43,102 nt of DNA from an uncultured Alphaproteobacteria bacterium. Lineage in GTDB: Bacteria; Pseudomonadota; Alphaproteobacteria; CAAHEQ01; UBA3637. The notes under the pieces were generated by a model. The model was not told where the DNA came from. It saw only the letters and a program-made list of their open reading frames with translations, and made no database searches. Position numbers and translations under genes: made by a program. The DNA is taken from positions 1 to 43,102 of the forward strand of contig CAJOPC010000045.1 of NCBI GenBank assembly GCA_905236245.1, written 5' to 3'. This document shows positions 1 to 43,102 of this stretch, piece after piece. Each line of letters opens with the position of its first letter. Position 1 is the stretch's first letter.

Positions 1-128
1 AAACCTAATATACCGACTTTTCTGTCCGCAATAATAAAACCATTTGTATCTTCTGATTTATTGTCTTTAAAAGCAATAAACATCAATATCAAAAGATAGC
101 ATAACAGCAATATATAAGTAAGATTCAT
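1..128 (-). CDS. Sodium:solute symporter (SSS) family, N-terminal fragment
   Basis: An ATG at 128 (minus strand) opens a frame that runs off the window edge, so only about 42 residues are seen. An AGGAGG-type ribosome binding site sits at about 134-140. The start is a hydrophobic helix (residues 2-20) followed by a short loop and the segment FIIADRKVGILG. SSS-family symporters carry a similar signature, roughly F-x-x-A-x-R-x-x-G, just after the first helix. SSS proteins import sugars, amino acids or organic acids with Na+. The substrate cannot be told from this piece. A good promoter lies directly upstream. The call rests on a short motif and is tentative. Confidence 0.5.
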   Translation of the reverse strand, partial: MNLTYILLLCYLLILMFIAFKDNKSEDTNGFIIADRKVGILG

Positions 129-163
129 GGAAAGCCTCCTAAACAATTTCTGGTATAGATGAT

Positions 164-192
164 ATCATATAATGCATAAATTGGCAATCCAA
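164..192 (-). promoter_or_regulatory. Promoter of the SSS-like gene
   Basis: On the minus strand TTGGAT (187-192), a 17-nt spacer and TATGAT (164-169) form a sigma-70-type promoter. The predicted start lies about 28 nt before the ATG at 128 and leaves room for the AGGAGG site. Confidence 0.55.
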
Positions 193-232
193 AAAGTTCG
201 CAAATTGCGCACAGTGTCCAACCATTAAACAC

Positions 233-257
233 AAGTCGCCCGAAAAGGCGACTTTTT
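233..257 (+). terminator. Hairpin with T tail in the 129-352 intergenic region
   Basis: AAGTCGCC (233-240) pairs with GGCGACTT (247-254) and is followed on the plus strand by TTTTTCTTTTGTCTTT. The T tail is on the plus strand although both flanking genes are on the minus strand. The remaining gap (129-232 and 258-352) shows no ORF that I can support. Confidence 0.6.
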
Positions 258-352
258 CTTTTGTCTTTAAGTATTTAAGGCTGTTTTGAATGTCCAACCG
301 CCCAAATTGAGTGTTTTATCTATTTACGGCCTTCTAAAGCAAAAACTTGATA

Positions 353-709
353 TCAATCCATTCTTTTCCACTGTATATCAAAGCTATCTACTACATTGCC
401 CTCTTGATCGTATGCTAAACAATCCTGTTTTCCTATTACATCTGTCCAATCAATAACCCCGCAATCTTGTTGTAATTGCCCATTTGGATAATACATTTTA
501 AAGGAACCATCCGCCTGTTCATCGTGGATTAATTGGCCATTTTCATATATTTTATAGGAACCATCTGGTTGCTCTACTATAGATACTTCCTTCCTTACAA
601 AGCCATAATACAGGCTCACAACTATCACAACCAAACCAAACAAGGCTACGATACTCTTTTTTTTAGAAAACTTTCTTTTGCGTATTTGTGAACTTACTCT
701 TTTTTTCAT
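353..709 (-). CDS. Small membrane-anchored protein with MORN-like repeats
   Basis: The 118-residue product has a very basic N-terminus (about residues 1-19), one membrane helix (about 20-40) and a polar domain outside it. The polar part has short repeats: YKIYENGQLIHD and FKMYYPNGQLQQD. These match the YxNGQL pattern of MORN_2-type repeats found in many secreted or lipid-anchored bacterial proteins. Two cysteines (C in DCGV and DCLA) lie in the outer part and could form a disulphide. GGAGGG stands 8 nt before the ATG. It is probably a type II-oriented membrane protein facing the periplasm. Its role is unknown, and the neighbours do not suggest one. Confidence 0.7.
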   Translation of the reverse strand: MKKRVSSQIRKRKFSKKKSIVALFGLVVIVVSLYYGFVRKEVSIVEQPDGSYKIYENGQLIHDEQADGSFKMYYPNGQLQQDCGVIDWTDVIGKQDCLAYDQEGNVVDSFDIQWKRMD

Positions 710-732
710 TCGAATTTCCCTCCGTTAATCAA

Positions 733-761
733 AGGATATATAAATTTTTGATATTTTGCAA
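733..761 (-). promoter_or_regulatory. Promoter of the MORN-like gene
   Basis: TTGCAA (756-761), a 17-nt spacer and TATCCT (733-738) on the minus strand, about 24 nt before the start codon and clear of the GGAGGG ribosome site. Confidence 0.45.
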
Positions 762-827
762 CCTAATATTTCGCAACTTACGCCCCCTATCCTAGCCAAA
801 AGGCACCATCGTTCAAAAGGACATCCT

Positions 828-1928
828 TTATTCCATCAAACAAAAAAACGTTAAAATAAATAAAAAGCAAAAATTATATCCAAAAAATGTTTTTAAATAA
901 CTTTTTGTCTTATGCGGATAACGGTGGGTGTATTCCCGAAATGTAATCAAACTGGCCAACGAAGCAACCAAAGTACCAACGCCACCGATATTTACCCCTA
1001 TCAATAAATCCGGATAATTTCCTGTAAATCTGGAGAGTAAAATAGCGGTCGGAACATTGCTGATAAATTGACAAGATAAAATACTTACCAACAATACACT
1101 ATGAGATAAGATTTTTTCAAAAAAGATATGAACGGGCTCCATCTGCGAGACATTCCCGGAAAAGATGAAGAAACACAAAAATGTTCCCAACAAAGGATAA
1201 TCCAATTTTTTAAGTGCTTTTTTATCCAAAAACCACAAACAACATGCAATAATGACTATTCCTATCAAATAAGGCACTATACGAAAAACAATAGCAATAG
1301 CAAACGCAAACAACAAAAGATAAATAGTCGTCCTAATGGGCGGCAATTTTATTTTCTTTTTGGGCAAAATCATCTTTTCTTTTTTTACATTAAACCAACA
1401 ACAAAGCATAATTAAACTGACCGCCAAGAAAAATGGCGGAAACATAATTTTAATAAATTCAGCATTAGGAATATTAAAGTAAGAATATAAAAATAAGTTT
1501 TGCGGATTACCAAAGGGCGTCAACATACCCCCTAAATTCGCGGCAATATTTTGCATAACAAATGTAAAGGCCATATATTTTTCTTTACCTGTTGAAGATA
1601 AAACAACAAAACCCAATGGCAAAAACGTAATCAATGCCATGTCATTAGCAATCAACATTGATCCGATAAATGTAATACAAACAAGTGTTATAACAGCCGT
1701 CCGTGTATTACCTGTTTGAGCGATAATCCAACGGGCAACACTTTTGAAAAAACGGATATTTCTAAGAGCGCCGATAACGGCCAAAGTTCCAAAAAGGCAA
1801 CCGATCGTCCGCCCCTCCACATAATTCAAATAATTTTTATTTGGCGGAACAAAACAACAACTCACAATGGCCGCAATTAATGCGACCACAAAAATAACAT
1901 TTTTTTTAGCAAATTTCTTAACATTCAT
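828..1928 (-). CDS. SLC13/ArsB-like (ion transporter superfamily) permease
   Basis: The product is 366 residues and almost entirely hydrophobic helices (about ten). The segment AANLGGMLTPFGNPQNLFLY is typical of the citrate/anion permease superfamily (SLC13, ArsB, NhaD), where the G-N-P-x-N loop lies in the first half of the transport core. A second re-entrant-like loop, SCQFISNVPTAILL, matches the S-N-x-P-T-A motif of the same fold. The substrate could be a dicarboxylate, arsenite or another anion and cannot be told here. The protein is short for the family (often 400-450), with a reduced scaffold. There is no Shine-Dalgarno before the ATG. The -10 box ends 6 nt before it, so the mRNA is predicted to be leaderless. 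Confidence 0.8.
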   Translation of the reverse strand: MNVKKFAKKNVIFVVALIAAIVSCCFVPPNKNYLNYVEGRTIGCLFGTLAVIGALRNIRFFKSVARWIIAQTGNTRTAVITLVCITFIGSMLIANDMALITFLPLGFVVLSSTGKEKYMAFTFVMQNIAANLGGMLTPFGNPQNLFLYSYFNIPNAEFIKIMFPPFFLAVSLIMLCCWFNVKKEKMILPKKKIKLPPIRTTIYLLLFAFAIAIVFRIVPYLIGIVIIACCLWFLDKKALKKLDYPLLGTFLCFFIFSGNVSQMEPVHIFFEKILSHSVLLVSILSCQFISNVPTAILLSRFTGNYPDLLIGVNIGGVGTLVASLASLITFREYTHRYPHKTKSYLKTFFGYNFCFLFILTFFCLME

Positions 1929-1934
1929 GTGTTG

Positions 1935-1963
1935 ACTATATCGAATTTGTATTCCAAAGTCAA
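1935..1963 (-). promoter_or_regulatory. Promoter of the SLC13-like gene, predicted leaderless
   Basis: On the minus strand TTGACT (1958-1963), 17 nt, TATAGT (1935-1940), then CAACAC and the ATG at 1928. Transcription should start at or beside the A of the ATG. Confidence 0.7.
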
Positions 1964-2002
1964 TTCATGAATTCCCTAATTATAACACTTCGGTTACAGA
2001 CA

Positions 2003-3406
2003 TTACTTTTTCAAACAGCACTTAGGGGCTAACACCAAAAAACCAAACAAAGAAAGCACAGCCACGACGAAACCAACCGTATGTGCCACAGGCACAGACA
2101 AATTCAAAAATAATTTATCATAGGCAACATAAGCACTGCTAACTCCTGTCATAAAAACTGCCGGAGCTAATGAAATCCAAAAACATTTTTTGGCTTTGTA
2201 AAGATATACGGTTACCAACCACAATGTAAACATGGCCAAAGTTTGATTAAACCATCCAAAATAACGCCAAATAGTGGAAACATTGATAATAGACAAGAAA
2301 ATACCACCCGCCAACACGGACAAGGACAGCACTAATCGGAATTTAATTTTGCCTTGAGGCAACTTTAAAAAATCAGCTAAAATTAAACGTGCCGAGCGAA
2401 AACAGGTATCTCCAGTTGTAATGGCTAAAATCACCACAGAGGCAATCGTGACAACGCCACCAATATTACCCAATAACCCTTTGGCGATTTCGGAAACAAC
2501 ACCACCTGCATCTACCGATTGAATTGAGGCTAGCAAAGCGGATGTCGTCGGATAAAAGCAAATACCCAAAGTTGCCCAAATAAGGGCTACAATCCCTTCC
2601 ACAATCATCGCACCGTAAAACACCGGCCGACCATATTTTTCATTTTTCAAACAGCGCGCAATCATAGGAGATTGGGTCGCATGAAAACCACTAATCGCGC
2701 CACAAGCAATAGTCACAAATAACAACGGGAATAAAGGTAAATTTTGTGGATGCAAATTTGCTAATTTAAAATTTAAAAAAGCCGGGATATCCCGCGCAAA
2801 TACAGCTATAATCAAGCAAACACTCGATCCCATCAAACACACGGCAAATAAAGGATAAAAACGTCCAATCAGCTTGTCTATGGGTAATAAAGTTGCTATG
2901 AAATAATAACCGAAAATAACAACCAACCATAACCACATGGAGCTGTGCGTCAACTGACCAATCATTTGTGCCGGACTTTTGGCAAAAATTGCTCCAACCA
3001 ACAACAACATTGATATCAATAAAAACAAAGCCACATATTTAATTTTTTTACCAAAATAAACTTCCATTAAATAAATCAATGACTTTCCGTCATGGCGCAA
3101 AGAAAGCATACCCGACAAATAGTCGTGCACAGCACCTGCAAAAACAGAACCAAAAACAATCCACAGCAAACAAACAGGGCCATAAACAGCCCCCAAAATC
3201 GCCCCAAAAACAGGCCCCAAACCTGCAATATTTAAGAATTGAATCAAAAAAGCTTTGTAGGTAGGGAAAGGAATATAATCCACACCATCTGGATGTTTCA
3301 CTGCCGGCGTTTTATTAGTGCTGATACCAAACACTTTTTCCACCACTGTCCCGTAGATAACATATCCCAAAATCAACAAGCAACATGCCAAAATAAATAG
3401 AATCAT
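2003..3406 (-). CDS. CstA-family carbon starvation protein / pyruvate or peptide transporter (short form)
   Basis: The 467-residue polytopic membrane protein has the family segments YIPFPTYKAFLIQFLNIAGLG (about 45-66, in part) and AGAVHDYLSGMLSLRHDGKS (about 90-110), plus GFHATQSPMIARCL (about 245-258). CstA proteins import peptides or pyruvate when carbon is scarce. E. coli CstA and BtsT are about 700 residues, while this short form lacks the extra C-terminal helices, as in many anaerobes. It is transcribed alone: a promoter lies just upstream and the next gene downstream (SLC13-like) has its own. An organic-acid diet would fit the pairing of CstA with an anion permease. That pairing is inference. 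Confidence 0.88.
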   Translation of the reverse strand: MILFILACCLLILGYVIYGTVVEKVFGISTNKTPAVKHPDGVDYIPFPTYKAFLIQFLNIAGLGPVFGAILGAVYGPVCLLWIVFGSVFAGAVHDYLSGMLSLRHDGKSLIYLMEVYFGKKIKYVALFLLISMLLLVGAIFAKSPAQMIGQLTHSSMWLWLVVIFGYYFIATLLPIDKLIGRFYPLFAVCLMGSSVCLIIAVFARDIPAFLNFKLANLHPQNLPLFPLLFVTIACGAISGFHATQSPMIARCLKNEKYGRPVFYGAMIVEGIVALIWATLGICFYPTTSALLASIQSVDAGGVVSEIAKGLLGNIGGVVTIASVVILAITTGDTCFRSARLILADFLKLPQGKIKFRLVLSLSVLAGGIFLSIINVSTIWRYFGWFNQTLAMFTLWLVTVYLYKAKKCFWISLAPAVFMTGVSSAYVAYDKLFLNLSVPVAHTVGFVVAVLSLFGFLVLAPKCCLKK

Positions 3407-3430
3407 GTTTTTTCCTTTAATTCAAGGTTC

Positions 3431-3459
3431 ATCATAACACAATCTTTTTTCAAAAACAA
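3431..3459 (-). promoter_or_regulatory. Promoter of the CstA-like gene
   Basis: TTGTTT (3454-3459), 17 nt, TATGAT (3431-3436) on the minus strand, about 25 nt before the ATG at 3406, with AAAGGA as ribosome site in between. Confidence 0.6.
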
Positions 3460-3481
3460 GTTTATGAATCTCATTTTTTGC

Positions 3482-4042
3482 TTAATCAAATTTTTTAAGA
3501 TGTTTTTGAATTTTTTTAAAAGTTTCGTCCTCTGTCAACAAAGATGTGTCCACAACTAATTTATTGGGATGCACATAATCCGGCCATCGGCCTTCATATT
3601 CTTCCAAAAACTTTGTCAACGATTTTTCATTGGAAATTTTATGTCGAAGCTTACGAGATTCAGCTTGACACCTCTTTTTTAAAACATTAGCTTGTGCCGT
3701 CAACTCTATAGGTATAAAATCTGCCTGAACATCAGCAGCAAATTTTTCCAACCGCTCCAACAAATCCTCATCTTTCAACATAACAGATGTAAAAAGATAT
3801 CGCACCTGTCTTGATTTCGGATAAAACTGGCTCAATATAGCCATAAACTGTTTTTTTAATCTTCCAACGGCCCCCCAGTATTGCTTTAACTCTTCAGGAG
3901 CAACCTCTGTCGAATTGACAAACATATCGTGAAAATAGTGATTATCCAACAAAATACCATTTTTACCTTGCAAGCGCTTAGCCATGGTATACTTTCCCGT
4001 TGCAGGCATCCCATGAATTAAAACAACTTGATTTCGTTTCAT
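3482..4042 (-). CDS. P-loop nucleoside/nucleotide kinase-like protein (AAA_17/33 type)
   Basis: The 186-residue protein starts with a strand and a P-loop, VVLIHGMPATGKYTMAKRL (residues 6-24). The residue after the Walker lysine is Tyr and not Ser/Thr, with Thr next. The GK-[YL]-T form is found in a group of small kinase-like ATPases annotated as AAA family or shikimate-kinase-like. A lid region with basic residues (KKRCQAESRKLRHK, about 125-138) and a C-terminal VVDTS strand fit a phosphotransferase fold. The substrate is unknown. AAAGGAG lies 8 nt before the start. A 22-nt inverted repeat covers its -10 region. It is a lone gene between CstA and DUF3841. Confidence 0.72.
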   Translation of the reverse strand: MKRNQVVLIHGMPATGKYTMAKRLQGKNGILLDNHYFHDMFVNSTEVAPEELKQYWGAVGRLKKQFMAILSQFYPKSRQVRYLFTSVMLKDEDLLERLEKFAADVQADFIPIELTAQANVLKKRCQAESRKLRHKISNEKSLTKFLEEYEGRWPDYVHPNKLVVDTSLLTEDETFKKIQKHLKKFD

Positions 4043-4056
4043 ATATTATCTCCTTT

Positions 4057-4078
4057 TTAAACTCGTTTCAGTTTAAAT
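4057..4078 (-). repeat. Perfect 8-bp inverted repeat over the kinase promoter
   Basis: TTTAAACT (4057-4064), six bases, AGTTTAAA (4071-4078). The minus-strand TAAACT forms a -10 box for a TTGCAA at 4093-4098 (spacer 16-17 nt), so the repeat overlaps the promoter core and lies just before the ribosome site. It could be an operator or an mRNA hairpin. Confidence 0.4.
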
Positions 4079-4216
4079 CAACAAGTCAAATTTTGCAATC
4101 AATTTCTTAATCATCTTAAAAAAACACAACCGATTCTAACCATTTTCTTTACTGCCTATTATTGATACGCTTGTCAATAAGCTACACCAAAACATTACGC
4201 ACTAAATAAAAACCTT

Positions 4217-4885
4217 CTACTCTGGTAAAAAATCTAAATACCGTTTTTTCCAATCAGGCCTTGAACCATCTGATTTTTTAGCATTCATAGATCCATACAT
4301 ATACTTGGAATCATTCAACATTTCCACTTTTCTAACTTCTGACATTTTTATATTCCAAACACAGGCTTGATGCACATTTGATTTCAAATCAAAAATTCGC
4401 TCCCAAGTTTGCTTTATCTTGGGAAAAAGCTTCATAACTTTGGGCAAACTTTTTTCATTGCGCACAACACTCTTTAATGCCTCCAAAGGGATATTTTCTT
4501 TTTGTATTTTTTTCAAAAATTGCGCATATTCCGTTGATGTTTTTGGAACTGGTTGACCATTTAAAACAAAAGAATATGCCATATAATCAGAAAGCAAAAC
4601 TTTCTCAACGGTTTTCTCAAAAGTAATTCGAACAAGATGCTTTTGCGCCACATTCAAACGATTTTTTTTCTTTTTTGGGGCGATAGAACTACCACATTTA
4701 GCCCAGGCCCAAATGGGATATCTTTCCCCATTTCGAGGACATATTTTTTGACGCATTTCATGAACTATCCAATCATATGGAACGCTGTATTTTTTTAAAT
4801 CAATATATGCTTCATTGGTGATCAATATTCCTGTTTTTTTCAAAACATCTAATGCCTCTTTTGTTTGAAATGTCACCAATTTCAT
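4217..4885 (-). CDS. DUF3841 family protein
   Basis: I chose the ATG at 4885, which gives 222 residues starting MKLVTFQTKEALDVLKKTG. The frame is open up to a TTG at 4942, but that codon lies in the likely -35 box, and family members begin with this same M-x-L-x-T-x-Q-T-x-E-A segment. Further conserved pieces are YDWIVHEM (about 37-44) and YPIWAWAKCG (about 57-66). DUF3841 proteins are small soluble proteins of unknown function found mostly in Firmicutes and host-associated bacteria. Here the gene stands alone. AGGAG lies 13 nt upstream, somewhat far. The call is by remembered family pattern and is fairly sure. No role can be given. Confidence 0.72.
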   Translation of the reverse strand: MKLVTFQTKEALDVLKKTGILITNEAYIDLKKYSVPYDWIVHEMRQKICPRNGERYPIWAWAKCGSSIAPKKKKNRLNVAQKHLVRITFEKTVEKVLLSDYMAYSFVLNGQPVPKTSTEYAQFLKKIQKENIPLEALKSVVRNEKSLPKVMKLFPKIKQTWERIFDLKSNVHQACVWNIKMSEVRKVEMLNDSKYMYGSMNAKKSDGSRPDWKKRYLDFLPE

Positions 4886-4973
4886 ATTATTACCGTTTCT
4901 CCTATCCATAATCATTCGAACATAACCCCAAAATAGAGTCAAGAACTTTTTTTAAATAACACATAAAAAACAT

Positions 4974-5001
4974 TTGCAATTCATATTTTTTTATGTATCA
5001 T
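4974..5001 (+). promoter_or_regulatory. Candidate promoter of the autotransporter
   Basis: TTGCAA (4974-4979), 16 nt, TATCAT (4996-5001). A start about 7 nt later would be close to the GAGAGG element at 5008-5013, giving a very short leader. Confidence 0.4.
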
Positions 5002-5024
5002 CAAAGTGAGAGGTTATAAGTTAT

Positions 5025-8000
5025 TTGAGCATGTTCAAAGGAGACTATACGCGCAGGTTCCTATTTTGTTTGGTGACAACGGGATTGTTGTCATTTCAGG
5101 TTCCTGCATTGTCAAACTATCAAATGACACCCCGGCAAGCGTTTTATTATCACGCGCGCAGGGGCGATATAGCCGCATTACAACAACTGAAATATCAAGG
5201 ATATTCTGTAAATGCACTTAATGAACGGGGATCAACAGCCCTTTGCGAAGCAATTTATCGTCGAGATTATTCAGCCTTCCAAATATTGAGACAATTAGGC
5301 GCTTCCACAACACATGAATGTATTCGAAGAATTCCAAATCTAACAATTCAACAATTTAATGAAGGTTTTGCCTGGTGGGCACGAGGAGTTAATTCCGGAA
5401 AAATCAATTATGTCGGGACTGAATATGCACAATCCCATGTTGCAAGCGATCAAGAGGTATCTTTATTCAAAAGAATATACAAATTAGCCTCCCACAGAAA
5501 GAGTGCAGAACTTCAATCTTTAAGATTACAATGTATTGATTTAGATACATTAAATGCCCAAGGTAACACGGCATACTGTCAAGCACTTATTGATGAAAAT
5601 TGTGCAGCTTATGAAACCCTAATGGAAGTTGGTGTCAATACAAACCACCGCTGCGTTAGGCGTCTAACCATGGATCAACGGCATTTAGATTGCGATAATA
5701 ACGGAGGCGCTATTTGGTGGTGGCTTGGTGGTGGTGCGGCCGCAGCAGTAGGCACTCTTGGCATTATTGCGCTTGCCAGTGGTGGTGGCGGAGGTGGCGG
5801 CCATGACGATAAACATTCCAATAATAGTGGTGGCAACAACACCTCTGGAGGGGGAAATTCTGGTAATGACGATTCCGGAGACAATGGCGAAACGAATCCA
5901 GAAAACTCAGAGCTATGTAATTACCACGGCACCTACAACAGCTCAACATTAAAATGTAATTGTGAATCCGGCTTTATTGGAAATAATTGCGAAGTAACAA
6001 CCAACTATTGCGGAAGTCACGGCAACTACAACTCTTCCACAAAACGGTGCGATTGTACCGACAATTATTCGGGCACACAATGTGATACAGCTCCAGGGTC
6101 GACTTGCGATCCTGAACCTAACTGTGATGCTTCTGCACACCAAGTAGTTTCAGGTTGTGAATGCGACTGCGCATCTGGTTATGAATGGTATGATGGTGCA
6201 TGCGAACCAATTATACATAACTGTGCCAGCCGCGAAGGAAATGTCTGCGTTACTTGTGATGCAGGTTATCGCCTGTATAATGGAGCCTGTTATGAGGCAA
6301 TTGAACATTGTGCAACTCAAGAAAGAACATCCTGCATTACCTGTGATACCGGCTATAAACTAACCGACAACGCCTGTCCTATGGACACTTGCACAGGATA
6401 TAACTATACGTCTTGTGATGAAGGTTGGGCTTCTTCTTCGACTTGTTGGAAAGGCAACGAACACATGCTCCTCTGTGATATATGTGACACAGGATATCAA
6501 ATGGACGGAAACACATGTGTGAAAAAACAATGCCCGGCTGGTCAATACGGAGATGGAGATACATGTACTAACTGTCCTGAACATTCAAGCTCTTTGGCTG
6601 GCACCCAAGAAATAACAGCATGCTATTGTGAAGAGGGATATGTAAAAGGTTCAAATAACCAGTGTTTCGAAAAAATTGAAAATTGTCAAACGCAAGCAGA
6701 CACTGTTTGTACAAAATGTAATCGAGGCTATAAAGTATCAGAGGGCGTTTGCGTTGTATCTGATTGTGCAGCCTATCCACTTACTTTCTCCCCAGATAAC
6801 TGTACACAGGTAGGGCAATGCGAAGATGGAGATCAAACTTTATATCGTTGTGAAAATTGTAATACAGACTATATTCTCAACAACACAACAGGACTTTGCT
6901 ACGCTAAAATAGAACATTGTGCCAGACAAGATTCTTCTACGTGCAGCACTTGTGAAGAAAATTTTGTATTATACGGCGGGCTATGCTATACAGAAATCCA
7001 ACATTGTACAGATCAAAGAGGCGACACCTGCTATCAGTGTGCGGATGATTATGAATTAGAGAACAACACCTGTGTTGTATCATCATGTTCCTCGGCGGCT
7101 TATCCTTTGGTAAAAGAGCCTAAACATTGTCAAACACCATTATCTTGCACAACAAATTCTGGTTTAACAAGATATCGTTGTGAAACCTGTGTAACAGGCT
7201 ACTACATAGAAAATGGAAGATGTTATTCATATTCTCGATGCCCCGCAGACATATATATCTATGACTCAGAACCTTCTTGTCCTACGGGTTATGCCTCCTC
7301 GTCCTGTACTGATGAAAATAATGTGAAAAAATATGCATGTGATCAATGTGCCGAAGGGTATGACTGGTATAATTCAGACAAATGCTATCCGACAGTTTCC
7401 TGTGGTGTTAACGAACATCAATTTGGTGCAAACTGTGTGTGCAACCAAGGCTTTACAAAAAATGGTTCCGGAACATGCGTCTTGAATGCTTCGATTAGCC
7501 CTCCCGCGGAGCCAACCTCAAATTCCTCTGGACAATTGAATATCATTCAAAATGGGCAGGACATTGGATATAAAAACTACATATTACCAACCGGATCCAT
7601 TGAATCAAATGGTTATTGGAACATACCTTTAGAATTGATTGCATTATTAGCAGAACAAATGCATGAAGACGACGATGATGACGAGTATGATGATGAAGAA
7701 TATGACGACGACGATGATGATGACGAACCCATGGAAATTGGTAGCTTTCTTGTCGCAAATACGGGAAACGGATCCCCTGCCTTGGTGATTCCGCAACAGA
7801 CAACCCTCACATACACCCTGCCAAACAACGCTATTATCAATGATATATTCACATATGCAATCACATCTATGGGAGGCCGCATATACAACCACGGAACAAT
7901 TATCAGTAATGTGGGAGGAATTATGGCCTATTCTCTCATAGATAACGCCTATATTGTCAATAGTGGAAGCATTACGGCAGATAATATAGGGATTATGATA

Positions 8001-9959
8001 TATGGAGAAGAAGATGAATACAAAGGAAATCAAACCGTAAAGCCCGCATATCTATGGAACAAATCTGGCGCGGAAATTAACACAACAGGTATTTATGGAA
8101 TTTGGGCAACAAATAGCCTTATCCGCAATGATGGAACAATCACAGTAACCAGCAATACCGCCGATATTTTATTTTCTGAAGGAGTAAGCCTCACCAATTC
8201 CACTTTGGTCAATAATGGAACAATCCAAATAAATTCCATACAAGCAGATGGATCACTTGTTGGAATCGGCGGATCAAAAAATTCGACGATTGTTAATACC
8301 GCCGATGGCTCCATTGTTATAAATGGTAATGAGGATGCTGCCTCTGAAATCATCGGAACAGGAATTAGCACCTCCGGAGTTGTTTACAACTATGGAACAA
8401 TTGAATTGAATAACGTTTCAATGTCACGCCACTCTTATACATTCTCTGGAGAAACATCCTATTATGCCTCTGGCGGCGGAATTGTAGCAAGCGGCCCCAA
8501 CGCACGTGTATATAACTCTGGGACAATTAGATTAAACAATGTATATTACACCGCACCTGAAGATGGGGAAGATAAAACATCTAATATTACACAAACACAA
8601 ACCGGAGCCACAGGCTCTTTTGAAAGCGCCTTTGTCAGCTTATCAGACGGAGCTCAAATGCTAACAAGTGGCCTTTTGGAATCAAGCCACTCAATCAATT
8701 TATCAAGCATGGGCGGTTCAATTATCGCTTTACCTAACGCTCAATTTGTTTCACCTGTATCCATATCGGATGACTTAAATTTATCCACAGATTTTGTAAC
8801 CGACAATTTTGAAACAACAGTCATTGCAAAAAATATGATACAAACACCCGATGCAAGCAACCTGAATCTCATTTCGCAATCTGCTTTATTCGATGCGCAT
8901 TTAGCAGACAATGGTCAAGATGTGGTGATAAAAATGAAATCATTTGATCAAGTCACAAAGAACACCAGTTTAGCAAATTTCTTATCCAAGAATTATGCCC
9001 GCAGCAAAAACGGATCGTTGTTCAACAAATTAAAGGAATTCAACAACTTAGCGTCACTATCTGCTAATTTAAATAAACTGAGTGGCAAAGACATGCTCTC
9101 CCGCTTTGGTTTTGAGGATATGACAATGATGAGAGAACTCAATTACGATATGAACGACAAACTCTTTCATAATAATGCACAACATTTCTCCTTAGCTGGC
9201 TCAGTAAAACCTATGGCTTTCCGCGGAGATACAGGCTCAAATGCACGATACAGCCTATTTAATAAACGCAATGGGCATAAGTCTATCGGACTTGGTATTG
9301 CTTTCACAAATATACATAGCGATAATGACCACAATGAAGAGGATCGAAGTGAATCTATGTATCAATTGATGGTACCATTAGGATACAAAACAAAGGGCTT
9401 CAATTTGATAACATCTCCGAGAATTGGATATGCTCGTGGCAACTATGATCGGACAGGGCTTAACAATCAAACATACAAAGGCACAGTCGAAAAAAGAATT
9501 TTTGGTTTGATGAATGAAGCCAGATATCCGATTGTTTTAGACAAATGGACATTTGAACCGATAGCAGAATTCAATGTCCTGGGCTATCAACAAAAAGGTC
9601 ATGAAGACTCAAAAGAATTTGCCTTAAAGATCAAGAATCAAAGAACCTACTCTGTGGAAAGCGGCCTGGGTCTATATGCAACTCGTGAAGAAGACTTAGG
9701 CAATGACACTATATTAAAGATGACCGCAGGGATAGTTGCCTATCACGAATTTGCCAATCCTTATTGTGTCAAAGTAGGAATGGTCGGCATGGATGGATAC
9801 TTTACACTGCAAGATGAAGACCGCTCACCAAACCGTGGAATTGTCCGACTAGGACTTGATTATCAGCATAAAGACATCTCTCTCTACGGATCGCTGATAT
9901 CCTTCATTGATAAAGAATGGCGCACTAACGCTAAGACTGGATTCAGATGGCAATTTTAA
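5025..9959 (+). CDS. Giant chimeric autotransporter: ankyrin-like, EGF-like, Cys-rich and beta-helix passenger with C-terminal beta-barrel
   Basis: The 1,644-residue protein starts with a signal peptide (basic TRR then a hydrophobic core, cut near ALS, residue 30). The start is TTG 5025 (11 nt after GAGAGG) or ATG 5031. Next come ankyrin-like pairs (about 35-95 and 148-212), a Trp/Ala/Gly hydrophobic stretch (about 228-250) and an eight-Gly run. Two EGF-like domains follow (about 297-352), with C-x-C-x(3)-[FY]-x-G-x(2)-C cores. A long cysteine-rich region (about 355-818) repeats CxxCxxGY...C. A poly-Asp tract lies at 881-902. A beta-helix region (about 840-1230) repeats N-x-G-T-I. The last 290 residues are an autotransporter barrel that ends in GFRWQF, with the terminal Phe expected of outer-membrane proteins. 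The likely role is a surface adhesin or host-contact protein. It is monocistronic. Confidence 0.9.
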   Translation: MSMFKGDYTRRFLFCLVTTGLLSFQVPALSNYQMTPRQAFYYHARRGDIAALQQLKYQGYSVNALNERGSTALCEAIYRRDYSAFQILRQLGASTTHECIRRIPNLTIQQFNEGFAWWARGVNSGKINYVGTEYAQSHVASDQEVSLFKRIYKLASHRKSAELQSLRLQCIDLDTLNAQGNTAYCQALIDENCAAYETLMEVGVNTNHRCVRRLTMDQRHLDCDNNGGAIWWWLGGGAAAAVGTLGIIALASGGGGGGGHDDKHSNNSGGNNTSGGGNSGNDDSGDNGETNPENSELCNYHGTYNSSTLKCNCESGFIGNNCEVTTNYCGSHGNYNSSTKRCDCTDNYSGTQCDTAPGSTCDPEPNCDASAHQVVSGCECDCASGYEWYDGACEPIIHNCASREGNVCVTCDAGYRLYNGACYEAIEHCATQERTSCITCDTGYKLTDNACPMDTCTGYNYTSCDEGWASSSTCWKGNEHMLLCDICDTGYQMDGNTCVKKQCPAGQYGDGDTCTNCPEHSSSLAGTQEITACYCEEGYVKGSNNQCFEKIENCQTQADTVCTKCNRGYKVSEGVCVVSDCAAYPLTFSPDNCTQVGQCEDGDQTLYRCENCNTDYILNNTTGLCYAKIEHCARQDSSTCSTCEENFVLYGGLCYTEIQHCTDQRGDTCYQCADDYELENNTCVVSSCSSAAYPLVKEPKHCQTPLSCTTNSGLTRYRCETCVTGYYIENGRCYSYSRCPADIYIYDSEPSCPTGYASSSCTDENNVKKYACDQCAEGYDWYNSDKCYPTVSCGVNEHQFGANCVCNQGFTKNGSGTCVLNASISPPAEPTSNSSGQLNIIQNGQDIGYKNYILPTGSIESNGYWNIPLELIALLAEQMHEDDDDDEYDDEEYDDDDDDDEPMEIGSFLVANTGNGSPALVIPQQTTLTYTLPNNAIINDIFTYAITSMGGRIYNHGTIISNVGGIMAYSLIDNAYIVNSGSITADNIGIMIYGEEDEYKGNQTVKPAYLWNKSGAEINTTGIYGIWATNSLIRNDGTITVTSNTADILFSEGVSLTNSTLVNNGTIQINSIQADGSLVGIGGSKNSTIVNTADGSIVINGNEDAASEIIGTGISTSGVVYNYGTIELNNVSMSRHSYTFSGETSYYASGGGIVASGPNARVYNSGTIRLNNVYYTAPEDGEDKTSNITQTQTGATGSFESAFVSLSDGAQMLTSGLLESSHSINLSSMGGSIIALPNAQFVSPVSISDDLNLSTDFVTDNFETTVIAKNMIQTPDASNLNLISQSALFDAHLADNGQDVVIKMKSFDQVTKNTSLANFLSKNYARSKNGSLFNKLKEFNNLASLSANLNKLSGKDMLSRFGFEDMTMMRELNYDMNDKLFHNNAQHFSLAGSVKPMAFRGDTGSNARYSLFNKRNGHKSIGLGIAFTNIHSDNDHNEEDRSESMYQLMVPLGYKTKGFNLITSPRIGYARGNYDRTGLNNQTYKGTVEKRIFGLMNEARYPIVLDKWTFEPIAEFNVLGYQQKGHEDSKEFALKIKNQRTYSVESGLGLYATREEDLGNDTILKMTAGIVAYHEFANPYCVKVGMVGMDGYFTLQDEDRSPNRGIVRLGLDYQHKDISLYGSLISFIDKEWRTNAKTGFRWQF
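7665..7727 (+). repeat. GAY trinucleotide tract encoding an Asp/Glu run
   Basis: A run of GAC/GAT/GAA codons, broken by two TAT codons, encodes 22 residues of which 20 are Asp or Glu (protein residues 881-902). It separates the Cys-rich region from the beta-helix region. Slippage in such a tract would change length without breaking the frame. Confidence 0.7.
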
Positions 9960-10607
9960 TTATTGCTCTGGCTCACTTTCTTCCGGCTCATCAACATAAC
10001 TTAACTTATTTAACCATATAATGATTTTTCGATTTAGCTGCGTATCATAATCTGATGGCCAATTGTTAAAATTTTCAGACTCTAATAAATTAGCATTTTT
10101 TACACGGGCTGCGAAATCTACAAAAAAATTACCATAATTGCTAGCTTGCGTAGAAAAAGGCACAACGCGACGACCACCAAAACTAAGGTTATCCAATAAT
10201 CCATATAAAGGAAGCGCCATAGTTCCCCACCAGACGGGGCCCCCGACAAAAATAGTATGATATCCGTCTAAAGAAGGAAGCCGATCCATAGAAGGGTATA
10301 ATTTTTTATCTAAATACTTTTTGCTTTTCCAATATACTAATGGCTTTTCATAAGTATCTAAGACTTGAATAGGCAATACATCTCCATTTGATATTTTTGC
10401 AATTCGTTCTGCAATATCTTTTGTATGTCCATCCAAAGAATAATACAAAACCAAAACTTTTCCTAAATCTGCTTGAAATTTTACATCCTCAGAATATTGT
10501 GAAATTTCATCCAACATTTTCAATCGGGTTTCATGTTGACGATATTTATAAAAACCGAATCCACCAATAATTCCAACAATTAAAATGAAAAAAATATACT
10601 TATACAC
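9960..10607 (-). CDS. Membrane-anchored flavodoxin-like protein
   Basis: I chose GTG 10607, which has GGAGG 5 nt upstream and gives about 215 residues. The frame stays open to 10697, but a promoter lies in that extra part. The N-terminus is one membrane helix (about 3-20). The flavodoxin fold follows: VLVLYYSLDGHTKDIAERIA is the FMN phosphate loop, where the usual S/T-x-T-G-N-T is replaced by SLDGHT. The 90s-loop is VGGPVWWGTMALPLYGLL. These match flavodoxin_4-type proteins, which reduce partners or act on quinones. The membrane anchor suggests a role near membrane electron transfer. The stop codon abuts the autotransporter stop with no base between. Confidence 0.82.
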   Translation of the reverse strand: MYKYIFFILIVGIIGGFGFYKYRQHETRLKMLDEISQYSEDVKFQADLGKVLVLYYSLDGHTKDIAERIAKISNGDVLPIQVLDTYEKPLVYWKSKKYLDKKLYPSMDRLPSLDGYHTIFVGGPVWWGTMALPLYGLLDNLSFGGRRVVPFSTQASNYGNFFVDFAARVKNANLLESENFNNWPSDYDTQLNRKIIIWLNKLSYVDEPEESEPEQ

Positions 10608-10633
10608 ACCACCCTCCTTGATAAAACACAAAC

Positions 10634-10662
10634 AGTCTACATCAAATAAATTAAAAAAACAA
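10634..10662 (-). promoter_or_regulatory. Promoter of the flavodoxin-like gene
   Basis: TTGTTT (10657-10662), 17 nt, TAGACT (10634-10639) on the minus strand. The predicted start is about 20 nt before the GTG at 10607, which supports that start over longer readings. Confidence 0.55.
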
Positions 10663-10690
10663 CTCTTTTGCAAATTATATGAAAAAAGTC

Positions 10691-10719
10691 TTGACATTAA
10701 TTCGTCAATACGCTATGCT
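10691..10719 (+). promoter_or_regulatory. Promoter of the thrS leader, predicted leaderless
   Basis: TTGACA (10691-10696), 17 nt, TATGCT (10714-10719). The expected start, 7-8 nt on, is at or beside the ATG of the leader peptide at 10727. Confidence 0.75.
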
Positions 10720-10726
10720 GATTAGC

Positions 10727-10783
10727 ATGAAAAAAGCAAATTGTTTTTATTTATATACAACATGTGTGACAACAACCGCCTAG
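10727..10783 (+). CDS. Threonine-rich leader peptide of thrS
   Basis: An 18-residue ORF reads MKKANCFYLYTTCVTTTA and stops at TAG 10781-10783. Five of the last eight residues are Thr (ACA ACA, then ACA ACA ACC). It lies between a strong promoter and a GC-rich hairpin with a long T tract, and the gene downstream is threonyl-tRNA synthetase. This is the classic layout of ribosome-mediated attenuation, in which scarce Thr-tRNA stalls the ribosome at the Thr codons. There is no ribosome binding site. The start codon coincides with the predicted transcript start, as known for the trpL leader of Sinorhizobium meliloti. The function is inferred from position and codon content. Confidence 0.75.
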   Translation: MKKANCFYLYTTCVTTTA

Positions 10784-10818
10784 GGCGGTCGGTATTTTCT
10801 TTTTTTATTTTTTTTACA
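10775..10818 (+). terminator. Attenuator hairpin in front of thrS
   Basis: ACCGCC (10775-10780) pairs with GGCGGT (10784-10789) around a 3-nt loop made of the leader stop codon TAG. A T-rich stretch (10793-10816) follows. The 5' arm is the last Thr and Ala codons of the leader, so a ribosome standing there would block the hairpin. Confidence 0.65.
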
Positions 10819-10857
10819 ATCACACAATAACAAAATTAATTAGTATAGGAGTATTAC

Positions 10858-12594
10858 ATGAATCAAAATGATTTAAGCACGATGCGGCATAGCGCAGAAC
10901 ACGTTTTGGCCGAAGCAATGTATCACCTCTATCCTGGGGTAAAAATGGCAATGGGCCCTGCTACAAAAGAAGGTTTTTACGGCGATTTTGATTTGCCAGA
11001 AGGAGTAGTTTTGTCTACCGAGGATCTTCCAAAAATTGAAGAAGAAATGAATAAAATTATTGCAACAAGAGTTCCAATGACCAGAAAAGAACTTTCTGTT
11101 GCAGAAGCACGTGATTTGTTTAAAGACAATGAATACAAACAAGATTGGCTTAACGAAATTGAAGCCAGAGGCGAAAAAGTTAGTGTTTATTGGACCGGCG
11201 ATTCCTTCGTTGATTTGTGCCGTGGCCCACACGTTAGTTATGTTTCAGATATTAAAGCTGTTAAGTTATTATCTGTTGCAGGGGCTTATTGGCACGGCGA
11301 CTCCAAAAATAAAATGTTAACCCGTGTTTATGGAACCGCATTTGGATCTAAACAGGAATTGCAAGACTACTTAACCATGTTGGAAGAAGCCAAAAAACGT
11401 GATCACCGCAAACTCGGCAAAGAAATGGATTTATTCCATTTTGAACCGGAATATGCACCAGGTTCTGTCTTTTGGCATGACAAGGGGTATAAAATTTATC
11501 GCAAACTGATTGAGTATATGCGTAAAAAACAAGAAAAGAACGGATATATCGAGGTATGCACCCCGGCTGTTATGGATCGTGTTTTGTGGGAAACGTCCGG
11601 ACACTGGCAAAAATACGGCGAACACAATTATTCTGGCAAAACGGAAGATGGTCGCGTTTTCTGTATCAAACCAATGAACTGTCCCGGTGGCGTCCTTATC
11701 TATGGACAAGGCATTAAATCTTATCGTGATTTGCCTTTACGCATGGCGGAGTTTGGTAAAGTTCACCGTTATGAGGCCAGCGGATCTTTGATGGGGCTTA
11801 TGCGTGTCCGCGAATTTACCCAGGACGATGCTCATATTTTCTGCACGCCGGAACAAATGGAATCCGAATGTATTACGACGCTAAAATTGATTTTAGATAT
11901 TTACAAAGATTTTGGCTTTGAAGATGTTAAAATCTACCTTTCTACGCGTCCAGAAAAACGCATTGGTTCCGATGAAATCTGGGATTTGTCCGAAAAGGCT
12001 TTGGCCAATGCTTTAAAGCACAATAATTATGAATTCGAAATCAATGAAGGTGAAGGCGCTTTTTATGGACCAAAATTGGAATTCATTTTGAAAGATGCTA
12101 TTGGCCGAGAATGGCAATGCGGAACTATTCAAATGGATATGAATTTACCAGAACGCTTTGACATTTCCTATATTGGCGAAGATGGCCAACGCCACAGACC
12201 GGTTATGTTACACCGGGCTTTGTTTGGTTCTATTGAACGCTTTTTGGGAATCCTCATTGAAAATTATGCGGGAAAATTACCTTTATGGTTATCTCCACAA
12301 CAAGTGTTAGTGGCCCCAATTACTTCCGAAATCAATGATTATGCAGAAAGCGTTTTACAACAACTCAAAGACGCAGGCTTATCCGCCCAAGCAGATTTGA
12401 GTAATGAAAAAATCAGCTATAAGATCCGCGAACATTCATTGGAAAAAATTCCGGTCATCATGGTTGTTGGTGCCAAAGAACGTGAAAATGGCACCGTAAC
12501 TATCCGCAGAATCGGTTCTGAAAAGCAGGAAACGCTTCCTTTGAAAGAGTGTATTGATATGCTCGTAAAAGAAGCACAAATGCCTAAGATTTAA
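10858..12594 (+). CDS. thrS: Threonyl-tRNA synthetase lacking the TGS domain
   Basis: Charges tRNA-Thr. The 578-residue protein begins directly with the N2 editing domain: RHSAEHVLAEAM has the H11-x3-H15 pair, and LCRGPHV has the further Cys/His pair. AYWHGDSKNKMLTRVYG follows. The catalytic core has MNCPGG (zinc Cys), HRYEASGSLMGLMRVREFTQDDAHIF (motif 2 region, in part) and MLHRALFGSIERF (motif 3 with zinc His). The C-terminal anticodon-binding domain ends at PKI. Typical ThrRS is about 640 residues, and the first 60 or so (TGS/N1) are missing. GGAG lies 8 nt before the ATG and no in-frame extension is present. MNCPGG replaces the usual MNCPGH. It is controlled by the leader and attenuator upstream and ends at a strong terminator. 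Confidence 0.96.
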   Translation: MNQNDLSTMRHSAEHVLAEAMYHLYPGVKMAMGPATKEGFYGDFDLPEGVVLSTEDLPKIEEEMNKIIATRVPMTRKELSVAEARDLFKDNEYKQDWLNEIEARGEKVSVYWTGDSFVDLCRGPHVSYVSDIKAVKLLSVAGAYWHGDSKNKMLTRVYGTAFGSKQELQDYLTMLEEAKKRDHRKLGKEMDLFHFEPEYAPGSVFWHDKGYKIYRKLIEYMRKKQEKNGYIEVCTPAVMDRVLWETSGHWQKYGEHNYSGKTEDGRVFCIKPMNCPGGVLIYGQGIKSYRDLPLRMAEFGKVHRYEASGSLMGLMRVREFTQDDAHIFCTPEQMESECITTLKLILDIYKDFGFEDVKIYLSTRPEKRIGSDEIWDLSEKALANALKHNNYEFEINEGEGAFYGPKLEFILKDAIGREWQCGTIQMDMNLPERFDISYIGEDGQRHRPVMLHRALFGSIERFLGILIENYAGKLPLWLSPQQVLVAPITSEINDYAESVLQQLKDAGLSAQADLSNEKISYKIREHSLEKIPVIMVVGAKERENGTVTIRRIGSEKQETLPLKECIDMLVKEAQMPKI

Positions 12595-12602
12595 CACATA
12601 CG

Positions 12603-12630
12603 AAAAAGGTCGACTTCGGTCGACCTTTTT
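12603..12630. terminator. Bidirectional terminator between thrS and the DUF1796 gene
   Basis: AAAAAGGTCGAC, a TTCG tetraloop and GTCGACCTTTTT form a long stem with A tract on one side and T tract on the other, so it serves both converging genes. Confidence 0.9.
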
Positions 12631-13382
12631 TATTCTTTCCATTTGCGCTTAAAATCTTTTCGCCACTTTTTGCTCCATATAAAAAGACATGCAAAATGGA
12701 TTAAAAAACTTTTTATACGAATTTGTAATTGCTTTAATAATGGGCGTTTTAAACCATAATTTTTCAAAACAGCTTTTAACTTTCTTTTATTGACAGAATA
12801 TTCGTTTTTCTTGTGCAATTGATAATCAAAAATAACTTTTCGTACATGTGGTGAAATCCAAACATCTTCCCTATTTTTAAAAGGAACATCGTTGCAAAAC
12901 AAATACAACAAATCAACCTTATTTCCAAAGCGCTTATGTAATAACCGCTCCACTTGCAACAACTCTTTATCCGACATTTGTGTTTTATAATCGGGGCGCT
13001 CAATAAAAACAAACAATATATTTTCTGCTGTTTCGGCTTTTTCAATCAACCGATCAATACGACGGCTATATTTAGCTTCAATAATCGGATATTGTTCCTC
13101 AAAGGACTTTCCTTTTTTAAAATCATGATTGTAAACAATCTCTGTCTTTTTATTCAAATAAGCCATACCGTTTACGTTTGGCACTTCATGGGAAAAAATT
13201 AAATCTTCTTTATTAAACCAATTTTTAAAATCGTGAACTAAAATCTCGGTACGACCGACCAAAGTTCCACCAAACAACCAATCAAAAGGGTATGAAAAAT
13301 CTTGTAAATGTTGTGCCCGCAGTGCTGTTGTACAAGGACACGCAGCTCCCAAACTCACAATTAAATCATACTGTTTTTTCAT
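12630..13382 (-). CDS. DUF1796 family, putative papain-like cysteine peptidase
   Basis: I chose ATG 13382 (250 residues, MKKQYDLIVSLGAACPC). A promoter lies just upstream, so the longer TTG reading from 13418 is unlikely. The N-terminal pattern YDLIVSLGAAC...AL...FSYPFDWLFGG matches DUF1796/PF08795, where the Cys in SLG-x-x-C and the later F-D-W are conserved. A His-containing central part (SHEVPN, YNHDFKKG) and LFVFIERPDY follow. The family is predicted to have a papain-like fold, but activity is not shown to my knowledge. The C-terminus (about 215-250) is basic with an amphipathic helix, perhaps for membrane contact. The neighbours give no hint of substrate. It ends in the shared terminator with thrS. 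Confidence 0.75.
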   Translation of the reverse strand: MKKQYDLIVSLGAACPCTTALRAQHLQDFSYPFDWLFGGTLVGRTEILVHDFKNWFNKEDLIFSHEVPNVNGMAYLNKKTEIVYNHDFKKGKSFEEQYPIIEAKYSRRIDRLIEKAETAENILFVFIERPDYKTQMSDKELLQVERLLHKRFGNKVDLLYLFCNDVPFKNREDVWISPHVRKVIFDYQLHKKNEYSVNKRKLKAVLKNYGLKRPLLKQLQIRIKSFLIHFACLFIWSKKWRKDFKRKWKE

Positions 13383-13407
13383 TTTAAAATACTTCCCTAG
13401 TAAGAAA

Positions 13408-13436
13408 AGTCTACTCAAACTTTACCACAAAGTCAA
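13408..13436 (-). promoter_or_regulatory. Promoter of the DUF1796 gene
   Basis: TTGACT (13431-13436), 17 nt, TAGACT (13408-13413) on the minus strand, about 26 nt before the chosen ATG. Confidence 0.6.
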
Positions 13437-13448
13437 ATACAAATTGCA

Positions 13449-14353
13449 TCAATTTTGCCGGCAAAGCGTATGAAAACTAAATCCACCCAACTCTGTGCGT
13501 TCATTTTCTCGTGTGAATAAAAATTCCGTTGAAAGAGAGTGCAACCAAACAGCATGCTCCGCCCCCCAAAAGATCCAAATATCATCAGATTCACAACTCT
13601 CTAAAACATCTGGCAACTCTGCTTGTATTTCTTCTAATGTAGGGATATGGGCATTTTGACGTGCACACAAATCCTCTGCCGCGTTAAAATCATATCCGCC
13701 TGTCCCCGTGCAAAACCATGTTTTTTGAGGTTTAGCTACACAAACTCCCTTTTCTTGGCTTTGCATGATTTTAAACGGATAACACCACTCGTCTAGCTCA
13801 CAATCACGATTGTCCCGACAAAAATGATTTTCTCCTTCACGCAGACACTTATCTTTGGAAAAAACACCCCCGCATTGAACACAAACTTCAGCATCCTTAA
13901 TTAAATGTAATAATGGACACGAAATCGATCGGCTTCCTAAACTATCAGGGACATAATACCTGTTCTGACACATTTTACCTTGTTGCCAATCAAGTAATAA
14001 AACCTGCTGTTTTGTTTCACAAGGCCAACAATTTCCGATCATATCCTTCAAAGGCCGCATCCAAGGGCATTCATGTGTATCAACATCCAATAAAATATCG
14101 TCATCCGTATTCAATTGGGACTCCAAACACGCCCAAGCCGGGACCAAACCTTCCGCAATATACTCAGCCTGACGATTGGGACATGTTTCACAATTTGATT
14201 TTAATGCCACAGGAACAATCTCCTTGGTAAAACAATTAACACATTGTTCTCCACGATAAATAGCACATCCTTTGATTACGCTAATCCGAAGATCAAGCCA
14301 CTTGCCAATCCACGCAATAATACAAAGGCACACAAGTAATAGGAGTGTTTTTC

Positions 14354-14357
<4 letters not shown>
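13449..14357 (-). CDS. Secreted cysteine-rich protein of unknown function with a CWPC motif
   Basis: The 302-residue product has an N-terminal hydrophobic helix (about 3-18) that is a signal peptide or anchor. About 24 cysteines follow, many paired as CxxC (QCVNC, CETC, CWPC, CVQC), so a disulphide-rich periplasmic or surface protein is likely. NCWPC (about 108-112) recalls the C-W-x-C motif of three membrane proteins encoded at 28,130-33,827. The C-terminal part (GGYDFNAAEDLCARQNAHIPT to FHTLCRQN) looks like the aromatic, Cys-closed end of Lcl/C-type-lectin-like domains. That last point is weak. The start overlaps dciA by ATGA, with AAGGA upstream, so it is translated with tgt-dciA. I do not recognise a function. 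Confidence 0.7.
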
Positions 14358-16000
<1,643 letters not shown>

Positions 16001-16023
16001 GAAATAAGTGTATTTAATTTTAC

Positions 16024-16052
16024 TAGACACAGATTTCTTTTTGTGCTAAACT
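16024..16052 (+). promoter_or_regulatory. Promoter of the lepB operon
   Basis: TAGACA (16024-16029), 17 nt, TAAACT (16047-16052), giving a leader of about 20 nt that contains AAAGGA before the lepB ATG. It is back-to-back with the tgt promoter. Confidence 0.5.
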
Positions 16053-16078
16053 TACATCATTGTAACGAAAGGACGAAA

Positions 16079-16849
16079 ATGGACGAGCAACAAACAGATT
16101 TAGAGGCTTTTGAGACTGCAGAACTTGAAAAGAAAAAAAAGACAAAAAAAGAATGGATTCAATTATTTTGGATAGCTTTGGCCGCACTTGCCATCCGCTC
16201 TTGTGTTTTTGAACCCTATAACATTCCTTCAAGCTCAATGGTTCCTACCCTTTTAGTTGGCGACTATCTTTTTATCAGTAAATACGATTACGGATACTCA
16301 AAACATTCTTTTCCTTTTTCAATTCCATTGATTCCAAAAGGCCGTATATTTTCTCAATCTCCTCAACGAGGCGATATTGTTGTCTTTAAATACCCAAAGA
16401 ATGAGCGCACTGACTATATCAAACGGGTCATCGGTTTGCCGGGAGATACCATTCAAATGAAACATGGGCGCTTATTTATAAACGGCCAGGCCGTCAGCAG
16501 AACTAAAATTGACGAACAAAAATGGCTTACAGAATCTGGTTGGCAAAACTATATTAAATATGCAGAAACTTTACCAAACGGTTTTGTCCACGACATTTAC
16601 GAAATTAACGACAGTATGCCATTGGATGATACAGATGAAGTTTTAGTTCCGCCAGGACATTATTTTATGATGGGCGATAATCGTGATAATTCTCAAGACA
16701 GTCGTTATTTTGGACTTGTCGCGGAAGAATTATTAGAAGGGAAAGCCCGCTTTATATTCTATTCTACCAATGGAGACGGTTGGTTTTTCCAATTTTGGAG
16801 ATGGCCAGAGTTTGTCCGGTTAAATCGTATGTTCACGGAGATTCATTGA
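16079..16849 (+). CDS. lepB: Signal peptidase I
   Basis: Cleaves signal peptides of exported proteins at the periplasmic face of the inner membrane. From ATG 16079 (AAAGGA 5-6 nt upstream) the product has 256 residues. A basic cytoplasmic segment precedes one membrane helix (about 27-40). Box B IPSSSMVPTL has the catalytic Ser53, Box D DYIKRVIGLPGD has the general-base Lys115, and Box E MMGDNRDNSQDSR is intact. The upstream ATG at 16043 would start inside the promoter and is rejected. It is the first gene of lepB-rnc-era-recO-queH, an order common in alphaproteobacteria. The stop overlaps the rnc start (TGATG). Confidence 0.96.
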   Translation: MDEQQTDLEAFETAELEKKKKTKKEWIQLFWIALAALAIRSCVFEPYNIPSSSMVPTLLVGDYLFISKYDYGYSKHSFPFSIPLIPKGRIFSQSPQRGDIVVFKYPKNERTDYIKRVIGLPGDTIQMKHGRLFINGQAVSRTKIDEQKWLTESGWQNYIKYAETLPNGFVHDIYEINDSMPLDDTDEVLVPPGHYFMMGDNRDNSQDSRYFGLVAEELLEGKARFIFYSTNGDGWFFQFWRWPEFVRLNRMFTEIH

Positions 16850-17469
16850 TGCGCAGCCTTTTCCATGACAAAAAACTGTTTGATTCCGCCATTCAACTTG
16901 CTTGTGGAAGCAAAGCAGCCTCTTATGAAAGATTGGAATTTTTGGGCGATCGTGTTTTGGGATTAGTTGTCGCCGAAATGCTCTACACATCCTATCCTAA
17001 GGAAAAGGAAGGCTCTCTTGCCAAAAGATTTGTAGCATTGACTTGTGAAAAAACATTGGCTGAGGTGGCGTATTTGTGGCGTTTAAATAAACTTGTCAAA
17101 ACAACCGATAATGAATTGCGAAATAATGATTCTATTTTATCGGATGTATGTGAAGCAGTATTGGGAGCTCTGTATTTAGATCAAGGATTGGATGCCGTTA
17201 AAAATTTAATGCTTCCTGTATGGAAACCTTTGATGGACTCAAATCTTCAAGCGCCACAAGATCCAAAATCGGCCTGCCAAGAATGGGCCCAACAACGGTT
17301 TAAATGTTTACCCATTTATAAAACTGTTGAACAAATGGGGACAGAACATGAACCCGTTTTTAAAGTTCAAGTTCAAGTAAATAAACTTACTGCCTTTGGG
17401 GTTGGTCATAACAAAAAAGAGGCAGAAAAAGAAGCCGCCCGAAACCTTTTGGAGCAATATCATGACTAA
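16849..17469 (+). CDS. rnc: Ribonuclease III
   Basis: Cuts double-stranded RNA, including rRNA precursors. From ATG 16849 (GGAG about 8 nt upstream) it has 206 residues. The family signature ERLEFLGDRVLGL and the second acidic site NDSILSDVCEAVLGALYLD give the metal-binding residues. The C-terminal dsRNA-binding domain runs from DPKSACQEWAQQ to GHNKKEAEKEAARNLLEQY. It is a little short for the family (about 225) because the N-terminus begins close to the catalytic domain. It overlaps lepB by one base and era by 8, so translation is coupled. Confidence 0.95.
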   Translation: MRSLFHDKKLFDSAIQLACGSKAASYERLEFLGDRVLGLVVAEMLYTSYPKEKEGSLAKRFVALTCEKTLAEVAYLWRLNKLVKTTDNELRNNDSILSDVCEAVLGALYLDQGLDAVKNLMLPVWKPLMDSNLQAPQDPKSACQEWAQQRFKCLPIYKTVEQMGTEHEPVFKVQVQVNKLTAFGVGHNKKEAEKEAARNLLEQYHD

Positions 17470-18355
17470 CCAAAAATGTGCATTTGTGGCTATTTTAGGA
17501 GCTCCTAATGTTGGCAAATCAACTCTTTTGAATCAAATCATTGGCAATAAAATTTCTATTGTTTCTCCAAAGGTTCAAACAACTCGCGGAAAAGTCCGTG
17601 GCATTTACACAAAAAAAGAAACACAACTAATCTTAGTAGACACAGCCGGCATTTTTAAACCTTCTCGGCGTTTAGACAGAGCCATGGTTTCCGGCGCTTT
17701 GAATGAATCGAATGATGCAGATATGCGCCTTGTTTTAATTGATGCGGCAAAAGGCATAGATAAAAACACGAATATTGTTATCCAAAACCTTACTAAATCA
17801 AATCAAAAAGCCATCTTAGTTATCAATAAAATTGATGAAATCAAACCCGACAAATTGGCGTGTTTGGGTGCAGAATGTAGCAAATCACCACTTTGGCAAG
17901 ACATTTTTTACATCTCTGCAAAAACAGGCAAAGGGATTGATGAATTAATGAATTATTTAGTTAAAAAAGCACCCGAAGCCCCTTGGCTTTTTTCAGATGA
18001 CGAGATGACAGACATGCCAGACCGCTTATTTGCAGCCGAGGTGACACGTGAAAAATTATTTATGAATCTACAAAATGAACTCCCCTATCATTTAACGGTA
18101 GAAACAACCTCTTTTAAAGAAAATGCTCAAAGCATTCGCATTGAACAAAACATTATCGTTGAGCGTCCCGCGCATCGTATGATTGTGCTGGGTCGCAATG
18201 GACAAATGATTAAAAAAATTGGGCAACAATCTCGTCTAGAATTGACAAAGCAATTGAATAAAAAAGTCAATTTATTCCTATTTGTTAAAGTGCGTGAAAA
18301 TTGGACTGAGGATCCAGCTCAATACAAAAGATGGGGTTTAGATTTTAATGCCTGA
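17462..18355 (+). CDS. era: GTPase Era
   Basis: Essential GTPase that binds 16S rRNA 3' ends during 30S assembly. The 297 residues from ATG 17462 contain G1 GAPNVGKST (13-21), the effector segment SPKVQTTRGKVRGIYT, G3 DTAGI, G4 NKID and G5 SAKTGKG. The C-terminal KH domain includes IVLGRNGQMIKKIGQQSR. The ATG overlaps the rnc stop (ATGACTAA). A longer reading from 17396 lies inside rnc and lacks family support. The following recO again overlaps by 8 nt. Confidence 0.97.
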   Translation: MTNQKCAFVAILGAPNVGKSTLLNQIIGNKISIVSPKVQTTRGKVRGIYTKKETQLILVDTAGIFKPSRRLDRAMVSGALNESNDADMRLVLIDAAKGIDKNTNIVIQNLTKSNQKAILVINKIDEIKPDKLACLGAECSKSPLWQDIFYISAKTGKGIDELMNYLVKKAPEAPWLFSDDEMTDMPDRLFAAEVTREKLFMNLQNELPYHLTVETTSFKENAQSIRIEQNIIVERPAHRMIVLGRNGQMIKKIGQQSRLELTKQLNKKVNLFLFVKVRENWTEDPAQYKRWGLDFNA

Positions 18356-19046
18356 GTTTACAACTTCAAACGCCCTTGTTTTAAGTGCTAAGCCATTAGG
18401 AGAAAACACCTTTATTATTAGCCTATTCACTGCTGAAAATGGCCGACATCTTGGTGTTATAAAAAAGAAACACCCGCCGGAAATAGGCACTTTATGTCAA
18501 GCAACTTGGAAAGCCAGATTATCCGATCAACTAGGCTCATTTTATTTAGAGGAAACAAAATCCTACGCGCCTTTATTTTTAGACGACATGCCACGTCTTC
18601 ATGTTCTGTCTAATTTATGTGCCACATTGGATAAAAGCTTACCAGAACGTCAAAGCTATACAAACCTTCACGCACAAACACTAAAATTATTAAATGATTT
18701 ACTTCAAGATTATTTTTATGAAAACTACATCCATTTTGAAATTGCTCTTTTGAGTGCCTTGGGCTTTGCCTTAGATATGACGGAATGCGCCGGGGGTGGC
18801 GATAAAAATGATCTCGCCTATGTGTCTCCTAAAACTGGCCGAGCTGTCAGTCGAGCTAAAGGCCTTCCTTATCATGATAAGCTTTTAAAGCTTCCACGCT
18901 TTTTATGGCAAGAAACAGCGGCAACTTCTGAAGACTTAGTTGATGGTTTAGCTTTAACCGGCTATTTTTTGACTAATTATTTGGGCACATTACCTATCAC
19001 ACGCAACCGTATTTTGACAGATATTCAACGGAGGAAAAATGGATAA
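18348..19046 (+). CDS. recO: DNA repair protein RecO
   Basis: RecO helps load RecA on SSB-coated gaps with RecR. The 232-residue protein has the N-terminal OB-fold (ALVLSAKPLGENTFIISLFTAENGRHLGVIKK in pieces, about 9-40) and the helical part with the family segment ALGFALDMTECAGGGDKNDLAYVSPKTGRAVS (in part, about 140-170). The C-terminus RNRILTDI fits the alphaproteobacterial form. The start overlaps the era stop by 8 nt and queH starts within its last codons, so it is in one operon. Confidence 0.9.
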   Translation: MPEFTTSNALVLSAKPLGENTFIISLFTAENGRHLGVIKKKHPPEIGTLCQATWKARLSDQLGSFYLEETKSYAPLFLDDMPRLHVLSNLCATLDKSLPERQSYTNLHAQTLKLLNDLLQDYFYENYIHFEIALLSALGFALDMTECAGGGDKNDLAYVSPKTGRAVSRAKGLPYHDKLLKLPRFLWQETAATSEDLVDGLALTGYFLTNYLGTLPITRNRILTDIQRRKNG

Positions 19047-19569
19047 ATTACTTTTGCTCTCTTGCTGTGCACCCTGCTCTGTCGGCGTTATCACAGACTT
19101 GGCAAACAAAGGCCAAGATTTTGCGGTCATGTTTTTTAATCCTAATATTCAACCTGAATCAGAATACCGCCGCCGTTTGGAAGAGAATAAACGAATTTGC
19201 ACCGAATTAAATGTTCCTTTTATCGAAGGTGACTATGTTCCCGAATTGTGGCAACAAGCTACAAAAGGATTAGAAAACGAACCGGAACGGGGAAAACGTT
19301 GCGACAAATGTTTTTACTTACGCTTAAAAGCAGGCGCAGAATATGCACGCGCACACGGATTTACCCGCATATCATCTGTTTTTGGCATTTCACGCTTTAA
19401 AGATTTTGACCAAGTTTGTCGTGCAGGGAAAAAAGTAGAAGCAGAAATTGGCATCCCCTATGACACCACAAATTGGCGCAAAAATGGGGGATTAGAATTT
19501 GCTGAAAAATTGGGAAAAGAAAAAAATCTTTACCGACAAAAGTATTGTGGTTGCAAACCTAAAAAATAA
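19039..19569 (+). CDS. queH: Epoxyqueuosine reductase QueH
   Basis: QueH (formerly DUF208) makes queuosine from epoxyqueuosine in tRNA and is a non-orthologous replacement of QueG. The 176 residues show the motif set of the family: SCCAPCS near the N-terminus, RCDKCFYLRL in the middle and YCGC near the C-terminus. These Cys bind the Fe-S cluster and a second metal in characterised QueH. GGAGG stands just before the ATG, which overlaps recO by 8 nt. A tgt gene is about 3 kb away on the other strand, so the pathway endpoint and the insertion step are both present. Confidence 0.92.
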   Translation: MDKLLLLSCCAPCSVGVITDLANKGQDFAVMFFNPNIQPESEYRRRLEENKRICTELNVPFIEGDYVPELWQQATKGLENEPERGKRCDKCFYLRLKAGAEYARAHGFTRISSVFGISRFKDFDQVCRAGKKVEAEIGIPYDTTNWRKNGGLEFAEKLGKEKNLYRQKYCGCKPKK

Positions 19570-19572
19570 TTC

Positions 19573-19601
19573 TTGCATTTCAAAAAAAATTGTTTTAAAC
19601 T
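19573..19601 (+). promoter_or_regulatory. Promoter of the prepilin-like gene
   Basis: TTGCAT (19573-19578), 17 nt, TAAACT (19596-19601), about 26 nt before the ATG with AAGGAGGAGG in between. Confidence 0.6.
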
Positions 19602-19627
19602 GAAAAAACTAAAAAAAGGAGGAGGAA

Positions 19628-20155
19628 ATGTTTTTAAAGAAAATAAAAGAAACTGAACTTGGTCGTTCCATAACAGAAATGTTGGCAGTGATAGCCATTG
19701 TGGCTATTTTGTCGTTGGGGGCTTTGGCTGGATTTAGACAAGCCATGGTTAATCAAACTGTAAATTCGTTGGTGCAGGCCGTTAATTTAGGAAGCATTCA
19801 GGCCTTAACAGCTTTAACAACCAGAATTTTCAAAGATGCCGACGAAATGGATGAATTTTTGAAACAATTTAAAACAACTGTTTATGGCTATGTTGTTGAC
19901 TTCAAAGCGCCAAGAGATCAAGAGTTTAACGGGACAGAATTTGTTGCCAAAATTACAACAAAGGAAGGCCAAAAAATCAAAGGCAAGATGTGTCGTAAAA
20001 TCTTAACGACCATGGTTGAAGTGAACGGAGTTTCTGATGTTGATTTTTCAATTGAAAATGTAGAAGACGAAAATGGCATTGAACAAACCGTTACCATGCG
20101 TTTAAGCGGAAAAGCTGTTGATTTAGACGCTATCTGCGGTCAGGATGTTTTATAA
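19628..20155 (+). CDS. Prepilin-like (type IV pilin N-terminal motif) protein
   Basis: The 175-residue product has a short basic leader ending in G, then RSITEMLAVIAIVAILSLGAL. This is the type III signal of prepilins (G|x-x-x-x-E then a 20-residue hydrophobic helix), with Glu5 kept and Arg at +1 in place of the usual Phe/Met. GRS[IM]xEMLxVxAI is seen in many pilin-like proteins of alphaproteobacteria and conjugative systems. The rest has two Cys (MCRKI and ICGQD) that could form the C-terminal disulphide loop. It would be cut by a prepilin peptidase and built into a pilus or pseudopilus. No other pilus gene adjoins it, although envelope genes at 23-36 kb may be partners. A strong AGGAGG site and its own promoter and terminator suggest high expression. 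Confidence 0.8.
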   Translation: MFLKKIKETELGRSITEMLAVIAIVAILSLGALAGFRQAMVNQTVNSLVQAVNLGSIQALTALTTRIFKDADEMDEFLKQFKTTVYGYVVDFKAPRDQEFNGTEFVAKITTKEGQKIKGKMCRKILTTMVEVNGVSDVDFSIENVEDENGIEQTVTMRLSGKAVDLDAICGQDVL

Positions 20156-20173
20156 TCATCCCAAAGACTATCG

Positions 20174-20206
20174 ACGGGCACTGTCGCAAGACGGGCCCGT
20201 TTTTTT
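20174..20206 (+). terminator. Terminator of the prepilin-like gene
   Basis: ACGGGC (20174-20179) can pair with GCCCGT (20195-20200), followed by a run of seven T. The loop is long and may hold a small inner hairpin. Confidence 0.65.
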
Positions 20207-20225
20207 GTGGGATTAAAAAAACAAC

Positions 20226-20254
20226 TTGATTTTTGGGAAAAAATTTGCTATACT
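20226..20254 (+). promoter_or_regulatory. rpsA promoter
   Basis: TTGATT (20226-20231), 17 nt, TATACT (20249-20254). The predicted start near 20261 leaves a leader of about 119 nt before the rpsA ATG. Confidence 0.7.
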
Positions 20255-20281
20255 ATTCAAGCTTTTTCAAAGTGAAAGAGT

Positions 20282-20325
20282 CTATCGAGTTTTGTATCCA
20301 CACTTGATAGTTGTTCATTGGATAC
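20282..20325 (+). promoter_or_regulatory. Structured rpsA 5' leader, possible pseudoknot
   Basis: CTATCGAG (20282-20289) pairs with CTTGATAG (20303-20310). Inside its loop GTATCC (20294-20299) is complementary to GGATAC (20320-20325) downstream of the stem. The two helices can form an H-type pseudoknot or compete with each other. S1 is known to repress its own translation in E. coli, so an autoregulatory leader is plausible. Confidence 0.45.
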
Positions 20326-20379
20326 ACTAAGTCCGCGATTTTTAATCGTTGGCCAACCAAAAAAGAATTTAGGTATTTT

Positions 20380-22086
20380 ATGGTAAATAAAAAACAAGAA
20401 ACACCGGAAATCACTGAAGATTTTGGTGCATTATTAGATGAATATATGGGGAAAGAAACATCCCTGCAAGGTAAAACAGTTTCAGGAACTGTTACACGTA
20501 TTGAAGACAACGAAGTCATTGTAGATGTCGGTTTAAAGTCAGAAGGACGCATTCCTCTGTCCGAATTTGGCATTCAAGCTGTTAAAGTTGGTGACGTCGT
20601 TGAAGTTTTTGTTGAACGCTACGAAGATCGTGAAGGCAATGTTGTATTGTCCCGTGAAAAAGCTCGTCGTGAAGAAGCTTGGGGCGATTTGGAACAAGCT
20701 ATGACACGTGGCGAACATGTCAATGGTACAATCTTTGGCCGTGTCAAAGGTGGCTTTACTGTGGATTTAAAGGGTGCAACTGCATTCTTGCCAGGCAGCC
20801 AAATTGATGTCCGTCCTATTCGAGACATGTCCCCATTAATGGGCGTTGAACAACCTTTTGCTATTTTAAAAATGGACAAAGCTCGTGGAAACATCGTTGT
20901 TTCTCGTCGTGCTATTTTGGAAGAAGCTCGTGCTGAACAAACATCCGAAATTATTAAGAATTTGTCCGAAGGTCAAATCGTTGATGGAACAGTCAAGAAT
21001 GTCACAGACTACGGTGCATTTATTGATTTGGGTGGTGTTGATGGTTTATTACACGTCACAGATATGAGCTGGAAACGCATCAATAATCCTTCCGAAATTT
21101 TAACAGTCGGACAAACCATCAAAGTTCAAATTATCAAGTTCAATCAAGAAACAGGGCGTATTTCCTTGGGCTTAAAGCAAATGGAAGCCGATCCTTGGGC
21201 TGGTGTCGATACCAAGTTCCATGTGGGCGACAAGCTTACCGGAAAGATCAGCAATATCACAGATTATGGTGCATTTGTTGACTTGGGCGACGGCATTGAA
21301 GGTTTAGTCCACGTTTCCGAAATGAGCTGGACCAAAAAGAATACACATCCGAATAAGATTGTTGCGTTGGATCAAGAAGTCAACGTCATTATTTTGGAAG
21401 TGGATGAATCCAAACGCCGTATTTCCTTGGGCATGAAGCAATTACAAGAAAACCCATGGGAAAAATTTGCTAAAGAACACAAAGTCGGCGATATCATTGA
21501 AGGCGAAATCAAGAATGTGATCGAATTCGGTGTCTTTATGTCCTTGACAGAAGACTTAGATGGTATGATTCACAGCTCTGATTTGTCTTGGGATAAACCA
21601 AGCGAAGAAGCCATCAAAGATTACAAGAAAGGCATGACTGTCAAGGCCAAGATTTTGGACATTGATGTTGAAAAAGAACGCATTTCTTTGGGCATCAAAC
21701 AATTGACAGAAGATCCAATGGCTGGTTCTATGGAAGGCTTAAAGAAAGGCGCTGTGGTGACCGCTGTTGTATCCGCTATTGAAGAAAACGGCATTGAAGT
21801 TGATGTCAACGGAGTTAAAGGTTACATCAAACGTACCGATTTGGCAAAAGAACGTTCCGAACAAAAGACAGAACGTTTTGCTATTGGCGAAAAAGTGGAT
21901 GCCAAAATTACTTCTGTGGATAACAAAACCCACAAAGTCAATTTGTCCATTAAAGCTCGCGAAATCGAAGATGAAAAGAAAGCTTTGGAAGAATATGGTT
22001 CCGCAAGCTCGGGTGCCTCTTTGGGCGACATCTTGGGTGCAGCTTTGGCAAAGAAAGCCAAAAAGACAAAGAAAGACGAAGAATAA
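20380..22086 (+). CDS. rpsA: 30S ribosomal protein S1
   Basis: S1 binds mRNA and helps 30S initiation. The 568 residues from ATG 20380 (AGG 6 nt upstream) carry six S1/OB domains, for example GTVTRIEDNEVIVDVGLKSEG, GTVKNVTDYGAFIDLGGVDGLLH, GKISNITDYGAFVDLGDGIEGLVH and GEIKNVIEFGVFMSLTEDLDGMIH (each quoted in part). The repeated tail of each domain, RISLG-K-Q-x-x-x-x-P, is clear. Length equals that of the E. coli protein. A start at 20311 would lie inside the structured leader and is rejected. The gene is monocistronic and ends in a strong terminator. Confidence 0.97.
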   Translation: MVNKKQETPEITEDFGALLDEYMGKETSLQGKTVSGTVTRIEDNEVIVDVGLKSEGRIPLSEFGIQAVKVGDVVEVFVERYEDREGNVVLSREKARREEAWGDLEQAMTRGEHVNGTIFGRVKGGFTVDLKGATAFLPGSQIDVRPIRDMSPLMGVEQPFAILKMDKARGNIVVSRRAILEEARAEQTSEIIKNLSEGQIVDGTVKNVTDYGAFIDLGGVDGLLHVTDMSWKRINNPSEILTVGQTIKVQIIKFNQETGRISLGLKQMEADPWAGVDTKFHVGDKLTGKISNITDYGAFVDLGDGIEGLVHVSEMSWTKKNTHPNKIVALDQEVNVIILEVDESKRRISLGMKQLQENPWEKFAKEHKVGDIIEGEIKNVIEFGVFMSLTEDLDGMIHSSDLSWDKPSEEAIKDYKKGMTVKAKILDIDVEKERISLGIKQLTEDPMAGSMEGLKKGAVVTAVVSAIEENGIEVDVNGVKGYIKRTDLAKERSEQKTERFAIGEKVDAKITSVDNKTHKVNLSIKAREIEDEKKALEEYGSASSGASLGDILGAALAKKAKKTKKDEE

Positions 22087-22104
22087 TTTCTTTGTTAGGT
22101 TTAG

Positions 22105-22134
22105 AAACGGGCGCTACACAGCGCCCGTTTTCTA
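22105..22134 (+). terminator. rpsA terminator
   Basis: AAACGGGCGC (22105-22114), a six-base loop, GCGCCCGTTT (22121-22130) and further T. The A/T flanks would also let it stop transcripts of the minus-strand tRNA-Thr. Confidence 0.9.
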
Positions 22135-22148
22135 TTTCAAAATAAAAA

Positions 22149-22224
22149 TGGTGCCGATTGTCTGATTCGAACAGACGACCTACTGATTACAAATCAGTTG
22201 CTCTACCAGCTGAGCTAAATCGGC
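22149..22224 (-). tRNA. tRNA-Thr (anticodon UGU)
   Basis: The minus strand reads a 76-nt cloverleaf: acceptor GCCGATT with AATCGGC, D-arm TTAGCTCAGCTGGTAGAGC, anticodon stem ACTGA/TCAGT with loop TTTGTAA (anticodon TGT), and T-arm with GTTCGAATC. CCA is encoded at the 3' end (22149-22151). Confidence 0.96.
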
Positions 22225-22234
22225 AACGGATCGT

Positions 22235-22263
22235 ATCTTAACATAAAATATCAAAAAGTGCAA
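22235..22263 (-). promoter_or_regulatory. tRNA-Thr promoter
   Basis: On the minus strand TTGCAC (22258-22263), 17 nt, TAAGAT (22235-22240), about 10 nt before the mature tRNA 5' end. Confidence 0.6.
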
Positions 22264-22315
22264 GAACTTTTTTATTCCTTTTCACCCGCTTTCCGATTGT
22301 GGCCAGTGATTTTCC

Positions 22316-22344
22316 TTGTTTTTTCAATTAAAAAAGCATATAAT
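22316..22344 (+). promoter_or_regulatory. tsaB promoter, predicted leaderless
   Basis: TTGTTT (22316-22321), 17 nt, the consensus TATAAT (22339-22344), then TACACT and the ATG at 22351. No ribosome site is seen. Confidence 0.75.
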
Positions 22345-22350
22345 TACACT

Positions 22351-22971
22351 ATGAAATCAAAAAAATTCTTATATTTAACCATTGACACTGCTTCAGATTT
22401 AAACTCTGTTGCCGTCCTTTTAAATGGAGAAACATTATCTGTTCGTCAATTGAAGTCCGAACGGGGCCAAGGCGAAGTTTTATTTTCTTTGATTCAAGAA
22501 GTATTGAATGAAGCAAAAAAAACACCCGCCGATTTAACACATATTGTTGCTTCCATTGGTCCGGGTTCTTTTACCGGCGTCCGCATTGGCCTGGCAACCG
22601 CCAGAGCGTTAGGTTTAGCTTTAAATATTCCGGTTATCGGCATCGATAATTTTACAGCCACTGCATGGCGCTGTCCATCCGCAGTCACCGTTGTTTTAGA
22701 TACAAAACGCGCAGATTATTTTACACAAGATTTTGATAAAAACGGCCATGCAATTTCCAAACCATCTATTCAAACAAGCACACAACTACAAAAAAAACTT
22801 CCTTTTGTCGCAATTGGTAGCGGAGCAAATAAATTAGCCGAAGTAATCTCTTGTGCAACACTACCAAATACACCTTTGGCCATTAACTTAGGCCAAATTG
22901 CTTATACGCAAAAGAAACTGACCCTACCTCCTCACCCCTTTTATTTGAAAGATGCCGATGTTACTCTTTAA
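22351..22971 (+). CDS. tsaB: tRNA threonylcarbamoyladenosine biosynthesis protein TsaB
   Basis: TsaB forms the t6A-making complex with TsaD and TsaE and modifies A37 of tRNAs that read ANN codons. The 206-residue product from ATG 22351 has LTIDTASDLNSVAV at the start (ASKHA fold) and the hallmark SIGPGSFTGVRIGLATARALGLALNIPV (in part, about 65-92). The C-terminal half is short, as usual for bacterial TsaB. A start at 22258 would lie ahead of a perfect TATAAT and is rejected. rimI overlaps the 3' end by 20 nt, a common pairing. The transcript is predicted to start at the ATG itself. Confidence 0.93.
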   Translation: MKSKKFLYLTIDTASDLNSVAVLLNGETLSVRQLKSERGQGEVLFSLIQEVLNEAKKTPADLTHIVASIGPGSFTGVRIGLATARALGLALNIPVIGIDNFTATAWRCPSAVTVVLDTKRADYFTQDFDKNGHAISKPSIQTSTQLQKKLPFVAIGSGANKLAEVISCATLPNTPLAINLGQIAYTQKKLTLPPHPFYLKDADVTL

Positions 22972-23410
22972 GGGAAAAACTTATGCTGAAGTTTTAACAA
23001 CAATACATGCCCAATGTTTCACAAAACCTTGGAAAGAAGATCAATTTACCTCCCTTTTAGATTTGCCCTCTACATTTGGCTTTATAGATGAAAAAGGTTT
23101 TATTTTATGCAGTGATTTGGGACAAGACATTGAAATTTTAACTTTAGCTGTTCTGCCGGAGTTTCGCCGTAAAGGATTGGCTTCCGCCCTTTTAAATTTT
23201 GTTCAGAAACTTATGAAAATTCAGAATAAAAAAAGCCTTTTCTTGGAGGTCAATTGTACAAACGAAGCCGCCATTGCCCTTTACAAAAAAAATGGATTTC
23301 AACCAAATGGAACACGAAAGAACTATTACCACGAAAACGGGGCAACATTTGATGCCTTATGCTTTATTTGGCAAAATCCATCTGACCTTATTGACGAGCA
23401 GGAATCTTGA
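22952..23410 (+). CDS. rimI: Ribosomal-protein alanine N-acetyltransferase RimI-like GNAT
   Basis: RimI acetylates the N-terminus of ribosomal protein S18. The 152-residue GNAT protein has the acetyl-CoA loop LTLAVLPEFRRKGLASALL (motif A with R/Q-x-x-G-x-A) and motif B LEVNCTNEAAIALYKKNGF, which matches the RimI consensus LEVR-x-S-N-x-x-A-x-x-L-Y-x-x-x-G-F. The start is ATG 22952 or 22958. It overlaps tsaB by about 20 nt and, as in many bacteria, sits beside it. The 3' end runs 23 nt into the converging gene on the other strand. Confidence 0.88.
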   Translation: MPMLLFKGKTYAEVLTTIHAQCFTKPWKEDQFTSLLDLPSTFGFIDEKGFILCSDLGQDIEILTLAVLPEFRRKGLASALLNFVQKLMKIQNKKSLFLEVNCTNEAAIALYKKNGFQPNGTRKNYYHENGATFDALCFIWQNPSDLIDEQES

Positions 23411-24059
23411 TTTGTGCAAAATAGCCTGGTGGAATTTTTAATCCGCCATAACGCACATTATCCCATCCGATAATCGTCGTAGATCTTCCTGTTACAGCAG
23501 TTGCCGCTTCAAAAAAGTCCTTGGCCAATTTTTCATAAGGAAGGCTATTCATAATATATAGAACACAAGCTGCAGAAGCTTCCACCTGTCCACAACGTTT
23601 TAAAGGCGTCTTGATGTCCGGATTTGACACGATGCCCTGCAATCCTTGAACAACAGGCGTAGGATCACCGCCTGAGCCACCAAACATAACGGCGCCCAAA
23701 ATAATACCAAACACGACGGCTACAATAGCTATAACGCCTTGTCTTTGAGTTGGGTTCAACCTGTTCAGCAACTCCTTAATAGGAGAAACCTTTGTATCTG
23801 GCTGGCTTTGAGTTTCCTCCAAAACCGGCTTTTCTTCTTGTTTTTCTGGCGATGGAGCGACATGCTCAGCTTCGGCCTGTTCATGAACCGGTTCAGGTGC
23901 TGCAGCAACCTCCTCGGCGGGTTTAACTGGTTCCGGCGCTGCCGGTTGTTGCTCCACCTTATTTTCTAATGGCTGTTCAGTCGTTGTTGCTCCTTCGCCC
24001 GGATGAAGAGGAACATTAAATGTTTCCGGCGGTGGTGGAGGGGCTTTAAATTCAGTCAT
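23388..24059 (-). CDS. Single-pass membrane protein with long Pro/Glu-rich cytoplasmic arm
   Basis: From ATG 24059 (AAGGAG upstream) the product has 223 residues. The first 100 are acidic and Pro-rich (APPPPPETF, repeated P-E-P-V) with no signal peptide. One membrane helix follows (about 108-128, IAIVAVVFGIILGAVMFGG), then a small periplasmic domain of about 95 residues with two Cys (KRCGQ, SACVLY). This layout recalls the N-terminal part of VirB10/TrbI or DotG-like proteins, but the beta-barrel domain of those is missing. I do not recognise the family. It is the last gene of the 28,039-23,388 run and overlaps the previous one by 8 nt. Confidence 0.65.
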   Translation of the reverse strand: MTEFKAPPPPPETFNVPLHPGEGATTTEQPLENKVEQQPAAPEPVKPAEEVAAAPEPVHEQAEAEHVAPSPEKQEEKPVLEETQSQPDTKVSPIKELLNRLNPTQRQGVIAIVAVVFGIILGAVMFGGSGGDPTPVVQGLQGIVSNPDIKTPLKRCGQVEASAACVLYIMNSLPYEKLAKDFFEAATAVTGRSTTIIGWDNVRYGGLKIPPGYFAQIKIPARQ

Positions 24060-25194
24060 GTCTTTCTCCTTTCTGAACAAAACGAATTAAATTAAACCTT
24101 AATAAAAACATCAATTCCACATTATCAACGGGAATGCCGACCAATGCAACTTCTTGATTCAACATATTACGAATATTAAAAGTACTCATAGGACCTTTCG
24201 ATGAAACCAAAGTAACTTTTGTATTCAAATCTCGGTGATTTTTTATTTTTGTTTGCATTAAAATCGACAAATCGGAATAAGGTAAAGTATAATTAGAACA
24301 CTCGCCAATATTAAAACGCATTTGCCATCCATTAGGCACGACAGTTTCTCCAGCGACAACCGGCTCAATTCTATAAAACTTTCTTACAACTGCTAAAAAA
24401 TCCTCTAACATAGACTGACTCGCCAAAACTAAAGTACGACCAACTAACGATCGATTACTAGATGCTAAACGCCCAGCTAAAGAGGTCACAACACCTTGCC
24501 AACCACTAGGATCAGAGGATAAAACCTGATAGCCAACAACATCAGCCGCCAACATATATGAATCATCCAAAATTTGTTGAATTAATTTTTTGGCTTTTTT
24601 CAACTCCTCTGCGGACACATTCATGCGGATTTGATAAGTTTCCCAATCCACAGTCAAATCGGAAATTTGTTCTCCTCTTAAAGCGTCCAAAACAGCCATC
24701 AAAACAGCTTTGTTGTGGGGCACATGGACACCATACTCGGCTCGTCTTGAAAGGATTAAAGTCTTCAAACTATCTTTGTATCTATAAAAAACCTCACCAA
24801 ACTCTGTCAACTGTTGAACAACAGAGGCCAACTCTCCTTTAATTTTCTTGCCATCCAACTCAACATATTCACCTGGAGGAGCCACAACCTTGATACCGGC
24901 ACTTTCCAACAATCCGCACAAGGCTTGATCAACAGGCTTTCTTTTAAATGTATATCCATTAACGGAATATCTTGGCAACTTATCGCCTATATCTATAGGA
25001 AACAAGACAAAATCATCTTGTCCCAAGACGATGGTCGTAGAAACATGTTTTTCTGTACTGCTAGGAGTTTGGCACCTAAAAGGCAACTCCACGTCCGCAT
25101 AAGCAGCTGGTGAGTTTCTTTTAACACTCCAATTCGCACTAGCCCCTGCACTAAGCATAAGCGCCAAAAAAACTATCAGAATTCCCCTTTTCAT
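24052..25194 (-). CDS. Periplasmic protein with secretin N0-like segment
   Basis: The 380-residue product has a clear signal peptide (cut near GASA-N, residue 20). Residues about 82-150 (VDQALCGLLESAGIKVV, then GKKIKGELASVVQQLTEF and LILSRR) follow the strand-helix-strand pattern of STN/secretin N0 domains. About 155-215 could be a second N-type domain (VSAEELKKAKKLIQQIL). The C-terminal third (GWQMRFNIGEC onward) shows no secretin barrel signature. Secretin N-domains occur in outer-membrane pores of type II, type III and type IV pilus systems and in BfpB/PilN proteins. This one might be a barrel-less partner. The domain call is by eye. It is co-transcribed with membrane and regulator genes. 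Confidence 0.55.
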   Translation of the reverse strand: MKRGILIVFLALMLSAGASANWSVKRNSPAAYADVELPFRCQTPSSTEKHVSTTIVLGQDDFVLFPIDIGDKLPRYSVNGYTFKRKPVDQALCGLLESAGIKVVAPPGEYVELDGKKIKGELASVVQQLTEFGEVFYRYKDSLKTLILSRRAEYGVHVPHNKAVLMAVLDALRGEQISDLTVDWETYQIRMNVSAEELKKAKKLIQQILDDSYMLAADVVGYQVLSSDPSGWQGVVTSLAGRLASSNRSLVGRTLVLASQSMLEDFLAVVRKFYRIEPVVAGETVVPNGWQMRFNIGECSNYTLPYSDLSILMQTKIKNHRDLNTKVTLVSSKGPMSTFNIRNMLNQEVALVGIPVDNVELMFLLRFNLIRFVQKGERHD

Positions 25195-25208
25195 ATAACT
25201 CCCCTTCT

Positions 25209-26450
25209 TTAAGTTGCACTCTCTGTCGGTTTTTTAGGTTTCAACGAAAAAGACAACTTTCTTTGTACACCTTTTTGAGCTTTTTGTGAAGTCTTTTTTT
25301 CTGTTTCATCCTCTTTTAATTCTTCCTGAGCTTCCGCAGGACTTTTTACCTCTCCAGTTAACGCATCCATATTCTCGATTTTGTGATATTGCTCTTTGAT
25401 TGCGCCCTCATCCAAAGGTGCTTCATCATCTAACAACTCAAAACCATCAGGCGCGGGGCCAATGTATTCCACCGTATTACTGCTATCAATAAACCCTAAT
25501 GTCTTGCGAATTTCATCCATATCCACATCTTCAGAAATCAAAGTCGTTGTAGCAGATTCACAATTTTGTTCGGCCAATTCAATTTCATGCTGAATTGCTT
25601 GTTTCTTATTTTCTAATGCCTGACGACCACCCTCCATATATTGGTCCAATAATGGATCAATATCTGGATTTGCTTCCAATGCTTCTATTGACTTCAAAGT
25701 TTGACGCAATAAATCTACGACAAAACCATAAAAAGGATAAGCGTATATCTCTATATTTTTCAACTGAATACACCTGGCTGCTAACCATGCCTGATTTTGA
25801 TTCAGCAACTCAATTTGACGTTCCACTTTTTGAATTTCAAAAACTTCCGGAGGCGCTTCTTTAGAAACTGGTGCCGCAGCAACAGTAGCACCATTATTTT
25901 CTTCCGCTTCTTCTGTATGAGCTTCGGCGGGCTCAGTCACCGGGTTTTCCTCTGCATTCTTTTTGAGGCCAGCAACATCCTGTGTAATATCATCAATTTC
26001 TGTCAGTGCAGCCAAAGCTTCATCATCAATTTCATCCTGTTCCCGTTGAGAATTTGCCGCAACATCTTCTCTCTCCTCTAAAGATTGATTTTGCCCTTCT
26101 GCAGCGGCAACCTTTTCCGCCAACTGATTATAAGCAGTAACACCTGGCGCTCCAAAAAAATCCAACCAGTGTTTTAAAATAGGTAATCTATCCTTTATTT
26201 CTGGGGAAGCAACAAACTTTTTCTGAGACAAATATTCCTGTGTTTCATTCCACGCCATTGTCGCCGCATAATAATTAAATGCGTGGGTCAAATTTTCCTT
26301 TAAGGCAGGAGATAGTGTCGACAAATCCTGAAAAACTGTTTCGGTCCAATTTTCACCCAACTCCTCCTTTAAAACAGAAGCCACTTCCTGCATGGAATCT
26401 TCTTGTCCCGTATAAGCCTGCAATACTTGATTAATTCGTTCTAAATTCAT
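25209..26450 (-). CDS. Acidic cytoplasmic protein of unknown function
   Basis: The 413-residue product has no signal peptide or membrane helix. It is strongly acidic in the middle (about 115-195, Glu/Asp/Ala-rich, low complexity). A helical, coiled-coil-prone part follows (about 200-300, with VERQIELLNQNQAWLAARC and YMEGGRQALENKKQAIQHEIELAEQ). The tail is basic (about 385-413, KGVQRKLSFSLKPKKP). I do not recognise a domain. The ATG overlaps the stop of the previous gene by 4 nt and the next gene begins 14 nt downstream, so it belongs to the operon and may be a cytoplasmic adaptor of the envelope system. That role is inference. Confidence 0.6.
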   Translation of the reverse strand: MNLERINQVLQAYTGQEDSMQEVASVLKEELGENWTETVFQDLSTLSPALKENLTHAFNYYAATMAWNETQEYLSQKKFVASPEIKDRLPILKHWLDFFGAPGVTAYNQLAEKVAAAEGQNQSLEEREDVAANSQREQDEIDDEALAALTEIDDITQDVAGLKKNAEENPVTEPAEAHTEEAEENNGATVAAAPVSKEAPPEVFEIQKVERQIELLNQNQAWLAARCIQLKNIEIYAYPFYGFVVDLLRQTLKSIEALEANPDIDPLLDQYMEGGRQALENKKQAIQHEIELAEQNCESATTTLISEDVDMDEIRKTLGFIDSSNTVEYIGPAPDGFELLDDEAPLDEGAIKEQYHKIENMDALTGEVKSPAEAQEELKEDETEKKTSQKAQKGVQRKLSFSLKPKKPTESAT

Positions 26451-27043
26451 GACGAATCTCCTCGTTTGGTCGGTTCTTCAATAATTTCAGAATAATCCGG
26501 CTTTGGTGGAGCAGCTGGAGTTGGCACTTGTACCCCTTTAACGGCAGAAGTCATAGATAATTGATCCATCAAACGCTTTAAACTTGCTTCTTGATCTTCT
26601 TTTAACTCTGCCAAAACATGATTCCATTTTTTGTCTTGTTCTTTCAAAAAATTCTGCCACTCCTCTTGCAAAACATAAGCCTCCGTTGAAGCTTGTGCTG
26701 GCGTCATTAAATCCTCCTCTGGAGAAGGCAAATAACCAACCGCTTGAGGTGTTACATTTTCACCATCAGAAGTGGTACTTTGGTGTGACTTTTCGATCAA
26801 ATAATCCAAATATTGACGAACTTCTGCACCACCCATTAAACCTTTTAAAGCCATTTTTACTTCATCAGAGGCTCCAAGCAGCATTTCATTATATTGAGGA
26901 ACAAAATCAGAACCGAAATCTTCCAATACTCGGTATAGATTAATCAATTTTTGCGCCCCTTGCATAGCAACATTTGTTTTATTGTTTTTGTGCTGCAAAA
27001 ACGCTTGAAATTGATTTTGATCTGCTACTTTTTCATCAACCAT
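26447..27043 (-). CDS. Small cytoplasmic protein of unknown function
   Basis: The 198-residue product is soluble. A helical N-terminal half (about 5-85) includes QGAQKLINLYRVLEDFGSDF. A Thr/Glu linker follows, then a helical segment LQEEWQNFLKEQDKKWNHVL and a Pro-rich acidic tail. It starts 9 nt after the regulator gene and overlaps the next gene by 4 nt, so the three are translated together. I do not recognise a family. A partner of the acidic protein next to it is possible. Confidence 0.55.
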   Translation of the reverse strand: MVDEKVADQNQFQAFLQHKNNKTNVAMQGAQKLINLYRVLEDFGSDFVPQYNEMLLGASDEVKMALKGLMGGAEVRQYLDYLIEKSHQSTTSDGENVTPQAVGYLPSPEEDLMTPAQASTEAYVLQEEWQNFLKEQDKKWNHVLAELKEDQEASLKRLMDQLSMTSAVKGVQVPTPAAPPKPDYSEIIEEPTKRGDSS

Positions 27044-27052
27044 TTTTACCCT

Positions 27053-28039
27053 TTATAACAAAGCAATCCATACGACTCGTTGTAATTTTGATAAATCGGT
27101 AATCCGTTCAACCTCTTTTGTTGCAAAAGAATACATTTGCCATCCAACTAAAATATCTTTCCGAACAGAAACAACCTCCACCTCATTTTCCACCTTGGTC
27201 AAAACAGCCAAATCACCATCTCTCAGAGCCATTGTTGGTGAAACAACCAACACAGCACCCGGAGGCAAAACATCCGCAAACGCACCTCTTCCTCCCAGAC
27301 GAAGCGCATACAAGCCCGGATCATTTGCCAAAGTAGAAGGACACACGACAGCTCCCACAGAATGAGCCTTATCTCTGTAAATTTTACCATCTTGTGCTGG
27401 CAATGCTTCAATAGGAACTGTGACCTCCTGGTCCTCAGCGCGCCGCAACATCAAACGACTAATAGGCAAATCATTATAGCCACCTTTAAACAAATTGACG
27501 CCCGTTCTGGTCTCACTATTTTTTAAATCTTCCAAAGCACCAGACATATCCAAATCATAAATGCGTTGTTGCAAATCTGCTGCGGTCATACCTAATGCTC
27601 GAGCGATCGCATCAAAAGTGCTTTCATCAACCTCACGCTGTCCCATTTCAATGCGGTGATATACAGACAAGGTAATGTGGGCCCCGGCCGCTAATCTAGC
27701 CAATGTAATTTTCTTCTGGCCACGCAAATACCGCAACCCTGCTCCCAAGGTCTTCAACCCCCCGCCAACATTCATTTTGTGTCGACGTCCTTGCTCATCT
27801 TTCCATGCTTGAATCACTTCCGGTTGAGCAGATCCTTCTGCTACAAAAAGAGAGGAAACTGGACAATCCACAAACGACGCTATCTGACGCAATTGGAATT
27901 CATTTAAGCGACGATATCCTTTTTCTATTTTACTAACCGCCGAAATACTTAAATTCAACAAATCCGCAATTTCTTGCATAGATTTGCCAGCAACACGACG
28001 CATCATCCGAATTTGGTTTGGGAATACGATCTCTTCCAT
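27053..28039 (-). CDS. Double-HTH XRE-family regulator with S24/LexA-like C-terminal domain lacking the catalytic Ser
   Basis: From ATG 28039 (AAGGAG 6 nt upstream) it has 328 residues. HTH 1 (about 9-65) reads MQEIADLLNLSISAVSKIEKG, quoted here only in part as SISAVSKIEKG. HTH 2 (about 100-158) has LARLAAGAHITLSVYHRIEMG. The C-terminal 100 residues (LYALRLGG...LPPGAVLVVSPTMALRDGDLAVL) follow the S24 peptidase/CI repressor fold. The usual G-D-S-M is GGRGAF here, so the nucleophile Ser seems lost and self-cleavage is unlikely. It may bind a ligand or only dimerise. It heads five genes and lies directly downstream of the VirB6-like operon, so it probably regulates both. A 15-bp inverted repeat lies upstream. 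The start at 28120 is rejected. Confidence 0.82.
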   Translation of the reverse strand: MEEIVFPNQIRMMRRVAGKSMQEIADLLNLSISAVSKIEKGYRRLNEFQLRQIASFVDCPVSSLFVAEGSAQPEVIQAWKDEQGRRHKMNVGGGLKTLGAGLRYLRGQKKITLARLAAGAHITLSVYHRIEMGQREVDESTFDAIARALGMTAADLQQRIYDLDMSGALEDLKNSETRTGVNLFKGGYNDLPISRLMLRRAEDQEVTVPIEALPAQDGKIYRDKAHSVGAVVCPSTLANDPGLYALRLGGRGAFADVLPPGAVLVVSPTMALRDGDLAVLTKVENEVEVVSVRKDILVGWQMYSFATKEVERITDLSKLQRVVWIALL

Positions 28040-28104
28040 AGGAACTCCTTTTTGAGTACTATACACCAAAAAAATTTTTAAGAAAATAGACAAAATGAAA
28101 AAAA

Positions 28105-28119
28105 TGACATTTTTTGTCA
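28105..28119. repeat. Inverted repeat TGACA-N5-TGTCA upstream of the XRE regulator
   Basis: TGACA (28105-28109), TTTTT, TGTCA (28115-28119) in the 90-nt gap between the regulator and the VirB6-like gene. It is a plausible operator for the adjacent regulator. A minus-strand TTGACA overlaps it. No matching -10 was certain. Confidence 0.4.
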
Positions 28120-28129
28120 AAAAAATATT

Positions 28130-30448
28130 TTATTTTTCTTTCTTGTCATCATCCGGGATGAAGAAAAACCGTTTTATAGCAGTTTTAGCGACATTAGCCG
28201 TCAATTTACCCAATCCCTTGGCTGCTTTCGATGGACTAGCAACTCGGCCTAGAGCTTTTCCTCCTCTAACTGCCATACCGCCAATCTTTGTTCCAGCAAA
28301 AGCTCTAGCCGCAGAAGCAACACGACTTCCGCCATGTGTGGCCACAGCATGTGCTGCGGCACCAGCCCAACGACGTCCGGTTCTAGCCGTTGTGCTTGCC
28401 ATACGTGTGACACCACGACCAAAATTACTGCCTGCAATACGATTTCCCAAATTGCGTCCTTTAGTTCCAATCTTTTGGCCCAACTTGCTATTTTTTGCCA
28501 TAGAGCCCATACTCTTAGCAACAGACCCCATATTCTTGGCAATTGGCGCCATAGCTCCAATCGATTGACGAGCGCCCGTCATAACACCCTGCACTGTCCC
28601 TTGGCCAATGTTAAAGAAACGATCCGACTTCGGTGCTACTTGCTCTAAACCAAAAATATCCTCAAAAATAAGTTGTGTTACTTTTAACATATGAAAAGCC
28701 AACCAACCTATACCCAAAATTGTGAAGAAGAGGAAGAAACCACCTTGAGTTAAAGCATTTCCCAAATTCTTAACATAAGTCTCACTTGAAGGAGCAATCA
28801 TAGCCTTAATCAACTTATCGCCATCCGATCCACCCAAACTAGAAAAGAAAAACGGCAACATGATAGCAACGGCTAAGGCAACCTCGATAAAACGCATTAA
28901 TGTTCCCCAAAAGAATCGGCAAGCAAGAATACTGTACTCCCGAGAAACAGAAAATGCCGCTGTCGCAATAAACACTGGAGTCAAAATCAACACAAAGGCC
29001 ATTCTCAACACAACATCCATCAACTGGAAGGCCACCTCTAAACCAATGAACCAACAAATTATTTGCAACATAAACCCTATTATCAAAGGTTTAAAACGAG
29101 GAATAACATCCGGGAAAAAAGGAATTCTGTAGCTATTTTCAATAGAATAACTAACCAAAACCGAACCAGCAGCACCAATGGAAGACAATCCGGTAAAAGC
29201 CGCCTGCGTCAAACACAACATACCTCCTGTCAAATCGAGGCTTAAAATACGTCCTTTTGCCGAATTCAAATCAAAACCACTCGTTCTGACCTTGTCCAAT
29301 AACTTTTCATACATGGAACCTTTTTCAATCGCTTGCCAATTTGTACAATAATTGGCTCTTTGCAGCTTCCTAGCATTTTCCCGATCAGTAGCATTGGGAG
29401 AATTCATTCCAGCCTGAATCAATCTGTCATTAAATCCTTCTTTTCCATTTATTAAGGCCTGTGTCAATCTGATACCCGTTCCCAATACTAACTCAAAAGG
29501 AGGATTAATAACCCATGTATAAGCTTCATCTAAAAAAGTATCAAGCCGTTTTTTACTACCAACTTGAAGTGATGCAGGAACCAAAATGATTGCAACTAAC
29601 ATAACTATCAGTAATTGAAGCAAGAAGGCCTTGAAAAAGTCTGCTGCGCCTTGGCGTCCTAAGAAAACAAAGGCGACCTGGAATAATAGCCAAAACACAA
29701 AAATCCACTGTATCAGGAACATACCAGCCGCCGCCATAAATGGCTGCGCATTCCAAACAACTGTATTGATCACTTGGGTCATCAAATAAATAACATCACA
29801 AGGCCAACAACTCATGGCATCGTCTGCCATCACGCCCAGAACAGTTTTTACCCGCGTTTTCGCGTGCGTTGAAGCATATATTTGATTTAACTGTTGCATA
29901 GCAAAAGCACAACAAAAAGGCGTACTATTTGCATGCCACGCAGACACTCTGGCACTCAATGAATCCGAATCAGGCATTGTACATTGATCCATATCAGCCT
30001 GCAAACCAGCTGATAATAACCGATTCGCAGCGATCAACTCATCAGCCCTTTGAACATAAGTAGCCAACTCACTCACACCAGCATCCGATTTTATGTCATT
30101 TCTCGGATCAAAAGATTTCATATAACTACAGATTGAAGATCCATAATTACTTTCTAAAACTTCATATCGGCATAAATTTTGTTCGGCAGCATCAGCAATC
30201 TCATCACAATCAGCCAATGTTCCAGCATAGGCCATTTGTCCAAATAACAACAAAAAGACACCTAAGGATATTTTTCTATATCGATATACAAAAATACCCA
30301 ACCACACACATACCACAATTCCTAAAAGAATATAGGCAATCCATTCAATAACGTTGACAAAAGCTCCTGGCACTTGTGACAAAACCCACATAAAAAGCAA
30401 CATCAACATAATTTCACAAAAATGCAAAATTTTCTGCTTTAGCTTCAT
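28130..30448 (-). CDS. VirB6/TrbL-like polytopic membrane protein with CWPC motif (772 aa)
   Basis: The N-terminus has two or three membrane helices (about 5-75). A Cys-containing periplasmic region follows (about 80-210, with CDEIAD, LCRYEV, SICSYMK and FCCAFAMQQ). Next is SCWPCDVIYLMTQVINTVVW (about 212-231, the CWPC block) and then helices up to about residue 600. The last 170 residues are Gly/Ala/Arg/Ser-rich and basic (MGSVAKSMGSMAK, GRRWAGAAAHAVATHGG), ending in IKRFFFIPDDDKKEK. The helix bundle with a long basic soluble tail resembles the extended VirB6 paralogs of Rickettsiales type IV secretion systems. VirB6 is an inner-membrane channel component. It overlaps the upstream gene by 4 nt. 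The family call is moderate. Confidence 0.68.
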   Translation of the reverse strand: MKLKQKILHFCEIMLMLLFMWVLSQVPGAFVNVIEWIAYILLGIVVCVWLGIFVYRYRKISLGVFLLLFGQMAYAGTLADCDEIADAAEQNLCRYEVLESNYGSSICSYMKSFDPRNDIKSDAGVSELATYVQRADELIAANRLLSAGLQADMDQCTMPDSDSLSARVSAWHANSTPFCCAFAMQQLNQIYASTHAKTRVKTVLGVMADDAMSCWPCDVIYLMTQVINTVVWNAQPFMAAAGMFLIQWIFVFWLLFQVAFVFLGRQGAADFFKAFLLQLLIVMLVAIILVPASLQVGSKKRLDTFLDEAYTWVINPPFELVLGTGIRLTQALINGKEGFNDRLIQAGMNSPNATDRENARKLQRANYCTNWQAIEKGSMYEKLLDKVRTSGFDLNSAKGRILSLDLTGGMLCLTQAAFTGLSSIGAAGSVLVSYSIENSYRIPFFPDVIPRFKPLIIGFMLQIICWFIGLEVAFQLMDVVLRMAFVLILTPVFIATAAFSVSREYSILACRFFWGTLMRFIEVALAVAIMLPFFFSSLGGSDGDKLIKAMIAPSSETYVKNLGNALTQGGFFLFFTILGIGWLAFHMLKVTQLIFEDIFGLEQVAPKSDRFFNIGQGTVQGVMTGARQSIGAMAPIAKNMGSVAKSMGSMAKNSKLGQKIGTKGRNLGNRIAGSNFGRGVTRMASTTARTGRRWAGAAAHAVATHGGSRVASAARAFAGTKIGGMAVRGGKALGRVASPSKAAKGLGKLTANVAKTAIKRFFFIPDDDKKEK

Positions 30449-31746
30449 GGACCACCCCCTCCGCCGCCACCACCACTGGCGCTAGCTGCGGCTTTCTTAG
30501 CAGCTTCTATAGCAGCTTGTTTTGCAGCTTCTTTTGCCATACTTGAACCACCGGTTGCAAGAGCCAGCAGTGCCTTTCGAGCTAAAGCCATTGCCTTATC
30601 CATCAACTCCATCAAAGAACCACGCTGTGTTTGTCCCCCAAACAATATTGTAAAGTCGTAAATAACAAAGCAAAGCTTACTAATGGCCATAATTAACAAT
30701 CCCATGATGATAACATTTGGGCCCCCAGAAACTGCACTATCCGCCCACTCCGGGTTAGTACTTTGTGTTTCCTGATTTAATAAACCTCCTGTACATAGTT
30801 CTGTGTAAAGCTTCAAGGTTGTAATCATAAAAACCACGAAAATACATCCGAATAAGATATCCATAAAGGGCCCCATAACATAACTAGGAAACACCTTTTT
30901 GATATATTTATCTTGTCCTGGGAAAACCCATAATGCCAACAAAATCGGGGATAAAATAATAACATATGCAATCTGAATAAAGGAATCCACAAAAGCCACT
31001 GGGAAAATCACCATCAACTTAAAGATTTCACCCCCGGCAATAAATCCAACAAACCAAGCATAAACACCACCTTGAGCAAACATTCGCAATACCAATGGAA
31101 TTCCCGTTTGTAAAGATCTATATATACGAGACACAATGTATTGCACCTGAATACCAAGCGTATCAAATAATGAATCGGCCACATCTATCGTAACCAACTT
31201 ACCTGATGTATCCACCACCATTCTATTTACATTTGGTTCAATTCCTGGTAAAGCACCAAAATACTCACCTGTTCCCGGCATTGAATCCAAAACAGCATTA
31301 GACAAAATGGTAAAAAATTCTCCAACGGGCATCAAGACCATTGTTTTAATAAACTCTAAGAAAAACGTCCCATTTGCCAACAAGATAAAAATCATCATAG
31401 CCTTTAAAACGACAAAGGCAGCTTCATAACCCATCTTGACCATGTCTTGTGTTTCCACAAAAGGCCAAAACATCTTACCGATTTGAAAGGCTAAATATAA
31501 CGCTAATCCCATTGCCAAAAGAACCCGGGCCAATTCAACCGAGCTTTCCGTTGAAATCCGCGCGACATCATTGATAACTTGGAAAACAGATCCATATACC
31601 CCACAAGGCCAACAATTCGCTAAAGTCGGTTGCCACGCCTCAGGATCTTCGCTGTTTGTGATACCAGAACATCCGGCCAACACAAGGCACAAAACAATGC
31701 CCCCTATAACCCAAAAATAACGTTTCAACCAACGATTCAACTGCAT
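30445..31746 (-). CDS. VirB6/TrbL-like lipoprotein with CWPC motif (433 aa)
   Basis: The N-terminus is a lipoprotein signal: basic RWLKRY, hydrophobic core, lipobox LAGC (Cys about 26). NCWPCGVYGSVFQVINDVARI (quoted in part) at about 43-60 is the same block as in the two neighbours. About seven helices follow, with VYAWFVGFIAGGEIFKLMV and ILLALWVFPG. The tail is Ala/Lys helical and ends in eight Gly and Pro. A lipid-modified polytopic protein is unusual. The lipobox may instead be a plain signal peptide. It lies 11 nt after the 689-residue gene and overlaps the 772-residue gene, so the three form one operon. The role is likely the membrane pore of a type IV-like system. Confidence 0.66.
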   Translation of the reverse strand: MQLNRWLKRYFWVIGGIVLCLVLAGCSGITNSEDPEAWQPTLANCWPCGVYGSVFQVINDVARISTESSVELARVLLAMGLALYLAFQIGKMFWPFVETQDMVKMGYEAAFVVLKAMMIFILLANGTFFLEFIKTMVLMPVGEFFTILSNAVLDSMPGTGEYFGALPGIEPNVNRMVVDTSGKLVTIDVADSLFDTLGIQVQYIVSRIYRSLQTGIPLVLRMFAQGGVYAWFVGFIAGGEIFKLMVIFPVAFVDSFIQIAYVIILSPILLALWVFPGQDKYIKKVFPSYVMGPFMDILFGCIFVVFMITTLKLYTELCTGGLLNQETQSTNPEWADSAVSGGPNVIIMGLLIMAISKLCFVIYDFTILFGGQTQRGSLMELMDKAMALARKALLALATGGSSMAKEAAKQAAIEAAKKAAASASGGGGGGGGP

Positions 31747-31757
31747 ATGTTATCCTT

Positions 31758-33827
31758 TTATGGCCATGTAGATGTTGGGAACAAACGAGCCACCTCATCC
31801 CGACCGTTTCTAATATCATTTTGAGCATCACGTCTACGAGCAGAGGCTTCAATGACTTCTTTTTCCATCGCATCTCGACGAGCCCGCATAGTTCTCTCTT
31901 CATCTGCTGTAGGGCCTCCCGTCCGCTCATATGCATTGGTGGATGTATTGAATCTCATCTTCACCACATTTCCACCAGCATCCACATTGAACAAATCTTG
32001 TCCCACTTTAAAGCTAGCATGTCCTGTACTGAGAGTAAATGTATCGGATCCGGAACTAACCTCTCCCCTACTTGTATCAAACGCGTATTCCTTATCCCCT
32101 ATCTTCATACGATCTTTACTCTCATCATAGGTAGCCTGCGTACGACCATCACGACCTTTTAATGTATAAGTATGAGAGTTGGCATCATAGATACCCGCTC
32201 CACCTCCAGCCTTCTGCACAGAGAACCTCTTAGTCTTATCATTGATTTCAGCTTTCTGTGGTTTTCCAGCTAAATCCTTAACAGTTCCTTTTTGTGCACG
32301 ACCACCACTTAATCCAACTAACCGCCCTGCTCGAGAAGCAAAAAGCCCTATTGCAGAACCTAACTTACCATTATCTGTCCGACCGGGATCATTTTTAAAG
32401 CGTCTAATAGCACCATTTGCTGCTGTTGCTGCAATACCAACACCACCTGTGGCCACGCCCAACGCACCACGTCTTGTCGCCAAGAATCCACTTGCCACCT
32501 TGGACATTGCACCATCACCAGTGGCAGCACCTTCTGCAGCATGGGCTAAAGCGCTATCCAAAGACTTGGCACCCTTTAAGGCCATTCCACCGCCTTTGGC
32601 AGCCAATGAAGTTGCTCCGGAGCTTAAGCCCAAAGACACACCATCCGCAAACTGTTTTGCTAACTCTTCATTTTGTCCAAATAATTTGATTGCCAAATAA
32701 CCAAGTGCCGCCGTAAACAAAGTTGCCTTTCCGACAAGGCCGAAGCTAACACCTTCTGTTCCCTCAAAGTAACTAGCGTTTGCCGTACCATTCAACAAAG
32801 CCTGGAACAATTCTCTACGCTCAGCAGGGCTCCCCAGCGCCTGATTCATCATAGAAATAACGATAACCGACAAGACGGAAATGATAATTAAATTGGCCAT
32901 CACGTTAACAAACATATTCCAAGCCTTATCCGTTGCATATTTTGATGTGACCTTAAACGCCCACAAAGTAATCCATAATGGCATAAGAGCACATATGAAG
33001 CCCAATTTTACGATAGGATCCAACAACTGCAACGGGAACATAATAAATAAAATGAAAAAGACCACCATTAACTCTAAGCCAATACCCAACAATTGCAAGT
33101 GCGAGAACATTCCCCAAACGCCTAAATCCGACCATTCGGCTATTAATGTTGAACCAACAGCTATACCAGTCATCATGGCCACACTGCCCGTTCTTATATA
33201 ACATAAAAAGGACTCTTTTGTTCCTTCTGTAAAGGCATTCATATCTCCTGCCGGACGGCCATACATTTCTTTTTGCAAAGCAATGGTCAATTTTTCACAA
33301 ATACTTTTTTCAGAGAAAATAACTTGTCCCGTATCTCTGTTTGTCTCTCTTGCCGCCTGTTGCGTATAACCCTGCAACTGCGTCATAGTCATCCGGTTTC
33401 CAATACCGATGGACAATTTTAACAATGGCGTAATTGAATAATCAAAAAATTGCGGAAAAGTTGCAATCAAAATCGCGGCAAAACCAACTTTAATTGATTG
33501 GGTTAAAATTTCCGGCACCAATTTTGTATCGGCGTCGCCGGTGATGGAAAACATTGCACGTCCAACTCTAAATGCCAAATAAAAAGCGAGCCCTAAACCA
33601 AGCAAGGCCAAAAAAGTGCTCTGCATTCCCACGCCGAGAATTGTAATCACATCATTTAATGCATCGAATAATCCGTCAAACATATCACAAAACCAACAAG
33701 GATGTTTTGTATAACGCTTTAAGTTTCTCACAAAATTACTTTCCTTGGCATATACAAGCACAGGTGTCAGAAACAAGGCAACCCCAAACAACCATACAAA
33801 AACCTTTGTAAACAGCCGATTTTTCAT
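31758..33827 (-). CDS. VirB6/TrbL-like membrane protein with CWFC motif and beta-rich C-terminal domain (689 aa)
   Basis: A signal peptide (about 1-27, cut after VYA) precedes HPCWFCDMFDGLFDALNDVITIL (about 38-60, quoted in part), the shared block. Helices follow up to about 395, including LGLAFYLAFRVG, which equals LALYLAFQIG of the 433-residue neighbour. After a Gly/Ala-rich linker, residues about 520-640 repeat short strand-turn units (YTLKGRDGRTQATYDESKDRMKIGDKEY, in part), which looks like a soluble beta domain. The end is Arg-rich helical (EERTMRARRDAMEKEV). GGAGG lies 5 nt before the ATG. It is the first gene of the operon. The comparison with its neighbours makes paralogy convincing, while the VirB6 label is by architecture. 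Confidence 0.7.
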   Translation of the reverse strand: MKNRLFTKVFVWLFGVALFLTPVLVYAKESNFVRNLKRYTKHPCWFCDMFDGLFDALNDVITILGVGMQSTFLALLGLGLAFYLAFRVGRAMFSITGDADTKLVPEILTQSIKVGFAAILIATFPQFFDYSITPLLKLSIGIGNRMTMTQLQGYTQQAARETNRDTGQVIFSEKSICEKLTIALQKEMYGRPAGDMNAFTEGTKESFLCYIRTGSVAMMTGIAVGSTLIAEWSDLGVWGMFSHLQLLGIGLELMVVFFILFIMFPLQLLDPIVKLGFICALMPLWITLWAFKVTSKYATDKAWNMFVNVMANLIIISVLSVIVISMMNQALGSPAERRELFQALLNGTANASYFEGTEGVSFGLVGKATLFTAALGYLAIKLFGQNEELAKQFADGVSLGLSSGATSLAAKGGGMALKGAKSLDSALAHAAEGAATGDGAMSKVASGFLATRRGALGVATGGVGIAATAANGAIRRFKNDPGRTDNGKLGSAIGLFASRAGRLVGLSGGRAQKGTVKDLAGKPQKAEINDKTKRFSVQKAGGGAGIYDANSHTYTLKGRDGRTQATYDESKDRMKIGDKEYAFDTSRGEVSSGSDTFTLSTGHASFKVGQDLFNVDAGGNVVKMRFNTSTNAYERTGGPTADEERTMRARRDAMEKEVIEASARRRDAQNDIRNGRDEVARLFPTSTWP

Positions 33828-33913
33828 AGAACCTCCCCAAATATAAAACTATGTTTTCTTCAGTCTAACAACATTTTTTTTCAAAAGCAACATTTTTTTA
33901 TGAAATATTCTTG

Positions 33914-33941
33914 TTGACTTTTATTCTTTTCATGATACAAT
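33914..33941 (+). promoter_or_regulatory. Promoter of the 33,966 gene
   Basis: TTGACT (33914-33919), 16 nt, TACAAT (33936-33941), then a leader with AGGAGG 5 nt before the ATG at 33966. It faces away from the VirB6-like operon, whose own promoter may be TTGCTT-N17-TAGACT between here and 33,840. Confidence 0.6.
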
Positions 33942-33965
33942 TAAAGAAAAAGAATAGGAGGCATT

Positions 33966-35102
33966 ATGGGATTAGGTAAAACTCTCGCAAAAGAAACGGC
34001 TATCGCCGGCGGTACCGCACTGTTCTCAAAACTAATGGGTTTAGGTCCTTTAGGAGGTGCGGCATATCTATTAGGTTTAACCGGCGGAAAAATTGAAAGC
34101 GTGGCTGCCTGGATAGAAACCATCTTTGAACAGATGGCCAGCGCAACGACCATGGCTGAAATGGGTACAAACTTCTGTCAAAGCATGTTGCTTGGCCCAA
34201 TGATCATATTCAACGCATTTGGCGCACAAATGGAAAAGATGGCCGAAGAATGGGCAAAAAAACGTAAAGAGGCAAAACTTCCTCTGCCCCCACTCCCTCC
34301 TGAATTTGAGGCTGTTATAAAGGGAATGGGATTAGCTCATGCAACAGAAGATATGATCCTTGGTCAAACGGCTTTCCAACAAAAATATGCCGATTTGTTA
34401 CGGGCATCACCGTTTAGAGAACAACAAGCCCTCGCTGCGGAAATTGATACATTTATAGCAAATAGAGGAAGCGGAGCAAATCCGCCAGATCCGGCACGCA
34501 TGTGGAAGAATATGGCCAGAGCTTTGGCGCAATCTCGGTCCTCAACATCACCAGATCTGTACAATGAATTTTTAAGTTGTTCTGGTTTTTCCTCGTGGCC
34601 AGCCGCACAACAAACAGAATTCAGTGAGCTTTTGGATCAACAAGTGGAAGCGTTCACCTTACCTCCAAAAACTCTGGGAACAGATACGATTGAAACATCC
34701 TTTGAGATAGATTCAAGCCTGCCACCACCTCCTCCAACTGAGGCAACTATATTTAAATTGACGCAAAAGCATCCGAATCCGGGCTCAGGCACGGTAGAGG
34801 AATGTTCGATTGCATTAGATACAAAACGTAATCAATATATAACCCAAAATAGAAGTGGTGAAATAACGATTTTTTCTTTTGATCCAAGTCATGGAACACC
34901 ACAGATATCCATTGCCGGAGCCCCTTCCCGCAACGCGACTCCGGATGAAATCGCCCTTCATATGGCTCAAGTCGATTTGATGCATGATCGTTTAACGTTC
35001 ATCCAAAATCACAAGAAAGGTCCGGATAGGGATAATTCTTTGACAAACGATTTAATGCATAGTTTCAACAGAAGCATCACGGATTTAGGCCTCAACAGAT
35101 GA
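33966..35102 (+). CDS. Unknown protein divergent from the VirB6-like operon
   Basis: The 378-residue product has a Gly-rich hydrophobic start (about 10-45, KLMGLGPLGGAAYLLGLTGG) and another hydrophobic piece (about 70-90, MLLGPMIIFNAFG), with no classical signal peptide. A basic helical segment (MEKMAEEWAKKRKEAKLP) leads to Pro-rich links (LPPLPPEFE, SLPPPPPTE). The C-terminal 120 residues look like a small beta-rich domain followed by helices. I do not recognise it. A strong AGGAGG site and own promoter are present, and the next gene overlaps by ATGA. The shared intergenic region with the VirB6-like operon suggests a joint role. Confidence 0.6.
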   Translation: MGLGKTLAKETAIAGGTALFSKLMGLGPLGGAAYLLGLTGGKIESVAAWIETIFEQMASATTMAEMGTNFCQSMLLGPMIIFNAFGAQMEKMAEEWAKKRKEAKLPLPPLPPEFEAVIKGMGLAHATEDMILGQTAFQQKYADLLRASPFREQQALAAEIDTFIANRGSGANPPDPARMWKNMARALAQSRSSTSPDLYNEFLSCSGFSSWPAAQQTEFSELLDQQVEAFTLPPKTLGTDTIETSFEIDSSLPPPPPTEATIFKLTQKHPNPGSGTVEECSIALDTKRNQYITQNRSGEITIFSFDPSHGTPQISIAGAPSRNATPDEIALHMAQVDLMHDRLTFIQNHKKGPDRDNSLTNDLMHSFNRSITDLGLNR

Positions 35103-36151
35103 AAAAATACATAGGGGGACTTTTATCAGGGCTGATTCTATGGGGAGCATTGTTGTTCTCGGTAGATTTAATTAGCGAACAAGATATTTTTCATCGCACA
35201 AATTGGCGTAGCCTTTGGTTATGGGGAAGCTTTTTTATTGGATTTGCAACAGCTTATTGGCTGAGATTGTGGTTCTTCTTATGGCGCCATGTTGGACATT
35301 CATCGAAAAAGCCAACACCGAACACGGTGTCAACAACACCATCTCCGACACCTTCTAATGTAACAACGGCACCAAAATCAATGCCTATGGCTATGCCTGT
35401 GCAAACAAAAGCTGTAATGTCTGTCGTTCCAACCCCTGGAACAGGCGCAGCTCCGACAACAATACCAGCAGCAACTAATCTGTCTAGCACGCCTGTTGCT
35501 CCTGCAACAAAGCCTGTTAGTATGAAGGGACAAGATATCAACAACTTGTCTAAACTTGGCTCCAACTTAGATATGATGGCGTTTAAGCATGTTGCTCTGC
35601 AAGGAAAAGTTTTGGATTTGGTCTATTCGTCCGACGATGTTGCCGTTTTGTGTAAGGTATTAAGTGATGATACAACATGGACAGTTGATATTTCTCAACC
35701 AATTGATACATGCGTATGGACGGCCAGTTCTGGCGTTTCTATGACCCCGGGAGCTGACTTATTTGAACAAAAGCAAATACTTCAAAAAATGGAAAGCGAT
35801 GCCAGGGTTTTGCCCACGATCGTTTTGGTCAGAGGCTCTATTCCGAATTATCGAGAAGTGCAAGAATATTTGTCACAAAGTGGGGTTTACCTAGTAAAGC
35901 CAGAATCAGATGGTGAACCGGGAGTCAAAACGTTGGAAGAATTATTAAATGCTAATTTTTTAACGTTCCCAGCAAATAACTCAAATCAACAGGAGGAGTC
36001 AAATGAGCAAAAGGACAACCAAGCCATTGAAGCGCCAACAGAACAAAACTTCACCGCGCAAACAGAACAAGGCGCCAACACGTTCGCAAGTCCAATCGCG
36101 GACCAAGGTGCACCAACGGACCCAACAGCATTCGGATCAACAGAAATCTAA
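35099..36151 (+). CDS. Two-TM protein with Thr/Pro-rich linker and soluble C-terminal domain
   Basis: The 350-residue product has two membrane helices (about 5-25 and 40-62). A Thr/Pro/Ala linker follows (about 70-140), then a folded part (about 150-290) with ALQGKVLDLVYSSDDVAVLCKVL and LPTIVLVRGSIPNYREVQEYLSQSGVYLV (each in part). The last 55 residues are Gln/Glu/Thr-rich and of low complexity, and they are overlapped in another frame by the start of pgpA. The folded domain has alternating strands and helices and is not one I recognise. The start overlaps the previous stop by 4 nt. It may be the membrane partner of the 378-residue protein. Confidence 0.6.
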   Translation: MKKYIGGLLSGLILWGALLFSVDLISEQDIFHRTNWRSLWLWGSFFIGFATAYWLRLWFFLWRHVGHSSKKPTPNTVSTTPSPTPSNVTTAPKSMPMAMPVQTKAVMSVVPTPGTGAAPTTIPAATNLSSTPVAPATKPVSMKGQDINNLSKLGSNLDMMAFKHVALQGKVLDLVYSSDDVAVLCKVLSDDTTWTVDISQPIDTCVWTASSGVSMTPGADLFEQKQILQKMESDARVLPTIVLVRGSIPNYREVQEYLSQSGVYLVKPESDGEPGVKTLEELLNANFLTFPANNSNQQEESNEQKDNQAIEAPTEQNFTAQTEQGANTFASPIADQGAPTDPTAFGSTEI

Positions 36152-36671
36152 AAAAACATTGATAATTCCAAAGAAAATACAAAATTTTTCTATTTGGAAA
36201 GTACTTTCAAAACTCAAACTCAAAAGCCTTGCGACTTTGGGCCCAGTTGGTTTTTTCCCAAAGGGTTCGGGAACCGTAGGATCCCTTGTTGCGCTTCCTT
36301 TAGCCTATTGTTTAGGGCAAATATTTATGCCCCTACTCTGGATTGCAACAATTGCTTTATATTTTTTGGGAATTGCAGCTATTGACCAATACACAAAAAA
36401 CAAGGAAGAAAAGGATCCTCGTTGCGTTATTATTGACGAAGTAGTCGGCCAAATGACAACATTTTGTATCGTTATCCCCGGCTTTTTGCACTGGCCTATC
36501 TTGTTATTAGGTTTTTTGTTATTCCGTCTTTTTGATGTTGTTAAATTTGGTTCTGTTGCCATGTGGGATCAACAAAAACGCCCATTGGGCGTTATGATGG
36601 ATGATGTCATGGCGGGGCTGCAATCTGCCTTTATTTTAGGCTTAATACAAATTATTTACATACTGACATAA
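36003..36671 (+). CDS. pgpA: Phosphatidylglycerophosphatase A with basic N-terminal extension
   Basis: PgpA removes phosphate from phosphatidylglycerophosphate to make phosphatidylglycerol. The core (about 70-222) has LATLGPVGFFPKGSGTVGSLVALP (in part), CVIIDEVVGQM with the acidic site, FRLFDVVKFG and MMDDVMAGL, which match PgpA motifs. The first 68 residues are Lys/Arg/Gln/Thr-rich and not part of the family. AGGAGG lies 6 nt before ATG 36003, so the long start is favoured although it overlaps the previous gene by 149 nt. The only other start close to the core is a TTG near 36,156 without ribosome site. The extension may be a by-product of the overlap. Confidence 0.85.
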   Translation: MSKRTTKPLKRQQNKTSPRKQNKAPTRSQVQSRTKVHQRTQQHSDQQKSKKTLIIPKKIQNFSIWKVLSKLKLKSLATLGPVGFFPKGSGTVGSLVALPLAYCLGQIFMPLLWIATIALYFLGIAAIDQYTKNKEEKDPRCVIIDEVVGQMTTFCIVIPGFLHWPILLLGFLLFRLFDVVKFGSVAMWDQQKRPLGVMMDDVMAGLQSAFILGLIQIIYILT

Positions 36672-36692
36672 CTAAATAAGAAAGGAGTTTTT

Positions 36693-36914
36693 ATGAATAA
36701 CGAACATTTTAAACATGCTATAAGTCTTTATGCAGAAGCAAAAGGATGGGAGCTTTCCCAATTTGCAGATAAAATTATCAATCGTTGTTTAAATGCAACC
36801 AATGGCTGTTGTCCTTGTGATCCAAGTCGCGGGCTTTGTCCATGTTCCGAACATGCTAAGGAAGTCGCTGAAATGGGCCATTGCCATTGCAATTTATTCA
36901 TCAAAAAAGGATAA
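36693..36914 (+). CDS. Mini protein with ferredoxin-thioredoxin reductase catalytic-type Cys motifs
   Basis: The 73-residue product has C40-P-C42, six residues, C49-P-C51, twelve residues, C64-H-C66, followed by NLF. The catalytic subunit of ferredoxin:thioredoxin reductase has CPC-x16-CPC-x8-CHC, with CHC-x-LF at the end, and archaeal relatives use other spacings. The Cys would bind a 4Fe-4S cluster and a redox-active disulphide. The compact spacing leaves only a short loop between the first two motifs. The helical N-terminus (HFKHAISLYAEAKGWELSQFADKI) fits the FTR fold. It lies 21 nt after pgpA with AAAGGAG in front. No ferredoxin or thioredoxin gene is near. The function is inferred from motifs. 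Confidence 0.68.
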   Translation: MNNEHFKHAISLYAEAKGWELSQFADKIINRCLNATNGCCPCDPSRGLCPCSEHAKEVAEMGHCHCNLFIKKG

Positions 36915-37023
36915 AAAAGGCGGACGACAGGATCTATCTTTGGAGAAAACCTTAAAACTCCATGCGAAAGAAGACAAAGCAAAAGTCAAAGCACTTGAAA
37001 TTTCGCTCAGAATAAAAGGTTAA

Positions 37024-37674
37024 TTAAACTCCAAAGTATTTTTTCCCTTCTAAGGCACGTTCTACCATAATGCCTATTTTGATATAATGTTCCGGCAAAA
37101 ATTCAGGATTAAAATCTTTTAAGGAAACCGTTTTAATTTCAGACTTCAACTCTCCTGAGTCTTGAAAAGCCAATCCGGAAATTTGAATCTGCTTTACTTC
37201 TTGTGTAAAGATTTTAAACAAATCTACTAATGGTATTGTGTAAATACCACCCAATTCCTCTTTTTGCAAACGATATTGATCTAGCGGTTTATCACTTTTC
37301 AACAAATATGTATAACAAAATTCCCGGTTCTGATTTGGGCTACCATCCGGGTATAAAGCATCTGAAGCATGTTGAAAAATACCCAATCGGATTAAATCAT
37401 TTAGACCAACATTAAGTCCCAATTCTTCATTCAACTCACGCAACCCTCCTGCTAAAGGATCCTCTCCGGCCTCAATATGTCCCGCCGAAGAAATATCCAA
37501 CACATTGGGATTAGCCACTATATTTTTGGCGCGCAATTGGAAAATAATTTCTCCCTTTGATGTGAAAATCCAACAATGAAAAGTGTGATGCCACAAAGCA
37601 TTTTTGTGAATTTCAACTTTTTCCTTTTTCCCCAACAAACGATGTTGAGCATCAAAATAATCCAAGTATTCCAT
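37024..37674 (-). CDS. Nudix hydrolase (IPP isomerase-like fold)
   Basis: The 216-residue product has a clear Nudix box, GHIEAGEDPLAGGLRELNEELGL (about 65-87, quoted here only for its G-x5-E-x7-REL-x-EE-L-G pattern), which binds the metal-pyrophosphate. The N-terminal EYLDYFDAQHRLLGKKEKVEIHKNALWHHTFHCWI (in part) is typical of YfcD/IDI-like members that share D-x-x-x-R-x-x-G and W-H. The substrate is unknown (a nucleoside diphosphate derivative is the usual guess). It is monocistronic with its own promoter, and GGAGAG lies in front of the ATG. Confidence 0.88.
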   Translation of the reverse strand: MEYLDYFDAQHRLLGKKEKVEIHKNALWHHTFHCWIFTSKGEIIFQLRAKNIVANPNVLDISSAGHIEAGEDPLAGGLRELNEELGLNVGLNDLIRLGIFQHASDALYPDGSPNQNREFCYTYLLKSDKPLDQYRLQKEELGGIYTIPLVDLFKIFTQEVKQIQISGLAFQDSGELKSEIKTVSLKDFNPEFLPEHYIKIGIMVERALEGKKYFGV

Positions 37675-37694
37675 ACTGTTCTCTCCTACTGCTT

Positions 37695-37723
37695 ATTATT
37701 TAAAAGCATCTTTCAAAAGTCAA
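37695..37723 (-). promoter_or_regulatory. Promoter of the Nudix gene
   Basis: TTGACT (37718-37723), 17 nt, AATAAT (37695-37700) on the minus strand, about 20 nt before the ATG. Confidence 0.5.
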
Positions 37724-37748
37724 TAGATTTTTAATTACAAATAGAATA

Positions 37749-37772
37749 AAAAAGGCCTCTAAAATCAGAGGC
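37749..37772 (-). terminator. Terminator of tRNA-Ala
   Basis: On the minus strand GCCTCT, six bases, AGAGGC, followed by a run of T. It lies 12 nt after the tRNA 3' end. Confidence 0.8.
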
Positions 37773-37784
37773 ATTAAAAAAATT

Positions 37785-37860
37785 TGGTGGAGATAAGGGG
37801 AGTCGAACCCCTGGCCTACGCATTGCGAACGCGTCGCTCTACCAACTGAGCTATATCCCC
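37785..37860 (-). tRNA. tRNA-Ala (anticodon CGC)
   Basis: The minus strand gives a 76-nt cloverleaf with acceptor GGGGATA and TATCTCC, including the G3:U70 wobble that marks tRNA-Ala. The anticodon loop TTCGCAA has anticodon CGC (reads GCG). D-arm and GTTCGACTC T-arm are normal and CCA is encoded (37785-37787). Confidence 0.96.
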
Positions 37861-37874
37861 AAGCGAATGCGGGC

Positions 37875-37903
37875 ATTATAGCATTTTGAGAGGTGTGTGT
37901 CAA
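37875..37903 (-). promoter_or_regulatory. Consensus promoter of tRNA-Ala
   Basis: TTGACA (37898-37903), 17 nt, TATAAT (37875-37880) on the minus strand: an exact sigma-70 consensus. A 7-bp hairpin (AAGATT/AATCTT, about 37,902-37,919) touches the -35 box. Confidence 0.85.
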
Positions 37904-37922
37904 GATTTATTTAATCTTGCAT

Positions 37923-38435
37923 CTATCGACATTGTCTCGATATTTTTCCTATTTGCCCAAGGGACGGGGTCAATTTCTCCCCTGGCTGAACTGCCACGGC
38001 TTGTTTAACAGCATCCCATAACTTTTCTTTTTTTAGCGCTGTAATCATAGCTAAAGAGGGAGTGAATTTACCTTGCGGACCGAAAAAATTAGTTTTTCTA
38101 ACTCTACCATTGGCATAAAAATCTTTGGCCCATAAAACTGGAGAATCCCAAATACATTGGTTTAAATGAGCAACCCCCGGCTGAGATTGTGGCTTCCCGC
38201 GCACATATATGGACTCTATTCTGCCTTTCCTATCAAAAAATATCTCTGGACCGACGCAATACTGTCTAGGCCGAGCAAACACATCCCTTGAGTTATTATA
38301 ATAATCTTTCAAGGCAACATACATTCCAATACGGCTAAGTTCACCATTTCTGTGGCGGTGTATTATCAACTTTTTTTCTACCAAAATGATTTCCCCTGTA
38401 TGGCAGCAACGTAATTTCACCGTATTTCTATCCAT
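37923..38435 (-). CDS. Small basic protein of unknown function, operonic with epmA
   Basis: The 170-residue product is soluble and basic, with short charged repeats (ARPRQYCVGPEIFFDRKGRIESIYVRGK, in part). FYANGRVRKTNFFGPQGKF resembles the NG-x-x-x-x-x-x-F turn of MORN-like repeats. The second half has three short helical pieces and two repeats of K-x-T-P-S-L (FTPSLAMI, LTPSLGQI). AAAGGAGGT stands 4-5 nt before the ATG. It starts 21 nt after the epmA stop and is probably in one transcript with it. I do not recognise a family. Confidence 0.55.
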   Translation of the reverse strand: MDRNTVKLRCCHTGEIILVEKKLIIHRHRNGELSRIGMYVALKDYYNNSRDVFARPRQYCVGPEIFFDRKGRIESIYVRGKPQSQPGVAHLNQCIWDSPVLWAKDFYANGRVRKTNFFGPQGKFTPSLAMITALKKEKLWDAVKQAVAVQPGEKLTPSLGQIGKISRQCR

Positions 38436-38456
38436 ATGACCTCCTTTGATAAAATT

Positions 38457-39431
38457 TTATTTCACCGGAACCCAAACGGTATCAGCCAATTTTTCCGCGC
38501 CAGAAATCAGCATAATTAATCGATCCACGCCCAAAGCATTACCGCTAGCATCTGGCATGCCGTATTCCAACGCCTCTAAAAAATCTTCATCCATTGGATC
38601 ATTCCAACCATAAATTCGTTTGCGTTCAGCATAGTTGAAGTTAAAACGTTCACGTTGTTCCGCTGGATCTGTAAGTTCCGAAAAAGCATTACAAAGCTCC
38701 ACCCCACAAACATATGCTTCAAAACGTTCACAAACCTTTGGAGCGTCTGGCTTTTTACGAGCAAGTGCTCCCAATTGAGTAGGATATTCACACAAAATTG
38801 TTGGCCGACCATCGCCCAAATGATCTTCTACTTTATTCAACATAATGCGGAAAAACACATCTTCCCATGTATCATTTTCACCACAAAAAACGCCATTTGC
38901 CTCCGCTTCGGCACGCAAATCATCTGCCCATAAATTCACATGAGCATAACGTTTAAATGCCTCTTCAACAGTCAAAATTTCCCATTCTTGAAATGGATCC
39001 GACACACGACCATTATGCTTTAATTTCTTCACATTGCAGACTTCACAACACGCTCGAACAACACCAATTGTATCCTGCATCATAGCGTGATAATCTGTGT
39101 TTGTTCGATACCACTCCAACATCAAAAATTCGGGGGCATGCGTATCGGATACAGGCTCATCCCGATAAGCGTGGCAAAGCGTATAAATAGCCGTTTCACC
39201 TGCCACAAGCAATTTTTTCATCGCCAACTCTGGGCTAGTATGTAAATACATCTCCCCCGTTTGAAAACATTTTAAATGAACCTCATCACTAGGAGCGGGC
39301 TGCAACGCAGGCACATCTACTTCGTTTAAGCCTTGGGCATCAAAGTAATGACGAATAGCGTGAATAACTTGACGCCTCACAATCCGAGAGGGTGCATTTT
39401 TCAAATATAAATCCGGTTGCCACCATTTCAT
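38457..39431 (-). CDS. epmA: EF-P lysine lysyltransferase (PoxA/GenX/YjeA-type LysRS-like)
   Basis: EpmA attaches a lysine ((R)-beta-lysine made by EpmB) to a conserved lysine of elongation factor P. The 324-residue protein is a class II LysRS catalytic core without the tRNA-anticodon domain, as expected. Motif 2 has YTLCHAYRDEPVSDTHAPEFLMLEWYR (in part), VCGVELCNAFSELTDP marks the amino acid pocket, and motif 3 reads GNALGVDRLIMLI. AAGGA lies before ATG 39431. It is divergent from efp, its substrate gene, with promoters that share the -10 bases. EpmB is not in the window. Confidence 0.94.
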   Translation of the reverse strand: MKWWQPDLYLKNAPSRIVRRQVIHAIRHYFDAQGLNEVDVPALQPAPSDEVHLKCFQTGEMYLHTSPELAMKKLLVAGETAIYTLCHAYRDEPVSDTHAPEFLMLEWYRTNTDYHAMMQDTIGVVRACCEVCNVKKLKHNGRVSDPFQEWEILTVEEAFKRYAHVNLWADDLRAEAEANGVFCGENDTWEDVFFRIMLNKVEDHLGDGRPTILCEYPTQLGALARKKPDAPKVCERFEAYVCGVELCNAFSELTDPAEQRERFNFNYAERKRIYGWNDPMDEDFLEALEYGMPDASGNALGVDRLIMLISGAEKLADTVWVPVK

Positions 39432-39432
39432 C

Positions 39433-39461
39433 TTGACTTTCCTTTTGGAATTTAGTATACT
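39433..39461 (+). promoter_or_regulatory. efp promoter (overlaps the epmA promoter)
   Basis: TTGACT (39433-39438), 17 nt, TATACT (39456-39461). The -10 box is inside the palindrome AGTATACT (39454-39461). The predicted efp leader is about 44 nt. Confidence 0.75.
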
Positions 39462-39482
39462 CTATTCATTCAATTTTTTCAA
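39454..39482 (-). promoter_or_regulatory. epmA promoter (overlaps the efp promoter)
   Basis: On the minus strand TTGAAA (39477-39482), 17 nt, TATACT (39454-39459). The two -10 boxes lie on opposite strands of the same AGTATACT palindrome. Confidence 0.7.
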
Positions 39483-39511
39483 GGTTAAACATAAAAACAA
39501 AGGATTAAAAT

Positions 39512-40078
39512 ATGAAGCAACAAGCAAATCAAATGCGTCCAGGTTGGGTCATTGACTTTAACAGCAGACAATATCTGATAACAAAAATCAACATTATCAC
39601 ACCGGGAAAAGGTGGTGCCTTTATTCAAGTTGAAATGCGCGATGTAAAAACAGGTTTAAAAACAGAACAACGCTGGCGCACAGCTGATACTGTTGAAAAG
39701 TTGATGAGCGAAGAATTTGATTGCACTTATTTATATCGTGAAGGCGATAATTTATGCTTCATGAACTCCGAAACTTATGATCAATTTGAAATCCCTGCAG
39801 AAATGATGGGAGATCGTGCTTTATTTTTGCAAGACAACATGGCAGTAACTGTGAACTTTATTGAAGGGAAACCCGTTTCCGTCAATTTGCCCCCACATGT
39901 CACTTTGGTGGTATCTGAAACAGAACCTTGCATTAAAGGCGCAACAGTGACAACCTCCTTTAAATCTGCCACATTGGAAAATGGTATTCGGACAACCGTT
40001 CCTCCTTTCATTGCTCAAGGCGAAAAGATTGTTGTATCCACAGAGGATAATTCCTATGTGGAACGTGCGAAAGGTTAA
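39512..40078 (+). CDS. efp: Elongation factor P
   Basis: EF-P relieves ribosome stalling at consecutive prolines. The 188-residue protein has three beta domains. TPGKGGAFIQV holds the conserved lysine (Lys33 in this protein, Lys34 in E. coli), the residue modified by EpmA, and epmA lies right upstream, so the lysylation type of EF-P is expected. The C-terminal half shows LPPHVTLVVSETEPCIKGATVTTSFKSATLENG (in part) and VPPFIAQGEKIVVSTEDNSYVER, all family-typical. AAAGGA stands before the ATG. The stop overlaps the stop of the converging yqgE gene. Confidence 0.97.
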   Translation: MKQQANQMRPGWVIDFNSRQYLITKINIITPGKGGAFIQVEMRDVKTGLKTEQRWRTADTVEKLMSEEFDCTYLYREGDNLCFMNSETYDQFEIPAEMMGDRALFLQDNMAVTVNFIEGKPVSVNLPPHVTLVVSETEPCIKGATVTTSFKSATLENGIRTTVPPFIAQGEKIVVSTEDNSYVERAKG

Positions 40079-40647
40079 GCTTTTCCCGCGCGATTTGCCA
40101 ATAAATTGGCGTCAATATTTAAGGTGGCAAGAGCTTCTTGCCACTTTTTGTTATCTGGCACATTAAAAACAAGATCAAAAGAGTATGGTGCAGGAATCCA
40201 CATATTGCCCATAATTTCTTCTTCTAATTGTCCTGGAGCCCAAGCTGATTTCCCAATAAACACAACGAAATGTTGAGGGCCAAGCTGATTTGAGATATCA
40301 TCCAATATCTGCTGTGTTTCTGTAATTGCTAAATTATGAAATAATGTATGGGAATCAATAGCTTTATATTCGGCACTGTGCAAAACGGCACCATGTGTAA
40401 CATCTACAGGCCCCCCATTTTTAATCACAAAATCAGAGCCGAGAAATGAAATATCACGATCTTTAAAAACTTCTTGCGCCACCAAATTTTGCATTGGACG
40501 ATTGAGTAAATATCCCACGGCGCCCTCTTCCGCCGAATGCTCCGTGATTAAAATGACACTTTTATTGAAAAAATCTCCGGCATCATTTTGAGCGGAAATC
40601 AACAATTTCCCCGCCAAAGACTCAAAAGGAGGCAGTTCTTTAACCAT
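40075..40647 (-). CDS. YqgE/AlgH family protein (UPF0301)
   Basis: From ATG 40647 it has 190 residues. Family marks are GKLLISAQNDAGDFFNKSVILI (about 10-31, in part), GAVGYLLNRPM (about 40-50), FLGSDFVIKNGGPVD and FIGKSAWAPGQLEEEI. The function is not settled: AlgH was linked to alginate control in Pseudomonas, and the fold is compact and soluble. The start codon overlaps the stop of the FYDLN gene (ATGGTTAA), so the two are translated together. The stop shares bases with the efp stop. Confidence 0.88.
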   Translation of the reverse strand: MVKELPPFESLAGKLLISAQNDAGDFFNKSVILITEHSAEEGAVGYLLNRPMQNLVAQEVFKDRDISFLGSDFVIKNGGPVDVTHGAVLHSAEYKAIDSHTLFHNLAITETQQILDDISNQLGPQHFVVFIGKSAWAPGQLEEEIMGNMWIPAPYSFDLVFNVPDNKKWQEALATLNIDANLLANRAGKA

Positions 40648-40996
40648 TATTCTCGTCTTCAAATGTTTCCATGATGTCACTTAAATCCGGATTTGCTTCA
40701 CCCAAATCATCTTCATCATCCAAAACATTCAAATCTTTTGTATCGTCATCATCATCGGACAAAGGAATATTGGCCGCCATGTTGAGTAATGTCTCTGCAT
40801 CCAAATCCTCATCATCCAACTTCGGAGCAGCCTTTCTGGCCATCTTTGCCAAATGTTTCTCTCTGGCCTGTTCATAGGTTTCCAAAGTATATTCTACACC
40901 ACACTTTGGGCAAGTAAATTTCTTTTTACCCATATCGTAAAAAAAGGCACCACACTTATGACATTGACGCTTTAAACCCCATTTTGCTTTATCCAT
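40640..40996 (-). CDS. TIGR02300-family zinc ribbon protein (FYDLN type)
   Basis: The 118-residue protein starts WGLKRQCHKCGAFFYDMGKKKFTCPKCG (in part), with two CxxC pairs that bind zinc and the FYD segment that names the family. The rest is acidic (runs DEDLDAE, DDDDDTKD). This family is largely confined to alphaproteobacteria, so it supports the taxonomic placement. AGGAGG is 5 nt before the ATG and is partly inside a palindrome (CCTTAAATTTAAGG, 41005-41018). It forms an operon with yqgE. The function is unknown. Confidence 0.85.
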   Translation of the reverse strand: MDKAKWGLKRQCHKCGAFFYDMGKKKFTCPKCGVEYTLETYEQAREKHLAKMARKAAPKLDDEDLDAETLLNMAANIPLSDDDDDTKDLNVLDDEDDLGEANPDLSDIMETFEDENNG

Positions 40997-41030
40997 TTAA
41001 TCCTCCTTAAATTTAAGGTTGTATTCCTTT

Positions 41031-41058
41031 GTTTTATCGATTTTCACAGGAATGTCAA
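41031..41058 (-). promoter_or_regulatory. Promoter of the FYDLN-yqgE operon
   Basis: TTGACA (41053-41058), 16 nt, TAAAAC (41031-41036) on the minus strand. The leader then holds the palindrome CCTTAAATTTAAGG, which overlaps the ribosome site. Confidence 0.45.
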
Positions 41059-41103
41059 GAAAAAAATATGTATTTAGCTTTTCACTACAACTTTTTATTC
41101 AGG

Positions 41104-41236
41104 TTATTTAATATGTTCACCGGAATTATTCGGACCAGTTCCAACGGAAACAGTGTCATAACAACAACTTGTCTTTATATAACCCAAAAACCATAGGAAA
41201 TGTATCCTGTACCGCTTGTGCAACACATCTCTTCTT
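41104..41236 (-). pseudogene. Frameshifted 3' remnant of the Cys-rich repeat gene
   Basis: Downstream of the stop of the Cys-rich gene, minus-strand reading in the other two frames still gives unit-like sequence: MCGTIEEEMCCTSGTGYISY in one frame and KTSCCYDTVSVGTGPNNSG up to a TAA at 41104 in another. C-G-T-I-x-E followed by CC-x-S-G-T is the same pattern as inside the gene (FGTIYEGLG...CCESGTE). So the reading frame seems to have been broken twice near the end, by decay or by sequencing error. The rest of 40,997-41,236 shows no gene. Confidence 0.5.
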
Positions 41237-43102
41237 CTATTGTGCCACACATTCTGTTCGAGTACAATCCCCATCTCCGTTATAATTGGTACAAGCTATT
41301 TTTGTTCCCTCGGCACAACAGTTACCGATAATACAGTTATTATCATCATCATATTGGGCACAGGCAAATTCCGTACCTGCTACACAACACAAATCTCGAC
41401 CATCCACTCCCAAACCTCGGTATACAGAACCGGTGCAACAAGCAGTTTCCCCACATTCATGTCCGCCGTAATTAAAACGATACCGACAATAACCTGTTTC
41501 TCCTTCGGCACAGCAAACGGCACTTCCCCTATATATCCCAGATTCGGATTGGTCTGCATAGGGAGTACAATTTGCGGGACCGCAACTAGTATAGACACAC
41601 TTGCCATTGCTATCGTAGGAGGCGCAATAAGCTTTTTTCCCTTCCGAACAACAAGCACCAAGCACACACTCCCCTCCCTTGTATTGTACACAGGATAATT
41701 CTGTGCCAGATTCACAACACAAATCGCCGTTGCTTGTTCCTAAACCTTCGTATATGGTGCCAAAACAACAACCTTGTCTATAATATTTATCAGAGTCTTT
41801 CGATTGGAAATAAGTGGTTCCACTACAACAAGCTGTTTCAATATAGTCACCACTACGGTAGGCAATGTAAGGCGGGTTATTCGAATAACAACATTCTCCA
41901 TTCCTCGTACCATAGCCCGTTGAATTTGCTGAGCAACAATATGTGAGACCGTTCGGATGTTCGATCAACATGTTTCCTGCCGCACAACATCTCCAATGTC
42001 CGGTGGAAAATCCTGCAGAATTTTCGTCGCAAACTTGACCACACCGAGCATTAATACAATTGCCATCGCGATCATATTCGGAACAATAAGCTTTTTCTCC
42101 ATCCCGACAACAAGCACCCAAAACACACTCCTCGTCCTCATATCGTGCACAAGATAATTCCGTGCCAGCTTGGCAACATAAATCCGACCTGTATCCTAAA
42201 CCTTCATATACTGTGCCAGAACAACAAGCAGAACGCGAACATATAACGACACCATAATCATCAAGAGAAGTACAATACCCTGTTTGATCCTTTGTACAGC
42301 AGCTGGCAGAGTACCCATATGGTCCAAGTTCTTGATCCATAAAGGGGACGGTACAATCTGCGGGTCCACAGCTATATTCTCTGCAATTACCATCTGAATT
42401 ACGATGGCTACAATAAGCTTTTTCTCCGTCCCGACAACAACCCTTGAATTTGCAGACCCCATTATCATATTCGTCTATACAGGAAGGAGTGCAAGAACCA
42501 TAAGCACATCTCGGCTGTATACACTTCCCGTTTCTATCGTATTCTTGACAAAATGGACTGCTTCCACCACAGCAAATTGCCACATCATCAAATTCTACTA
42601 ATCTTTCACTACCATATTTGTAACAGCAGCCCGTATATCGGCAACTTCCATCCAGATTGCGGGAGGAACAATAGGGCGTGCTATTTTCAGTACAGCAAGC
42701 GCCAATCCCATCAAAATCCGTAAGTATCATATCTGAATAACAGCAAGAGGTAGCACCACAACTGCCATCTGGATTAACTCTATAACAATAAGGCGTAGTA
42801 CCTGCATCACAGCAAGCACCAGTCCCATCAAAATCTTCGAATGTTCGACCTGATCGACAGCAAGTTGAATATCCACAACCACTATAACTACTACGATCGC
42901 TGCAATATCCTATAGCATTCTCTCCATACTCCTTGGTAGGACAGCAGACATCCCTATCAGTGGGCTTACTGCCAGGAGTTACTGAACCATCGCAACAACC
43001 ACCGCTAATACAAGAACCTTCTAAATCGCGTTGGGCACAATAAGGTGTTTGTCCCGCATCACAGCATACGGGCATATCGTCAAAATATTCTTTGACTCTG
43101 TC
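41237..43102 (-). CDS. Large cysteine-rich repeat protein, 5' end outside the window
   Basis: The frame is open to the window edge: eight or nine codons before the ATG at 43075 are in frame and fit the repeat (VKEYFDDMPVCCDAG), so that ATG is internal. At least 620 residues consist of units of about 20-60 residues with paired Cys. The core is CC-x-x-G-x-x-x-x-C-x-x-x-[DN]-x-x-G-x-C-x-x-x-x-CC, with phrases such as DGEKAYCSEYDRDGNC and LCCESGTELSC. Gly, Asp, Ser and Tyr are frequent. It should be exported and disulphide-bonded. No signal peptide, anchor or barrel is visible because the start is missing. It recalls the Cys-rich part of the autotransporter at 5-10 kb. I do not recognise the family. 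Confidence 0.75.
   Translation of the reverse strand, partial: DRVKEYFDDMPVCCDAGQTPYCAQRDLEGSCISGGCCDGSVTPGSKPTDRDVCCPTKEYGENAIGYCSDRSSYSGCGYSTCCRSGRTFEDFDGTGACCDAGTTPYCYRVNPDGSCGATSCCYSDMILTDFDGIGACCTENSTPYCSSRNLDGSCRYTGCCYKYGSERLVEFDDVAICCGGSSPFCQEYDRNGKCIQPRCAYGSCTPSCIDEYDNGVCKFKGCCRDGEKAYCSHRNSDGNCREYSCGPADCTVPFMDQELGPYGYSASCCTKDQTGYCTSLDDYGVVICSRSACCSGTVYEGLGYRSDLCCQAGTELSCARYEDEECVLGACCRDGEKAYCSEYDRDGNCINARCGQVCDENSAGFSTGHWRCCAAGNMLIEHPNGLTYCCSANSTGYGTRNGECCYSNNPPYIAYRSGDYIETACCSGTTYFQSKDSDKYYRQGCCFGTIYEGLGTSNGDLCCESGTELSCVQYKGGECVLGACCSEGKKAYCASYDSNGKCVYTSCGPANCTPYADQSESGIYRGSAVCCAEGETGYCRYRFNYGGHECGETACCTGSVYRGLGVDGRDLCCVAGTEFACAQYDDDNNCIIGNCCAEGTKIACTNYNGDGDCTRTECVAQ

Follow-up and report, generated by a model that had tools for sequence, protein, structure and literature searches.

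A conserved threonine leader peptide and hairpin before TGS-less thrS genes of Alphaproteobacteria, a likely attenuator acting by direct ribosome occlusion

The thrS upstream region and the two synthetase genes

In the window, i.e., the whole stretch of 43,102 nucleotides that was analysed, a promoter is followed by an 18-codon open reading frame (ORF), a hairpin (H1), a U-rich tract, an AGGAG motif and the threonyl-tRNA synthetase (ThrRS) gene thrS, in this order. The initial annotation had proposed a consensus promoter, an 18-codon threonine ORF and a hairpin in front of thrS, and this proved correct to the base. The features read from the sequence are:

10691..10696, + strand: -35 hexamer TTGACA of promoter P1, with promoter form and spacing the same in most relatives
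10714..10719, + strand: -10 hexamer TATGCT of P1, after a 17-nt spacer
10727..10783, + strand: leader peptide ORF MKKANCFYLYTTCVTTTA with TAG stop, 18 codons, of the leaderless type
10757..10762, + strand: Thr codons 11-12 of the leader, where by footprint geometry a stalled ribosome would fall short of H1
10769..10777, + strand: Thr codons 15-17, putative sensing codons, where a waiting ribosome would cover the 5′ arm of H1 and where the Thr profile of 40 leaders peaks
10775..10789, + strand: hairpin H1, ACCGCC-TAG-GGCGGT, 6 bp, also found by folding
10795..10815, + strand: U-rich tract behind H1, where intrinsic termination may take place, not kept in most relatives
10847..10851, + strand: AGGAG ribosome-binding site of thrS, unpaired with the leader in predicted folds
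10858..12594, + strand: thrS, start ATG at 10858, a 578-aa threonyl-tRNA synthetase with SAD/editing, catalytic and anticodon domains

Promoter P1 (TTGACA-17-TATGCT) agrees with the consensus at 10 of 12 positions. Since its -10 hexamer ends 7 nt before the leader ATG at 10727, the thrS transcript is probably leaderless or nearly so, and of 40 leaders about 30 have a spacing in the range of 6-10 nt, the conservation of which had been put forward for checking. The leader MKKANCFYLYTTCVTTTA holds five Thr in its 18 codons, and the five lie among the last eight sense codons, as had been noted. A short ORF rich in cognate codons ahead of a gene is one feature of attenuators of the thr, his and pheM type, and the window has such an ORF.

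The stop codon TAG makes up exactly the 3-nt loop of H1, again in agreement with the annotation. The fold energy of H1 is -8.7 kcal/mol, reaching -10.0 kcal/mol with two further pairs (10772-10793). A U-rich tract does follow the hairpin, as claimed, but in the window the sequence CGGTA sits between the 6-bp stem and the T run, and a good terminator geometry depends on formation of the two extra pairs, which place the base at 10793. Two larger structures were discarded. The first full fold (z = -3.5) pairs promoter DNA upstream of the start, which is not part of the transcript, and the transcript-only fold has z = -1.55. An outer helix GUGUGA/UCACAC around H1 has counterparts of 5-6 bp by eye in several relatives, but AT-rich DNA should yield such matches by chance, and their place varies.

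The thrS start lies about 75 nt after the leader stop. Its product matches the Pfam domains PF07973, PF00587 and PF03129, while the TGS domain (PF02824), present in the N-terminus of a normal-length relative, was searched for in Pfam and is absent. A strong bidirectional terminator hairpin with a U-run was also observed at 12602-12631, between thrS and a converging gene, and suggests that this genome uses ordinary intrinsic terminators.

The window genome has a second ThrRS of about 423 aa (L057, G000:C30:29000-34500), reduced to the catalytic and anticodon domains, with neither TGS nor editing domain. It is preceded by the leader MLNERNNFSKLFEQNFEKSSVLFRVALTLTTTTTA, closed by a stop codon, and by the hairpin CACCGC-CTAAGC-GCGGTG in the same layout as in the window, with U5 close behind the hairpin. 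Copies resembling this second ThrRS were observed in G415 and G421. A TGS-containing ThrRS was not found in the 85% complete assembly. Both ThrRS genes of this genome carry the leader, reminiscent of B. subtilis, which has two ThrRS genes, thrS and thrZ. The nearest proteins to the window ThrRS belong to another genus (81%) and another family (73%), whereas the ThrRS of its genus mates share only 44-58% with it, so that its gene was probably acquired by transfer.

Recurrence of the leader in related genomes

ThrRS was searched in 58 relatives, in 385 genomes of the class and in 40 genomes of one family, giving TGS-containing, TGS-less and catalytic-only forms; among the close relatives, those with a name are MAGs of uncultured Alphaproteobacteria/proteobacteria (SIG52, RUG12900). 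The upstream regions were read directly, and all were then scanned with a single rule, requiring at least three Thr in the last nine codons and a hairpin of at least four pairs at the stop. Leader and hairpin precede 36 of 44 TGS-less thrS (45 rows, one of which, L077, is not a thrS) and all three catalytic-only genes, including the second ThrRS of the window genome, hence 39/47 altogether, with eight TGS-less genes having no clear leader. None of 60 TGS-containing thrS passed the rule, and in a further set of TGS-containing genes a single one did (1/78), the match being a spurious out-of-frame ORF within the upstream coding region. Shuffled upstream regions pass in 0.1-0.5% of cases, and none of 60 dinucleotide shuffles of the window upstream region gave a comparable leader. 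When four genomes were searched for the leader with a degenerate DNA pattern, nothing useful was returned.

Conservation in relatives had been set beforehand as the test that could refute the annotation, and the annotation stood up to it; the Thr codons are kept, and so is the geometry with the stop in or at the hairpin. The stop lies in the loop in G282 (MFVYSLITTTFTTTTP and stop, hairpin ACCCCT-TAA-AGGGGT), and likewise behind the leaders MSWIVNKTTTRLTTTP of G054, LYYFNNKNILPKTTTP of G185 (with a TTG start), MIYIAQKTTTRTTTTL of G122 and MTVLILYATLTTP of G027. In the family f69, with genomes of 0.5-1.1 Mb, the leader peptide typically ends in TTTTTPxGV, and a hairpin CCCC-x-GGGG lies within the last leader codons with the stop directly behind. 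The arms of H1 vary jointly among relatives (CCCC/GGGG, CCGCC/GGCGG, CGCC/GGCG, AACCC/GGGUU), and all four Thr codons are used in the leaders (ACA 80, ACC 63, ACT 35, ACG 18). The hairpin and the amino acid both appear to be under selection, because the stems change and yet stay paired while the Thr run is kept with any of the four codons, and the latter also argues that translation of the leader matters. A well-conserved thrS attenuator would be added for Alphaproteobacteria.

The leader search was extended to named aminoacyl-tRNA synthetase families. Upstream of ileS in family f69 (L204, L245, L246, L249, L251-L253, L258, L263-L267) a conserved Ile leader, MxxxxIIIIx and stop, is followed by the strong intrinsic terminator GGGGCGC..GCGCCC-GTTTTTT with a perfect U6-7, a probable classical attenuator judging by its layout. 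Ahead of ileS in G027 (L202), the leader MTKMYSMNNIIIIARISG repeats with Ile codons the design of the thrS leaders that have the stop in the loop, its TAA falling within the loop of TAGTGGC-TAAC-AGCCGCTA.

Proposed mechanism, alternatives and loss of the TGS domain

In regard to the way such a leader could act, the position of the Thr codons relative to H1 is informative. The ribosome edge was placed some 12 nt beyond the A-site codon's first base, with a toeprint distance of 15-16 nt from the P-site codon (as in PMC6851288). With Thr codons 15-17 in the A site, the leading edge comes to 10781-10787, past the 5′ arm of H1 at 10775-10780, and in constrained folding H1 is lost for stalls at these codons and kept for stalls at codons 11-12. 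The predicted position of the stalled ribosome in the window overlaps the 5′ arm of H1, which is the mark of direct occlusion of the tlrB type. The earlier claim that a ribosome on the Thr codons would block the 5′ arm is accordingly sound for codons 15-17 but not for codons 11-12. As stalls at the latter leave H1 free, very strong starvation could lower read-through.

The same placement is found across 40 leaders when codons are counted from the first C of the 5′ arm. The Thr fraction does not exceed 0.07 at any offset of -7 and beyond, is 0.07 and 0.15 at -7 and -6, climbs through 0.42, 0.57, 0.75, 0.82 and 0.95 to 1.0 from -5 to 0, and falls to 0/40 at +1; Thr at offset 0 is partly due to the hairpin itself (ACC gives the first C's) and the rule scan required Thr in the last nine codons, so that what is informative in the profile is how steeply it rises from -7 to -1. 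Anatomy, conservation and Thr codons at masking distance are all present in the sequences themselves, and the placement looks as direct occlusion predicts. This lends positive support to the annotation's suggestion of direct masking in place of a classical antiterminator.

We therefore favour, with reasonable though not full confidence, a Thr-sensing, ribosome-mediated attenuator of thrS acting by direct occlusion; the element is real and conserved, and most likely it works in this way. RNA polymerase would start at or beside the leader ATG, and a ribosome would translate the 18-codon leader. With ample Thr-tRNA, it would reach the stop in the loop of H1 and depart, H1 would fold and, in the window, the U tract behind it would stop transcription ahead of thrS. 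With scarce Thr-tRNA, the ribosome would wait at Thr codons 15-17, its leading edge would cover the 5′ arm, H1 would be blocked and thrS transcribed, with no need for a competing antiterminator. The leader would in this manner probably raise ThrRS production at low charged tRNA-Thr. From this layout we infer the leaderless start, the termination at H1 and the response to Thr-tRNA. The leader is minimal, consisting of an almost leaderless start, some 18 codons and a single 6-bp hairpin that encloses the stop codon. It could for this reason be a convenient model in which to study direct occlusion by the ribosome as a mode of attenuation.

The output step is where an alternative deserves most weight. 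The hairpin and T tract that the annotation assigned to an attenuator would suit a terminator in the window but not in most relatives, as they have no U-run. The window thrS and L057 are alone in having a strong U-run, and intrinsic termination at H1 is plausible in these two; in G054 and G185 the U-run is fair. It is absent in family f69 and in G122, although leader and hairpin are kept there; in f69, H1 is followed by a GTAGATTCTATTTGCG-like sequence. Since f69 genomes do place a perfect U6-7 terminator after the ileS leader, their thrS H1 may be no intrinsic terminator, leaving Rho, NusA/NusG or mRNA stability as possibilities. Leader and Thr sensing could be as proposed but with termination helped by Rho or NusG/NusA, or with transcript stability, as the output in place of plain intrinsic termination. 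The factor would then read either H1, which a stalled ribosome opens, or the C-rich stretch of Thr codons, which the same ribosome shields. For reported leaders of Actinobacteria that show no obvious terminator, a role of Rho has been suggested (PMC1262725), and in B. subtilis termination at the weak tlrB terminator increased 4-fold with NusA (PMC6851288). On the other hand, both ThrRS genes of the window genome do have U-rich tracts behind H1, and a model with Rho only leaves the upkeep of H1 by compensating changes unexplained, so for the element as a whole we regard such an output as unlikely, if worth keeping in mind.

In family f69 (L038-L040, L081-L106), an inverted repeat TTGCGn...nCGCA with compensating changes lies 6-9 nt after the leader stop, its left arm 17 nt from (T/A)ATAAT. 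Such an element could be a second promoter or a second RNA hairpin before thrS, and it reads as a second promoter, a reading favoured because L103, which has seemingly lost the leader, keeps the element.

Classical attenuation would require a competing antiterminator overlooked in the folds. It is the standard scheme of amino-acid leaders, and in f69 ileS looks like a case of it, with an MxxxxIIII leader, a spacer and a strong terminator. However, classical attenuators have their sensing codons well upstream of the terminator stem, whereas in the thrS leaders these codons run into it and Thr is most frequent right at the stem; no antiterminator helix was seen in the window folds or by eye in relatives, and we consider this form very improbable. 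Even less credit goes to translational attenuation, as in the erm and cat leaders, in which the leader ribosome would govern access to the ribosome-binding site. The distance of about 75 nt between leader stop and thrS start would allow for it, but the small hairpin in which AGGAG of thrS lies forms locally, with no leader bases, and the motif is essentially open without the leader; leader-dependent sequestration of the site was looked for in the window folds and none was found. Finally, a chance Thr-rich ORF next to an unrelated upstream terminator, conceivable because AT-rich intergenic DNA often contains both hairpins and short ORFs, is the least credible of all and is refuted by conservation: the arrangement is not chance, because it recurs before TGS-less and catalytic-only thrS against 0-1 of 138 TGS-containing genes and a shuffle null of 0.1-0.5%.

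Known RNA elements were rejected as well. Only two tRNAs reach the Rfam gathering score in the window, which leaves no T-box or other known family, and an E. coli-type thrS operator is at odds with a ThrRS without TGS domain and with folds showing no anticodon-like hairpin at the ribosome-binding site.

The presence of the leader before TGS-less ThrRS genes and its absence before TGS-containing ones in the same bacteria suggests a swap between two controls of one essential enzyme. In a tree of 100 rows, no fewer than three changes on starred branches are needed to account for the TGS-less rows, and phylogenetic pairing gives only two independent contrasts of leader and TGS; because of this, the link, although striking in counts (36/44 vs. 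0/60), is weak in independent evidence and no more than suggestive. It is tempting, but speculative, to propose that TGS-less lineages, perhaps no longer able to self-repress their mRNA, rely instead on a Thr leader whose hairpin is subject to direct occlusion, mostly with no U-run and an output other than plain intrinsic termination, and in one family with a second conserved hairpin or promoter element downstream. As a separate observation, the TGS-containing thrS of the window's genus (L066-L073) have a conserved 5′UTR hairpin CAGGC-AGGGGTT-GCCTG, the paired stem of which varies, possibly an E. coli-like operator.

Comparison with known systems

Cognate-codon leaders of aminoacyl-tRNA synthetase genes are known from pheM-pheST of enterobacteria, which serves another amino acid in another lineage and uses competing hairpins. 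Likewise, in bacilli, His leader peptides precede hisS paralogues (PMC2965389), again a synthetase under a cognate-codon leader, with a different amino acid and lineage. In E. coli, thrS expression is also set by need, through a translational operator in which ThrRS binds anticodon-like hairpins in its own mRNA (PMC11088916), whereas the window has a leader peptide and a TGS-less synthetase instead.

In the ilvB leaders of Actinobacteria, regulatory codons overlap the terminator hairpin (PMC1262725), just as the sensing codons run into the stem here. They differ in responding to branched-chain amino acids, in preceding a biosynthetic operon and in belonging to another phylum, and mutated codons in S. 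coelicolor had no effect (PMC1262725).

The initial annotation named no known Thr leader for thrS in a genome of alphaproteobacterial type. For Alphaproteobacteria, no earlier report was found in the openly accessible literature, which misses most subscription journals. Outside them, Streptomyces lividans TK24 is reported to have a leaderless ThrL before thrS, and further leaders before leuS, trpS and alaS (PMC8079986). It is the sole earlier Thr leader on thrS that we found. ThrL is likewise a leaderless mini-ORF with one hairpin, it has no U-rich run, and it is a weak case, with only two Thr codons (MKRVRPFLETTPGFVPAR), described in one genome of another phylum from RNA-seq starts; a stop codon within the hairpin loop is not among the features noted for it (PMC8079986).

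The closest parallel in mechanism is tylosin-induced attenuation of B. subtilis tlrB (yxjB), where a stalled ribosome blocks the terminator and no antiterminator was identified (PMC6851288). As proposed here, the ribosome stalled on the leader itself prevents completion of the hairpin, with no overlapping antiterminator identified, and the weak, factor-helped terminator could be a further likeness to the thrS leader. In contrast, what stalls the tlrB ribosome is a macrolide, at an RYR motif, and not a shortage of charged tRNA, the leader also controls a hairpin that sequesters the Shine-Dalgarno sequence, and the gene is unrelated (PMC6851288). Direct occlusion is already known, from tlrB (PMC6851288), and a leaderless Thr leader on thrS has been reported, from S. 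lividans (PMC8079986).
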